From an uncultured Pelagibacteraceae bacterium (GTDB taxonomy: Bacteria; Pseudomonadota; Alphaproteobacteria; Pelagibacterales; Pelagibacteraceae): a stretch of 64,000 bases of DNA. The position numbers were made by a program, and so were the translations under genes. Positions within the stretch are counted from its first letter, which is position 1. Every line of letters starts with the position of its first letter. The stretch lies in NCBI GenBank assembly GCA_902617805.1, contig CACMYF010000001.1, positions 1 to 64,000 on the forward strand. The letters run 5' to 3'. Positions 1 to 64,000 of this stretch are shown here, piece after piece. The notes under the pieces were generated by a model. The model was given only the letters and a program-made list of their open reading frames with translations, was not told the origin of the DNA and ran no database searches.

Positions 1-1
1 A

Positions 2-655
2 AAATTTAATATTATTTATAAATTATTTATCGATAAAACTTCGTATTTGCTTAAATCAATTGGTGTTAATATAAATACTGTTCCTGTTTTAGATCTTCGA
101 GTTAAAGGTGCTAGTAACATTATTGGTGACAGATCATTTTCCAAAAATAAAAAAAATATTTCTAAAATTGGAGATATTTGTATTGATTATTTTCATGAAA
201 ATTCTATTGGAACTGTGATGAAACACATACCAGGGCATGGATTAGCTAAGGTAGATAGTCATAAATTTACTCCTACAGTTACCAAAAACTTAAATTATTT
301 GTATAAAAATGATTTTTTTCCATTCAAAAAAAAAAAAAGTTATTTTGCTATGACAGCACATGTAATATATCGAAGCATTGATAAGTTAAATACAGCTACA
401 CACTCTAAAAAAATTATAAATTTAATTAGAAGTAAAATTGGTTTTAAAAACATTTTAATTTCAGATGATTTATCAATGAAAAGTTTAAAAGATGATTTAA
501 AAATTAATACGATTAAAACGTTTAGTGCAGGTTGTAATCTTGCTCTCCATTGTAATGGCAAATTGTCTGAAATGAAGGTAGTTGGCGACAATTCACCAAA
601 GGTTAGTAATTTTATAATAAAAAAAACATCGCTATTTTATAAAATTTTAAGTTAA
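2..655 (+). CDS. nagZ: beta-N-acetylhexosaminidase (glycoside hydrolase family 3), 5' end cut by window edge
   Basis: KHIPGHG and ISDDLSM motifs; reading frame stays open upstream of the called TTG start to the window edge. Confidence 0.9.
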   Translation, partial: KFNIIYKLFIDKTSYLLKSIGVNINTVPVLDLRVKGASNIIGDRSFSKNKKNISKIGDICIDYFHENSIGTVMKHIPGHGLAKVDSHKFTPTVTKNLNYLYKNDFFPFKKKKSYFAMTAHVIYRSIDKLNTATHSKKIINLIRSKIGFKNILISDDLSMKSLKDDLKINTIKTFSAGCNLALHCNGKLSEMKVVGDNSPKVSNFIIKKTSLFYKILS

Positions 656-664
656 TATCTGAGC

Positions 665-1408
665 ATGTCTATTTCTGATTCTGCATTATTTAATGTTGAT
701 ATAAATAATTATAATGGCCCTCTAGATGTCCTTTTAGATTTAGCCAAAGCTCAAAAAGTAGATCTTGAAGAGATATCAATTACAAAATTAGCAGATCAGT
801 TTCACGATTATATTACAAAAGAAAAAGATTTAAATTTAGAAATTGCGTCAGAATATTTATTAATGGCAACTTGGTTAGCTTATTTAAAATCTAAATTATT
901 ACTTCCAGGAACACCTGAAGAAGAATTTAAAGTTCAAGAAGTTGCTGAAAAATTAAAATTACAACTTAAAAAACTAGAATTGATAAGATTGCTTTCTGAA
1001 CAAATGTTGAAAAGAAAAAGATTAGGAAGAGAAATTCGATCAAGAGGAATGAAGGGAAATATAAGATCTATTTACAGCACAGAATATAATTTAAGTTTAT
1101 TTGAACTTCTTAAATCATACTCAACAATTATTATGACTAAAGACTTTCAAAAAATGAATATTCCCAAATTACCTGTATTTACTGCTGAAGATGGAATTAA
1201 AACTATAAGAGAGTTTTTTGGTAAATTAATCGAGTGGAAAAAATTAGATGATTTAATTCCTAAAAATTTTAAAGACGGCTCAAAATATAAACGTACTGGT
1301 AAAGCAGGAATATTTGCAGGTTCCTTAGAGTTAGTTAAAGAAGGGAATTTAACTATGAAACAAGATAAATTATTTGATGATATTTATGTGAAGGAAAATA
1401 ATGATTAA
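665..1408 (+). CDS. scpA: segregation and condensation protein A
   Basis: NYNGPLDVLLDLAKAQKVDLEEISI motif; followed by scpB. Confidence 0.93.
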   Translation: MSISDSALFNVDINNYNGPLDVLLDLAKAQKVDLEEISITKLADQFHDYITKEKDLNLEIASEYLLMATWLAYLKSKLLLPGTPEEEFKVQEVAEKLKLQLKKLELIRLLSEQMLKRKRLGREIRSRGMKGNIRSIYSTEYNLSLFELLKSYSTIIMTKDFQKMNIPKLPVFTAEDGIKTIREFFGKLIEWKKLDDLIPKNFKDGSKYKRTGKAGIFAGSLELVKEGNLTMKQDKLFDDIYVKENND

Positions 1409-2102
1409 AAAAGAAAAAATTTCAAAAGACAATATTGTAAAATTTCCTTCTAAGTTAACTGATTTAGAAAAAGAAATTGAAGCAGTTATTTTTGCTGCTG
1501 CTGAACCATTAGATGTTGATACAATTGAAAGTAAAGTTACTAAAAAAGGTAGCGTATCTAAATCATTAGAAAAGTTGCAACAAGAATACTCTAAACGTGG
1601 AATTAATCTAGTTTGCATAAAAGAAAAGTGGTCCTTTAGAACTTCTCCTAACTTGTCAAACATCATGTCACAAGAAAGAACGGTTGAAAAAAAACTTTCT
1701 AGAGCTGCTGTTGAGACTTTAGCTATAATTGTTTATCATCAACCTGTTACCAGAGCTGAGATAGAAGAAATAAGAGGTGTTGCATTCGGAACAAATACTC
1801 TTGAAATATTGATGGAGCTAAACTGGGTGAAACCAGGTGGCCGTAAAGATGTACCGGGTAGACCAATTCAATATGTCACAACCGATGAATTTTTAAGTCA
1901 CTTTAATCTCCAAAAATTATCAGATTTGCCTACAATTGATGAATTAGGTGCAGCTGGTTTAATTGATAGTTCAAGTATTGATAGTGCAATTTTTGGAACA
2001 GGTAAATTCTATAAAGAAAAACAAGAAGAAAAAAAAGAGGATATTTATTCTAATATTGACGAGATGTTAAATAGTACTCTTGATACAGAAGAGAAAGATT
2101 AA
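1401..2102 (+). CDS. scpB: segregation and condensation protein B
   Basis: ETLAIIVYHQPVTRAEIEEIRGV motif; overlaps scpA. Confidence 0.93.
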   Translation: MIKKEKISKDNIVKFPSKLTDLEKEIEAVIFAAAEPLDVDTIESKVTKKGSVSKSLEKLQQEYSKRGINLVCIKEKWSFRTSPNLSNIMSQERTVEKKLSRAAVETLAIIVYHQPVTRAEIEEIRGVAFGTNTLEILMELNWVKPGGRKDVPGRPIQYVTTDEFLSHFNLQKLSDLPTIDELGAAGLIDSSSIDSAIFGTGKFYKEKQEEKKEDIYSNIDEMLNSTLDTEEKD

Positions 2103-2149
2103 TAAAAAAGTAACTTTTAAATTAATCATAAAAAGGTTATAAGTTTTTC

Positions 2150-2350
2150 ATGAGCATAGGAATTTGGCAAATAGCAATCGTAGTTATATTAGTAGTCTTA
2201 TTATTTGGACGAGGTAAAATCTCTAGTCTGATGGGTGATGTAGCTAAGGGAATTAAAAGTTTCAAAAAAGGAATGGCGTCAGATGTAACTGACGATACAG
2301 AGCCAAAAAATATATCCGACGAAAATAAAGACTCAGAAAACAAAGATTAA
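2150..2350 (+). CDS. tatA: twin-arginine translocase subunit TatA
   Basis: N-terminal TM helix plus [24 protein letters not shown]; followed by tatB and tatC. Confidence 0.92.
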
Positions 2351-2355
2351 ATCAC

Positions 2356-2574
2356 ATGCCTACTATTGGTTGGTTTGAGATATTAATTGTTGTTGGTATT
2401 GCAATTGTTGTACTTGGTCCAAAAGATTTTCCAATCATGTTAAAGAAAGCTGGTTCTTGGATAGGAACTGCTAAAAGATATGTAAGCAACATTCAAAATG
2501 AAGTTTCCAATTTAGAAATTGATGAAGAAAAAATTGATAAAGAAATAAAAAAAGAAATTAAAAAAGATGAGTAA
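2356..2574 (+). CDS. tatB: twin-arginine translocase subunit TatB
   Basis: IGWFEILIVVGIAIVVLGPKDFP motif; context. Confidence 0.88.
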   Translation: MPTIGWFEILIVVGIAIVVLGPKDFPIMLKKAGSWIGTAKRYVSNIQNEVSNLEIDEEKIDKEIKKEIKKDE

Positions 2575-3337
2575 TGAAGAAAATGAAGGTGGATTTGTTA
2601 GCCATCTAACAGAACTTAGAAAAAGATTAATACATAGCTTTATATTCCTAATAATCTTTTTTGTAATTTGTTATATATTTGCAGAACATATCTATGGTTT
2701 TTTAGTTGATCCATTTGCTCAAGTCGTTAAAGATGATGGATCTGATAGAAGGCTTATTTTTACCGCCTTACAGGAAACTTTTTTAACTTATATTAAGGTA
2801 TCTTTTTTCACAGCTTTTTTCGTGACCTGTCCATTTATTTTAATGCAAATATGGAAATTTATTGCTCCAGGTTTATATAAACATGAAAAGGTTGCGATAC
2901 TCCCATACCTTATCTTAACACCCATCCTTTTCTTTTTGGGAGGTATGCTTGTTTACTATTTGATAATGCCTCTAGCTATTAAATTCTTTTTATCATTTGA
3001 GAGCACAGGTATGTCTACAAGTTTACCGATTCAATTAGAAGCCAAAGTAAATGAATACTTGTCACTTGTTATGAAGTTAATTTTTGCATTTGGAATAAGT
3101 TTTCAACTACCTATAGTCTTAAGTTTGTTAGCAAGAATAGGCGTTGTTGACAGTCAATTTTTAAAAGAAAGAAGAAAGTATGTAGTAATAATTATATTTG
3201 CTGCAGCTGCATTACTTACACCTCCAGATCCAATTACTCAAATAGGTTTAGCTATTCCTTTATTAATTTTATATGAATTATCAATATTTTCAGTAAAATT
3301 TATAGAAAACAAAAATTTAGAAAAGACTGATGCATAA
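2567..3337 (+). CDS. tatC: twin-arginine translocase subunit TatC
   Basis: HLTELRKRLIHS and multi-TM architecture; context. Confidence 0.95.
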   Translation: MSNEENEGGFVSHLTELRKRLIHSFIFLIIFFVICYIFAEHIYGFLVDPFAQVVKDDGSDRRLIFTALQETFLTYIKVSFFTAFFVTCPFILMQIWKFIAPGLYKHEKVAILPYLILTPILFFLGGMLVYYLIMPLAIKFFLSFESTGMSTSLPIQLEAKVNEYLSLVMKLIFAFGISFQLPIVLSLLARIGVVDSQFLKERRKYVVIIIFAAAALLTPPDPITQIGLAIPLLILYELSIFSVKFIENKNLEKTDA

Positions 3338-4589
3338 TTTAAAAGAAATTAGAAAAGATTTTTCAAAATTTGAAAAAGATCTTGAAAAACGTTCAGTTAA
3401 AATTGATTTTAATAATTTAAAAAAGCTTGATGAGTTAAATAGAGATTTAATTCAAAAAAAAGAAAATTTAGAAAAAGAAAAAAAAGATATTTCAAAATCT
3501 AAAGATGAAAGTTTATTTAAAAAATCTAAAGAAATATCCACGGAATTAGAAAAGATTACCGAGCAGCAAAAAAATACTAAAATTGAATTAGACAATATTT
3601 TATCAAGTATACCAAACATACCTCATCAAGATGTTCCAATTGGAAAAGATGAAAATGATAATGTGGAAGTTTTAAAAGCTGGAAAAGTTCCTGAATTTGA
3701 TTTTAAACCTAAATCTCATTATGAACTTGGTGAAAATTTAGGCATGCTTGATTTTGATCTTGCAACAAAAACCACTGGATCAAGATTTGTTTTTGTTAAA
3801 AAAGAGTTAGCATTGCTAGAACGAGCTTTATCTAACTTTATGCTAGATACTCATATTGTTCAAAATGGTTATCATGAGATTTCACCTCCATTGATAGCTT
3901 CTGATAATACTATGTATGGAACAGGACAATTACCAAAATTTGAAAATGATCAATTTGAAATAAAATTTGATGAAGGATCTGATAGGAAATTTTTAATTCC
4001 AACTGCTGAAGTAATTTTAACAAACATTGTTAAAGATAAAATTGTAGATCAAAAAGATTTACCAATGAGATTTGTTGCCTCAACACCTTGTTTTAGAAAA
4101 GAAGCTGGTAGTTATGGTAAAGATACCAAAGGAATGATTAGGCAACATCAATTTTATAAAGTTGAGATGGTCAGTATTGTAGAAAAAGAAAATTGTTTAG
4201 ATGAATTAGAGCGAATGACAAACTGTGCAACAGATATTCTCGATAAGTTAGAATTACCACATAGAAAAGTAATTTTATGTTCAGGTGATATGGGTTTCAG
4301 TGCTGAAAAAACCTATGATATTGAAGTGTGGTTACCATCGGAAAACAAGTATCGTGAAATTTCATCATGCTCTTCTTGTTCAACATTTCAAGCACAAAGA
4401 ATGAAATCAAGATATAAAAATAAAAATAAGGAAACAGTATTTGTTGGAACATTAAATGGAAGTGGTTTAGCAGTGGGCAGAACATTAATTGCTGTACTAG
4501 AAAACTATCAACAAAAAGATGGTTCGATTGTTGTTCCTAAGATACTGCGACCGTATATGAATAATTTAGAATTGATTTCAGCTAAATAA
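3330..4589 (+). CDS. serS: seryl-tRNA synthetase
   Basis: Coiled-coil N-terminus, class II motifs (FRKEAGSYGKDTKGMIRQHQF; GSGLAVGRTLIAVLENYQ). Confidence 0.97.
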   Translation: MHNLKEIRKDFSKFEKDLEKRSVKIDFNNLKKLDELNRDLIQKKENLEKEKKDISKSKDESLFKKSKEISTELEKITEQQKNTKIELDNILSSIPNIPHQDVPIGKDENDNVEVLKAGKVPEFDFKPKSHYELGENLGMLDFDLATKTTGSRFVFVKKELALLERALSNFMLDTHIVQNGYHEISPPLIASDNTMYGTGQLPKFENDQFEIKFDEGSDRKFLIPTAEVILTNIVKDKIVDQKDLPMRFVASTPCFRKEAGSYGKDTKGMIRQHQFYKVEMVSIVEKENCLDELERMTNCATDILDKLELPHRKVILCSGDMGFSAEKTYDIEVWLPSENKYREISSCSSCSTFQAQRMKSRYKNKNKETVFVGTLNGSGLAVGRTLIAVLENYQQKDGSIVVPKILRPYMNNLELISAK

Positions 4590-4644
4590 AGTTGTTTTAA
4601 TTACATAGATAGTATAAGTATTCACATAATTTATAAGGAGATTT

Positions 4645-4938
4645 ATGGAAGGCTCAGGAATAGGACAATTTATACCGTTAATTTTAATTTTTGTTATTTT
4701 TTATTTTTTCTTAATCAGACCACAGCAAAAAAAAGTTAAAGAGCATAAAGCAATGGTTGAAAGTCTTAAGAGAGGTGACAAGGTTGTTACATCTGGTGGA
4801 ATTACAGGTACAGTAGAGAGACTTATAGATAATGATAAAGTTGAAGTAGAAATTGCAGAAAATGTAAAGGTTGAGATAGTTAAATCAACTGGTATTCAAA
4901 GTCTTGTTAATACAAATACTCAAGAAGTTAAAAAATAA
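4645..4938 (+). CDS. yajC: preprotein translocase subunit YajC
   Basis: FFLIRPQQKKVKEHKAMVESLKRGDKVVTSGGITGTV; followed by secD and secF. Confidence 0.95.
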   Translation: MEGSGIGQFIPLILIFVIFYFFLIRPQQKKVKEHKAMVESLKRGDKVVTSGGITGTVERLIDNDKVEVEIAENVKVEIVKSTGIQSLVNTNTQEVKK

Positions 4939-4951
4939 TATTTTTAGTTAA

Positions 4952-6505
4952 GTGCTTTATTTCTCTAAGTTAAGAATTTTATTTATAACTCTTTTTTCAG
5001 TTTTATTTATTTTAATTGCTTTATCAAATCTTTTTAAATTCGATGATAATTTTTTTGATAAAAAAATTAATCTAGGATTAGACCTTCAGGGTGGATCATA
5101 TCTATTACTTGAAATTGATAATGAACCTGTAATTGAACAAAAGCTACAAAATTTAACAACAACTATAAGAAATTACTTCAAAGAAAAAAATATAAAGATC
5201 AACAATATAAAGATAAAAAACCAGAATATTTTTTTTAATGTAATAGAAAATGATAAGCAATCTATCTTAGATGTTTTTCAGGATGAAAATAGTGATCTTA
5301 ATCCTTATTACCCAAGATTTAAATCACATCAGTTAGAAATTGAAGATACAGGGTTAAATTTAAAAGTTAATTTTTCAAGACAGGGTTTAATTAAACTTAA
5401 AAATTCTTCTCAAGATCAAGCTATAGAAATAGTTAGAAGAAGGGTAGATGAAGTTGGAACTAATGAACCCAATATACTTAAAAGAGGAAATAATAGAATT
5501 TTAGTAGAGCTACCTGGATTAGATGATCCAATGAGAATAAAATCTTTACTTGGTAAAACTGCCAACCTTACTTTTAGATTTGTAACGAATGATGAAAATG
5601 ATCGTTTTGGTGTTGAAAAGTTAAAATTTGAAAATGGTATAGAAGAAGCCACAGTTAGTAAAAGAATTATAATAAGTGGTGAAAATTTACTTGATGCTCA
5701 ACCAAAAATGGATACTCAAGCTAACCAAACAATTGTTTCATTTACTTTAGATAGAGTAGGTGCAAAAAGGTTTGGTAAGGCAACCTCAACTGGTATTGGA
5801 AAACAATTAGCAATTGTTTTAGATGGTAAAATTATTAGCGCACCTGTAGTTAGAGATACGATTGCCAGTGGATCTGGTCAGATAAGTGGCGGCTTTACTT
5901 TTCAAACAGCAACGGATCTAGCTTTATTATTAAGATCAGGAGCGTTACCAGCACCATTAGAAATAATTGAAGAAAGAACGGTTGGACCAGATCTTGGACA
6001 AGACTCAATCAATGCAGGAATGATTGCTTTGGCGATAGGTTTTATGTTGGTGATAGTTTTTATGTTCATAAAATATAAAATTTTTGGATTAATTACCAAT
6101 GTAACATTGATAGTTAATTTGTTTATTCTTTTAGGTGTTTTAACTTTATTTGAAGCAACTCTAACATTGCCTGGTATTGCAGGAATTATTCTAACCGTAG
6201 GTATGGCAGTTGATGCAAATGTTTTAATTTTTGAGAGGATTAAAGAAGAACTAAAAGACGAGACTAATAATATTTTGGCTTTTGATGGCGGTTATACTAA
6301 ATCGAGAACAGCAATTTTAGATGCTAATATTACCACATTATTAGCAGCAATTATTTTGTTTTTCATGGGTTCAGGTCCAGTTAAAGGTTTTGCTGTAACT
6401 TTAGGAGTTGGGATATTTACAACACTATTTTCAGTCTATTTCATAGCAAGATTGTTCACTAGTATTTATGTTTCAAGAAATAAAGATAAGGAAAAATTAA
6501 TCTAA
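4952..6505 (+). CDS. secD: protein translocase subunit SecD
   Basis: LGLDLQGGSYLLLEID and GMAVDANVLIFERIKEE motifs; GTG start. Confidence 0.96.
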   Translation: MLYFSKLRILFITLFSVLFILIALSNLFKFDDNFFDKKINLGLDLQGGSYLLLEIDNEPVIEQKLQNLTTTIRNYFKEKNIKINNIKIKNQNIFFNVIENDKQSILDVFQDENSDLNPYYPRFKSHQLEIEDTGLNLKVNFSRQGLIKLKNSSQDQAIEIVRRRVDEVGTNEPNILKRGNNRILVELPGLDDPMRIKSLLGKTANLTFRFVTNDENDRFGVEKLKFENGIEEATVSKRIIISGENLLDAQPKMDTQANQTIVSFTLDRVGAKRFGKATSTGIGKQLAIVLDGKIISAPVVRDTIASGSGQISGGFTFQTATDLALLLRSGALPAPLEIIEERTVGPDLGQDSINAGMIALAIGFMLVIVFMFIKYKIFGLITNVTLIVNLFILLGVLTLFEATLTLPGIAGIILTVGMAVDANVLIFERIKEELKDETNNILAFDGGYTKSRTAILDANITTLLAAIILFFMGSGPVKGFAVTLGVGIFTTLFSVYFIARLFTSIYVSRNKDKEKLI

Positions 6506-7398
6506 TGATCGCTTTTAATAAATATTATAATCATTTTAATTTACTTTCATCAGTTTTAATTGTTGTTTCATTATTACTGTTAATATTTAAAGGGCTTAAT
6601 TTTGGTATAGACTTTAAAGGTGGTACATTAATTGAATTAAGAGCCTCAGACTCAAAAATAAATGTTAGTTCATTAAGAGATAGATTTAATCAAATGGATT
6701 TAGGAGATGTTTCAGTCAAAAAATTTGGAAATGATACTGATTTTTTAGTAAAATTTGAAAATAAAGACAATAAAAAGAACATCATTGAAGAAATTAAAGC
6801 TAATTTGGATAAATCTTTTGGTAACAATTATGATTTTAGAAGGGTAGAGAATGTTGGGCCAAAGGTAAGTGCTGAATTACTAAAATCAGGAGTTATAGCA
6901 ATATCTTTATCTTTAGCATTAATGTTAATTTATATTTGGATAAGATTTGAATGGCAATTTAGTTTGGGTGCAATTTTAGCTTTGTTTCATGATGTTATTG
7001 TAACTCTTGGAGTTTTTTCACTATTTAGTTTAGAAATAAACTTATCAATAATTGCAGCTGTGTTAACAATAGTTGGATATTCAATGAATGATACTGTTGT
7101 TATTTTTGACCGTGTGCGGGAAAATTTAAGAAAATATTCAGATATAAAAATTTTTGAATTAACAAACATTTCAATCAATGAAACGTTATCAAGAACTATT
7201 ATAACATCTGCAACTACTTTACTTGCTTTATTAGCAATTTATTTTTTTGGTGGAGAAATATTAAAAGGATTTTCATTAGCAATGATACTCGGTGTTGTTT
7301 TTGGTACTTATTCCTCTATTTATATAGCCAACACTGTTCTAGTTAGACTCAAAGTTTCTCAAAAAACAGTTCTTAGAGAAGAAAACGATAAAAAATAA
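6505..7398 (+). CDS. secF: protein translocase subunit SecF
   Basis: FGIDFKGGTLIELR and GYSMNDTVVIFDRVREN motifs. Confidence 0.96.
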   Translation: MIAFNKYYNHFNLLSSVLIVVSLLLLIFKGLNFGIDFKGGTLIELRASDSKINVSSLRDRFNQMDLGDVSVKKFGNDTDFLVKFENKDNKKNIIEEIKANLDKSFGNNYDFRRVENVGPKVSAELLKSGVIAISLSLALMLIYIWIRFEWQFSLGAILALFHDVIVTLGVFSLFSLEINLSIIAAVLTIVGYSMNDTVVIFDRVRENLRKYSDIKIFELTNISINETLSRTIITSATTLLALLAIYFFGGEILKGFSLAMILGVVFGTYSSIYIANTVLVRLKVSQKTVLREENDKK

Positions 7399-7399
7399 A

Positions 7400-8002
7400 T
7401 TAATATATATTTTGTGCAGCGACCATTGAAAGTAGCATAGGTAAAGATAACAAAGTATTTGTTCTTGAGAATAGCATTGCAGTTTTAGCCGACTTAGCTT
7501 TTGTATCTGGGTCGCTCTCAACTATACCCAAAGCTCTTTTTTGATTTGGCCAAATTACAAACCATACATTAAATGCCATTATAATTCCTAGCCACATGCC
7601 AATCCCGATTGCAGTATGTTTTGGTACACCTGAACCAACACTTAAAGTCATTGCATCGTGAAGATATCCATTAAGAAGAGCAAGAATTAAACCTGAAAGT
7701 ACAGTTAATGCAGCAGCCCATCTGAAGTAAAATAATGCAGCCGGTGCTATTACTTTACCAATGGCTGGTTTTTGTTCATCTGGAATTTTTCCCATATTTG
7801 GAATTTGAACAAAATTGAAATACCAAAGTAATCCAATCCACATAATTGCAACAATTACATGTATGTATCTAAATAACCAGCTCCAGAATAACGTATCAAA
7901 AGCAATTCCATCGTTTAAATAAAATAATCCTAAAAATAAAACAATTGCTAGTGCAAGTGAAGCGTGGACTGTTTTTGATAATGATGACAATAAATTACTC
8001 AT
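7400..8002 (-). CDS. multi-TM membrane protein resembling the urate hydroxylase PuuD / Urate_ox_N membrane domain (no cytochrome c CxxCH motif)
   Basis: RYIHVIVAIMWIGLLWYFNFVQIP and FRWAAALTVLSGL with conserved His; family assignment from memory. Confidence 0.6.
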   Translation of the reverse strand: MSNLLSSLSKTVHASLALAIVLFLGLFYLNDGIAFDTLFWSWLFRYIHVIVAIMWIGLLWYFNFVQIPNMGKIPDEQKPAIGKVIAPAALFYFRWAAALTVLSGLILALLNGYLHDAMTLSVGSGVPKHTAIGIGMWLGIIMAFNVWFVIWPNQKRALGIVESDPDTKAKSAKTAMLFSRTNTLLSLPMLLSMVAAQNIY

Positions 8003-8052
8003 GATTCTTAATAACTATACACTAATTTCTGAATATTTTTAAGTTGTTAAAT

Positions 8053-10905
8053 TTAAGCTAAAAGAGGTTTCAAAAATTGACCAGTATAACTCCCCTTAAC
8101 TTTGCATACTTCTTCTGGTTTTCCTTCGGCGACAATATTACCACCTTTTACACCGCCTTCAGGACCCATATCCACAATGTAGTCGGCTGTTTTAATTACA
8201 TCTAGATTATGTTCAATAACAACTACTGTATTCCCAAGTTTTACAAATGTATGAAGTATCTCTAAAAGTTTTTTAATATCATGTTGATGCAAACCTGTAG
8301 TTGGTTCATCTAAAATGTACATCGTTTTTCCAGTTGATCTTTTTGAAAGTTCTTTTGCAAGTTTAATTCGTTGAGCTTCACCACCTGATAGTGTAGTTGC
8401 TTGCTGGCCGATTTTAATATAACCCAATCCAACTTTTTTAAGAGTTAACAATTTTGTTTTTATATTAGAAATATTTTCGAAATACTCACATCCTTCATCA
8501 ACTGACATGTCCAAAACATCTGCAATACTCTTACCTTTAAATTTTATTTCCAAAGTTTCTCTATTGTACCTTGTTCCTTTACACTCATCACATTGTATAT
8601 ACACATCAGGTAAAAAATGCATTTCATATGTAATTACACCATCACCCTCACAAGCTTCACATCTACCTCCTTTAACATTGAAAGAAAACCTTCCTGGTTT
8701 ATATCCTCTTGTTTTTGACTCTGGTAGACTCGTAAACCAATCTCTAATAGGCCCAAAGGCTCCAGTATATGTTGCTGGATTTGATCTTGGAGTTCTACCA
8801 ATAGGAGACTGGTCAATATCAATTATTTTATCAATTAATTCTACCCCCTTATAACCTTTAAATGATTTAGGGGTTTTTCTTGCTTTATTATTTAATGTTA
8901 AGTTTAAAGCATGAAACAATGTTTGTAATATTAAAGTAGATTTTCCACTTCCAGAAACACCAGTAACACAGGTAAATGTTCCAGTTGGAATTTTAAGATT
9001 TACATTATTTAAATTATTTCCACTTGCACCATTTATTTCTACAAATCTTCCATTTTTAGCTAAACGTCGAGTTTTAGGAATTTCAATTGTTTTTTTATTT
9101 GCAAGATATTGACCTGTAATACTATTTTTATCTTTTTTAATTTCATCATATGATCCTTGGGCTGTTATCTCACCACCATTACTACCGGCTTCCGGACCTA
9201 GATCAATGATATGATCTGCATTTTCCATTGTCTCTGTATCATGCTCAACAACAATAACTGTATTCCCAAGATCACGTAATCTTTTTAATGCGTTAATGAG
9301 CTTTACATTGTCTTTTTGGTGTAATCCAATTGAGGGTTCATCCAAAACATATAATACACCTGTCAAACCTGATCCAATCTGTGAAGCCAATCTTATTCTT
9401 TGAGCTTCACCACCTGATAAAGTTCCAGATTCTCTGGATAATGTTAAATAATCTAAACCAACATTTAAAAGAAAATTTAATCTTTCGTTAATTTCCTTAA
9501 GAACATGTTCGGCAATTTTAAATTGTCTTTTATCAAGATTATTTTCTAAATTTTTAAACCATTCTGCTGCATCTAAAATAGATTTTTTTGTTACCTCGCT
9601 AATATTTAGATCATTTATTTTTACACATAAAGCTTCCTCTTTTAATCTGTCACCATTGCATGCTTCGCAGGCAGTGTTAGATTGATATTCAGCTATTGCT
9701 TCTCTTTTCCATTCGCTATCAGATTCTAGAAATCTTCGTTCAAGATTATTAATTACACCTTCAAAGGATTTTTTGTAAGAATATTTTTCGTATCCATCAT
9801 CATAATTAAATTTAATTTCATCTTCATCTGAACCATAAAGAATAATATCTTTAATTTTTTTGGGTAATTTTTTCCATTTTTCATCTAAAGAAAAACCATA
9901 ATGTTTTGCTAAAGATGCTAAAGTTTGAGCATAATATAATGTAGTTGATTTTGACCAAGGTTCAATTGCTCCATCTGCTAAACTTTTTCTTTCATCAGGA
10001 ATAACTAAATTTGGATCAACATTTAATTTCATTCCAATTCCCTCACATTCTTCACAAGCTCCATATGGGCTGTTAAATGAAAAAAGTCTTGGCTCAATTT
10101 CCTCAATTGTAAAACCACTCTCAGGGCAAGCGAATTTAGTAGAGTAAATTAATTTTTCAATTTTTCTGAATTTTTGAGGAAGTGTTTCATCTTCATATTC
10201 TACAAAAACTAAACCGTTAGCTAAATTTACAGCTGTTTCAATACTTTCGGCCAATCTGTTTCCAAGTTTAGAATTTAAAACTATTCTATCGACCAAGATT
10301 GAAATATCATGTTTAAGTTTTTTATCTAGATTAGGTGATTTTTCTATATCATATAGAACATTATCAATTTTAATTTTTCTAAATCCTCTTCTCTTGTAGC
10401 TTGAAATATCTTTTTTATATTCACCCTTACGACCTCTCACCACTGGGGCGTAAATATATATTGTTGATTTTTTTGGTAATTTTTTAACTAAATCTACTAT
10501 CTGTGTAATTGTTTGAGAGGTTATTGGTTTACCTGTAAATGGTGAGTAGGGGATACCTGCTCTAGCGTATAATACCCTCATGTAATCATAAATTTCAGTT
10601 ACCGTTGCAACAGTAGACCTTGGATTTTTTGAAGTATTTTTTTGCTCTATTGCAATAGCTGGACTTAATCCTTCTATTAGATCAACATTTGGTTTTTTCA
10701 TTTTATCTAAAAATTGACGTGCATAGGCAGATAAACTCTCTACATATCTTCTTTGACCCTCTGCGTAGATTGTATCAAAAGCTAAAGATGATTTTCCTGA
10801 CCCTGATAGACCCGTTATGACCACAAATTTGTCTTTTGGAATCTCTACAGTAACATTCTTTAAATTATGTTCTTTAGCGCCCTTAATAACTATCTTTTTC
10901 ATCAT
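8053..10905 (-). CDS. uvrA: excinuclease ABC subunit A
   Basis: Two Walker A ([28 protein letters not shown]), LSGGEAQRI twice, zinc-finger segments. Confidence 0.98.
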
Positions 10906-10951
10906 AATTTTAGTTGCTTTGAGTTAATAAAATTAATATTCAGAAGAATTG

Positions 10952-10960
10952 TGATATAAT
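10952..10960 (+). promoter_or_regulatory. putative extended -10 promoter (TGATATAAT) for ssb
   Basis: TG-N-TATAAT 34 nt upstream of the ssb ATG in the uvrA/ssb divergent intergenic region. Confidence 0.4.
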
Positions 10961-10993
10961 TCTAATTAACTAAATTAACAAATATTAAATATT

Positions 10994-11443
10994 ATGGCTG
11001 GAAGTTTAAATAAAGTATTATTAATTGGTCGTTTGGGCGCAGATCCTGAAATTAAGCAAATGGTAAATGGCAAAAGTGTAGCTCGATTAAGCCTTGCAAC
11101 AAGTCAGTCTTGGAAAGATAAAAACACAGGTGAAAGAAAAGAAAAAACTGAATGGCACCGTATAGTTGTATTTAACGAAGGTTTAGTAAATGTTGTTCAA
11201 CAATACTTAAAAAAAGGAGCTCAAGTTTATGTTGAGGGACAACTTACAACAAGAAAATGGAAAGATGAACAATCGGGACAAGACAAATACTCAACTGAAA
11301 TAGTTATACAAGGATATAATTCTTCACTTACGATGTTGGGCGGAGGAAATTCTGGTGGTGGAATTCAAAATGACACAACTCAACAAAATAACATTGAGGA
11401 TTCTTCACAAGTGTCAGATATGGATGATGAAATTCCATTTTAA
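10994..11443 (+). CDS. ssb: single-stranded DNA-binding protein
   Basis: [17 protein letters not shown]; acidic C-terminal DMDDEIPF tip. Confidence 0.97.
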
Positions 11444-11448
11444 TTTCT

Positions 11449-14028
11449 ATGAAAAATACCGAAGAGTTTAAAGATAAAAATATAAAATTAATCTCAATGC
11501 ATGATGAGATGAGCTCATCATATCTTTCTTATGCAATGAGCGTAATTGTAAGTCGTGCTCTTCCCGATGTTAGAGATGGATTAAAACCAGTTCATAGAAG
11601 AATTTTATATGCAATGTACAAAGGCGGATATGATTGGTCTAAACAATTTAGAAAATCTGCAAGAATAGTTGGAGATGTTATTGGTAAATATCACCCACAT
11701 GGTGATCAATCAGTTTATGATGCTTTAGTGAGAATGGTGCAAGATTTCTCTATGAGTTTACCGTTAATTCAAGGTCAAGGAAATTTTGGTTCTATTGATG
11801 GTGATCCAGCTGCAGCAATGAGATATACCGAAACTCGCTTGTCAAAGGTTTCTCAATATTTAATTGATGATATCGAAAAAAATACAATTACTTTCAAAAG
11901 CAATTATGATGAAACTGAGAAAGAACCTAGTGTTTTACCAGCACAGTTTCCAAATTTATTAGTAAATGGAGCTGGCGGCATCGCTGTTGGTATGGCAACA
12001 AGTATACCTCCACATAATTTAGGTGAAATTATAGATGGCACTTTAGCCTTAATAGATAATAAGGATATTAAAATTAAAGAATTAATGAAACATATACCTG
12101 GTCCAGATTTTCCAACTGGTGGTGTAATTATAGGCAAAGATATAATAAAACAAGGCTATAACAATGGAAGAGGGTCCTTTAAGATTAGAGGTGAAATTAA
12201 TATTGAACAACAAAAAAATGGACGTGAAAGACTGGTAATAACTTCTATACCTTATCAAGTTAATAAATCTGTATTAAACGAAAGGATTGCTCAATTAGTA
12301 AGAGAAAAAAAGATTGAAGGAATAAGAGATATTAGAGATGAATCTAACAGAGAAGGTATTAGGGTAGCAATAGATTTAAGAAACGGTATAGAACCAGAAA
12401 CTATAAAGAGACAATTATATAAAAATACTCAAATAGAGAGTTCATTTGGTTTTAATACTTTAGCTATTGTAGAGGGAAAACCTCAAACTTGCACACTAAA
12501 AGATTTTTTATCTAATTTTTTAACTTTTAGAGAAGATGTAGTAATTAAGAAAACTAAATTTGATCTTCAAAAAGCAGAGGAACGTGCCCATATACTTATA
12601 GGATTATCTGTTTCAGTTGAAAATTTAGATAAAATAATAAAAATTATTCGATCATCTAAAACACCTGATGATGCTAAAATATCAATTCTAAAAACTAAAT
12701 GGAAAATAAATAAATCTCAAAAATTAATTTCTTTAGTAGAGGGAAAAAAAGGTAAAAACCTTTATTCTTTATCAGAACCACAAGTTATAGCTATTTTAGA
12801 ATTAAGACTTCAAAAATTAACTGCATTAGGAATAAATGAAATCGAAGTTGAAATTAAAAAATTAGCTGAACTAATAACTAAATATAAAAAGATTATTTCA
12901 TCAAAAAAAGAACTTTTAAAAGTAATCAGTGAAGAGTTAAAAAATATTAAAGAGAAATTTGCTATACCAAGAAGAACTAAAATTATTGATGCTGTTTTAA
13001 ATTATGATATTGAGGAAACTATCCAAAAACAATCGGTAATAATTACAGTTACATTGCAAGGATACATAAAAAGAGGTTCTTTGGATGGAGTAAAAAAACA
13101 AAAAAGAGGTGGAAAGGGAAAATCAGGCATAACAACTAGAGATCAAGACTCAGTTGTTCAAACATTGTCAGTAAATACTCATACGTCAGTTCTCTTCTTC
13201 TCAACTGAGGGTTTAGTATACAAGATCAAAGCATGGAAAATCCCAGAGGGGTCATCTTCATCAAAAGGAAAATCTTTATTTAATATTTTACCTTTGAAGA
13301 GTCATCAAGCAATAAGCTCAATTATGCCAATGCCTGAAGATGAAACAGACTTAAAAAATTATCAAATTATTTTTGCTACAGCGCAAGGAAAGGTACGAAA
13401 AAATAGTTTAGAAGATTTTTCATCAATTAATGCATCTGGAAAAATTGCAATGAAATTGGATAACAATGATAAAATTGTAGGTGTTAAAATTTGTAAAGAT
13501 GATCAAGATATAATTTTAAGCACAAAATTTGGAAAATGCATTAGATTCGAAGCCAAGAAACTTAGAGTTTTTAAAGGTAGATCTTCTAAAGGAATTAAAG
13601 GTATAGTGTTAGTACCTAATGATCAAATAGTATCTTTGTCAGTTATTGATAATGATAAAATTAATAAAAATGGAAAAAAATCAAAAGACGAAAAAACTGA
13701 ATTAAAAGCTAAAGAGAAATTTGTTTTATCAATAAGTGAGAATGGTTATGGTAAAAAGACTTCTCATATAGATTACAGAGTTACTAACAGAGGTGGAAAA
13801 GGTATTATAGGAATTGTAAATTCACCAAGAAATGGAAATATTACTTCATCCTTTCCTGTTTTTGAGGGTGATGAAATTTTAATCTCTACTAACAAAGGTA
13901 GGGTTATAAGAGTTGCTGTTAAAGAAATTAGAACAGCAGGCCGAAATACTCAAGGAGTTAGAATAATTAAGTTATCAGGAGAAGAAAAAGTTGTTTCAGC
14001 AATTAAAATTGATGATAATTTAATTTAA
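11449..14028 (+). CDS. gyrA: DNA gyrase subunit A
   Basis: [41 protein letters not shown] active-site Tyr region; C-terminal beta-pinwheel repeats. Confidence 0.97.
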
Positions 14029-14522
14029 TGAGTAAAATTGCAATTTATCCTGGAACATTTGATCCAATTACATTTGGACATATAGATGTAATAAAAAAAT
14101 CATTAAAATTGTTTGATAAAATAGTTGTAGGTGTTTCAGATGAAAGTAACAAAAATTATTTATTTAGTTCTGAGGAAAGAATAGAAATAGTCAATAAAGC
14201 CTTGTTCAAAGATCTAAAATTAAATAGAAAAAAAATAAAAGTAGTATCATTTGGCTCTTTAACCACTGATTTATGTAAAAAATATAAATCAAACATTATT
14301 CTAAGAGGATTAAGAGCTGTATCTGATTTTGAATATGAATTTCAGTTAGCTGGTATGAATAGAAAATTGAACCAAAACATAGAAACAATTTTTTTAATGT
14401 CTGATGTAGAAAATCAAATAATCTCATCAAGATTTGTTAAGGAGATAGTTAAATTAAAAGGTAATATAAAAAAATTTACTACAAAAAGTACAATTAAATC
14501 TTTAAAAGAGAAATATGAATAA
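14028..14522 (+). CDS. coaD: pantetheine-phosphate adenylyltransferase
   Basis: IYPGTFDPITFGHIDVI; RGLRAVSDFEYEFQLAGMNRKL. Confidence 0.96.
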   Translation: MSKIAIYPGTFDPITFGHIDVIKKSLKLFDKIVVGVSDESNKNYLFSSEERIEIVNKALFKDLKLNRKKIKVVSFGSLTTDLCKKYKSNIILRGLRAVSDFEYEFQLAGMNRKLNQNIETIFLMSDVENQIISSRFVKEIVKLKGNIKKFTTKSTIKSLKEKYE

Positions 14523-15075
14523 AATTTTTATTAAAATACTTGTTTTATTTTTTTTAATTACCAATCAATCAATCGCTGAGGAGAATATAATGATATTAAA
14601 ATTAAAAGATGGTGACGTTAAAATTGAACTGTTTGAGGATGTTGCGCCAAATCATGTTAAAAGAATTAAGGAATTAGCAAATAGCGGTAAATACGATAAC
14701 GTTGTTTTTCATAGAGTTATTGATGGATTTATGGCTCAAACAGGTGATGTAAAATTTGGAAATTCAGAATCTAAAGATTTTGATCTTAGAAGAGCTGGAA
14801 TGGGTGGATCAGATTTTCCAGATTTAGAGCAAGAATTCAATAGTCTACCACATGATAGAGGAACTTTATCAATGGCAAGAGCTCAAGATCCAAACAGTGC
14901 AAATAGTCAATTTTTTATTTGTTTTCAGCCAGCTCCTTTTTTAGATCGACAGTATACTGTTTTTGGAAAAGTGATCGAAGGAATGGAATTTGTTGATAAA
15001 ATAAAAAGAGGTGATCAAAACAATAACGGTGCTGTAACTGATCCAGATAAGATAATTAGTTTCAAATCCCAATAA
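14515..15075 (+). CDS. peptidyl-prolyl cis-trans isomerase (cyclophilin type), exported
   Basis: Signal peptide; FHRVIDGFMAQTGD; ANSQFFICFQPAPFLDRQYTVFGKV. Confidence 0.93.
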   Translation: MNKIFIKILVLFFLITNQSIAEENIMILKLKDGDVKIELFEDVAPNHVKRIKELANSGKYDNVVFHRVIDGFMAQTGDVKFGNSESKDFDLRRAGMGGSDFPDLEQEFNSLPHDRGTLSMARAQDPNSANSQFFICFQPAPFLDRQYTVFGKVIEGMEFVDKIKRGDQNNNGAVTDPDKIISFKSQ

Positions 15076-15082
15076 ATTTTTA

Positions 15083-16195
15083 ATGGCATTAAAAAAATTT
15101 GCCTTTAACGTTTTAAAAAAAGATAAATTTGCTAGGTGTGGTTTAATCGAGACATATCGTGGAAATGTACAAACCCCAGCTTTTATGCCTGTAGGAACTC
15201 AGGCAACTGTTAAAGCTTGCACAATAGATGATATTAAAAAAACAGGTTCTGAAATAATACTTTCAAATACTTATCATTTAATGATACGCCCTGGTGTTGA
15301 AAGGATTGAATCTGCTGGTGGCCTTCACAATTTTATGAATTGTGATTTACCTATTTTGACTGACTCTGGTGGTTTTCAAGTAATGTCTCTTTCAAAATTA
15401 AATAAAATTGATAGAGAGAAGGGCGCTATATTTAACTCTCATGTTGATGGTAAAAAATTTTGTTTAAGTCCAGAGGAGAGTATAAGAATACAGCTAGGTT
15501 TAAATTCAGATATTGTAATGATTATGGATGAATGTCCAAAAAAAACTGATGATTATGATGTTATTCAAAAATCCATGGATCTTTCACTTTATTGGGCTGA
15601 AAGATCTAAAGTAGCTTTTGGTAGTAATCCTCATAAGGCTTTATTTGGAATTGTTCAAGGAGGTCTATTTAAAGATTTAAGACTTAAATCACTTGAAGAA
15701 TTAATTAAAATTGGTTTTGATGGTTATGCTATTGGAGGATTAGCAGTAGGTGAGACACAAAATGAAATGTTTAATGTTTTAGATGACATCAAAGAATATT
15801 TACCTATAGAGAAACCTCACTATTTAATGGGTGTTGGAACACCATCAGATATTTTAGGTGCAGTCAAAAGAGGTATAGATATGTTTGATTGTGTATTACC
15901 TACCAGATCTGGAAGGACAGGTTTAGCGTTTACATGGAATGGAAGGGTAAATATTAAAAATAATAAGTATCAAAATGATAACACTCCACTTGATCCTAAT
16001 TGTGAAAATCTTAACTTAAACAAATATTCAAAAAATTATCTAAATCATTTGTTTAATACTAATGAAATCTTAGCTTCAATGCTTTTGACTCTTCATAATA
16101 TTAATTTTTATCAAGAATTAATGTCGCAAATTAGAAAAAATATTAATTCTGGTACATTTGATGATTTTCATAACAAATACATAGATAAGTTGTAG
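15083..16195 (+). CDS. tgt: tRNA-guanine(34) transglycosylase with altered zinc-binding motif
   Basis: PAFMPVGTQATVKA, LTDSGGFQVMS, GIVQGG, FDCVLPTRSGRTGLAFT; C-terminal CxCxxC replaced by CENLNL. Confidence 0.93.
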   Translation: MALKKFAFNVLKKDKFARCGLIETYRGNVQTPAFMPVGTQATVKACTIDDIKKTGSEIILSNTYHLMIRPGVERIESAGGLHNFMNCDLPILTDSGGFQVMSLSKLNKIDREKGAIFNSHVDGKKFCLSPEESIRIQLGLNSDIVMIMDECPKKTDDYDVIQKSMDLSLYWAERSKVAFGSNPHKALFGIVQGGLFKDLRLKSLEELIKIGFDGYAIGGLAVGETQNEMFNVLDDIKEYLPIEKPHYLMGVGTPSDILGAVKRGIDMFDCVLPTRSGRTGLAFTWNGRVNIKNNKYQNDNTPLDPNCENLNLNKYSKNYLNHLFNTNEILASMLLTLHNINFYQELMSQIRKNINSGTFDDFHNKYIDKL

Positions 16196-16349
16196 TTAGA
16201 GTAACTGTGCTATTTTGTATATATAATCATGTCAGATTCCTTAATTTAACAACCTTAATTAATCAAAACTTTTATATACAACGAATTGAAAAATAAAAAT
16301 TTATCTGTATACACACAATATTCATTTAAAAAAAATGAATCAATTTTGT

Positions 16350-16425
<76 letters not shown>

Positions 16426-16434
16426 TCAATTGAA

Positions 16435-17262
16435 TTAGCTAATTTCAATTGGTGGATAATCTAATATTACTCCATCCATCTTTTCATTGAGATCTTTAAT
16501 TCTATTATCTGATGATGGATGTGTGCTCATAAATTCAGGTGGCTCTTTACCTTTATTAAGTTCTTTCATTCTTTCCCAAATTTTTACTGTTTCTCTGATA
16601 TCATAACCTGACAATGATGAAAAAATCATACCTAAATAATCAGCTTCACTCTCCTGTTTTCTATTAAAAGGATTTAATAATCCTAGTTGTGTAATCAATC
16701 CAACTGTATTTATTCCAGTTGTTCTATTTACTTGAGATAGTTTTCCTCCACTAAAAATATCTATTAATTGTGTTCCAGTATTTACCAATGTAGCTCTACT
16801 TGCTCTTTCAACCGAGTGTTTTGCTACAGCATGAGCAATTTCGTGACCCATCACCGCAGCTAATCCATCAGTATTTTTTGTTGCTTCAAGAATACCAGTG
16901 TATACAGCTATTTTACCTCCTGGCATACACCATGCATTTCTAACTTTTTTACGATCAATTAGAATATATTCCCAATCAAAGTTAATTGTTGGATCTTCAA
17001 TTCCTGCTCTATAAAAATACTCAGAAATTGAGTTTTCCATTCTTTTTCCAATTTCTTTAATTTCATTAAGAGTTTTTGTGTCATCACTCATTTTTTCTTT
17101 TTCTTTTATTTTTTCATAAATCTGAGCAGCTTGAGCATTTAATTTAGCTTCTGAGACAATTTTTAATTGTTTTCTTTCGGTAATTGGTGCTGAAGTACAG
17201 GATGATAATAATAAACTCCCACATCCACAGCCCATGTAAGATAAGAATTTTCTTCTATTCAT
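16435..17262 (-). CDS. M48-family metalloprotease lipoprotein with RRKFL Tat-like signal
   Basis: HEIAHAVAKH zinc motif, ESEADYLG; MNRRKFLSYMGCGCGSLLLSSC signal and lipobox. Confidence 0.88.
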   Translation of the reverse strand: MNRRKFLSYMGCGCGSLLLSSCTSAPITERKQLKIVSEAKLNAQAAQIYEKIKEKEKMSDDTKTLNEIKEIGKRMENSISEYFYRAGIEDPTINFDWEYILIDRKKVRNAWCMPGGKIAVYTGILEATKNTDGLAAVMGHEIAHAVAKHSVERASRATLVNTGTQLIDIFSGGKLSQVNRTTGINTVGLITQLGLLNPFNRKQESEADYLGMIFSSLSGYDIRETVKIWERMKELNKGKEPPEFMSTHPSSDNRIKDLNEKMDGVILDYPPIEIS

Positions 17263-17374
17263 AATTAAAAAATTTGATAATACTAGATTAGCATGAATCT
17301 TAATAATAAAATATTAATAGTATTATTTATTATTACAATATTATTTGTTATTTACGCAAGTTACAGTTAATTTT

Positions 17375-17992
17375 ATGGCCAAAAAAAGTAGCAGAAAATC
17401 TTTATCTTTAACTCTTAGAAATTATTTCATTACAGGTGTTGTTGTTTTAATACCGATAGGTTTTACTTTATATTTAACTAAAATTTTAATTGGAATATCT
17501 TCAAACTTAATTCCAAAAAATATTAATCCAAATAGTTATTTACCTTTCAATATCCCTGGCGTTGAAATTGTAATTTCAATTTTACTTATTACTATTGTTG
17601 GTGGCCTGTCTTTATCATTTTTTGGAAGAAGAATTCTAAAATTAATTGATGATTTATTTAAAAGAATTCCTTTTTTAAGAACTGTTTATTCAGCAATTGT
17701 TCAAATGACTGAAACTTTTTCAAAAAAGGATGATGGTAAAAAGAGCGTTGTTTTAATTGAATATCCTAGAAAAGGGGTTTGGGCCGTCGGATTTGCAACA
17801 AAAGAAAATAAAGGAGAGATGGCAGAAAAAACAGGAAAAAATTTAATTAATGTTTTTGTTCCAACAACACCTAATCCAACCAGTGGTTTTTTATTAATGT
17901 TCCCAGTTGAGGATGTTATATATTTAAATATGTCTTTCGAAGAGGCTTCTAAATTTATAGTATCAGCAGGCACTTCAACTAAAAAATCTTAG
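17375..17992 (+). CDS. DUF502 family membrane protein (start moved to ATG, MAKKSSRK...)
   Basis: YFITGVVVLIPIGFTLYLT; PNPTSGFLLMFP motif typical of DUF502. Confidence 0.85.
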   Translation: MAKKSSRKSLSLTLRNYFITGVVVLIPIGFTLYLTKILIGISSNLIPKNINPNSYLPFNIPGVEIVISILLITIVGGLSLSFFGRRILKLIDDLFKRIPFLRTVYSAIVQMTETFSKKDDGKKSVVLIEYPRKGVWAVGFATKENKGEMAEKTGKNLINVFVPTTPNPTSGFLLMFPVEDVIYLNMSFEEASKFIVSAGTSTKKS

Positions 17993-20040
17993 GCAATATC
18001 ATTAATTATATCAGCTCTATCGTACAATTTTATCAAAGGTTTGAATTTACTTATATCTTCATTTGATTTTTCTATTCTTCTCATTTCCTTTTCAGCTAAT
18101 AAGAAAAGATCATTATTCTGAATTGGATCTGCTAACTTAAAATTTTTTACACCACTTTGTTTAAATCCCAAAATATCCCCAAACCCTCTTAATTTCATAT
18201 CCTCTTCAGATATTAAGAAACCATCATTAGTATCTTTTAAAATTTTCATTCTTTTTTTTGCGTTTTCGCTTAGATTTGATTTAAACATTAATATGCATGT
18301 AGATTCTTTATCTCCACGACCAACTCTACCTCTTAATTGATGAAGTTGAGATAAACCAAATTTGTTAGCATTTTCAATTATAATAGTATTTGCATTTGGA
18401 AAATCTATCCCGACCTCAATAATCGTTGTAGAAACCAAAATCTTAAATTTATTATTTAAAAAATTGTTTAGTATTTCATTTTTTTCATCTACATCAGTTT
18501 TTCCATGAAGCAAACATACTTGATTTGGAAACTTGCTTTTTAAATATTCATACTTTTTTACAGCAGATGAGTGATCCAACTTTTTAGATTCTTCAATTAA
18601 TGGACAAACCCAAAAAATTTGATTTCCTGAGTTAATTTCTTTTCTTATAAATTTTAAAACATCTTCAATTTTAAACTCTAATTTACTATATGTTTTAATT
18701 GGTTTTCTATTTTTAGGTTTTTCTCTAATTATTGAAATATCCATATCACCATAAATTGTCATTGTTAGAGTTCTAGGTATAGGTGTTGCTGTCATTAATA
18801 ATACATCACAATTTGATCCACCTTTGTCCGACAATTTTTTTCTTTGATTTACTCCAAACTTATGTTGTTCATCTATAATTATTAATCCTAATTTTTTGAA
18901 AATTACTTTTTTTTGAAAAATAGCGTGTGTACCAAAAATAATATCAATTTTATTATTTTCCAATCTTTGAAGCATTTCTTTTTTTACCTTGTATTCTGAT
19001 TTTCCAGAAGTAAGAGCTATATTTATATTTCTAGGAAATAATTTTTTGGCTAGATTAAAATGTTGTCTTGCTAGAATTTCCGTAGGAGCCATAAAAGCAA
19101 CCTGGAAACCAGAATTTATAGTATTAATTGCTGCTAAAAGAGACACTATTGTTTTTCCGCTACCAACGTCACCTTGTAAAAGTCTAAACATTTTATTTGG
19201 TGAACTTAAGTCTTTGTTTATTTCGTTAAGTGATTTTTGTTGATCACCAGTAAGAGAAAAATCTAATTTATCAATTAAAGAATTTTGTTTATTTACATTA
19301 ATTATTTTATTTTTTTTCTTAATTCTTTTTATTTTTTTTCTTATTTCTGAATTAACTAGAAATGTTGAAAATATTTCATCAAAAGCAAGTCTTTGATAAA
19401 AATTTGATTTATAATTTCCAATATTTTCAGGTTTGTGCAGCTCTTTAATTGAACTATTCCAACTTATATTTTTAAATTTAGATAAAATACTTTTAGAGTG
19501 CCATTCACTAAAAACTGGTAAATTATTGATTATTTGATTTAAGATTTTATTATATATTTTTTCAGAAATACCTTCAGTTAATGAGTATTTATTATGAGTT
19601 TGCTTGATTAAAGAAGAATCCTCAGAAACATATTTTGGATTTGCAATTTGGTATTTATTCCTAAAATGACCTATTTTACCACTAACAGTAATTTCTTTTC
19701 CCAATGGAAGTATTTTTTTTATGTATCCTTCATAACTATTAAAAAAAATAAAATCTATTTCACCAGTTTCATCACTACATAAAACTCTGTTTGGTAATTT
19801 CCTTATTCTTGGGAAGTTATACTTTTGTGGAATTATAGTTACTGTTTGTATTTCACCAATTTTCAAATCTTTTATTTTTGATGACAAGCTTCTATCTGTA
19901 TAAGATTTTGGAAGTTTCCATAGTAAATCAAATAAATTATTAATATTTTTCTTCTTTAATAAATTTTTTGTTTTAGTACCTACACCTTTTAAAGAACTTA
20001 AATCTGACAATAAATATTCATAATTTGTTTTATTATTCAT
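17989..20040 (-). CDS. recG: ATP-dependent DNA helicase RecG
   Basis: GDVGSGKTIVSLLA, DEQHKFGVNQR, LMTATPIPRTL, QLRGRVGRG. Confidence 0.97.
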   Translation of the reverse strand: MNNKTNYEYLLSDLSSLKGVGTKTKNLLKKKNINNLFDLLWKLPKSYTDRSLSSKIKDLKIGEIQTVTIIPQKYNFPRIRKLPNRVLCSDETGEIDFIFFNSYEGYIKKILPLGKEITVSGKIGHFRNKYQIANPKYVSEDSSLIKQTHNKYSLTEGISEKIYNKILNQIINNLPVFSEWHSKSILSKFKNISWNSSIKELHKPENIGNYKSNFYQRLAFDEIFSTFLVNSEIRKKIKRIKKKNKIINVNKQNSLIDKLDFSLTGDQQKSLNEINKDLSSPNKMFRLLQGDVGSGKTIVSLLAAINTINSGFQVAFMAPTEILARQHFNLAKKLFPRNINIALTSGKSEYKVKKEMLQRLENNKIDIIFGTHAIFQKKVIFKKLGLIIIDEQHKFGVNQRKKLSDKGGSNCDVLLMTATPIPRTLTMTIYGDMDISIIREKPKNRKPIKTYSKLEFKIEDVLKFIRKEINSGNQIFWVCPLIEESKKLDHSSAVKKYEYLKSKFPNQVCLLHGKTDVDEKNEILNNFLNNKFKILVSTTIIEVGIDFPNANTIIIENANKFGLSQLHQLRGRVGRGDKESTCILMFKSNLSENAKKRMKILKDTNDGFLISEEDMKLRGFGDILGFKQSGVKNFKLADPIQNNDLFLLAEKEMRRIEKSNEDISKFKPLIKLYDRADIINDIA

Positions 20041-20065
20041 TAATTACTAATATATTCTAATTATT

Positions 20066-20329
20066 ATGATCAACATAGATGAATTAAAAAAAAAAATTAT
20101 TTACCGATCTAATTATAGAGGCACAAAAGAAATGGATAATCTTTTAGGTGCATTTACAAAAAAATATATAAATAATTTAAATGAAAATGATCTTCTTGAT
20201 TTAGAAAAACTACTAAATATTGATGACACTAATTTGTATAATTTTTACAATGGTTTTAAAACCGATTTTGAATTTGAAAATAACAATATCAATTTATTAT
20301 ATAAAAATTTTAAATATACACAAAAATGA
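20066..20329 (+). CDS. sdhE: FAD assembly factor SdhE (DUF339)
   Basis: RSNYRGTKEMDNLLGAF (RGxxE motif); adjacent to recG. Confidence 0.88.
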   Translation: MINIDELKKKIIYRSNYRGTKEMDNLLGAFTKKYINNLNENDLLDLEKLLNIDDTNLYNFYNGFKTDFEFENNNINLLYKNFKYTQK

Positions 20330-20419
20330 TGGCGGAGAGACTGGGATTCGAACCCAGGAAAGAGTTGCCCCTTTGCCGGTTTTCAAGACCGGTGCTTTCA
20401 ACCGCTCAGCCATCTCTCC
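20330..20419 (-). tRNA. tRNA-Ser (anticodon TGA), CCA encoded
   Basis: Reverse complement folds as class II tRNA: GGAGAGA...CCGGT-CTTGAAA-ACCGG...long variable arm...TCTCTCC-G-CCA. Confidence 0.96.
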
Positions 20420-20505
20420 GTGAGCAAGGTTTTATAATTATAATTATTTAATTCAACCATAAAATAGTCTAATAAACTTGTTAATTACAAGCATCATTGT
20501 TTCCT

Positions 20506-21384
20506 ATGAATAAAGAATTTAATAAAGGTTTATTACTTGCTGGGTTTGGATCTTTTTGGTGGGGGTTTTTTGGTGTAATTTATTTTAAATATATTGCTTA
20601 TATTGGCCATATTGAATTAGTAATTCATAGATGTTTATGGACAGCATTTACTTTAATTCTGACTACTTTTTTTTTCTCTAAATGGAATGTTTTTTTTAAA
20701 ATTGTAAAAAATAAATCAAATTTATTTTATCTATTTATCTCAGGTTTTTTGATTTTTATAAATTGGGGTGTATGGATATATGCTATAGCAACAAATAGAA
20801 TTATAGATGCAAGTTTTGGATATTTTATTATGCCCATTTTAAGTGTAATGCTCGGTTATCTTTTTTTTAAAGAGAAACTAAATAAAAAAAGAGCCTTTTC
20901 AATCTTGTTGGTTATTCTATCTATACTTTTTTTAATAATTGTAAGTATTAAATCATTGCCATGGGTCGGTTTAATTGTTGCTTTAAGTTGGGGGTTTTAC
21001 AATTTAGTTAGAAAAAAAATTAATGTTGATACTGATGTAGGCCTTCTTATAGAGAGTTTATTTATATTACCATTTGCACTGTTAGCTTTTTATTTGATAG
21101 CAAGCAAAGGTTATAATGATTTTCAATTATCTGATCCTTTTATGATGCTATTTATTTATCTTGCTGGACCTATGACCATTATACCATTATTCTTATATGT
21201 TAGGGGGGTTGAACTCTGTGGTTTAGGACCGACAGGCATGATATTTTATATAACTCCTACTTTTCAGTTTTTATTGGGTTATTTTTATTACAACGAGCCT
21301 TTTTCAATAACAAAATTAGTTAGTTTTATTTTTATTTGGATTGCTGTAATTATATATTTGAAGGATTTGCATGAAACTAATTAA
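20506..21384 (+). CDS. rarD: EamA-family transporter, RarD-like
   Basis: FGSFWWGFFGVIYFKYIAYIGHIELVIHRCLW; ten-TM pattern; ATG start used. Confidence 0.85.
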   Translation: MNKEFNKGLLLAGFGSFWWGFFGVIYFKYIAYIGHIELVIHRCLWTAFTLILTTFFFSKWNVFFKIVKNKSNLFYLFISGFLIFINWGVWIYAIATNRIIDASFGYFIMPILSVMLGYLFFKEKLNKKRAFSILLVILSILFLIIVSIKSLPWVGLIVALSWGFYNLVRKKINVDTDVGLLIESLFILPFALLAFYLIASKGYNDFQLSDPFMMLFIYLAGPMTIIPLFLYVRGVELCGLGPTGMIFYITPTFQFLLGYFYYNEPFSITKLVSFIFIWIAVIIYLKDLHETN

Positions 21385-22372
21385 TTTTTTTTTATTTTTT
21401 ATTTTTATTTATATTAATTTTTCATTTGCCGATATGAATAATGAATTTGAAAAATGGAAATTTAATTTTAAAAAAATAGCTTTAGAAAACAATATTTCAG
21501 AAAAAACATTTGATATAGTTATGTCTGATACTAAATTTTTATCAGATGTAATAAAATATGATAGGTATCAACCTGAATTTTATGAAGATACTAAAACTTA
21601 TATTTCAAAAAGAACATCTTCAAAAAAAGTCTCGTTAGGAAAAAAATTCTATGAAAAAAATTCAACGTTAATCAATAACGTTGAGAACGAATTTAATATA
21701 GAGAGAGAACTACTATTAGCTCTAATGGGAATAGAAACTAATTTTGGTACTTATGTTGGTAAAATGGATATTTTATCCTCTTTGGCGACTTTAAGTTTTG
21801 ATAAAAGAAGATCAGAATTTTTTACAAATGAATTATTAATTCTTTTGAGATTAATTGAAAATGAACAAATAGATTATAAAACCTTATATGGATCTTGGGC
21901 AGGTGCTTTTGGTTTTTTTCAATTTATGCCGTCAACAATGAAAAATTATGCAATTGACCATGATGGCAACGGATATATAGATTTAAAAAATAATAATGAT
22001 GCTTATGCTTCAGCATCAAATTATTTAAATCAAATAGGTTGGAAAAGCGAAAGTCCTTGCTTTTATAGAATTGATTTATCAGAGGATATACCAAGTAAAT
22101 ATTTGAATATTTCAGCTAAAAAACTTCATGATAAAAAAAAATTAAAATATTTTAGAAGATTTATTAAAAATAATGATCAAATAGACAACAGGTATAACTC
22201 TTTAAAAGTAGCCATTATAACTCCCGATAAAGATATCATACCTGATGCCGAAACTTTAAATCCAGCTTATATCGTGTTTGATAACTATGAGATAATATTA
22301 AAATGGAATAGATCATTGCGATTTGCTTTGGCCGTTTGTACATTAAAAGATAAATTTAAAAATGAACTCTAA
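21371..22372 (+). CDS. mltB: lytic murein transglycosylase (MltB family)
   Basis: GIETNFGTYVGKMDILSSLATLSFD; GSWAGAFGFFQFMPSTM. Confidence 0.92.
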   Translation: MKLINFFLFFIFIYINFSFADMNNEFEKWKFNFKKIALENNISEKTFDIVMSDTKFLSDVIKYDRYQPEFYEDTKTYISKRTSSKKVSLGKKFYEKNSTLINNVENEFNIERELLLALMGIETNFGTYVGKMDILSSLATLSFDKRRSEFFTNELLILLRLIENEQIDYKTLYGSWAGAFGFFQFMPSTMKNYAIDHDGNGYIDLKNNNDAYASASNYLNQIGWKSESPCFYRIDLSEDIPSKYLNISAKKLHDKKKLKYFRRFIKNNDQIDNRYNSLKVAIITPDKDIIPDAETLNPAYIVFDNYEIILKWNRSLRFALAVCTLKDKFKNEL

Positions 22373-23123
22373 AAAACTTATATTAATTCTTTCTATATTT
22401 TTTTTATGTGCGTGTAATCAATTTGATAAAAAAGATAAAAACTTAGTCTATATTAGTGATCAAAAGTATAGTAATACTGGATTTGCTTTAATTTATGATG
22501 ATCAATTAAAAAAAGGAAAAAAAATATCTAAAAAAATTGATAATAGATCTCTTTTAATTTTTCATAATAAAATTAAAAAAAATTCATTTGTTAAAATTAC
22601 CAATCCTGTTAATGATAAGTCAATTATAGCAGAAGTAATCTCTAATAACGTTAAATTCTCATCTTTTTACAACTCTGTAATTACGCAACGAATTGCTGAG
22701 GAGTTATCACTTGATCCTAAAGAGCCTTATATTGATCTTGTTTTAATCTCAAAAAATTCAACATTTGTAGCTAAAAAAGCAAAGACTTTTGATGAAGAGA
22801 AAAGTGTAGCAGAAAAAGCTCCTGTTGACGGAATTACGATAGATAATCTTGGTAAAGAAAAAGATAAAGAAGTCAAAATAAAAAAAAATAAATTTTTATA
22901 TTCAATAAAGATTGCAGATTTTTATTACAAAGATTCCGCGGAAAATATGGTTGATAGAATAAAAGATGAGACAAATATAAAAAAATCTGTAATTAAGAAA
23001 TTATCTAAAACTAAATATAGGGTATTATTGGGTCCATTTAATGATATAAAAAAACTGGAAAAATCATTTAATGAAATAAAAGTATTAAATTTTGAAAATA
23101 TAGAGATATTAAAAGATGTTTAG
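22362..23123 (+). CDS. RlpA-like lipoprotein with SPOR domain; DPBB domain appears degenerate
   Basis: Lipobox LCAC; between mltB and dacC; C-terminal SPOR-like region; no DRGP motif. Confidence 0.6.
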   Translation: MNSKKLILILSIFFLCACNQFDKKDKNLVYISDQKYSNTGFALIYDDQLKKGKKISKKIDNRSLLIFHNKIKKNSFVKITNPVNDKSIIAEVISNNVKFSSFYNSVITQRIAEELSLDPKEPYIDLVLISKNSTFVAKKAKTFDEEKSVAEKAPVDGITIDNLGKEKDKEVKIKKNKFLYSIKIADFYYKDSAENMVDRIKDETNIKKSVIKKLSKTKYRVLLGPFNDIKKLEKSFNEIKVLNFENIEILKDV

Positions 23124-24267
23124 AATATTATTAATTATAATTTTTTTTAGTTTTTCATTAGTAAATGTTTCAGAAGCAAATTTTGATGTAAAAGCAAGAA
23201 CTGCAATATTGCAAGATTATCATTCTGGAGAAATTCTCTATGAAAAAGATCCAGATATTTCAATTTATCCAGCTTCTATGACAAAAATAATGACAGCAAT
23301 TATTGCTTTTGATTTAATAAAATCAGGCGATCTTAATTTGGATGAAAAATTTATAATATCAGAGAGAGCTTGGAGATTATCTACATCTGGATATTCATCG
23401 ATGTTTATAATGGTAGGTGATCAAGTCTCTGTAGAAAATTTATTAAGAGGTATTATCGTTGCTTCAGGTAATGATGCATGTATTGCATTAGCCGAAGGTA
23501 TAGCAGGTACTGAAGAAGAATTTGCAATTTTAATGACTGCTAAAGCAAAAGAATTAGGGATGGATAATACAAATTTTTCAAATTCATCAGGAATAAATGA
23601 CCCCGACAATTACTCAACTGTTAGAGATATTTTAAAAATGTCTAGATATTTAATTAAAGAACATCCTGAATTTTATAAAATGTTTGCTGAAAAAGAATTT
23701 ACGTGGGATAGAACAGGGGGCGATCCAATAACACAAGGAAATAGAAATCCATTGCTTTATAAAAATCTTGGAGCAGATGGAATAAAAACTGGTTATTTAG
23801 CTGTTGAAAAATATTCTTTAGCATCATCAATAGATAGAAATGGCAGAAGATTGATTGCTGTAGGAAGTGGTTTTAATTCAAAAAATTCTAGATCTAAAGA
23901 GAGCACAAAATTACTTACATTTGGTCTTACCAACTATGATCTTGTAGAAATAGCTAAAGCCAATAAACCATTACACAAAATTAATGTTTGGTTAGGAAAA
24001 GAGAATAGTGTGGAAGCATATACAAAGGAAGATATTTATAAAACAATCAAAAAAGCGAAAAAAAAACTTTTAAAAGTTGTTGTAAAGTATGATGGACCAG
24101 TCGAAGCACCAATTGAAAAAGATCAAAAAATAGCCACTCTAAGAGTTGTTTATGATCAAGAACTCATTGGTGAATATGATTTACTTTCATCGAAAGAAAT
24201 TAAAAAAGTTAATTTTTTTACAAGATTAATAAAATCAATAAATTATTTAATTTGGGGTGATGTCTAA
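23116..24267 (+). CDS. dacC: D-alanyl-D-alanine carboxypeptidase
   Basis: SMTKIM (SxxK), SGNDA (SxN), KTG motifs; signal peptide. Confidence 0.94.
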   Translation: MFRILLIIIFFSFSLVNVSEANFDVKARTAILQDYHSGEILYEKDPDISIYPASMTKIMTAIIAFDLIKSGDLNLDEKFIISERAWRLSTSGYSSMFIMVGDQVSVENLLRGIIVASGNDACIALAEGIAGTEEEFAILMTAKAKELGMDNTNFSNSSGINDPDNYSTVRDILKMSRYLIKEHPEFYKMFAEKEFTWDRTGGDPITQGNRNPLLYKNLGADGIKTGYLAVEKYSLASSIDRNGRRLIAVGSGFNSKNSRSKESTKLLTFGLTNYDLVEIAKANKPLHKINVWLGKENSVEAYTKEDIYKTIKKAKKKLLKVVVKYDGPVEAPIEKDQKIATLRVVYDQELIGEYDLLSSKEIKKVNFFTRLIKSINYLIWGDV

Positions 24268-24874
24268 AAAACCCATCATTGTTTTTGAGGGTATAGAGGG
24301 TAGTGGCAAAAGTCATCATATAAATAAAGTATCTAAATATTTAGATAAAAAGAAAATTAATTATATAAAGATAAGAGAACCAGGCGGAAGTCTTAATTCT
24401 GAAAAAATAAGGAGATTAATTTTAAATAAAAAATCTAATTTTAATATATATACTGATTTACTTTTATATTTAGCAGCGCGTAGTGAAAATATAAATCTCA
24501 TAGAAAAATCGTATAAAAAAAAAATTATTTTGATTGATAGGTTTACAGACTCAACTATTGCATATCAACATCATGGTATGGGTGTTGATTTAAACATTAT
24601 AAATATCATAAATAAATTTCTATTAAAAAACATTAAAGTCAATTTTACTTTCCTCAATGTTGTAAATAAAAAAAATCTATTTCAAAGATTAAAAAGTAGA
24701 AAATCTCTCAATCGATATGATCAGTTTGATATGAATTTTTATAATAAAGTTCAAAAAGGTTTTTTGAATTTAGCTAAATCGAATAAAAAATCATACAAAA
24801 TAATTGATTCTAATTTAGATATAAAAATAAATGAAGATTTAATAATAAAACAAATTAAAAAATTAATTAAATGA
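24257..24874 (+). CDS. tmk: thymidylate kinase
   Basis: FEGIEGSGKSHH P-loop; REPGG; DRFTDSTIAYQ. Confidence 0.95.
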   Translation: MMSKKPIIVFEGIEGSGKSHHINKVSKYLDKKKINYIKIREPGGSLNSEKIRRLILNKKSNFNIYTDLLLYLAARSENINLIEKSYKKKIILIDRFTDSTIAYQHHGMGVDLNIINIINKFLLKNIKVNFTFLNVVNKKNLFQRLKSRKSLNRYDQFDMNFYNKVQKGFLNLAKSNKKSYKIIDSNLDIKINEDLIIKQIKKLIK

Positions 24875-25800
24875 ATTTAAATCCTATAACTCAAATAAAT
24901 TTATTTGAGCACAAAGAAATTTTTAATCAATTATATAAATTATCTAAAAACGATACTTTGCCTAATAAAATTCTTTTATCTGGTGAAAAAGGTATTGGAA
25001 AATCAACATTAGCATATCATTTAATTAATCTTGTATTATCAGAAAATGAAGAACATCCATATGACTTTGAAAATAATAAAATTAATCCAGATAATAAGTC
25101 ATACAAACTTATACTAAATAAATCTAATCCAAATTTTTACTTAATTGATGTCTTAGAGGAGAAAAAAAATATTGATATAAATCAAATTAGAGAATTGATA
25201 ATAAATCTAAATAAATCCTCATTTAATAATAAAAAGAGATTTGTTTTAATTGATAATATTGAATTATTAAACTTAAATTCTATTAATGCTTTGTTAAAAA
25301 TTTTAGAGGAGCCTAATGAAAATATAAATTTTATTTTAATAAATAATAATAAAAGAGTGCTACCAACTCTTAAATCTAGATGTTTAAATTTTAAAGTTTT
25401 TTTAACAAAAGATCAGTCCATTAGAATTGTTAAACAATTATTTAACGATGACATAAATACTATTATCAATAATAAGTTATTTGATTATTATGCAACCCCT
25501 GGAAAATTATTTAAATTAATTAAGTTATCTGAAGAATATGACTTAGATCTTGCTAATTTTGATTTAAACACAACTCTAACAACCATAATTAAAGATAAAA
25601 TTTATAAAAAAGATAAATCAATTATTGAAATCATTTATTCTTTTATTGAACTTTATTTTAGAAACAATATATCTATTGAAAATATTAGTTTATTAAAGTC
25701 ATACCATTATTTTTTAGAAAAAATTAACAATACTAGAACTTATAATTTAGATGAGGAAACATTGTTTATGGAATTTGAGGATAAAATACTAAATGGATAA
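24871..25800 (+). CDS. holB: DNA polymerase III delta' subunit
   Basis: GEKGIGKSTLAY P-loop; NALLKILEEPNENINFIL; context. Confidence 0.9.
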   Translation: MNLNPITQINLFEHKEIFNQLYKLSKNDTLPNKILLSGEKGIGKSTLAYHLINLVLSENEEHPYDFENNKINPDNKSYKLILNKSNPNFYLIDVLEEKKNIDINQIRELIINLNKSSFNNKKRFVLIDNIELLNLNSINALLKILEEPNENINFILINNNKRVLPTLKSRCLNFKVFLTKDQSIRIVKQLFNDDINTIINNKLFDYYATPGKLFKLIKLSEEYDLDLANFDLNTTLTTIIKDKIYKKDKSIIEIIYSFIELYFRNNISIENISLLKSYHYFLEKINNTRTYNLDEETLFMEFEDKILNG

Positions 25801-27334
25801 AACTTATTATATTACTACGCCTATATACTACCCATCAGCTGAGCCTCATATGGGTCATGCTTATTCAAGCATTATCGCTGATTTTTTTGCTAGATTTAAA
25901 AAAATTGATGATTATCAGGTTCATTTTCTTACTGGTACAGACGAACATGGATTAAAAATTCAAAGATCAGCGGAAAAAGCTGGGAAGGAGCCTCTAGTAT
26001 TTTGTGATCAAATTAGTCAAACCTTTAGAGACCTTTCGGATACTTTGAATTTATCTAATACTGATTTTATAAGAACTACAGAAGCTAGACATAAAAAAAC
26101 AGTTCAACATCTTTGGAATGAACTTGAAAAAAATGATGATATATACTTATCAAACTATTCTGGATGGTATTCAGTATCTGATGAAGCCTTTTATAACGAA
26201 GATGAAATTGAGGAATTAGAAGGAAAAAAAATTGCTATATCATCAAAATCTCCTGTTGAATGGATTGAAGAGGAATCTTATTTTTTTAGACTTTCAAAGT
26301 GGGAAAAACCGTTATTAGAATATTATGAAGCTAATCCAGATTTTATAGCTCCACAATCTAGGAAAAATGAAGTTATTAGTTTTGTAAAAAGTGGTCTTAA
26401 AGATCTTTCTGTTAGTAGAAAAAGTTTTTCATGGGGCATACCTGTTCCAAATAATAAAAACCACGTGATATATGTTTGGCTCGATGCTTTAACAAATTAT
26501 CTGAGTGCATTAAACTATCCTGATACAAAAGATGATTTATTTAAAAAATTTTGGCCAGCCTCAATACATTTAATTGGCAAAGATATACTTAGATTCCATG
26601 CTGTTTATTGGCCTGCCTTTTTATTAGCAGCAAAAATTGATTTACCAAAAAGAGTTTATGGTCATGGATGGATATTATCAGGAGAAGAAAAAATGTCTAA
26701 ATCTAAAGGAAATATTCTTGATCCACTTGAAATAATTAAAGAGTATGGTCTAGATCCTTTAAGATACTACTTAATTAAAGAAGTTTCTTTTGGGAATGAT
26801 GGAAATATATCTCAAGAAAGGCTAGAAGATTGTATTAATAGTGATCTAGCTAACAATTATGGAAATTTATGTCAGCGTGTAACAGCTTTTGCAATAAAAA
26901 ATTGTAATGGAAAAATTCCATTAGAAGTTAAATTTCGTGATGAAGATTTATTAATACTAAATAAGTATAAAGATAATTTAGATAATATTAGGTCGCAAAT
27001 TGACAATCAAAATATTAATTTTTACATTGATTATATTGTAAATTCACTTTTTAAAGCTAACAAATATTTTAATGATCAAGAACCATGGAACAAGAAAGAC
27101 GATATAATAAGATTAAATACTATTGTTTACACTACTTTAGAAATTGTAAGAAAAATAAGTTTTTTACTATATCCAATTATACCTGAATCTTCTTTAAAGG
27201 CATTAAAGATTTTTAACATTGAAGAAAAAAATATAAAATTAGATTCAGTTTCTAATAATGAGTATTTAACAAAAGGTAATAATATTAATAAAATAGATAT
27301 ACTTTTTAAAAAAATAGAGAAAAACAATGATTGA
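25793..27334 (+). CDS. metG: methionyl-tRNA synthetase
   Basis: TTPIYYPSAEPHMGHAYS; KMSKSKGN. Confidence 0.97.
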   Translation: MDKTYYITTPIYYPSAEPHMGHAYSSIIADFFARFKKIDDYQVHFLTGTDEHGLKIQRSAEKAGKEPLVFCDQISQTFRDLSDTLNLSNTDFIRTTEARHKKTVQHLWNELEKNDDIYLSNYSGWYSVSDEAFYNEDEIEELEGKKIAISSKSPVEWIEEESYFFRLSKWEKPLLEYYEANPDFIAPQSRKNEVISFVKSGLKDLSVSRKSFSWGIPVPNNKNHVIYVWLDALTNYLSALNYPDTKDDLFKKFWPASIHLIGKDILRFHAVYWPAFLLAAKIDLPKRVYGHGWILSGEEKMSKSKGNILDPLEIIKEYGLDPLRYYLIKEVSFGNDGNISQERLEDCINSDLANNYGNLCQRVTAFAIKNCNGKIPLEVKFRDEDLLILNKYKDNLDNIRSQIDNQNINFYIDYIVNSLFKANKYFNDQEPWNKKDDIIRLNTIVYTTLEIVRKISFLLYPIIPESSLKALKIFNIEEKNIKLDSVSNNEYLTKGNNINKIDILFKKIEKNND

Positions 27335-28088
27335 TTCACACTGCCATCTAGATCATGAACCATTATTAAGTGATTTAGCTAATGTAATACAAAGATCAAA
27401 AGAAGTTGGTATAGAAAAATTATTAACTATCTCAACTTCGTTTGAAAGTTTTTCCAGAGTAAAAGATTTAATTAATAAAGATGAGATGATCTATGGTACT
27501 ATTGGCATTCATCCTCATGAAAGCTCTACAGATATTATCACTTCAAAGCAGATTATTGAAAGTCTCAATGAAAACTCAAAAATTATTGGAATTGGAGAAA
27601 CTGGGTTAGATTTTTATTATAATAATAGTGAAAAAGACAAGCAGATAGCAAGTTTTAAAGAACATATAGATGCATCAATAAAAACCAATATTCCATTAAT
27701 TGTTCATTCACGAAATGCAGAAAAAGAAACTTTTGAGATTTTAAATGAACATAAAAATGAAAACCTTAAAATTTTGATGCATTGTTTTACTGGGTCTAAA
27801 GAATTCTCAGAAAAACTAATGACTTTAAATTCATTCTTTTCAGCAAGCGGTATCATTACTTTTAAAAACTCATTGGATTTACAAGATACGTTCAAATCTA
27901 TTCCAATGGATAATATCTTAATTGAGACTGATAGTCCTTTTTTAGCACCCGTTCCTAAAAGAGGAAAAAAAAATGAACCATCATTCATTGATTTTACTGC
28001 TGCAAAATTAGCTGAAATTAAAAATATATCAAAAGAAGATCTTATAAAAAAAACTACAGATAACTTTAATAAACTATTTTTTAATTGA
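27327..28088 (+). CDS. tatD: TatD-family DNase
   Basis: DSHCHLDH; GETGLDFYY; LIETDSPFLAP. Confidence 0.95.
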   Translation: MIDSHCHLDHEPLLSDLANVIQRSKEVGIEKLLTISTSFESFSRVKDLINKDEMIYGTIGIHPHESSTDIITSKQIIESLNENSKIIGIGETGLDFYYNNSEKDKQIASFKEHIDASIKTNIPLIVHSRNAEKETFEILNEHKNENLKILMHCFTGSKEFSEKLMTLNSFFSASGIITFKNSLDLQDTFKSIPMDNILIETDSPFLAPVPKRGKKNEPSFIDFTAAKLAEIKNISKEDLIKKTTDNFNKLFFN

Positions 28089-28093
28089 AATAA

Positions 28094-28864
28094 ATGAAAT
28101 TTATTATTTTAGGCTGTGGTAGTTCGATGGGTGTACCAAGACCAGATGGTTTCTTTGGAAATTGTGATCCTAATAATAAAAAAAATTACAGAACAAGATG
28201 TTCAGCTTTAATAAAAACCACAGATGAAAATATTCTTATAGACACATCTCCTGACCTACGACAACAACTTTTAAAACATAAAATAAAAAAAATTAATAAA
28301 GTATTATATTCTCATATGCATGGTGATCAGACACATGGGATAAATGATTTGAGATCTTTTTATATAAACAACAGAAAACAGCTTGATGTTTATGCTGATA
28401 AATATACTTCTAAATATCTAAATTCTACATTTTCTTATATATTTAAAAGCTATTCGAAAGAATATCCCGCAACACTAAAACTTAATAAACTGCCAAAAAA
28501 AATGTTTACAAAAAATAATAATAAAAAAATTTGTATTCAATCAATTATGGTTGAACATGGTAAAGTAAAATCAAATTGTTTTATAATTAATAAAAAATTA
28601 GCTTATATAAGTGATGTAAGCAAAATTTATAACAAAGATCATAAATATTTTAGAAATCTTCGATATTTAATTATTGATTGCTTATGGTACAATTATCATC
28701 CATCACATTTTAATTTAGAAACTTCACTTGCTGTAATTAAAAAATTCAAACCCAAAAAAGCTATTCTTACTAACTTATCACCAGTATTAGATTATAAAGT
28801 GCTTAAAAAAATGATACCTCAAAATGTTATTCCAGCACATGACGGATTGACAATAAACTTATAA
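28094..28864 (+). CDS. MBL-fold metallohydrolase (PhnP-like)
   Basis: GCGSSMGVPRPDGFFGNCDP; SHMHGDQTHGINDLR. Confidence 0.87.
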   Translation: MKFIILGCGSSMGVPRPDGFFGNCDPNNKKNYRTRCSALIKTTDENILIDTSPDLRQQLLKHKIKKINKVLYSHMHGDQTHGINDLRSFYINNRKQLDVYADKYTSKYLNSTFSYIFKSYSKEYPATLKLNKLPKKMFTKNNNKKICIQSIMVEHGKVKSNCFIINKKLAYISDVSKIYNKDHKYFRNLRYLIIDCLWYNYHPSHFNLETSLAVIKKFKPKKAILTNLSPVLDYKVLKKMIPQNVIPAHDGLTINL

Positions 28865-29401
28865 GCTATTTTCTATAGCTTTAATTATTTTTTTTGAAGT
28901 TGGTTTTGTAAATGATGCGAATGTATCTTGAATTTTACCTTCTTTGTTAATTAAAATTTTATGAAAATTCCACTTAGGTTCTGCCGACTTACCGTGATTT
29001 TGTTTTGCCCATTTAAAAAGTTCATGAGCATCTTTGCCTTTAACCTCAGTTAATGCCGTAAGAGGAAAGTTAATATTAAAATTTACTTCACAAAATTCTT
29101 TAATATCAGCATTATTATTTTTTTCTTGATTAAACGAATTAGATGGAACACCAAGAACAATTAAACCTTTTTCTTTATATAAATCCCACAATTCTTGCAA
29201 TTCATCATATTGTTTAGTAAATCCACAATAACTTGCTGTATTTACAAGTAAAATAACTTTATTTTTGTAATCTTTAAAATTAATTGTCCCACCAGTTATA
29301 CTCTCTATACTAAAATCATAAATTTTTTTTTCATAGTTCGCATTTGCTGAAGTTTTAAAAAAAAACATAATTATAGAAAATAAAAATATTACTTTTCTCA
29401 T
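28859..29401 (-). CDS. glutathione peroxidase (Cys type)
   Basis: VNTASYCGFTKQY; VLGVPSNSFNQE; KWNFHKILIN. Confidence 0.93.
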   Translation of the reverse strand: MRKVIFLFSIIMFFFKTSANANYEKKIYDFSIESITGGTINFKDYKNKVILLVNTASYCGFTKQYDELQELWDLYKEKGLIVLGVPSNSFNQEKNNNADIKEFCEVNFNINFPLTALTEVKGKDAHELFKWAKQNHGKSAEPKWNFHKILINKEGKIQDTFASFTKPTSKKIIKAIENSL

Positions 29402-30579
29402 TTATTAGGTTTATTTGGAGTAAGTAATATTAAAAAATAACCAAATAAAGTTGATAACAATGATCCAGTTAATACACCTATTTTTACACCATCCATATAT
29501 TGCATGTTTTCTACAAAAGCTAAATTTCCAACAAATAAACTCATTGTAAAACCAATACCAGTTAGAACCCCTACACCATAAAAATTATACCAACTTGTAT
29601 CGTTTGGCATTTGAGCTACTTTCAATTTTATAGAAACATAAGAGAATACAAAAACACCTAGTTGTTTACCAAGGAATAGTCCTAATACGATCCCAAGCGG
29701 AACCTTATCAAGTAATGAAGAAAACGATAAACCTTCAAGAGATACTCCAGCATTAGCAAATGCAAATAAAGGCATTATTCCGAAAGCAACATATGGACTA
29801 ATTGCATGTTCAATTTTGATTAATAAAGAAAAATCTTTTTCTTTTTTTCTATGTGGAATTGTCATAGCTAACAAGACACCAGCAATAGTAGCGTGTATTC
29901 CTGAGTTATGTGTAAAATCCCAGAGGAATAGTCCTACAACTAAATAAGGTAGAAACTTTTTAATATTAAATTTGTTAATTAATAACAAAATAATAAAAGC
30001 TAATAACATTAAAGTTAAATACTTAATACTCAAATCTCCAGAATAGAATAAGGCGATAATTACTATTGCTCCTAAATCATCAATTATAGCTAATGCAGTT
30101 AAAAATACTTTTAATGACAAAGGAACTCTTTTGCCTAATAAAGATAAAACTCCTAGAGAAAAAGCGATATCTGTTGCTGAAGGAATTGCCCATCCATTTA
30201 ATGTTTCACTATCACCTAAATTTATAAAAACATAAAACAACGCAGGAACTAACATTCCTCCTACAGCAGCAATTATGGGTAATAAAGCTTGTTTAATATT
30301 AGACAGTTCACCTTGTAAAAATTCTCTTTTAATTTCTAAAGTAACAAAGAAAAAGAAAATTGCCATTAAGGCATCATTTATCCAATGCAATACTGATAAT
30401 TTTAATCCAAAATTATTAATACCTATAAATAAATACTTATTCAGAGTAGCAAAATATAAATCTGCTAGCCCAGAATTACTTATAAATAACGCAATTATTG
30501 CAGCAAACAATAATACAAGTCCACTTGCAGCTTCTAATTTAAAAAACCATCTAAAAGGCTTAGATATATAATTAATCAT
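29398..30579 (-). CDS. nhaA: Na+/H+ antiporter NhaA
   Basis: ATDIAFSLGVLSLLG; LAIIDDLGAIVIIALFY; FGIMPLFAFANAGV. Confidence 0.96.
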   Translation of the reverse strand: MINYISKPFRWFFKLEAASGLVLLFAAIIALFISNSGLADLYFATLNKYLFIGINNFGLKLSVLHWINDALMAIFFFFVTLEIKREFLQGELSNIKQALLPIIAAVGGMLVPALFYVFINLGDSETLNGWAIPSATDIAFSLGVLSLLGKRVPLSLKVFLTALAIIDDLGAIVIIALFYSGDLSIKYLTLMLLAFIILLLINKFNIKKFLPYLVVGLFLWDFTHNSGIHATIAGVLLAMTIPHRKKEKDFSLLIKIEHAISPYVAFGIMPLFAFANAGVSLEGLSFSSLLDKVPLGIVLGLFLGKQLGVFVFSYVSIKLKVAQMPNDTSWYNFYGVGVLTGIGFTMSLFVGNLAFVENMQYMDGVKIGVLTGSLLSTLFGYFLILLTPNKPNK

Positions 30580-30585
30580 AAAAAA

Positions 30586-31083
30586 TTAAATTAGGTCTAT
30601 AATAAATAGTTTTATATCTTGCAATGTTTCAAAAAGGTTAAATAGTATAATTTCTAATCCTGGAAAAACATTAATTAGTGGAGTTTTTAGAGTATCTAGC
30701 AAGATAATTAATGCTACAAAAGATATAATAAAAACTATTAAATAAGAAAAAAACTTACTTCCCTTATTTTCTATTTTTTTAAGTGTGGTTGTATTTTTTT
30801 GTTTTTCTGAATTTTTTTCTTTTTTTTTATTATTTATTTCAGTTTTAATTATTTCTTCTGGTTGTTGTTTCTCTTCTATTTTATCCTCTTTATTTTCAAT
30901 TTTTGATTCAATGTCTTGACTGATAATTTCCTGTTTTAACTCTAGTACCTCATTATTTTTTTCTTGGATATTATAAAACCAAATATGATTACATGATCCA
31001 CATTGCAAATCTCTACCTTCATTTGGTATTAAAGAATTATCAATTTTGAATTGCTTGTTACAATTTGGACAAGTAATTATCAT
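30586..31083 (-). CDS. zinc-ribbon (MJ0042-type) domain protein with single TM helix
   Basis: MIITCPNCNKQFKIDNSLIPNEGRDLQCGSCNHIW. Confidence 0.8.
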   Translation of the reverse strand: MIITCPNCNKQFKIDNSLIPNEGRDLQCGSCNHIWFYNIQEKNNEVLELKQEIISQDIESKIENKEDKIEEKQQPEEIIKTEINNKKKEKNSEKQKNTTTLKKIENKGSKFFSYLIVFIISFVALIILLDTLKTPLINVFPGLEIILFNLFETLQDIKLFIIDLI

Positions 31084-31177
31084 GCTTCGTTATATACCAG
31101 ATTTTATTCAAATTTCTTTTAATTTTGGTATCTTTATACATTGAAATTATCAATAACTGCTGTATTAGTACTCGGAT

Positions 31178-31254
<77 letters not shown>

Positions 31255-31260
31255 TCATTT

Positions 31261-31542
31261 ATGAAAAAAGCTATTATTTACATTCCAAATAAAAATCCAA
31301 TGCAATCGGGATTAGCAAAAAATGATAAATGGATTTTAGAATTTAAAACCAAAGATCCAACAAAAAATCCTTTGATGGGTTGGGAAAGTTCATCAGACAC
31401 ATATACTGAATTAAAGTTAGAATTTTCATCTAAAGAATTAGCTATAAATTATGCAAAAAAGAAAAAAATTGATTTTGAATTAATTGAACCCAGAAAAAGA
31501 AAAACTGTAAAAAAATCTTACGCGGATAATTTTTTGAAATAA
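31261..31542 (+). CDS. NADH dehydrogenase accessory subunit, NDUFS4-like (ETC complex I)
   Basis: GWESSSDTYTELKLEFSSKELAINYAKK; DNF C-terminus. Confidence 0.85.
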   Translation: MKKAIIYIPNKNPMQSGLAKNDKWILEFKTKDPTKNPLMGWESSSDTYTELKLEFSSKELAINYAKKKKIDFELIEPRKRKTVKKSYADNFLK

Positions 31543-31545
31543 TTA

Positions 31546-32538
31546 ATGTTTAGATTTTTCACACAAAAAAATTGGTATCTTTGGTCATGGATTGGTTCAG
31601 CTATAATTTTATCATCTCTATGGATTCAAGTTAAGATAGATGTTAAAATTAATGAATGGTTTGGTGAATTTTATGACATGATTCAAAAAGCTCTTGGATC
31701 TCCAAACTCAATAACTATAGAAGAGTATTGGGCAAGTTTATTGTCATTCATAACTTTGGCTGCTATGTATGTTGGCGTAGCTGTCATAGTAAGTTTTTTT
31801 ACTTCACATTATTTATTTAGATGGAGAACAGCTATGGTTGAGTGGTATCATAGTGTTTATGATAAAGCTCGTAAAATTGAAGGTGCAGCGCAAAGAGTTC
31901 AAGAGGACACTATTAAGTTTTCTAGAATAATGGAGTCTCTAGGTACCAGCCTAATTGAAGCTTTAATGATACTTGTTGAGTTTATGCCTATCTTATTTGG
32001 GTTAAGTATAGGGATACCAATATTCTTTTTTGGTGATTGGGATTATGGTTTAATAGTTGGTGCTTTAATTTGGTCAGTTGGAGGGACAATATTTTTAATT
32101 TTACTTGGTTTAATTTTGAGATTAGTAGGTGTTGAATACGATCTACAGAAAAAAGAAGCAGCCTACAGGAAAATACTTGTAATTGCAGAAGATGATGGAA
32201 CTATAAGACCAAAAACCATAGAAGAATTATTTGATGGTGTAAGAAGTATACATTTTTTAAGTTATATTAGATATTTATATTTTAATATTGGAAGAATAGC
32301 CTATTTACAAGCTAATGTTTTATCAGCATATATTTTTTTAGCACCTGCTATAGTCGCTGGTGCAGTAACTCTTGGAGTTATGCAACAAATAATAAGAGCA
32401 TTTGGTAGGGTAGAAGGGTCAATGCAATATATTTTGAAAGCTTGGCCAACTATTATAGAACTTGCCAGTGTATATAAACGTTTAAGAGAATTTGAGTCTA
32501 AAATAAATCAAGAAGATTTAATTGATGAAAAAGTTTAA
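31546..32538 (+). CDS. SbmA/BacA-like peptide/cobalamin-type transporter
   Basis: NEWFGEFYDMIQKAL; HYLFRWRTAMVEWYHS; GAAQRVQEDTIKFSR. Confidence 0.85.
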   Translation: MFRFFTQKNWYLWSWIGSAIILSSLWIQVKIDVKINEWFGEFYDMIQKALGSPNSITIEEYWASLLSFITLAAMYVGVAVIVSFFTSHYLFRWRTAMVEWYHSVYDKARKIEGAAQRVQEDTIKFSRIMESLGTSLIEALMILVEFMPILFGLSIGIPIFFFGDWDYGLIVGALIWSVGGTIFLILLGLILRLVGVEYDLQKKEAAYRKILVIAEDDGTIRPKTIEELFDGVRSIHFLSYIRYLYFNIGRIAYLQANVLSAYIFLAPAIVAGAVTLGVMQQIIRAFGRVEGSMQYILKAWPTIIELASVYKRLREFESKINQEDLIDEKV

Positions 32539-33482
32539 TGGCAATTGATAAAAAATTTATTGATCAATTTATAAATGTTACTTCAAAAGCAGCTTTAGCA
32601 TCATCATATTTAGTAGGAAAAAAAGACAAAATTGCTGCAGACAAAGCTGCTGTAGATTCCATGAGAAGTGAATTAAATAAAATTAATATTCAAGGTGAGA
32701 TAGTAATAGGCGAAGGTGAACTAGATGAGGCTCCTATGCTGTACATCGGGGAAATATTAGGAAATAATAGCAATGGTCCAAAATTCGATATAGCTGTTGA
32801 TCCTTTAGAAGGTACTAATTTTGCAGCTAACAACTTACCTGGTGCATTATCTGTAATTGCTATTGCTGAAAAAAATAATTTATTTAAAGCTCCAGAAACT
32901 TATATGGAAAAAATCTCTACCAGAGTTAATGAAAAAAAAGTTATTGATTTAGATTTTACAGTAAAGCAAAATATTTCGAACCTAAGCGATTATTTAAATA
33001 AGAATCCAGAAAATTTAACTGCGTGTATTCTGGATAGACCAAGACATAAAGAAATTATAGATGAGTTAAAGAAATTAAAAGTTAATTTAAAATTAATTAC
33101 TGATGGTGATGTTTCAGGAGCCTTGCTAGTTACCGAAGAAAAATATCATGTTGATATTTTTTTAGGCACTGGGGGTGGTCCAGAAGGTGTTCTTGCTGCA
33201 GCTGCTTTGGACGCATTTAATTGTAACTTTCAAGGTAGGTTTTTATTTAAAACAGAAAAAGATAAAGCAAGAGCAAAAAAAATGGGTATAAATGATCTAA
33301 CAAAAAAATATGAATTAAATGAAATTGTCTCAGGTGATTCAATTTTTTGTGCGACAGGAATTACTTCTAGCGATTTGGTAGCGGGTATTGAAATACAAGG
33401 TAAGGATTTCGTTTCAGAGACTTTAGTGACTCATAAATCATCAGGTCTAAAAAAGGTAATAAAACTAAAACAAAATTTGTAA
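32538..33482 (+). CDS. glpX: class II fructose-1,6-bisphosphatase
   Basis: GEGELDEAPMLYIGE; VDPLEGTNF; GTGGGPEGVLAAAAL. Confidence 0.95.
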   Translation: MAIDKKFIDQFINVTSKAALASSYLVGKKDKIAADKAAVDSMRSELNKINIQGEIVIGEGELDEAPMLYIGEILGNNSNGPKFDIAVDPLEGTNFAANNLPGALSVIAIAEKNNLFKAPETYMEKISTRVNEKKVIDLDFTVKQNISNLSDYLNKNPENLTACILDRPRHKEIIDELKKLKVNLKLITDGDVSGALLVTEEKYHVDIFLGTGGGPEGVLAAAALDAFNCNFQGRFLFKTEKDKARAKKMGINDLTKKYELNEIVSGDSIFCATGITSSDLVAGIEIQGKDFVSETLVTHKSSGLKKVIKLKQNL

Positions 33483-33529
33483 TGATATGCTTGATTAATT
33501 GTTTTTTTTACAATAAAAAGCAGCAAATT

Positions 33530-33604
33530 GGTCCCTTCGTCTATCGGTTAGGACACGTGGTTTTCATCCTCGAAAGAGGGGTTCGATTCCCCTAGGGACC
33601 GCCA
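33530..33604 (+). tRNA. tRNA-Glu (anticodon TTC), CCA encoded; one T-T mismatch in anticodon stem
   Basis: GGTCCCT/AGGGACC acceptor, loop TTTTCAT, T-arm AGGGG-TTCGATT-CCCCT; anticodon stem CGTGG/CCTCG. Confidence 0.94.
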
Positions 33605-33622
33605 TAATATATATTATTTTTT

Positions 33623-33886
33623 ATGGTTTATTACGTATATTTAATCAATACTTTAAAAGGATATCGTAGCAAATCATATGTTGGTTATACTAATAATTTA
33701 GATAATAGATTAATAAAACATAATTCAAATTTAGGTGCCAAATCAACTAGGGGTTATAAATGGGAACTTGTTTATAAAAAAAAATTCTATTCAAAATCAA
33801 AAGCACTTTCATTTGAATATAAGTTAAAAAACGATAGAAAAGAGAGATTAAGACTTATATATGATTTTAAAAAAAAAAAATCTTAA
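33623..33886 (+). CDS. GIY-YIG nuclease-superfamily protein (UPF0213/YhbQ-like)
   Basis: VYYVYLINTLKGYRSKSYVGYTNNLDNRLIKHN. Confidence 0.88.
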   Translation: MVYYVYLINTLKGYRSKSYVGYTNNLDNRLIKHNSNLGAKSTRGYKWELVYKKKFYSKSKALSFEYKLKNDRKERLRLIYDFKKKKS

Positions 33887-35981
33887 GATAGCCACTATAT
33901 TACCATACAAAGAGAACTATACATTTGATAAGGCATCAGCGGCATCACTGTGGGTTTCTGAGTTTTATAAAAAATCAAAATATAAAAAAACAAATATTAT
34001 TTATGGCCATACTAAGTCTAAAGATTATTTAACTAATAATTATAAAAATATAAATTTAAAAAATTTAAAATCAAAATTAAAAAGTACAACAAATGAATAT
34101 GCTGAAAAGTTAAATAGAGAACTAATATTTAATAATTTTGACCTTGTGGAAATTCATAATAGGCCACAGCTATTATTTAAATTAATAAATAAAGTTCAAT
34201 CTAAGTTTATTTTTTATTTTCATAATGATCCGATATCAATGAAAGGATCAAAAACAGTTCAAGAAAGACTCAAAATATTAGAAATAGTTGAAAAAATAAT
34301 ATTTGTTAGTGAATGGGTTAGAGATAGATTTTTTTTAGATATAGATAAAAAACTAAAAACCAAAACCGAAATTGTTTATCCAAGTGTAAATAAACAAAAA
34401 AAAATAAAGAAGAATAAAAATATAATATTTGTAGGTAGATTAAATTATTCTAAAGGTTATGATATTTTTAAAGAAGCTATAATAAAAATACTGAACGACT
34501 ATCCAGCATGGAATGCTTATTCATTAGGTGATGAAGATAGAAGAAATATTTATATTAATCATTCAAGACACGTAGAACTTGGATTTGTTAATCATAAAAA
34601 AACCTTAAATATTTTAAATCGATCAGAAATAGCTATTGTTCCATCAAGATGGGAAGAACCATTTGGAAGAACATCTTTAGAAGCAACATCCAGAGGATGT
34701 GCAACAATTATTAGTAATAGGGGGGGATTAAAAGAAACAACTGATAGCGCTATTATTTTAAAAAGTCTTAATTCTAACGAACTTTACTTAGAAATAAAAA
34801 AATTAATAACAGATAGAAAAAAAAGAAAAAAATTACAATCATTAGGTAGAAAGAACATTAAACATCTGATTAGTGAAAATACTAAGCTAATTGATCAAAT
34901 ACGAGAAAGTTGTGTTCCTTTTTTTAATGTAAACCTAATTAAAAAAAAATTAAAAATAATAAATTTATATAATCAAGGTCAGAAACTTAATCACAGATTA
35001 TACAATATTTCTTTAGGTAAAAAATTCACAAATGGTTTTGTAAGAAATGGTCATGATGTTTTAGAAATTAGTGATAGAGATTATCTAAGAAATAACAAGT
35101 CATTTAGTTTAATTCCTAATAGAAGTAATTTTCAAAAATTTTTAATTGATACTTTTAAAAATTACAATCCTGATGTTATTTTTTTTGGACATACAAAAAA
35201 TATTGAATTAGACACATTAAGTGAATTTAAATCATTAAATAAAAATCTTATTTTATCTCAATGGAATGAGGATCCAATAATGCCAAGTCTTAATTACTCA
35301 AAAAAAAATATTTCAAATATTCTGCAGTATTCTGAATTTGTAGATCATAATTTTATTACTACTGATCCATCAGTGCTTAATGATAAAATTGACAAAAAAA
35401 ATTTTAATTTTTTCTTTGTTCCTGTTGATAATAATATTGAAAGTTTCGATGTTTTTAAAATGAAACCTAAAAACGATTTATTTTACGCGATGAGTCATGG
35501 AGTTAATAGGGCAACTCTTAAGGAGGGTGTCGAAGATGAAAGAATTAATTTTTTAGATAATTTAGTCAAAAAAATTCCTAATATAAAATACGATTTTTAC
35601 GGTTTTTCAAATAAACAACCTATTTGGGGTAATGAATTCAACAACGCATTAATTAATTCAAAAATGGGTCTTAACTTAAGTAGGGGAAAACCAACCAAAT
35701 ACTATTCAAGTAATAGAATTGCCTCAATAATGGGAAATGGTTTACTTACCTTTATTGATGAAAAGGTTCAAATGAAAGACTTTTTTAATAAAAATGAAAT
35801 TATTTTTTATAATAATATAAATGATTTAGCTGATAAAATTAAATTTTATTCAAGTAAGGATAAAATTAGAATTAAAATTGCAAGAAATGGTAAGAAAAAA
35901 TATTTTAAGCTTTTTAATGAAACTAAAGTTTCTAAGTATTTTGTAGATATATCTCTAGGTAATAAAGCGACTTTACTCTAG
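33861..35981 (+). CDS. two-domain glycosyltransferase: GT4-type N-terminal half and CgeB-like C-terminal half
   Basis: N-half: GRLNYSKGYDIF, VPSRWEEPFGRTSLEATSRGCATI; C-half: NSKMGLNLSRGKPTKYYSSNRIASIMGNGLLTFID. Confidence 0.78.
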   Translation: MILKKKNLKIATILPYKENYTFDKASAASLWVSEFYKKSKYKKTNIIYGHTKSKDYLTNNYKNINLKNLKSKLKSTTNEYAEKLNRELIFNNFDLVEIHNRPQLLFKLINKVQSKFIFYFHNDPISMKGSKTVQERLKILEIVEKIIFVSEWVRDRFFLDIDKKLKTKTEIVYPSVNKQKKIKKNKNIIFVGRLNYSKGYDIFKEAIIKILNDYPAWNAYSLGDEDRRNIYINHSRHVELGFVNHKKTLNILNRSEIAIVPSRWEEPFGRTSLEATSRGCATIISNRGGLKETTDSAIILKSLNSNELYLEIKKLITDRKKRKKLQSLGRKNIKHLISENTKLIDQIRESCVPFFNVNLIKKKLKIINLYNQGQKLNHRLYNISLGKKFTNGFVRNGHDVLEISDRDYLRNNKSFSLIPNRSNFQKFLIDTFKNYNPDVIFFGHTKNIELDTLSEFKSLNKNLILSQWNEDPIMPSLNYSKKNISNILQYSEFVDHNFITTDPSVLNDKIDKKNFNFFFVPVDNNIESFDVFKMKPKNDLFYAMSHGVNRATLKEGVEDERINFLDNLVKKIPNIKYDFYGFSNKQPIWGNEFNNALINSKMGLNLSRGKPTKYYSSNRIASIMGNGLLTFIDEKVQMKDFFNKNEIIFYNNINDLADKIKFYSSKDKIRIKIARNGKKKYFKLFNETKVSKYFVDISLGNKATLL

Positions 35982-35984
35982 TTC

Positions 35985-36689
35985 ATGACAAAATTTTTTA
36001 AAAATTTATATCGTTTAATATTAATTGGATCACCGTTATTTATGATTGTAAATTACATAAGAAACTTTTTACCTAATTACAAAACTAAGAAAAAATCAAA
36101 AAAAATAGAACATTTCATTTATGATAAATTTGAAAGTGTAAATTATAATGAAAAATGGTTTTGTAATAATCTTAATTATTTGACAAATAATTTTAAAAAT
36201 ACAAAAAATATTAAAGACGTGCTTGAAATCGGTTCTTATGAAGGAAGAAGCGCAATTTTTTTTTTAAAAAATTTTAATTATTGCAATATAACTTGTGTTG
36301 ATACTTGGTCTGGAAGTGATGAACATAATATTGTTGATTTTAATTTAATAGAAAAGAATTTTGATTTAAATACTGAATTTTATCAATCAAATAATCATTT
36401 AACTAAGCATAAAATGACATCCAATGAATTTTTTAAACAAAATAATAAATATTTTGATTTAATTTATATTGATGGTGATCATTCCTCTGATCAGGTTAAA
36501 ATTGATTTAATTAATTCCTGGAATTCATTAAAAAATGGTGGTTTCTTAGTTTTAGATGATTATTTGTGGTGGTATTATAAAGATCTTAAAAAAAATCCCT
36601 CAACTTCAATAAATAATTTCATTAAGAAAAATATTTCTAATATCTCTAAATTAACTGTTTGGCATCAAGTTATTATTCAAAAAAATTAA
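35985..36689 (+). CDS. class I SAM-dependent methyltransferase with N-terminal hydrophobic segment
   Basis: VLEIGSYEGRSAIFFLKNF; DLIYIDGDHSSDQVKIDLI; GGFLVLDDY. Confidence 0.82.
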   Translation: MTKFFKNLYRLILIGSPLFMIVNYIRNFLPNYKTKKKSKKIEHFIYDKFESVNYNEKWFCNNLNYLTNNFKNTKNIKDVLEIGSYEGRSAIFFLKNFNYCNITCVDTWSGSDEHNIVDFNLIEKNFDLNTEFYQSNNHLTKHKMTSNEFFKQNNKYFDLIYIDGDHSSDQVKIDLINSWNSLKNGGFLVLDDYLWWYYKDLKKNPSTSINNFIKKNISNISKLTVWHQVIIQKN

Positions 36690-37643
36690 TTATAATTCTA
36701 CTTTATTCAATGCATTATTTTTAAATATATTTGCTTCTTTAATGTATCTTCTTACCATTTGAGTTGTTTTATGACCTGTCATAGCCATTATGCTTCTTTC
36801 ATCTGCTCCAGATTCAGCAGCTACTGTTGCAAAACCTGACCTTAAACTATGACCAGCAAAATTTTTATTTTCGATTCCAGCTAAGTTCAAATAATCTTTT
36901 ATTAATAAAACCACAGATTGATCAGTTAATCTTTTATTTCTTAATGATAGACCTCTAGAAAAGCCTCTAAAAATAGGTCCAGACTTAATTTTGGAAATTT
37001 TTAACCATTTTTTTAAATTTGTGACTGGACAGTAAATTTCATTATTGAAGTAGGGTATTCCTTTAGTCATTCCTTCACCAAATTGGTCAGTCTTTGATCT
37101 TTTAATGTTAATTTTAAGCCCTTCAGGAACAAATTCTAAATCCTCATTATCAATTGAAATGAGCTCAGTTCTTCTAAAGCCACCTCCAAAGCCAATTAAT
37201 ATTAATGATTTGTCTCTTAATCTTCTAATTTCTTCAGTTCTTTGTTCATTTATTGTATCAATAATTAATTTTAAATGATTGATTAATAATGGTTTTTTAC
37301 CTTTCTGAATACTTCCTTTGACTCTTCTTATTCCCATTAGATTTTCAACTATGATTGGATGTTTGGTATCAAGATAATATCCTTTCAGTTTGTGTACCAT
37401 GCTTATAGAAACCAATCTTCTTCTTAAAGTACTTATTTTTGAGTTTTTAGATAAATAGGTTAGGTATAAGGAAACTGTTTTTGGTTCAGTTGGTAATGAA
37501 TTTAATCCATGCTTAGCACAAAAAGCACCAAAGTCTTTAAAATCAGACTTATAAGCTCTTAAAGTATTATTTGCCTTAGAGTTTTTGAGGTTATTTAATG
37601 TTGCCTCATGTAGAGATTTTAGATCTGTAGTTAACTCACTCAT
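36690..37643 (-). CDS. tyrosine recombinase / phage-type integrase, complete catalytic set
   Basis: GGGFRRTELISI (Arg), HSLRSGFA (HxxR), GHKTTQMVRRY (His...Tyr); SAM-like N-terminal domain. Confidence 0.93.
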   Translation of the reverse strand: MSELTTDLKSLHEATLNNLKNSKANNTLRAYKSDFKDFGAFCAKHGLNSLPTEPKTVSLYLTYLSKNSKISTLRRRLVSISMVHKLKGYYLDTKHPIIVENLMGIRRVKGSIQKGKKPLLINHLKLIIDTINEQRTEEIRRLRDKSLILIGFGGGFRRTELISIDNEDLEFVPEGLKINIKRSKTDQFGEGMTKGIPYFNNEIYCPVTNLKKWLKISKIKSGPIFRGFSRGLSLRNKRLTDQSVVLLIKDYLNLAGIENKNFAGHSLRSGFATVAAESGADERSIMAMTGHKTTQMVRRYIKEANIFKNNALNKVEL

Positions 37644-37646
37644 ATG

Positions 37647-37681
37647 ATTACTATCGATAACAATTAATTATCGTTAGTAAT
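37647..37681. repeat. 35-bp inverted repeat, dif/lox-like (14-bp arms, one mismatch, 7-bp spacer)
   Basis: ATTACTATCGATAA-CAATTAA-TTATCGTTAGTAAT. Confidence 0.9.
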
Positions 37682-37722
37682 ATATCAAGTGTTTTATAAT
37701 GTCAAATAAAATAATTTTATAA

Positions 37723-37756
37723 ATTGTAAGGACAATTAATGACATTGTGAGGACAA
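37723..37756. repeat. two direct copies of ATTGTRAGGACAA with 21-bp period
   Basis: ATTGTAAGGACAA (37723-37735) and ATTGTGAGGACAA (37744-37756). Confidence 0.8.
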
Positions 37757-37761
37757 GAAGA

Positions 37762-37950
37762 ATGAAATATTATTTAAAAATGGGCATAGATGGAGTAATT
37801 GAACCTATATATTTCTTAATAACATCTTTTGGTTTTGCAATATTAAGCTTTATTAATTATAGAAAATCTGGAAAAACACTGGAAACTATTTATCTTTCAA
37901 TTTTAACTGTTTTCTTCATAGTCTGCTTCATTATTTTAAATTTTTATTGA
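37762..37950 (+). CDS. small membrane protein (about 62 aa, two predicted TM helices)
   Basis: ATG with GAGG upstream; MKYYLKMGIDGVIEPIYFLITSFGFAILSFINY...TIYLSILTVFFIVCFIILNFY; stop overlaps the next start. Confidence 0.6.
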   Translation: MKYYLKMGIDGVIEPIYFLITSFGFAILSFINYRKSGKTLETIYLSILTVFFIVCFIILNFY

Positions 37951-38219
37951 TGAAAGGTACTAAATTTCAATTAAAAGTCTGGAATTACCTTAAAACTATA
38001 CCAAAAGGCACTGTTAAAACCTATAAACAGGTAGCAATAGCTATAAAAAGACCTAAATCAGCGCGTGCTGTAGCTAATGCATGTGGAAAAAACCCATATG
38101 CCCCCAAAATACCATGTCATAGAGTAATTCGGTCCGATGGAGGCCTTGGTGGGTACTCAGGCAGAGGTGGAATTAAGACAAAACTGCGTTTATTAAGATC
38201 TGAAAAAGTTGATATTTAG
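37950..38219 (+). CDS. methylated-DNA--cysteine S-methyltransferase family, minimal C-terminal-domain form
   Basis: FQLKVWNYLKTIPKGTVKTYKQVA; NPYAPKIPCHRVIRSDGGLGGYSGR. Confidence 0.88.
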   Translation: MKGTKFQLKVWNYLKTIPKGTVKTYKQVAIAIKRPKSARAVANACGKNPYAPKIPCHRVIRSDGGLGGYSGRGGIKTKLRLLRSEKVDI

Positions 38220-38733
38220 TGGCTTTTTTGGACTATTTTATCGTCAAAAAGACAAGTAAAATCAATGTTTTTTCAATATTTAAGCGTATTTTATCATGAA
38301 TAGTGTTATACACCCTTCAGTTGCACTATATATCGAGATATAACAAAATAAAGCACCTCTATGGCCGTTTAAAACATATATTCTATAACTGCATTGCTCT
38401 ACTTTTCAATGATACCAAAGCTAAATTTAGTTTCAATTTTTATAGAATTTTTAAAAATTTTTGTTCCCCTACCCACTTATAAAAATAATAATTTTTAATT
38501 TTGTGATTAATTAGCTAATAAAACCATTGGTATTAAACACTTTTAAGTATTATTGTTTATTTTCTTTATTAATATTGCTATTTGTGACTTTATTTATTTA
38601 AGATAATAGTATTTTTTTTGATAATTTTTATTAATTTATCTATATATTAAGTATTAAAAAATATAATAATTACAGTATTTTAATAGTATATATTAATGTA
38701 TTATATTATATATTAGTAACTATTTATTTACTA
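38220..38733. other. unassigned AT-rich intergenic region (about 514 bp), no supported CDS
   Basis: Longest non-coding interval in the window; its last 150 bp is almost purely A/T. Confidence 0.8.
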
Positions 38734-39585
38734 TTAATTAGAACGAGTAAGCAAATATTCTCTTCTAGAAATATATAGACCACTGAGAACAATGATAAAT
38801 AAACCTAAATAAGTCCAGTTATCTGGCAATTCATGAAAGAAATAATAACTAATTAGTATATTGGTAATTATCTCTGTATAGCCCAAAGGAGCTAATTTAG
38901 AAGCATCAGCGTATTTTAGTGATAATATGAGAAAAAGATGCGCTACAGAGGCTATAAGGCCGATTAAAGCCATTAAAATCCACTGATTTGACGTAGGATT
39001 AACCCAAACAGAGGGCATAAATAGACTAATTATAATGGTTCCTATTAAACCCGATAGTAAAAGGGTTAAAAGAGGATTGTCAGACGTGCTGAGCTTTCTC
39101 GTGATAATAAGATAAAACCCATAGCAAATTCCATTACCTAAAGCAGCCATGGTTGCTAAATTAAGTTCTATAAAGCCAGGTCTGATTACAATTAAAGTTC
39201 CAATAAATCCTAATGATACAGCAGTCCACCTCTTCACCCCTACTTTCTCATTTAAAAAAAATGGAGATAAGGCTGTAACACAAATTGGAGCAACAAAAGC
39301 CAAGGTTAAAGCTTTAGGAAGTGAAATTTCCGATATTGCATAAAAGAATAAATAAGTAGAAAAAACAAAAATTAATCCTCTAATTAATTGAAGGGCTGGT
39401 TTTTTCGTCCAAACTAATGAATGCCTATAAAAGATAAGCATTAGGGATAATGTAAAGACTACAGTAAAAAAATATCTTGCCCACGTTATCTGCAAAACAT
39501 CCATAGATGAGCTTAAATATTTAGCAAAAGCATCCATTACAGGAACAATCATCCAAGCGGATGCATTTAAAATTATAGCCTTCAT
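38734..39585 (-). CDS. EamA-family DMT transporter
   Basis: ITWARYFFTVVFTLSLML; two EamA halves; GYTEIITNILISYYFFHELP. Confidence 0.85.
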   Translation of the reverse strand: MKAIILNASAWMIVPVMDAFAKYLSSSMDVLQITWARYFFTVVFTLSLMLIFYRHSLVWTKKPALQLIRGLIFVFSTYLFFYAISEISLPKALTLAFVAPICVTALSPFFLNEKVGVKRWTAVSLGFIGTLIVIRPGFIELNLATMAALGNGICYGFYLIITRKLSTSDNPLLTLLLSGLIGTIIISLFMPSVWVNPTSNQWILMALIGLIASVAHLFLILSLKYADASKLAPLGYTEIITNILISYYFFHELPDNWTYLGLFIIVLSGLYISRREYLLTRSN

Positions 39586-39601
39586 AAAAGAAGGATATCT
39601 C

Positions 39602-40501
39602 TTAATAGAAGTATTTTAAAGCAAAGAATAATGTAATCGGAATTGTGAATAAGGACATGATTGTAGATACTACAATTGTGCTAGATATATTATCTACAAT
39701 TTCTTTAGGAGAATACATGTGCGCAATCAAATAACACAAAATTGCACTAGGCATGCAAGACTGAATTAACAGAACACCAGCTGGTATACCTGATAAATTA
39801 AAAAATTTTATAACAGCAAATCCTATAATAGGACCTAATATTACTCTTCCAAAAGAAGTTATTAATGCATCTTTAAAAGAAAATACTTTCATTTGCGTAA
39901 GAGCAACACCTAACGACATAAGGATCATTACAATCATTCCATAAGCTAAAAGCATTACAGTATTTAATACAAATTGAGGAAATGGAATTTCAAAATACAA
40001 AAAGAGTACTGTTATTAAAATTGCGTAAAATGATGGACTTTTTAATATTGTTTTAAAATCAAAGGCTCTTTTTGCTAAAAAAATATTTAAAGTAAAGTGG
40101 AGTAAAACAATAAGAGATGAAATTGCAGCGGCTATACCCATTCCTAATTCACCATAGGCAAATAAACAAATCGGAATACCCATATTTCCAGTATTCGGTA
40201 AGATAAAAGTTGGTAATTCACGAATATAATCTTTCTTCATAAGAATAAGAAAAATTAAACCTACAATCCCAAATAATGTTAATAAGATAATTGCGTAACC
40301 AAAATATTCACTAAATAACTCAAAAGTCACTCCACCTGCAGTAATAGCAAAAATAACTAGAGCTGGAGTTCCAAAATTACCAGCGTATGTAGTTATAAAT
40401 GATGTATCAAAATCAGGATTTTTTTTACCTAAATGATATCCAAGACCTACTATTAGGAATACCGGAAATAAAACTTCAAAAAGTTTTAAGTAAATTTCCA
40501 T
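39602..40501 (-). CDS. AEC (auxin efflux carrier) family transporter
   Basis: FPVFLIVGLGYHLGKK; LPNTGNMGIPICLFAYGELG. Confidence 0.88.
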   Translation of the reverse strand: MEIYLKLFEVLFPVFLIVGLGYHLGKKNPDFDTSFITTYAGNFGTPALVIFAITAGGVTFELFSEYFGYAIILLTLFGIVGLIFLILMKKDYIRELPTFILPNTGNMGIPICLFAYGELGMGIAAAISSLIVLLHFTLNIFLAKRAFDFKTILKSPSFYAILITVLFLYFEIPFPQFVLNTVMLLAYGMIVMILMSLGVALTQMKVFSFKDALITSFGRVILGPIIGFAVIKFFNLSGIPAGVLLIQSCMPSAILCYLIAHMYSPKEIVDNISSTIVVSTIMSLFTIPITLFFALKYFY

Positions 40502-41793
40502 TAACCAAGCAATCTAATTAATGTTGGTGTTTTTAAAATATTTTTATTTTTTTTGAAAATAGACAAGCAATTATGAATATTAGTTTCAGTTGTTTTATGA
40601 GTTATAATAACTATTGTTGCTTTATTGTTTTTCTTATCAGGTGTCTGGATTAGCCTTTTAACTGAAATTTTGTATTTAGCTAAACGATTGGTTATTTCGG
40701 ATAATACACCAGGCTTATCTTTTACTTCAAATCTTAAATATAATGAATTTACATAATTATTTACATTATATGGCTTTAAAGATTTAAGCTTAGAAACACT
40801 AACACCAAAAGGTTTTTTTATATTTCCACGCAAAATTGATAATAAATCAGAAAGTAATGATGAAGAAGTAGGACCTGGACCAGCTCCCTCCCCTTGCAAT
40901 ACACTTTCCCCAACAGGTTTACCTTGCAGAATCACTGCATTCATTACACCGTTAACATTACCAATATAAGATTTTTTACTAACCAAACATGGATGAACGG
41001 TTTCAAAAAGATGATTATTCTTTAATTCAGAAATTCCCAGCAGCTTTATTCTTAAATCTAATTGATTTGCAATTTTAATATCTTTTAATTCAATTTTTTC
41101 TATTCCTTCCATTAAACATTTATGTTTTGAAATTTTACTGTTAAAGGCTAAAGCAGACAAAATTCTAACTTTTGCAAATGCGTCAAAACCATTTAAGTCT
41201 AATTTAGGATTACCAGGTTCAGCATAACCAAGTATCTGTGCTTTTTTTAAAACATCAGCAAAATTTTCATTTGAATTCTCCATTTCAGATAAAATATAAT
41301 TTGAGGTACCATTCAGAATTCCATAAACTTTTGATATTTTATTTGTTGCTAATCCTTCTTTAATAGATCTTAATATTGGGATACCTCCAGCAACTGATGC
41401 TTCAAATTCCAAATTAACCTTATTTTTTTCTGCAAGTTTTGCTAACTCATTACCGTGTTTTGATATTAAAGCTTTATTAGGTGTAATAACATGGATTTTA
41501 TTTTTTAAAGCAGTTTCTACAACCTTTTTAGAAATTCCATCCGATAAACCTATAGCCTCAAACAATATATCAATGTTATTTTTTTTAAAAATTTCTAAAG
41601 GATTTTTGTAAAATATTTTTTTATTAACTTTAAATTTTCGTTTTTTATTAATACTTCTTGCAGATACAGCAACTACATTTATTTTTTTACTTGTTTTAAG
41701 CTCAATATCTTTCTTTTTTGTATTTAGTTCGTTTAGCAAATAATTGCCTACCTGACCAAGTCCTACTACTGCAATATTAATTAATTTACTCAT
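40501..41793 (-). CDS. hom: homoserine dehydrogenase with C-terminal ACT domain
   Basis: VGLGQVGNYLL; GILNGTSNYILSEM; EPGNPKLDLNGFDA; GEGAGPGPTSSS. Confidence 0.95.
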   Translation of the reverse strand: MSKLINIAVVGLGQVGNYLLNELNTKKKDIELKTSKKINVVAVSARSINKKRKFKVNKKIFYKNPLEIFKKNNIDILFEAIGLSDGISKKVVETALKNKIHVITPNKALISKHGNELAKLAEKNKVNLEFEASVAGGIPILRSIKEGLATNKISKVYGILNGTSNYILSEMENSNENFADVLKKAQILGYAEPGNPKLDLNGFDAFAKVRILSALAFNSKISKHKCLMEGIEKIELKDIKIANQLDLRIKLLGISELKNNHLFETVHPCLVSKKSYIGNVNGVMNAVILQGKPVGESVLQGEGAGPGPTSSSLLSDLLSILRGNIKKPFGVSVSKLKSLKPYNVNNYVNSLYLRFEVKDKPGVLSEITNRLAKYKISVKRLIQTPDKKNNKATIVIITHKTTETNIHNCLSIFKKNKNILKTPTLIRLLG

Positions 41794-42017
41794 TTGCTTA
41801 TATCTGGATATTTACTTTTTTTTGTATAGTCATCTATATAAATCTCATATTCCTCTAATGTCATTGACGTTATATCATCTGCCTTTTTTAATATTTCATT
41901 TAATTTTTTTTGATTATTTTTATTTTCAATAGAATTTTCTGTCCAATATTGAGAATCTTTGTTTAAAGAACAATTGGCTAATATTAATGAAAAAAAAATT
42001 ATTATAAATATTCTCAT
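41790..42017 (-). CDS. small putative lipoprotein
   Basis: Signal peptide with lipobox LANC; 75 aa; overlaps hom and argC. Confidence 0.65.
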   Translation of the reverse strand: MRIFIIIFFSLILANCSLNKDSQYWTENSIENKNNQKKLNEILKKADDITSMTLEEYEIYIDDYTKKSKYPDISK

Positions 42018-43036
42018 TTTAATCCAGTCTTTTCAGGAAAATTAAATTTATTATTTAAATTTTGTACAGCTTGACCTGCCCCACCTTTAATTAAATTATC
42101 AATAGCAGATAGAATGATTATTTTATTACTATATTTAGATTTACACACTGAAATATAACAATTGTTAGTATTTATTACGTCATTGGTGCTTAACAATTTG
42201 CCAGACTTTAATATTTTCACAAAACTTTCATTTTTATAAAAACTAATCAATGTTTTTAATACTTTTGTTTGTGAAATATTATTTTCTAAATCAACATATA
42301 TAGTACTTAGAATGCCTCTAAACATTGGTGATAAGTGAGGAGTAAAACTAAATTGAAATTTTTTCTTAGTAAATTTTCTTAACATTTGATCTATTTCAGA
42401 ATTGTGACGATGAAAACCGACTCCATAAGCACTTAAAGATTCATATAGATTTTTATCTTTATACTTTTTGTGAACTCCTCTACCAGCGCCTGAATATCCA
42501 GATTTTGAATCAATTATTATATTATTTAATTTAATTAAATTTTTCTTAAATAAAGGAAATAAAGGAAGCAATATTGATGTTGGATAACATCCTGGGCATG
42601 AAATAATATTATATTTTTTAATCTCTTTTCTATTAATTTCAGGAAGCAAATAAATACTTTTTTTTATCAAATTAGTTGCTCGATGTTTTTGTTTATACCA
42701 CTTTAAATAATCAGAAGCTTTTTCTAATCTAAAATCTGCAGCAAGATCTATTAGAGTATGATTTTTGCTTAAATGTTTAGATATATCCTGTGCTTCCCCA
42801 TTTGGAAGTGCTGTAAAAATAACATGAACGTCTTTTAATAATTTTTTATTAAATTTTAAAATTTTTGGTAATTTATATTTAGATAAAGATTTATCGTAGA
42901 ATTTGACGTGTTTACCCACAGAAGAGTTTCCACAAAGGTATTTAATATTAATATATTTGTGTTTAACTAATAATTTAATTAATTGAACACCAATATATCC
43001 AGTTGATCCAGCAACTAATGCGTTAAGCTTAGGCAT
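42014..43036 (-). CDS. argC: N-acetyl-gamma-glutamyl-phosphate reductase
   Basis: GSTGYIGVQLIKLL; SCPGCYPTSILLPL; KSGYSGAGRG. Confidence 0.95.
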   Translation of the reverse strand: MPKLNALVAGSTGYIGVQLIKLLVKHKYINIKYLCGNSSVGKHVKFYDKSLSKYKLPKILKFNKKLLKDVHVIFTALPNGEAQDISKHLSKNHTLIDLAADFRLEKASDYLKWYKQKHRATNLIKKSIYLLPEINRKEIKKYNIISCPGCYPTSILLPLFPLFKKNLIKLNNIIIDSKSGYSGAGRGVHKKYKDKNLYESLSAYGVGFHRHNSEIDQMLRKFTKKKFQFSFTPHLSPMFRGILSTIYVDLENNISQTKVLKTLISFYKNESFVKILKSGKLLSTNDVINTNNCYISVCKSKYSNKIIILSAIDNLIKGGAGQAVQNLNNKFNFPEKTGLK

Positions 43037-43069
43037 TTTTTATTATAACAGTTAAAAATTAAAAAAAAA

Positions 43070-43507
43070 TTATCTTTTAGAGAATTGGAAGCTTCTTCTA
43101 GCTTTTCTTCTACCAGGTTTTTTTCTTTCAACTGCCCTTGAGTCTCTGGTAGTAAGTTTCTCTGTTTTTAAGGTGGCTTTTAGATTTTCATCAAATAACA
43201 CTAAAGCTTTTGAAATACCGTGAACCATTGCCCCTGCTTGGCCTGTAGGTCCTCCTCCTTTTACACTGCATCTTACATCATAATCAGTAGCCTGATTAAT
43301 AATCTCAAAAGGTCTTGTAATTTGCATTTTATGAGTTTCGTCAGCAAAGTAATCACTAAATAATTTACCATTTACATAAATTTTGCCAGAACCCTTTTTT
43401 AACCAAACTTTTGCTATTGATGTTTTTCTTCTACCAGTAGCGTATTTACTATCTTTAAAATCTAATTTTAATTTTGGAGATTTTGATGCTGATTGAGTAT
43501 TTTCCAT
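43070..43507 (-). CDS. rpsI: 30S ribosomal protein S9
   Basis: YATGRRKTSIAKVWLKKGSGKIYVNGK; DSRAVERKKPGRRKARRSFQFSKR. Confidence 0.98.
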   Translation of the reverse strand: MENTQSASKSPKLKLDFKDSKYATGRRKTSIAKVWLKKGSGKIYVNGKLFSDYFADETHKMQITRPFEIINQATDYDVRCSVKGGGPTGQAGAMVHGISKALVLFDENLKATLKTEKLTTRDSRAVERKKPGRRKARRSFQFSKR

Positions 43508-43508
43508 C

Positions 43509-43967
43509 TTAGTTTCTAGCTATATTTTTACTGTTTAATTTATCTAACTCTATTACAATCGGATTTTGTGCTGAATGCGGGTGTTCATTTCCTGCATAAA
43601 TTTTTAATTTTGTTAGTTGTTTTCTCCCCAATACTCCACCAGGTAACATTCTTTTAACTGCCATTTTTAAAGTTTCTCCAGGTTTTTTTTCATGTAGTTT
43701 CTCAGGTGTTGTAACTTTAATTCCACCTGGATGACCAGTGTGTCTGTAATATTTTTTATCTTGAAATTTTTTTCCAGTAAATTTTGCTTGTTCAATATTT
43801 TTAACAACAACAAAGTCACCATCATCCATATGAGGTGTGTATGTAGTTTTGTTCTTGCCTCTTATGATATTGGAAACAACAGTTGCTAATCTTCCAACTA
43901 CTGCATTCTTCGCGTCTATTTCATACCAAGATGAATTTAATTGGTCTTTTTTAGTGAATTTTGTCAT
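43509..43967 (-). CDS. rplM: 50S ribosomal protein L13
   Basis: WYEIDAKNAVVGRLATVVSNIIRGKNK; KMAVKRMLPGGVLGRKQLTKLKIYAGNEHPH. Confidence 0.97.
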   Translation of the reverse strand: MTKFTKKDQLNSSWYEIDAKNAVVGRLATVVSNIIRGKNKTTYTPHMDDGDFVVVKNIEQAKFTGKKFQDKKYYRHTGHPGGIKVTTPEKLHEKKPGETLKMAVKRMLPGGVLGRKQLTKLKIYAGNEHPHSAQNPIVIELDKLNSKNIARN

Positions 43968-44049
43968 TGTGCGAGGATTAATACTATTAATAATTACAAA
44001 GTCAATTTTATATTTAGCTTGAATTATGTAGCTTATATGCTAGAAATTA

Positions 44050-44095
44050 CTTGCCGATTTGATCCTATTGCGGGCTTATAACTGCTAAAAAGGAA
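44050..44095 (+). promoter_or_regulatory. SAM-II riboswitch aptamer (metY leader)
   Basis: TTGCCGATTTGATCCTATTGCGGGC...ACTGCTAAAAAGGA matches the SAM-II core (GATTT..., TATTGC, GCTAAAAAGG). Confidence 0.85.
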
Positions 44096-44116
44096 ATTTC
44101 ATAAAATTAATAAAAT

Positions 44117-44175
44117 CGGTAGGCATTTGAACTGTATTGTGCGCCTAACATAATGTTGAAGCACTAAAAAAGGAG
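44117..44175 (+). promoter_or_regulatory. SAM-V riboswitch aptamer overlapping the metY ribosome-binding site
   Basis: TAGGC/GCCTA stem, CATTTGAACTGTATTGTGC loop, GTTGAAGCACTAAAAAAGGAG just before ATG. Confidence 0.85.
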
Positions 44176-44179
44176 TAAA

Positions 44180-45508
44180 ATGACTAAAAAAAGAAATAAC
44201 CCTGAAACTATAGCTATCCACGGTGGTGACTATAGAAGTGACCCAGCAACGAACGCCGTAGCTGTTCCAATTTATAGGACAACATCATACCAATTTAACA
44301 ACACAGAGCACGCTGCTAACCTTTTTGCTCTAAAAGAATTTGGTAACATCTATACTCGTATAATGAACCCAACAAATGATGTGTTGGAAAAAAGAGTAGC
44401 TGCACTTGAGGGAGGACTTGCATGTTTAACTGTTTCTTCAGGACAAACTGCCTCAACTTTTGCTGTACTAAATGTTGCTCAAGCAGGAGACAATATAGTT
44501 AGTTCAACTGACCTTTATGGTGGAACGGTATCTTTATTCACACATACACTTAGTAAGCTTGGTATAGAGATAAGATATGCAGATCCAAGTAATCCTGAAA
44601 ATTTTGAAAAGTTAATAGATGATAAAACTAGAGCTTTTTATGGTGAAACTCTACCAAATCCATATTTAAGAGTTTTTCCAATTAAGGAAGTTTCTGATAT
44701 TGGAAGGAAATATAATATACCATTAATAATAGATAACACTGCATCACCTGTGATTTGTAAACCAATAGAACATGGAGCTGCTGTGGTAATACATTCACTC
44801 ACAAAATATATAGGTGGTCATGGGACAGCTGTAGCGGGTAGTATAGTTGATAGTGGTAACTTTGATTGGACCGCAGATCCAAAGAGACAACCATTATTTA
44901 ACGAACCGGATGCAAGTTATGGTGGTGTTATTTGGGGAAAAGCTGTACCAGAATTAACCGGCGCTAATGTTCCCTTTGCTGTTAGAGCAAGAGTTTGTTT
45001 ATTGAGAGACTTAGGATCAGCTCTGGCACCAGATAATGCTTTTGCTATAATTCAAGGACTTGAAACGGTTGCTTTAAGAATGAGACAACATTGCGCTAAC
45101 GCTGAATATGTAGTTGATTTTCTTAAAAAACATAAAGAAGTTACAAAAGTTATTTATTCTACAGAACACGATAAACCTATTGCCGATAGAGCAAAAAAAT
45201 ACCTTAAAGGTGGAAATGGACCAATGATTGGTATTGAGCTTAAAGGTGGGATTGAAGCTGGTAAAAAATTTATCGAGTCTTTAAAAATGTTCTATCACGT
45301 AGCTAATATTGGTGATGCTAGAAGTTTAGCAATTCATCCAGCAAGTACAACTCATAGTCAATTAAATGAGAAAGAACTAGCTGCATCAGGTGTTACACAA
45401 AGTTATGTAAGACTTTGTATCGGTATTGAACACATCGATGATATTATTGAGGATCTTGATCAAGCATTGAATAAATCTTCAAAAGGTAATTTAAAAGCTG
45501 TAAGCTAA
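44180..45508 (+). CDS. metY: O-acetylhomoserine sulfhydrylase / Cys-Met metabolism PLP enzyme
   Basis: ETIAIHGGDYRSDPATNAVAVPIYRTTSY; VIHSLTKYIGGHG PLP lysine; SAM riboswitch leader. Confidence 0.95.
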   Translation: MTKKRNNPETIAIHGGDYRSDPATNAVAVPIYRTTSYQFNNTEHAANLFALKEFGNIYTRIMNPTNDVLEKRVAALEGGLACLTVSSGQTASTFAVLNVAQAGDNIVSSTDLYGGTVSLFTHTLSKLGIEIRYADPSNPENFEKLIDDKTRAFYGETLPNPYLRVFPIKEVSDIGRKYNIPLIIDNTASPVICKPIEHGAAVVIHSLTKYIGGHGTAVAGSIVDSGNFDWTADPKRQPLFNEPDASYGGVIWGKAVPELTGANVPFAVRARVCLLRDLGSALAPDNAFAIIQGLETVALRMRQHCANAEYVVDFLKKHKEVTKVIYSTEHDKPIADRAKKYLKGGNGPMIGIELKGGIEAGKKFIESLKMFYHVANIGDARSLAIHPASTTHSQLNEKELAASGVTQSYVRLCIGIEHIDDIIEDLDQALNKSSKGNLKAVS

Positions 45509-45536
45509 ATTGAGTTTTAATGTCTACAAATAGGAA

Positions 45537-46562
45537 CTAATAATTAGGCTCTTTATATTTTACAATATAAAGAAAATACAATGTTGAAAGTATTATTAAA
45601 ATAGAATTTATCTGGTGTAGAGATGCATAAATCATTTTTACTCCAGATAAAATTGTAAGAACTCCCAAAATAATTTGAACCAATAAAGAAATTCCAATAA
45701 CGAAAATTGGCATTCTTAAATTTATATTTCCATTTTTTAAAACAAAATAAAGCATGTAAAAATATATTATGACAATTAAATATGCTAAATTTCTATGAAT
45801 AAATTGAACAAGTGATTGATCATCAAATACTGTAAGATTAAACAAATCATTGATTACACTGTCATCTGGGAAATATGATGAGCCCATTAAAGGCCAAGTA
45901 TTATAAATTTTTCCTGCATCCATCCCAGACACAAATGCTCCAATTATTAGTTGTAAAAATAATAATAAAAGAAAAAATTTAATTGGGTTTAATTGAATAT
46001 TAATATGATTAATTTTTATATCAGTTAGATTTAAATATTTCCAAAAAACTATAGACAAAATGATAAAAGCAGTAACTAAGTGAAGCGATAATCTATAATG
46101 ACTAACATCAATCCTATCAATTAATCCACTTGATACCATGTACCATCCAATAAATCCTTGAAAACATACTAAGAAAAAAATAATTGAATATTCTTTTAAA
46201 ATCCAAAAACCATTTTTAATTGTAAAATAGATCATTGGAAAAAGAACAGTTAGACCAATTAATCTTCCCAATTGACGATGCACCCATTCCCACCAAAAAA
46301 TAATTTTAAATTCATTTAAAGTCATATTAAAATTTTGCTCTTTAAATTCAGGTATTGTTTTATAGAGATCAAAATATTCTATCCATTTATTATTTGTTAA
46401 AGGGGGTAATGAGCCAATAAAAAGTTCCCAACTAGTAATAGATAGTCCAGAGTCTGTTAATCTAGTTAAACCCCCTACTAAAATAATAAGCACTATCATC
46501 ACTAATAAGGTGATCATCCATATTTTTAATTGAGAATTTAAAGAATAATTCTGACTATACAT
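45537..46562 (-). CDS. ctaA: heme A synthase
   Basis: GGLTRLTDSGLSITSWELFIGSLPPL; FWWEWVHRQLGRLIGL; VQFIHRNLAY. Confidence 0.94.
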   Translation of the reverse strand: MYSQNYSLNSQLKIWMITLLVMIVLIILVGGLTRLTDSGLSITSWELFIGSLPPLTNNKWIEYFDLYKTIPEFKEQNFNMTLNEFKIIFWWEWVHRQLGRLIGLTVLFPMIYFTIKNGFWILKEYSIIFFLVCFQGFIGWYMVSSGLIDRIDVSHYRLSLHLVTAFIILSIVFWKYLNLTDIKINHINIQLNPIKFFLLLLFLQLIIGAFVSGMDAGKIYNTWPLMGSSYFPDDSVINDLFNLTVFDDQSLVQFIHRNLAYLIVIIYFYMLYFVLKNGNINLRMPIFVIGISLLVQIILGVLTILSGVKMIYASLHQINSILIILSTLYFLYIVKYKEPNY

Positions 46563-46605
46563 GATTAAATAAATATAATAATTATTAATTAAACCAATAA
46601 ATTAA

Positions 46606-46896
46606 ATGTCGCCTAAAAACAAAAAAAAATTAGAAATAATAAGATCTAAATTGGATAAGTTAGATAATAAGTTATTATCTTTAATTAAATATAGAACAAA
46701 TCTTGTAAAAGAAGTTTTAAAGCTTAAAGAATTTAAAAAAGAAATAGTAGATAAAAAGCGTATCAATTTTATACTTAAAAAAATTCACTCAAAATCTAAA
46801 AAATTAAAGATTGATCCTAAAATTACTAATCGTATATGGAAAAATATGATTTTGTCTTATATCGATTACGAAAAGAGAAACTTTAAAAAAAAATAA
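46606..46896 (+). CDS. chorismate mutase (AroQ type)
   Basis: IRSKLDKLDNKLLSLIKYRTNLVKEVLKLK...WKNMILSYIDYE. Confidence 0.8.
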   Translation: MSPKNKKKLEIIRSKLDKLDNKLLSLIKYRTNLVKEVLKLKEFKKEIVDKKRINFILKKIHSKSKKLKIDPKITNRIWKNMILSYIDYEKRNFKKK

Positions 46897-47088
46897 TTAC
46901 TTACTGTGGGGTGGAAGCTTTTTTTCCACAAACATTTCGTGTTTTCTAGTATCCGGATTGTATTTCTTTGCTGAAAGTTTAACTTTGGCCTTCTCGCCTC
47001 CAGCAGGTTTTTTTACATAATAGAAGTAAGGGCTATCAGGTTTAGCCTCTGGAACCATTCTTACCTTAACGTGCGTTTTTTTTGCCAT
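46897..47088 (-). CDS. rpmG: 50S ribosomal protein L33
   Basis: MAKKTHVKVRMV...YFYYVKKP...AKKYNPDTRKHEMFVEKKL. Confidence 0.9.
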   Translation of the reverse strand: MAKKTHVKVRMVPEAKPDSPYFYYVKKPAGGEKAKVKLSAKKYNPDTRKHEMFVEKKLPPHSK

Positions 47089-47449
47089 TTTTTAATTCTT
47101 TTAATTTATTAGAAATTTTTAATAACTTATTTCTTAAATTTTCAGTTCTTATAGATTTATCTGCAATTTCGTCAAGCTTTAAAGAATCTTCATTATTTAA
47201 TATTTTTTTTACACCCTTTATTGTCATACCTTGATCTTTAAGTAAAAATTTAACTTTTTTAAGAAGATTTATTGTTTTCTCATCATAATATCTTCTATTA
47301 GAATTTAATATCATTGGTTTAATTTGTTTAAATTGAGTTTCCCAAAATCTAATGACGTGTGTTGGTAAAGCTCCTTTATCATTTGATTTAAGATTTAATA
47401 TTCTAGCTACTTCACCAATAGTTTTGTAAGCGCTATTTGATTTATCCAT
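47066..47449 (-). CDS. MerR-family transcriptional regulator
   Basis: YKTIGEVARILNLKS...HVIRFWETQFKQIKPMILNSNRRYYDEKTINLL. Confidence 0.9.
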   Translation of the reverse strand: MDKSNSAYKTIGEVARILNLKSNDKGALPTHVIRFWETQFKQIKPMILNSNRRYYDEKTINLLKKVKFLLKDQGMTIKGVKKILNNEDSLKLDEIADKSIRTENLRNKLLKISNKLKELKNGKKNAR

Positions 47450-47741
47450 TATCCTTTAAATTAACAAATTCTTTAAATTCCTTTGATGGCTTAAACAATA
47501 CAACGTCTCTGCTTGAAATTACTTTTGTTTCTTTAGTTTTTGGGTTTCTACCAATCCTAGACTTTTTTTGTCTTATAGAAAAAGTTCCAAATTTAGATAA
47601 TTTTAATTTTTTTTCGTTCTTGATGTTAGTAACTATAGTTGATAAAAAATCCTCAATTAAATTTTCTGATATTTGTTTTGAAAAACCAAGCTGCATATAA
47701 ACCAAATTAACTAAGTCTTTTTTAGTTAAATTAATTCTCAT
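47442..47741 (-). CDS. ihfA: integration host factor alpha subunit / HU family
   Basis: LTKKDLVNLVYMQLGFSKQISENLIEDFL; KLSKFGTFSIRQKKSRIGRNPKT. Confidence 0.9.
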   Translation of the reverse strand: MRINLTKKDLVNLVYMQLGFSKQISENLIEDFLSTIVTNIKNEKKLKLSKFGTFSIRQKKSRIGRNPKTKETKVISSRDVVLFKPSKEFKEFVNLKDNG

Positions 47742-47742
47742 A

Positions 47743-48744
47743 TTAAATATTTTGCTTAATCTTTTCTATCAAATTGCCTTTTACAATTCTATGACAAACA
47801 TCTAGAGAGTTTGAAAAGCCAATATAGTCAGTTCCACCATGACTTTTAACAACTGGAGAGTCTAAACCAATAAAAATTGCTCCATTATATAGTCTTGGAT
47901 CTAGCCTTTTCTTAAATTTTGTTAAGTTTGATATATTTAATAAAGATGAAATTTTACCTATTAATGTACCTGTCATCGCATTTTTTAATTCGCTTGTTAT
48001 AAAATTCGCAGTACCCTCTGCAGTTTTTAATGCAACATTTCCTGTAAAACCGTCTGAAACTATTACATTAACCTCTCCATCCATAAGATGATTTCCCTCA
48101 ATGTAACCAGCAAAGTTATAATTATCTGATTTTTTTTCATTTAATAATTGGTAAGTTTCTTTTATTGTCTCATTTCCTTTTAATTCTTCTGAACCGATAT
48201 TTAATAATGCTACATTTGGTTTATCATTTGGATAAAGCGAGGTGTATAAAGAAGCACCCATTATAGAAAAGTCTGATAAATTTTTTGAACTACACTCAAT
48301 ATTTGCACCCAAATCTAGTACAACACTCATTCCTTTTTTGTTTGGCCATAAAGCAGACAAAGCAGGTTTGTCTATATTTTCAATCATTTTTAAATTTAAT
48401 TTTGAAACAACCAATAATGCGCCTGTATTACCAGCCGATATTACTATATCTGCTTTCTTATCCTTAACACTTTGAATGGCAAGCCACATACTTGTATCTT
48501 TACCTCTTTTAGCTCCTTCTAGAGGACTATCTGTGCTTTCAATTTTTTTTTCTGTGTGGATAATTTCAAAAAATTCTTTAGAAATTTTTCCGTCGATTAT
48601 GTGATCTATCTTGTTTTTATCACCAAAAATTTTAAAAAAATTTCTTTTGTTTTTTGAATGATTTAAAATAATACCATCTATTATTTTCTTTGGTGATCCG
48701 TCACCACCCATTGCATCAACTGCAATTTTTATCAATTCTGACAT
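47743..48744 (-). CDS. plsX: phosphate acyltransferase PlsX
   Basis: IAVDAMGGDGSP; VISAGNTGALL; VVLDLGANIECSS; VSDGFTGNVALKTAEG. Confidence 0.96.
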   Translation of the reverse strand: MSELIKIAVDAMGGDGSPKKIIDGIILNHSKNKRNFFKIFGDKNKIDHIIDGKISKEFFEIIHTEKKIESTDSPLEGAKRGKDTSMWLAIQSVKDKKADIVISAGNTGALLVVSKLNLKMIENIDKPALSALWPNKKGMSVVLDLGANIECSSKNLSDFSIMGASLYTSLYPNDKPNVALLNIGSEELKGNETIKETYQLLNEKKSDNYNFAGYIEGNHLMDGEVNVIVSDGFTGNVALKTAEGTANFITSELKNAMTGTLIGKISSLLNISNLTKFKKRLDPRLYNGAIFIGLDSPVVKSHGGTDYIGFSNSLDVCHRIVKGNLIEKIKQNI

Positions 48745-48763
48745 TTTAATAGATTATAATATA

Positions 48764-48946
48764 CTATTCTTTTGGGTCTAAAACTTGTCTTCCCTTATAC
48801 ATACCTGTTTTAAGGTCTAGATGATGAGAAAGTCTATATTCACCTGATTTCTTATCTTCAACTATATTTTTAGTTGAAAATTTCATTGTTTGAGCTCTTC
48901 TCATTCCAGTTCTGGAAGGGGTTTGTTTACGTTTTGGTACAGCCAT
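48764..48946 (-). CDS. rpmF: 50S ribosomal protein L32
   Basis: [19 protein letters not shown]. Confidence 0.96.
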
Positions 48947-48948
48947 AA

Positions 48949-49416
48949 TTATGGGTTACTTACACTTTTTAAATAAGAATTCAAAGTTTTTTTTGATAAA
49001 TTTAAGTTAAATTCATCAAAATAATCAAGCAAATCATCAATATTGTGAAAATCACTCAAAAAAATTGAAAATTTTTTAGTTTTTTCTGACCTTGAAAGAG
49101 TGTCCCAAAAATGAATTTCTGAAATCATTGAATGAAATAAATTTATATAATTTTTCATTTTTTTATTTATAGATTGATCGCCATATCCAATTTCTCTAAT
49201 GCTTAATTCTAGCTGTCGAAAGTTAAAGTCATAAATTTCTTGTAAAATTTTCTTATTATCATCATTTTTAAAGTTTTTTAAAAAAAAAGAAAAATGTAAT
49301 AAAAACAATGTTAAACGATCAGAAAAAGTGTCATCTCTATTAAGATTCTTATATAAATCTTTATTTCTAGTGTAATTTATTAAATTGTTATAAATATAAA
49401 GATAATTTTCAGCCAT
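48949..49416 (-). CDS. ubiquinol-cytochrome c chaperone family protein
   Basis: [42 protein letters not shown]. Confidence 0.75.
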
Positions 49417-49900
49417 GTTTAAAATATTATATATAATTTTAATTTCTTTTATAGTTACAAATTGTTCATTAAATCCTGTGGTAAAACATCATGGGGTGCC
49501 TTACTTGGAAAAAAAACAAGCAAAATTGATAGTTAACAAAACTAATATAAATGATATTAAAAAAATTTTAGGTAACCCTTCAACTACGAGTAAATTTGAT
49601 AATGATGTTTGGATTTACATTGAAAGAAAACAAACTCAATCTAAATTAAGTAATTTGGGTAGAATGAAAATATTTAAAAATGATGTTTTGGTTTTAGAAA
49701 TAGATAGTTATGGTATTTTAAAAAAAAAAGAATTTTATAACAAAGATGACATGAAAAATATTAAAGTTGTTGAAGCGACAACTCAATCAGGATTTAGAAA
49801 AAACTCATTTATATATGATTTTATGTCTAGTATGAGACAGAAAATTAATGACCCTCTTGGACAGAGGGCCAAAAAACGTAGACAAATTACCCAGCAATAA
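49415..49900 (+). CDS. bamE: outer membrane assembly lipoprotein BamE (SmpA/OmlA)
   Basis: Lipobox [30 protein letters not shown]. Confidence 0.85.
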
Positions 49901-51992
49901 CTGCTAAAAGTAATAAAGCAACTATATTAGTAATTTTAATCATTGGGTTCACAGCAGGACCTGCGGTATCTTTGTAAGGATCACCAACTGTATCGCCTGT
50001 TACAGCTGCTTTATGTGCCTCAGATCCTTTTCCACCATGATTGCCGTCCTCAATATATTTTTTTGCATTATCCCAAGCTCCACCACCAGCTGTCATTGAA
50101 ACTGCAACAAATAATCCTGTTATTATAACTCCTAATAACATTGCACCCACTGCAGCTAATGCAGCAACTTGCCCTCCTATTGATAGAATTATAAAATATA
50201 AAACCACAGGTGATAGTACTGGTAACAATGAAGGAATAATCATTTCCTTAATCGCAGCTACAGTAAGTAAATCTACTAATTTTGCATAATCAGGTTTTTG
50301 TTTTCTTTTCATAATACCTGGGAATCTTTTAAACTGTCTTCTTACTTCAACTACAACTGCGCCACCTGCTCTTCCAACAGCTTGCATACCCATTGAACCA
50401 AAAAGATAAGGTAACATGCCGCCAATTAATAAACCAACGACAACATAAGGGTTAGATAAATCAAAAGTAACCACAATTCCTTCTAATGCAGATCCTGCTT
50501 CTTTTGAAAAATGCTTGATGTCCTCTGTGTAAGCAGCGAATAAAACTAAAGCTCCTAAACCAGCAGACCCAATTGCATAACCTTTTGTAACAGCTTTAGT
50601 TGTGTTTCCTACTGCATCTAAAGCGTCTGTAGTTTTTCTAACTTTTTTATCAAGATTAGACATTTCTGCTATACCACCAGCATTATCAGTAACTGGTCCG
50701 TATGCATCTAGTGCAACAACCATTCCTGCTAAGGCAAGCATAGTAGTTACTGCAATAGCAATACCAAAAAGTCCAGCAATAGAATTTGTAATAAGAATTC
50801 CAGCAACAATTATTAATGCTGGTATTGCAGTTGCTTCCATAGATACAGCTAGCCCTTGAATAACATTAGTGCCATGACCAGTTGTTGATGATAAAGCAAC
50901 AGATTTAACTGGTCTATAACTTGTTCCTGTATAGTATTCAGTAATCCAAATTAATAATCCAGTAATTACTAAACCTATGACACCACAGTAATATAGATCC
51001 ATTCCATTAAATGTCTTATCATTTATTGTGTACTCATTTGTAAAACCAATTACGTGATCTGTAACAGGCCATAAAATTACTAAAGATGCTACTGCAGAGA
51101 CAACAAATCCTTTGTACAAAGCATTCATTACATTATTACTTTTTCCAAGTTTAACGAAAAATGTTCCAACAATAGATGTTAACAAGCATGCAGCACCAAT
51201 TGATAGAGGGTAAATCATCATATTGAGATCTCCAACAAAGAAAATTGAAGATAAAACCATTGTTGCAACAATTGTAACAGCATATGTTTCAAATAAATCG
51301 GCAGCCATACCAGCACAATCTCCTACGTTGTCACCAACGTTATCTGCTATCACTGCAGGGTTTCTAGGATCGTCCTCTGGAATTCCAGCTTCAACTTTTC
51401 CCACCAAGTCAGCACCTACGTCTGCACCTTTCGTAAAAATTCCTCCACCCAATCTTGCAAAAATAGAAATTAATGATGCACCAAAACCCAATGCAACTAA
51501 AGCATTAACTATTTCTCTTTCTTCAACATTAGATTTCAATAATATATAATAATAAACAGCTATAGCTAATAAAGCTAAACCAGCAACTAACATTCCAGTT
51601 ACAGCACCAGATTTAAAAGCGACAGAAAGACCTTGGGCTAAGCCTTTTCTTGATGCTTCTGCTGTTCTTACGTTTGCTTCAACAGAAACTAACATGCCAA
51701 CATAACCTGCAATACCAGATAAAGCGGCACCTATTAAATAACCTAGACCTACTAGCGGACTAAATGCAATACTTACAATAACTAAAACTACAGCACCAAC
51801 AATAGCAATAGTTTTGTATTGTCTTGCTAAGTATGCTTTGGCACCAATTTGAATTGCAGATGCAATATCTTGCATTTTTGCATTTCCAGCACTTGAATTA
51901 AGAATATTTTTACCAGTTAAAAATCCATAAACGATAGATAATAAACCAGCTCCGATAGTGTATAATAGTATTGTTTCGACTGTTCCGCTCAT
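49887..51992 (-). CDS. hppA: membrane-bound (V-type) pyrophosphatase, proton/sodium pump
   Basis: [72 protein letters not shown]. Confidence 0.97.
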
Positions 51993-52070
51993 ATTAACCT
52001 TAAGTTGTTGGTTGTTAAATTTTTAAGCCCGCACAATACAAAAAAAGATAGAAAAGACAACGATTAACTT

Positions 52071-53030
52071 CTAAAACTGATGAATATAACCTTTGGATTT
52101 AGCTTGTATTTGCTTGCCTTTTTTATCGAATATCAATGATCTATCTTTACCAGATACAATTTTACCAATTTTAGTTATTTTAATTCCAGTTGTTTTAGAT
52201 GCCTTTTGAATGATTCTGGCTTTCTTAATATCTGCAGTAAATAATACTTGATAATCATCTCCGTTAGAAATTAGATTAATTTTATTTAATCTTTGTTTTT
52301 TAATCAAATTACTTAATTTTTTTGAAACAGGAATTTTATTTTCAAAAAGGTGAAATGATAAATTTTGCCTATTAATCATTTTAGATAAATCGTCAATTAA
52401 TCCATCAGAAACATCTATAGAGCAATTAGCAAATTTTAATAAATATTTTGTTAAATTTATGGGTAAATCTGGTTTGTAATATTTTTCTATAAAGAATAAT
52501 TTGTCTTTATTCCTAAATTTAGCCTTATTACTTAATACTTTGAGTCCTAGATAACTATCTCCCAAATTTCCAGTAACATAAATATCGTCATTTGATTTAG
52601 CTTTGTTACGATAAATTATTTTATTCGAATATCCTAAAGAAGTAATTGTGAAACTTAGTTTGTTTGAAGAAGTTGTGTCACCACCACATAAATCTATATT
52701 AAATTTATTTTGTTCCGATCTAAGAGATTTTGAGATTTTATATAAATTATTTTTTGTAAATGTTTTTTTGTTACCTGAACCAGAAATAAAATAAAACTTT
52801 GGTGTTACTCCTTTACAAATTAAATCAGAAATTGATGATCTTAATATTTTTTTAATTACTAAATCTGGGGATTTAAAATCATAAAAATGCGTACCAATAT
52901 TGTATGTATCAACAGAAATAACAACACCTTTTTTTTTATCAAAAAAAACATCGTCGTTTAAGTTAAGAGCAGATTTATTTTTTTTAGCTATTTTAAAGAA
53001 ATAATTATTTATTAGATCAAATTCATGCAT
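52071..53030 (-). CDS. thiL: thiamine-monophosphate kinase
   Basis: NLNDDVFFDKKKGVVISVDTYNIGTHF; CGGDTTSSNKLSFTITSLG; SIDVSDGLIDDLSKM. Confidence 0.93.
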   Translation of the reverse strand: MHEFDLINNYFFKIAKKNKSALNLNDDVFFDKKKGVVISVDTYNIGTHFYDFKSPDLVIKKILRSSISDLICKGVTPKFYFISGSGNKKTFTKNNLYKISKSLRSEQNKFNIDLCGGDTTSSNKLSFTITSLGYSNKIIYRNKAKSNDDIYVTGNLGDSYLGLKVLSNKAKFRNKDKLFFIEKYYKPDLPINLTKYLLKFANCSIDVSDGLIDDLSKMINRQNLSFHLFENKIPVSKKLSNLIKKQRLNKINLISNGDDYQVLFTADIKKARIIQKASKTTGIKITKIGKIVSGKDRSLIFDKKGKQIQAKSKGYIHQF

Positions 53031-53427
53031 TGTTAGATCTTAATTTTTTTCCAACGTTGTCTAATAAAGCATTAAGATACTTTGTTTGTGAATCTTCAAG
53101 AAAAAAATTAGATGAATTTAAATATTCTTTAATAATTATATTAATAGATAAATTTGGCTTATACATAAATTCATAAGTTGCTGCCTTTAAAATTGTTTGA
53201 AAAACTTTGTCTAATTTTTCAAATACAAATTTATCACCTAATTTATTATTTAATTCATCTAAAATTAGATCGTTTCTTTCTATCGTTCCTAAAACAATAT
53301 CTTTAATAAATTTTTTAAATCTATGTTTTGGAAAATCTAAATCATCATCTTCATTATAAAATTTACCGTATAATTTCTGAATAATTATTACTCTAGGGTT
53401 ATTTTTTGGATTATAATGAGTTCTCAT
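53023..53427 (-). CDS. nusB: transcription antitermination factor NusB
   Basis: Position between thiL and ribH; TILKAATYEFMYKPNLSINIIIKEYLNSSNFF; NALLDNVGKKL. Confidence 0.88.
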   Translation of the reverse strand: MRTHYNPKNNPRVIIIQKLYGKFYNEDDDLDFPKHRFKKFIKDIVLGTIERNDLILDELNNKLGDKFVFEKLDKVFQTILKAATYEFMYKPNLSINIIIKEYLNSSNFFLEDSQTKYLNALLDNVGKKLRSNNA

Positions 53428-53816
53428 TTTTGAGACAAAACTGAAATCACAGCATCTGCAGCTTCAGCACCTTTTTTTCTTCTTGCTCTTGCTTGAGACA
53501 TATTTAGACAGGTTATTATTCCATTTCCAATAGGTTTTTTACTATCTATAGATAATTTCATTATGGCATCTGTTGAAGCTTGAGAAATAAAATCAAAGTG
53601 TGGAGTTTGACCTTTAATTACACATCCCAAAGCTAAAAAACCATCAAATTTTTTTAAATTTTTGGAGATTGTAACTGGAATTTCAAAAGCACCAGGTACT
53701 TTAATAATTTTTATTATATTTTTTTTTGGAATTATTTTTAAAGCACTGCTTATTAGGCCATCAGCAATATCTTTATAATAATCTGCTACAACAATTAAAT
53801 ATTTTTTTTTCATCAA
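53424..53816 (-). CDS. ribH: 6,7-dimethyl-8-ribityllumazine synthase
   Basis: VPGAFEIPVTI; FDGFLALGCVIKGQTPHFDFIS; PIGNGIITCLN. Confidence 0.95.
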   Translation of the reverse strand: MMKKKYLIVVADYYKDIADGLISSALKIIPKKNIIKIIKVPGAFEIPVTISKNLKKFDGFLALGCVIKGQTPHFDFISQASTDAIMKLSIDSKKPIGNGIITCLNMSQARARRKKGAEAADAVISVLSQK

Positions 53817-54913
53817 ATTAATTCCTGTTTTGTAATTTTTATACCATAACCATCAAGACCAATAACTTTTTTTGGTGATTTGGTGATTAATATCATGTTT
53901 TTAATTTTTAAGTCTTTAATAATTTGAGCTCCAATACCATAATTTCTTATCAACTTGTCATTCCCTTTTTTATAAAAATTTTTGTTTTTATAATCTTTTA
54001 AGGTCTGAGTTACTGATTTTAGATTTGAGTCTTTAATAAATACTAAAACACAATTTTGATATTTTTTAAAATAATTTAGGGTTTTATTAAATGAATTTGG
54101 TAATGATTGATTTATTAGATAGTTTTGGACCACATTAGATGAAATTACTCTTACTCTTGGAGTAATACCTTTTTTTATTTTACCTTTTATTAATGCAAAA
54201 TGTTCTGAGCCATCTAAAAGATTCTCATAAATTCTAATATTATATTTTTGATTTTTTACATCAATCTTGCTTTGCTTTTTAAGTTTAATAAGTTTTTCTT
54301 TTTTAAGTCTATATGCGATCAGATCTTCTATCTTTCCAATTTTTAACTTATGTTTTTTTGCAAAGTTACTTAAATCCTTACCTTTGGCCATAGTTCCATC
54401 TTCATTCATAATTTCACAAATTACTGCAGAGTTATTCTTTTTTGCTAATTTTGATATATCAACAGAAGCTTCGGTGTGACCTGCTCTAACAAGCACTCCA
54501 CCATCTTTGGCTATAATTGGAAACACGTGACCAGGTGAAACAATCTCATTTTTATTTACATTTTTTTTTGAAGCAATTTTGATTGTTTTCGCTCTATCTT
54601 TAGCAGATATACCTGTTGTTATTCCTTTTTTTGCTTCAATTGAAATTGTAAAAGCTGTTTTATTTCTTGATTGATTTACTGGAGACATTAAAGATAAATT
54701 TAATCTTTTTGCTTGAAGTGAGTCAAGTGCTAAACAAATTAAGCCTCGCCCGTATTTTGCCATGAAGTTAATATTCTTTGCATTTGAGTCTGATGTTGAA
54801 ATAACCAAATCTCCTTCATTTTCTCTTTTTTCATCATCTACTAAAATAAACATGCCTCCTTTTTTGGCTACACTAATAATAGACTCGATAGATGTAAAAT
54901 TATTTTTTTCCAT
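53813..54913 (-). CDS. ribB: 3,4-dihydroxy-2-butanone-4-phosphate synthase fused to a degenerate GTP cyclohydrolase II-like domain (RibBX-type)
   Basis: DDEKRENEGDLVI; RAGHTEASVDISKLA; C-half retains YGIGAQIIKDL...LDGYGIKI but lacks the Zn-binding Cys. Confidence 0.92.
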   Translation of the reverse strand: MEKNNFTSIESIISVAKKGGMFILVDDEKRENEGDLVISTSDSNAKNINFMAKYGRGLICLALDSLQAKRLNLSLMSPVNQSRNKTAFTISIEAKKGITTGISAKDRAKTIKIASKKNVNKNEIVSPGHVFPIIAKDGGVLVRAGHTEASVDISKLAKKNNSAVICEIMNEDGTMAKGKDLSNFAKKHKLKIGKIEDLIAYRLKKEKLIKLKKQSKIDVKNQKYNIRIYENLLDGSEHFALIKGKIKKGITPRVRVISSNVVQNYLINQSLPNSFNKTLNYFKKYQNCVLVFIKDSNLKSVTQTLKDYKNKNFYKKGNDKLIRNYGIGAQIIKDLKIKNMILITKSPKKVIGLDGYGIKITKQELI

Positions 54914-55493
54914 TAAAATAATTCCTAACGTATTTAGATAAGATATCTATCTCTATGTTGACTAAACTAGATTTTTTTAAAGTTGATAAATTTGTTTCTT
55001 TGTAAGTGTGAGGGATAATCCAAATTTGGAAACCTTTTTTAGTCACTTTTGAAATTGTAAGAGAAATACCATTCACACAGATTGATGCTTTTTCTATTAA
55101 GTGTTTTCTTTCCTTTTTAGGTAAATCAAAATCAAAAAGAAATGATTTATCTATTTTTTTAATACTTAATACTTTACCAACAGTATCAACATGTCCTTGA
55201 CAAATATGTCCTGAAATTTTTGTCCCATATTTTAAAGGTAACTCTAAATTTATTTTATCTTTTATTTTTAAAAATTTGAATTTTGATCGAATTATCGTTT
55301 CTTTCGAAAGATAAAATTCCATAGTTTTAGATTTATAAGAAATTAAAGTTAGACAAACACCATCACATGCAACAGACAGACCCATGTCTTTATTGGATAC
55401 TTTAATATTGCTTTTTACAAAAATGTTTAGACCTTTAGGTCTTTTAATAATTTTAGTAATAGTACCCTGGTTATAAATTATTCCATTAAACAT
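54900..55493 (-). CDS. ribE: riboflavin synthase alpha subunit
   Basis: MFNGIIYNQGTI; SVACDGVCLTL; GHICQGHVDTVGKV; SICVNGISLTIS. Confidence 0.94.
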   Translation of the reverse strand: MFNGIIYNQGTITKIIKRPKGLNIFVKSNIKVSNKDMGLSVACDGVCLTLISYKSKTMEFYLSKETIIRSKFKFLKIKDKINLELPLKYGTKISGHICQGHVDTVGKVLSIKKIDKSFLFDFDLPKKERKHLIEKASICVNGISLTISKVTKKGFQIWIIPHTYKETNLSTLKKSSLVNIEIDILSKYVRNYFNGKK

Positions 55494-55498
55494 TTTAT

Positions 55499-56602
55499 CT
55501 AACTATATAGTGTTATTCGGTCTTTTCGTAAATTGAGATTTAGATTAATTTTTGTTTTATATTTTTGATTTAATATGTTTTGACTACTAAATTTCAAATA
55601 TTCGAAGTTTTTAGATAGGTTTTTTGGACTTTTATACAAATAAAATTTATTAAAAATTTTATTCTTAATCAGTGAATTTGTTAATTTATCTCCTCCCTCA
55701 ATTAATAAATTTCTGCATCCATAATTATGTAACTTTTTCAAAATTAATTTAATATCAAATCTGTTATTTCTATCAATTTTAGATTTTATTAGATGAATTC
55801 CTTTTCTTTTAAATTTTGTAATTTTTGATTTGTCAGCTTTATTATAAAAAATTAAAGTATTTTTGTTGTTAGAAGATTTTATTATATAACTGTTTGTTTT
55901 AGAATTTAGCTTGTTATCTAAAATAATTCTCTTTGGAGAAAATTTTTCAAAACCCTTCAAACGACAATTTAATTTTGGATTATCTTTATTTAGTGTTTTA
56001 TGAGTAATCATCAAACTATCATTTTGATATCTCAACATATGTGTAAACTGATCTGAGTAAGAATTTGTGATCTTTTTCTGACTCTTGCTATAAATAATAT
56101 TGTTTTTTGAAATAGCAATTTTACCAGTAACAAAGGGTAATTTTTTCTTTCTATTAAAAAAATAAGGTAAATAAAAGTTTTCAATTTTATTTTTTAATAA
56201 ACCTTTTTTTACAATTATTTTTTTTGACTTTAAAATTTTAAAGCTTTTATTTTTTACTCTTTTATCTATGTCAGTAACTGCATATATAACCTCTGAAATT
56301 TTTGATTTTATTATCGCGTCAGTGCATGGTGGTGTTAATCCATGGTGACAACATGGCTCTAAAGTAACATACATTTTTGAGCCTTCTAATTTTTCAAAAC
56401 TATTTTTAATCGCATTAAATTCAGCGTGCGGTCTTCCATTAAATGAGGTTTGTCCTATGGAAATAATTTTATCATTTTTGACAATAACACAACCTACAGA
56501 AGGATTTGATCCGGTCTGTCCATGACGAGATTTAGCCAAGTCTAGGGCTAATTCCATATAAAATTTATCTTTTGATGAAAATTTATCTTTTTTTGTAGAC
56601 AT
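55499..56602 (-). CDS. ribD: bifunctional riboflavin deaminase/reductase
   Basis: [26 protein letters not shown]; start trimmed from 56665 to ATG at 56602. Confidence 0.93.
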
Positions 56603-57041
56603 CAAGCTTGTCCACGAATTGTACAAAATCTTTTTCTTCTCTAAAGTTTCTATATACAGAAGCAAATCTTACATATCCAACTGGATCTAAATCTTTTAAA
56701 CCATCCATAACCATAGTTCCAATTGTATTAGTAGATATTTCATTTTGGCCAAGTTCCTCCAAAGATCTTGAAATATTACTAATGAATTTTTCTATTGTTT
56801 CTGTATCAATGGGTCTTTTCTTAAGAGCAATATAAATAGATTTTGATAGTTTATCTCTATCGAATGTAGATTTTCTTCCATTTTTTTTAACTACCATCAA
56901 TTCTCTAAATTGAACTCTTTCAAAAGTTGTAAAACGAGCTCCACAAACGCATAGTCTTCTTCTTCTTATAGCTGTGCCATCTTCGGTTGGTCTAGAGTCG
57001 ACAACGGATGTCTCCCCTTTTTTACATATTGAACAAATCAT
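56583..57041 (-). CDS. nrdR: transcriptional repressor NrdR
   Basis: [43 protein letters not shown]. Confidence 0.97.
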
Positions 57042-57044
57042 TTA

Positions 57045-58352
57045 CTACAAGTTCTTATATATCGGAAATGACGAAGTTAAAGAAATAACTTCATTTTTTA
57101 CTTCGTTTTCTATTTTACTATTATCTGTCGGATTATCAGATAAACCTTTTAGGGTTTTTGTTATTAATTCACCCACTGTTTTAAACTCATTTAAACCAAA
57201 TCCACGTGTTGTAGCTGCTTGAGTTCCTAATCTTATTCCAGATGTTATCATGGGTTTTTCTGTATCAAATGGAATACCATTTTTGTTACATGTAATGTTT
57301 GCTCTAGACAAACTCTCTGCTGCAAGATTGCCTTTTACATTATAAGGTCTCAAATCAACCAGCATTAAATGTGTATCTGTTCCATCTGAATAAATTTTAA
57401 ATCCATTATTTTTTAAAGTTTCTGCCAACATTTTTGCGTTTGCTAAAACAGATTTAATATAATCTTGAAATTCTGGTTGTAGTGCTTCAAGAAAACCAGC
57501 TGCCTTTGCAGCAATAATATGCATTAGCGGTCCTCCCTGATAACCAGGAAAAACGGCTGTGTTAAATTTTTTAGCAAGATCTTCATGATTAGTTAAAATT
57601 ATTCCTCCTCTTGCGCTTCTAAATACTTTGTGAGTTGTTGATGTAACCACATGTGCATAATCACAAGGGTTAGGATATCCTTTACCAGCAACTAATCCTG
57701 AGAAGTGAGCCATATCAACCATTAGATATGCTCCAACTTTATCTGCTATTTCTCTAAATCTTTTAAAGTCAATTACTCTAGAATAAGCACTTCCACCTGC
57801 AATGATTAGTTTAGGTTTGTGTTCTAATGCTAATTTTTCAACATTATCATAATCAATCAATTCAGATTGTTTATCTACATCATAGCCAACTGCATTAAAC
57901 CATTTACCTGACATTGAAATTTTTAATCCATGAGTAATATGACCACCTGAATTTAAACTCATGCCCATGAATGTATCCCCTGGGCTTAACAAAGCTAAAA
58001 ATACTGCTCCATTAGCTTGAGCACCTGAGTGTGGTTGTGCATTTGCAAATTTACAATTAAATAATTTTTTTAATCTCTCGATTGCAAGGTTTTCTGCTAC
58101 ATCAACGTGCTCGCAACCATTATAATACCTTTTACCAGGATAACCTTCGGCATATTTATTTGTTAAAACTGATCCTTGTGCCTCTAATACAGCTTGTGAG
58201 ACTATATTTTCAGACGCAATTAACTCAATATGTTGTTGTTGTCTGATTAATTCATCTTTAATAGCTTTATAAAGCTCAGGATCTTTTACAGATAAACTAT
58301 CCTCAAAAAAACTTTTATAACTATCGTTTAAATAACTTTTTTCGCTCGACAT
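57045..58352 (-). CDS. glyA: serine hydroxymethyltransferase
   Basis: [61 protein letters not shown]. Confidence 0.98.
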
Positions 58353-58354
58353 AA

Positions 58355-58780
58355 TTATATTTTCTTAACTCTTCTCAAGTGTCTACCACCATCAAATTTA
58401 GTATTTAAAAAAACACTTACAAATTTCAAAGCATTTTTTTTGGTTATCAACCTTGACCCTAATGTAATGATGTTTGCATCGTTATGCAATCTGGATAATT
58501 TCGTTGATTTTAGATTAAAACATTGTGCTGCGCGAATATTTTTATGCTTATTTGCCGCAATATTCATTCCAGTCCCAGATCCACACACTAAAATACCAAC
58601 ATTGCTCTTATTAAGTTTAACTCTTTTAGCAACTTTATGAGCATAGTCAGGATAATCAACGCTACTATCATCTTTAGGACCAAGATCCTCTATTTTTACT
58701 TTTTTATTTCTCAAATAATCTTTGATTATTTCTTTTAATTTAAATCCAGCGTGATCTGATGAAATAAATATTTTTCTCAA
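58355..58780 (-). CDS. rpiB: ribose-5-phosphate isomerase B
   Basis: [36 protein letters not shown]. Confidence 0.95.
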
Positions 58781-58781
58781 A

Positions 58782-59420
58782 TTAATTAAATTTGTAATCT
58801 AAAACACAAGCAACTAAATGTATTCTATTCTCTTCTCCACCATTAAATGCGTTGTGATACTTAGTATTATTTGTAACCCAAACTGAACCATCAGCAGGCA
58901 TATGTTTTGCAACATTATCAATTACCATTAAACAACCTGGGTTTGTTATAATAGGTATATGTAATCTTGGTTCAGGATCTCTATGCCAACTTAAAGTTGA
59001 TCTTGGTTCCTTTAAAAGAATTCTTACTCTTCCAAGTTTATACTTTGATGATAAAACATCATACACTTCCTTAAAGTATGTGTTTTCATAATCTTTTATA
59101 AATTCTGAATAGGCTGACTCGTCAAGAGTTTCATCTCTCACAACTTCTTTTCCTGATTTATCAGGTTTTGTCCAATATATTCCTCGAGCCTTATTGCCCT
59201 TTATTGAATCAGGATCTCCAGGTATTTGAGTTAGAGATATAGCGCCAAAGTGAGTTACACCTGCATCTTCAAATTTTTTAATTTTAACTATTTGATGATA
59301 AGCTTCTTGCAACTTTTCTATATTAAATTTAATTTCTTGTTTCTGGAAATCGCTAAAGTCTAAAATTCTATCTTCTTTTTTGACATTTAAGTCTATAACT
59401 TTTGAGTTTTCTGTCGCCAT
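58782..59420 (-). CDS. 2-oxoglutarate/Fe(II) oxygenase, aspartyl/asparaginyl beta-hydroxylase-like
   Basis: SWHRDPEPRLHIPIITNPGC (HxD) and KYHNAFNGGEENRIHLV (His...Arg). Confidence 0.75.
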   Translation of the reverse strand: MATENSKVIDLNVKKEDRILDFSDFQKQEIKFNIEKLQEAYHQIVKIKKFEDAGVTHFGAISLTQIPGDPDSIKGNKARGIYWTKPDKSGKEVVRDETLDESAYSEFIKDYENTYFKEVYDVLSSKYKLGRVRILLKEPRSTLSWHRDPEPRLHIPIITNPGCLMVIDNVAKHMPADGSVWVTNNTKYHNAFNGGEENRIHLVACVLDYKFN

Positions 59421-59493
59421 CCTGATTGCTTTCTACCCTTTTTTTTGTATATGTGTATATTACATTTGTCGCAATTTAAAAGTAAATTAAAAC

Positions 59494-60483
59494 ATGATTA
59501 TTGGTAAATATCCTAGTCTAAGACTCAGAAGAAGTAGAAGAGAATCTTGGTCAAGAAGATTGATTGAGGAAAATACTTTAAGTCCAAATGACTTTATACT
59601 ACCAATTTTTTTAATTGAAGGATCAAATAAACGGCAAGAGATCTCATCAATGCCAGGTGTTTACAGGTATACAATTAATAGATTGAGCCAAATTGTGGAT
59701 AAAGCAATAAAATTAGGAATACCAATGATAGCTCTTTTCCCAAAGACACAAAACTCAAAAAAAGATGAATTGGGAACAGAATCACTGAATGAAAATAATT
59801 TAGTCTGTAAAGCGATACAAGAAGTCAAAAAAAGATACAAAAACCAAATAGGTATAATGTGTGATGTTGCTTTAGATCCATATACATCACATGGTCATGA
59901 TGGTTTGATCAAATCTAACGCTATATTAAATGACGAAACAATTAAGGTTTTGATCAATCAGTCATTACTACAAGCTGAGATGGGTTGTGATGTACTAGCT
60001 CCTTCAGACATGATGGATGGCAGAATAGGAAAAATAAGAAAAGCTTTAGATAAAAATAAATTCCAAAACGTTCAAATATTATCGTACGCTGCAAAATATG
60101 CTTCAAGCTTTTATGGGCCTTTTAGAGATGCGGTCGGATCTAAAGGTTCGTTAAAAGGAGACAAAAAAACTTATCAGATGGATTATAAAAATTCTGATGA
60201 AGCTTTAAGAGAAGTTGCATTAGATATTAAAGAAGGTGCTGATATGGTAATGGTTAAACCAGGTATGCCCTACTTAGACATAATAAAATCAATAAAAGAA
60301 AAATTTAAATTGCCTGTATTTGCCTATCAAGTATCAGGTGAATACAGCTTAATTGAAACAGCTATAACAAAAAAATTAATTAATAAGGATGCTGTATATG
60401 AAAGCTTAGTTGCTTTTAAGAGAGCTGGTGCCAATGCTATAGTAAGTTATTACGCTGATAGGATTGATAAAATTATAAAATAA
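59494..60483 (+). CDS. hemB: delta-aminolevulinic acid dehydratase (porphobilinogen synthase)
   Basis: RLRRSRRESWSRRLIEE; IMCDVALDPYTSHGHDGL; KPGMPYLDIIKSIK. Confidence 0.97.
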   Translation: MIIGKYPSLRLRRSRRESWSRRLIEENTLSPNDFILPIFLIEGSNKRQEISSMPGVYRYTINRLSQIVDKAIKLGIPMIALFPKTQNSKKDELGTESLNENNLVCKAIQEVKKRYKNQIGIMCDVALDPYTSHGHDGLIKSNAILNDETIKVLINQSLLQAEMGCDVLAPSDMMDGRIGKIRKALDKNKFQNVQILSYAAKYASSFYGPFRDAVGSKGSLKGDKKTYQMDYKNSDEALREVALDIKEGADMVMVKPGMPYLDIIKSIKEKFKLPVFAYQVSGEYSLIETAITKKLINKDAVYESLVAFKRAGANAIVSYYADRIDKIIK

Positions 60484-61164
60484 TTATTTTAACGTATTTA
60501 AAAATAACAACCTACTATTTGGATAGTTTAAATTATTTGGTCTTAATATGGTTTTGTCCAAATAATCACCTACCAATTTTAAACCGTTCAATAAAGTACC
60601 GAGATCATTAACTTCTATATCTTTTTCAATCAAAAAATTAGGTACATATTTTTTTTCATTTAAAGAGCTAGCATAATATACAGTTTTGTTACCTTCTAAA
60701 TCTTTTTCAACCAAATTTTCAAGCGCCAGGTCATATCCTAATATTTTAAGTAACTCTAATTCCCAAAATATATATTTTTTTAACCAATCTTTTTCTTTTA
60801 AAATTAAAAATAAATTTTGAATTATAAAATAAACTTTATTATTAGATTGAGATTCTGCTGTTAATATTTTGATCAAATTCATAGCAGATGTAATACAGGA
60901 TAACTTTTGTTTGTGATCAAAATATAATGGAGTATAAGCATTTAAAATTTCGATTTTAAAATAACCTATCCTGTTTTCATTTTTAGAATTGTAATTAACA
61001 TGGAGTTTATTGCCAACTTGAAGATAATTTTTAATTTTTTTTGAAGTACCACCAAATATAATTCCGGATATCTTTCCTTTATCTTTTGTAAATAATTCAG
61101 CAATTAATGAATTTTCATTATATCTTGTTTTGCTTATTAAAAATCCTTCATCTGACCAATTCAT
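60484..61164 (-). CDS. recO: DNA repair protein RecO
   Basis: WSDEGFLISKTRYNENSLIAELFTKDKGKISGIIFGG; FFWELELLKILGYDL-like segment. Confidence 0.9.
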   Translation of the reverse strand: MNWSDEGFLISKTRYNENSLIAELFTKDKGKISGIIFGGTSKKIKNYLQVGNKLHVNYNSKNENRIGYFKIEILNAYTPLYFDHKQKLSCITSAMNLIKILTAESQSNNKVYFIIQNLFLILKEKDWLKKYIFWELELLKILGYDLALENLVEKDLEGNKTVYYASSLNEKKYVPNFLIEKDIEVNDLGTLLNGLKLVGDYLDKTILRPNNLNYPNSRLLFLNTLK

Positions 61165-61829
61165 TTTTTATTTTTATTTTTTAAACATTCTATAGCAGCA
61201 TTTTGTTCTGCTTCTTTCTTTGATTTTCCAGTAGCTATGAAATATTTTGTATTGGGCAATTTTACTCCAACTTTGAATATAGGTTTGTGTCTTGGACCTG
61301 TATTTGAAATTAATTTATAGGTAGGTAATTTTTTAAAATTTTTCAAAGTTAGCTCCTGTAACTTTGTTTTCGCATCTATTTCGGTAACTACACTTTTTTC
61401 AATATGATCTTGCCACAAATTTAAAATTGTTTTTTCAACAATTGTAAAACCTTTATCGAGATATATGGCACCAATTAATGCTTCACAGCTATCAGATATA
61501 ATTTTGTCCTCAATTTTAATTTTTTTATTGTTAGGATTAAATGTTTTAACATAACTGGATAAATTGATTTTTTTTGCAATATCCAAACAAGTTTTTTTAT
61601 TTACTAGCGATGCAAATTTTTTATCAAGAATACCCTCTTTTTCCTCAGGATAAATTTCTAAAAGCTTTTTTGCTATCACCAAGCCAAGAACTCTATCACC
61701 CAGGAACTCTATCTTTTCATTATTTTCATTTGGATTAAAGCTTTTATGTGTAAGAGCTTGAATAAGTAGATCTTTGTTTTTAAATCTTACATCAATTTTT
61801 TTTTCTAAACTCTGGTAGTTAATTTTCAT
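61161..61829 (-). CDS. rnc: ribonuclease III
   Basis: NEKIEFLGDRVLGLVIAKKL; DSCEALIGAIYLDKG; C-terminal dsRBD. Confidence 0.96.
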   Translation of the reverse strand: MKINYQSLEKKIDVRFKNKDLLIQALTHKSFNPNENNEKIEFLGDRVLGLVIAKKLLEIYPEEKEGILDKKFASLVNKKTCLDIAKKINLSSYVKTFNPNNKKIKIEDKIISDSCEALIGAIYLDKGFTIVEKTILNLWQDHIEKSVVTEIDAKTKLQELTLKNFKKLPTYKLISNTGPRHKPIFKVGVKLPNTKYFIATGKSKKEAEQNAAIECLKNKNKK

Positions 61830-62566
61830 TAATAAATTTTATTAAATGTTCTATTAAATCTTATTGAGTTATGCCATTTCCAAAATTCTATAAAAGTTCC
61901 TTTTTTTTTATCAGAAGAGAAAAATATAAATTGAGCTTTTCCTACTAAATTATCTTTATGTACATACCCTACGCTTGTTAAATACCTACTATCCTTAGAA
62001 CAATCCCTGTTATCACCTAAAAAGAAATAATGATCTTTTGGCACAGTAAACACATCAGAATTTTGATAGGTATAATCTTTTAAATAAACAGTATGAAATT
62101 TTTTACCATTTGAAAGTTTTTCTTCAAATCTATAAACATCAATACTTTTGTTACCACAGAAAATAGTAGTTTTGTTATTAATTTTAGATTTAAGAATTTC
62201 AGAATTATTTAAATATAAATTAGAGTCTATAAATTGAATTTTATCACCAGGTAAACCAATTAATCTTTTAATGTAATCTGTTCGATTATCTGCTGGTGTT
62301 TTAAATACAATTACATCACCTCTTTCAGGACTACTAAACATAATTCTTTTGTTTAATATTGGAGGACTAAAAGGAAATGAATGTTTACTATATCCATAGG
62401 TATATTTTGTTACAAACAACCTATCACCTACTAATAAAGTAGGTTCCATGGATGATGATGGAATATAAAATGGTTGTACTAAAAGCGATCTAATTATAAC
62501 AGCAATTATTAATGCATAAATTAAAGTTTTTATATTTTCTGAAAAAAAATTTTTATCTAATTTCAT
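61829..62566 (-). CDS. lepB: signal peptidase I
   Basis: IPSSSMEPTLLVGDRLFVTKYTYG; DYIKRLIGLPGDKI; FFLGDNRDCSKDSR. Confidence 0.96.
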   Translation of the reverse strand: MKLDKNFFSENIKTLIYALIIAVIIRSLLVQPFYIPSSSMEPTLLVGDRLFVTKYTYGYSKHSFPFSPPILNKRIMFSSPERGDVIVFKTPADNRTDYIKRLIGLPGDKIQFIDSNLYLNNSEILKSKINNKTTIFCGNKSIDVYRFEEKLSNGKKFHTVYLKDYTYQNSDVFTVPKDHYFFLGDNRDCSKDSRYLTSVGYVHKDNLVGKAQFIFFSSDKKKGTFIEFWKWHNSIRFNRTFNKIY

Positions 62567-62949
62567 GGAGTTTGAATAATTGCAAATGCTGTTGAATAAT
62601 TTTTTTCATCCGAAATTGACAAAAAACATTTAAAATTTTTGATTTTAAAGTTCTTTTGTACGATTTTTTTAATTTTTTTATTTTTAACGTAATAAGGCTT
62701 TCCCTTTTTGTCATTAACAACTTCTATATCTTTAAAATTTAAATTCATACGAAAACCTGTGCCAAGAGCTTTAGAAAATGCTTCTTTTGCAGCAAATCTC
62801 TTCGAAAAAAAAGCTACTTTATTGTTTACAGCATTAGATTGTTTCAATTCTTTAATTGAATAAATTCTTTTTTTAAATAAAGGATTTTTAATCGATTTTT
62901 GAATTCTTTTATTTTCAACAATATCAACACCAATACCAAGAATTTTCAT
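62563..62949 (-). CDS. acpS: holo-[acyl-carrier-protein] synthase
   Basis: GIGVDIVENKRI; FAAKEAFSKALGTGF. Confidence 0.93.
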   Translation of the reverse strand: MKILGIGVDIVENKRIQKSIKNPLFKKRIYSIKELKQSNAVNNKVAFFSKRFAAKEAFSKALGTGFRMNLNFKDIEVVNDKKGKPYYVKNKKIKKIVQKNFKIKNFKCFLSISDEKNYSTAFAIIQTP

Positions 62950-63669
62950 TTATCTTTTTATAATTTTTTTTAAGTTTTTAATTACTTTTGAAAGTCCGTC
63001 AAATATTGACTCCCCAATTATAAAATGTCCAATGTTATACTCCTCAATATCTATTATTTTTGTTAACATTTTGGTAGTTTTATAGTCTAAACCATGACCA
63101 GCATGAACTTCTATATTTAAACTTGATGCTAATTTTGCACTTTTTTTAATTCTGTTTAATTCACTAGAATAATTTTTTTTTAATTTAACTAGGTTTGCTA
63201 GTTTTCCAGTATGTATTTCAATACAATCAGCATTTAATTTTTTAGCAAGTCTAATGTCATTTGGGGAAGGATTAATGAATAAACTTGTTCTTATCTTTGC
63301 TTTTTTAAATTTTTTAATAATTTTATCTAATTTATTAAGATTGTTTTTTATATTTAAGCCTCCCTCGGTAGTAATTTCTTTTCTATTTTCTGGAACTAAA
63401 CAGATAAAATTTGGTTTTATCTTAAGTGCTTTATTAACAATTTCTTTGTTCATAGAAATTTCAAGGTTTACAGGTACATTGTTTAAACCGCAGATTTTTT
63501 TTGCATCAATATCATTTATATGTCTTCTATCTTCTCTTAAATGTATTGTTACGGAATCGGCTCCATAACTAATAACTTTTTTGGCTGCGTATAGTGGATC
63601 TGGATGTTTCTCTCCACGAGCGTTTCGTAGAGTTGCAATATGATCTATATTTACACCTAACCTTTTCAC
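62950..63669 (-). CDS. pdxJ: pyridoxine 5'-phosphate synthase
   Basis: LGVNIDHIATLRNARGEKHPDPLYAA; GADSVTIHLREDRRHI; EVHAGHGLDY. Confidence 0.96.
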   Translation of the reverse strand: MKRLGVNIDHIATLRNARGEKHPDPLYAAKKVISYGADSVTIHLREDRRHINDIDAKKICGLNNVPVNLEISMNKEIVNKALKIKPNFICLVPENRKEITTEGGLNIKNNLNKLDKIIKKFKKAKIRTSLFINPSPNDIRLAKKLNADCIEIHTGKLANLVKLKKNYSSELNRIKKSAKLASSLNIEVHAGHGLDYKTTKMLTKIIDIEEYNIGHFIIGESIFDGLSKVIKNLKKIIKR

Positions 63670-64000
63670 TTAATAAATCTACTTCCTGGGGTTGTTATTG
63701 GTATAGATTTAAGTTCTGGTGGTAATTTATTTGCTTTATAAGTTGGAACATCAATTTTTAAATGAGATGTTATTCCAGTTTTTATTTTTAAAGATTGTTT
63801 GGTTGATCGATCAATAATAGATGCAAATCCAATTAATTTTGCTTTTGATTTTTTAATCAATTTAACACACTCCAAACTTGATTTTCCTGTAGTGATTACA
63901 TCTTCTATAATTAATACTCTTTTACCTTTTTTAATATTAAAACCTCTTCTGAGAGTAAATTTACCATTTACCCTTTCGCAAAAAATTGTTTCTTTTTTAA
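63666..64000 (-). CDS. pyrE: orotate phosphoribosyltransferase, 5' end cut by window edge
   Basis: Frame continues upstream of the called TTG start, with the PRTase motif VLIIEDVITTGKSS. Confidence 0.85.
   Translation of the reverse strand, partial: KKETIFCERVNGKFTLRRGFNIKKGKRVLIIEDVITTGKSSLECVKLIKKSKAKLIGFASIIDRSTKQSLKIKTGITSHLKIDVPTYKANKLPPELKSIPITTPGSRFIK

Follow-up and report, generated by a model that had tools for sequence, protein, structure and literature searches.

The single tyrosine recombinase gene in the window (the whole stretch of 64,000 nucleotides of Pelagibacteraceae DNA analysed here), together with the inverted repeat directly upstream of it, very probably constitutes the chromosome dimer resolution system of SAR11, the equivalent of dif/Xer in this group. 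Carnoy and Roten (2009) found no dif/Xer system in Pelagibacter ubique and no evidence for Cre/lox-like systems in dif/Xer-deficient proteobacteria (PMC2731167). No later report for SAR11 was present in the open-access journal literature searched. SAR11 bacteria, the most abundant in the ocean, had been reported to lack such machinery, and the gene and the repeat are now concrete candidates for its recombinase and site.

The recombinase is matched by the Pfam Phage_integrase model at 5e-19 and also has a SAM-like N-terminal domain. Alignment to XerD assigned the catalytic residues R157, H265, R268, H291 and Y300, which are invariant in 26 relatives. The catalytic set R, H-x-x-R, H/W, Y is complete and the catalytic domain intact, with the beta-hairpin lysine not pinned down, and by this residue criterion the enzyme should be catalytically competent. 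An AlphaFold model built from 26 close relatives reached a pLDDT of 47 and was too poor to use. On the side of the site an MGMT gene adjoins the recombinase in 79/80 relatives, so that synteny is conserved here, whereas the other flank (33861-36689) is variable and encodes a 234-aa methyltransferase in 3/80 relatives and a 706-aa glycosyltransferase in 50/80. An 87-aa ORF that follows a tRNA-Glu gene (33530-33886) was judged by eye to be GIY-YIG nuclease-like.

ORF reading of the window gave an ATG at 37643 on the minus strand as start codon of the recombinase. The preliminary description had named this start and a repeat at 37647-37681, with arms matching at 13/14 positions around a 7-bp spacer, and its coordinates proved exact (Table 1). 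The site reads ATTACTATCGATAA-CAATTAA-TTATCGTTAGTAAT. No other inverted repeat in the window has arms matched at 13/14 positions or better and a spacer of 6-8 bp, while Markov shuffles of the window contained 0-2 such repeats (mean ~0.35). With up to three mismatches the 35-mer occurs once in the window, against 0.00 expected. The palindrome by itself is only mildly unusual for AT-rich DNA, and the case therefore had to rest on comparison.

Table 1. Positions of the recombinase gene, its upstream site and the predicted promoter in the window, and of corresponding arms in phage contigs
Feature	Position	Strand	Basis
Single tyrosine recombinase, 317 aa, Cre/plasmid-resolvase type	36690..37643	-	ORF, Pfam, XerD alignment, tree
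Candidate dif/lox-like recombination site, 14-7-14 bp, 3 nt 5' of recombinase ATG	37647..37681	.	Sequence, shuffles, conservation
ATG-proximal arm ATTACTATCGATAA	37647..37660	.	Sequence; conservation
7-bp spacer CAATTAA, presumed strand-exchange region	37661..37667	.	Sequence; comparison
ATG-distal arm TTATCGTTAGTAAT, overlapping predicted -10	37668..37681	.	Sequence; conservation
Predicted -10 TATTAC, within distal arm	37677..37682	-	Inferred from spacing
Predicted -35 TTGACA, 17 nt upstream of -10; ~99% conserved in relatives	37700..37705	-	
SAR11-dif-type arms in phages	L198:4147-4181; L208, L219, L209, L220; L246:35375-35441 (HTVC106P); 70 contigs among L277-L356		

The site is found at the same place in all 80 nearest loci of public genomes, all of which belong to Pelagibacteraceae, and none of these recombinase-bearing relatives has lost the arms. 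Its mean column identity across the 80 loci is 98.6%, whereas the 30 nt upstream reach 80% and third codon positions 81%. This is conservation beyond coding constraint, and the recombinase coding sequence contains no 35-nt stretch that attains the same value. Across Pelagibacteraceae the arms fall into two classes, ATTACTAAYGATAA and TTTCCGATAA, which pair in nearly all cases with recombinases of 317-318 aa and 304-308 aa, respectively, and track the recombinase clades in the tree. In each class the change affects both arms and the inner GATAA/TTATC remains constant. Such paired changes are the trace that would be expected of a dimeric DNA-binding protein co-evolving with two half-sites. The spacer is nearly invariant in SAR11 but variable in plasmids and phages.

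The transcription start of the recombinase gene is predicted to fall inside the palindrome, near 37668-37671. As the predicted -10 lies in the distal arm, binding of the recombinase should repress its own gene, and autoregulation is likely in addition to recombination since site and predicted core promoter overlap. The preliminary description had considered an autoregulatory operator and a hairpin masking the start codon as alternatives to a recombination site. The former is compatible with our data, and in its strict form it would make the palindrome solely an operator, for the recombinase or for another dimeric regulator, with recombination occurring elsewhere or never. The overlap with the predicted -10 and start, and the conserved TTGACA at 17 nt from the -10, fit such an operator. 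However, autoregulation and recombination can coexist, and with the copy number, position and occurrence of the site described below we consider a purely regulatory palindrome unlikely. The hairpin did not hold up. As RNA the whole palindrome folds well (-12.4 kcal/mol, z -4.2), but with the predicted start inside it only one half would be transcribed, and this half folds no better than chance (z 0.06). A hairpin would also leave unexplained the conserved spacer and the phage and plasmid sites that are located away from start codons. It is therefore extremely improbable that the repeat acts as an mRNA structure.

For a system of dimer resolution, copy number and position of the site are informative. 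The core was searched for in 12 genomes under relaxed conditions, with one mismatch allowed, and with zero mismatches GATAANTNATNGTTATC occurred exactly once in every one of them, always beside the recombinase gene. The core GATAATTAATKGTTATC was present in 272/397 genomes of the order and in two copies in none; it was absent from all 53 genomes of the sister family, and a reversed control pattern gave zero matches among the 397 genomes. The lack of a second core copy in any genome searched argues against a role as operator only. In the seven complete chromosomes for which it was calculated, the distance from dnaA to the site is 0.42-0.49 chromosome lengths. The GC-skew maximum, computed on stretches of four chromosomes (1.16-1.46 Mb, three genera), lies 2.8, 1.5, 2.4 and 1.1 kb from the site in G018, G024, G028 and G005, respectively. 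The chance product of these four distances is ~6e-11 if positions are independent and random, and an operator would not need such a position. Of the E. coli-type KOPS (GGGNAGGG) in the four regions, 26 are directed at the site and two face the other way; two of the genomes show only a weak bias, and GC skew partly explains the polarity. Separately, the octamer TTATGGAA was seen to be oriented toward the site at 158:48 within 200 kb on either side in the same four genomes, most strongly in G018 (52:7) and G024 (43:7), and it is possibly a chromosome-architecture motif. Other skewed 7- and 8-mers near the terminus were rejected as signals, as they were mostly A-rich strand-composition effects.

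The recombinase appears to stand alone in most of the family. A tyrosine recombinase (PF00589) was encoded in 57/63 good-quality Pelagibacteraceae genomes, mostly exactly one and only weakly Xer-like. The protein in the window scores 74 and 60 bits against the XerD and XerC equivalog models (cut-offs 330 and 335, respectively) and 35 bits against the XerS equivalog (NF003462, cut-off 267). The sister family of the same order has exactly two PF00589 proteins in 14/15 genomes searched, and the two that were examined match XerD (326 bits) and XerC (315 bits). XerC and XerD were absent from most Pelagibacteraceae genomes, the classical pair being found in the sister family only, and no canonical dif with XerCD was found at another locus. 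The genome from which the window derives is 78% complete, so we take the absence of XerCD there from its relatives. As the sister family has XerC and XerD and most Pelagibacteraceae do not, these sequence data are most simply explained by a loss of XerCD in Pelagibacteraceae. The PF00589 match was absent in 6/63 Pelagibacteraceae genomes of at least 90% completeness, which implies that the system is not universal, or has diverged, in some lineages. Four genomes without a tyrosine recombinase match (G009, which is 99% complete, G014, G020 and G032; genera g5 and g9) are all at least 94% complete, and in these the system may have been lost or may have diverged.

The FtsK gamma domain is kept in 11/11 complete genomes. 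Together with a lone recombinase, a single-copy linked site and a position at the terminus, this is the composition of a single-recombinase dimer-resolution module. Canonical dif has the conserved XerD half-site TTATGTTAAAT and a 6-bp spacer. The SAR11 locus differs from canonical XerCD/dif, as it has no XerC/XerD pair, TTATCGTTAGTAAT as right arm and 7 bp between the arms. The proposal that the locus is a self-contained recombinase-plus-site module is thus supported by conservation, single copy, terminus position and absence of XerC/XerD, and also by the sites on plasmids.

The nearest named relatives of the recombinase are plasmid recombinases, with full-length matches at 35-44% identity. 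P1 Cre is only distantly similar (phmmer E ~1e-5 to Cre chains in PDB). In the tree, a branch with 99% support separates the SAR11 enzymes, the plasmid recombinases and Cre from XerCD, with Cre on a long branch the exact place of which is unsure. The plasmid recombinases form a widespread family, and 3462 plasmid records contain a relative at some distance. At 16/20 plasmid loci (L365-L374 and L435-L444) an inverted repeat of the type YCGATAA-N6/7-TTATCG, from which some sites depart at one or two positions, was detected upstream of the recombinase gene and outscored every shuffle. Examples are TGATGTCCGATAA-GTGATTG-TTATCGGACATCA in Alicyclobacillus, TAACGTTCGATAA-TGTGTTC-TTATCGAACGTTA in Protochlamydia and TGACTTCCGATAA-TATATAG-TTATCGGAAGTTA in Niallia. 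In other Alphaproteobacteria, 9/16 recombinase loci have a site scoring at least 19. Homologous sites beside both plasmid and alphaproteobacterial relatives indicate that this type of site belongs to the recombinase family. The likeness of ATAA..TTAT to E. coli dif, which had been pointed out in the preliminary description, is not homology: the site is one of the YCGATAA-N6/7-TTATCG sites of lox type, and the recombinase is placed with Cre and the plasmid enzymes, apart from XerC/XerD. In both sequence kinship and homologous site type, the SAR11 module agrees with the Cre/lox-type plasmid resolution family. The plasmid sites are located 50-1240 bp from the recombinase gene and often far from its promoter, which is another argument against a palindrome that is an operator and nothing else. 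Neighbours of the plasmid recombinases are often toxin-antitoxin or ParA genes and also include ParB genes. Multimer resolution is likely the ancestral role of the recombinase family. A plasmid multimer-resolution system was apparently the source of the SAR11 module, or else the two have a common ancestor, and in Pelagibacteraceae the module seems to have taken the place of XerCD.

Viral contigs likewise contain the core, and many of them belong to relatives of HTVC106P, a phage that was isolated on HTCC7211 and has a LexA-like repressor but no annotated integrase. Host-type arms were found in 40/70 HTVC106P-like contigs, above all shuffled and coding controls, and are located between the small terminase gene and a 61-aa ORF upstream of the large terminase gene (Table 1). 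Often an A-type site stands next to a B-type site in these phages, and the spacers are variable. As they occur without a recombinase gene, they too are difficult to reconcile with an operator alone. It is possible that HTVC106P-like phages rely on the recombinase of the host to integrate or to resolve their own genomes. HTVC010P has no site, and a search for phages integrated at the site recovered HTVC106P-type terL relatives in 8/397 genomes (at most 47% identity), with the site in 0/8 of these loci. A phage-encoded origin of the recombinase was rejected, as the viral collections searched contained no close homologue.

The relatives on plasmids and the phages with matching arms could also mean that the recombinase and its site are the integrase and att site of a resident mobile element and have no housekeeping role. 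This seems very unlikely, since the pair is inherited vertically across the family, is present in single copy with conserved synteny (MGMT in 79/80) and lies at the terminus. Moreover, neither a second att copy nor element boundaries were found, and no close phage-encoded homologue was seen in the viral collections searched.

In chromosome dimer resolution, the reading that we prefer, the binding and cleavage of the site, the resolution of dimers, the dependence on FtsK, the autoregulation and the direction of transfer are inferred, and the system would operate as follows. A dimer formed from sister chromosomes by homologous recombination would have its two terminus sites aligned by FtsK at the septum. 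Each site would be occupied by two recombinase monomers, bound to its inverted arms, and an exchange of strands within the 7-bp spacer would convert the dimer back to monomers. Bound recombinase should in addition repress its own gene and keep its level low, as both the predicted -10 and the start region are covered by the site. A wider reading, in which the site doubles as operator of the recombinase and abundant integrase-less HTVC106P-type pelagiphages with both arm classes exploit the host recombinase, has as a whole about an even chance of being correct. The module hints at a possible way for such phages to enter the host chromosome or make use of it.

Single-recombinase systems are known from streptococci and lactococci (XerS/difSL) and from epsilonproteobacteria (XerH/difH), and as in SAR11 they combine one recombinase with an adjacent site at the terminus and have FtsK available. 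They differ in that the SAR11 enzyme falls with the plasmid/Cre-type recombinases, that its arms are of the YCGATAA type and that the site is located inside its own predicted promoter. An experimentally proven system is XerL/dif of Legionellales, a single recombinase in a group that had been reported to lack dif/Xer (PMC9765430), which implies that overlooked single-recombinase systems are real. XerL/dif shares with the SAR11 module the nearly perfect inverted arms, a site near the GC-skew maximum and mimicry by a mobile element, with a link to plasmids in Coxiella. In contrast, more than 400 kb separate its gene from its site, and the SAR11 case is known from sequence alone. XerCD/dif resembles the SAR11 module in terminus location, in a palindrome with short spacer and in FtsK-gamma, while SAR11 has one recombinase, no XerC/XerD and no dif-type XerD half-site.

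In its parts the module is closer to Cre/loxP, VCre/VloxP, Dre/rox, Vika/vox and Nigri/nox, which likewise consist of one recombinase and a site of ~34 bp with inverted arms of 13-14 bp and a short spacer, and further resemble it in having the site near the gene and in plasmid dimer resolution. The SAR11 system differs from these in being chromosomal, at the terminus and conserved across a bacterial family, and its spacer is 7 bp where that of loxP is 8. The closest named relatives, with the same type of site, are the 'site-specific integrases' on plasmids of Alicyclobacillus, Paenibacillus, Methylobacterium, Protochlamydia and others, which, unlike the SAR11 module, are plasmid-borne and variable in arms and spacers. 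They are apparently without functional study in the literature searched, and as plasmid recombinases with readable target sites they could yield new tools for site-specific recombination. In E. coli, Cre/loxP can replace XerCD/dif only with loxP at the terminus and in an FtsK-dependent manner (PMC2731167, PMC2680272). The SAR11 module, which in function is probably like XerS/difSL and in its parts is like Cre/lox, would be the natural counterpart of this laboratory swap of dif for loxP.
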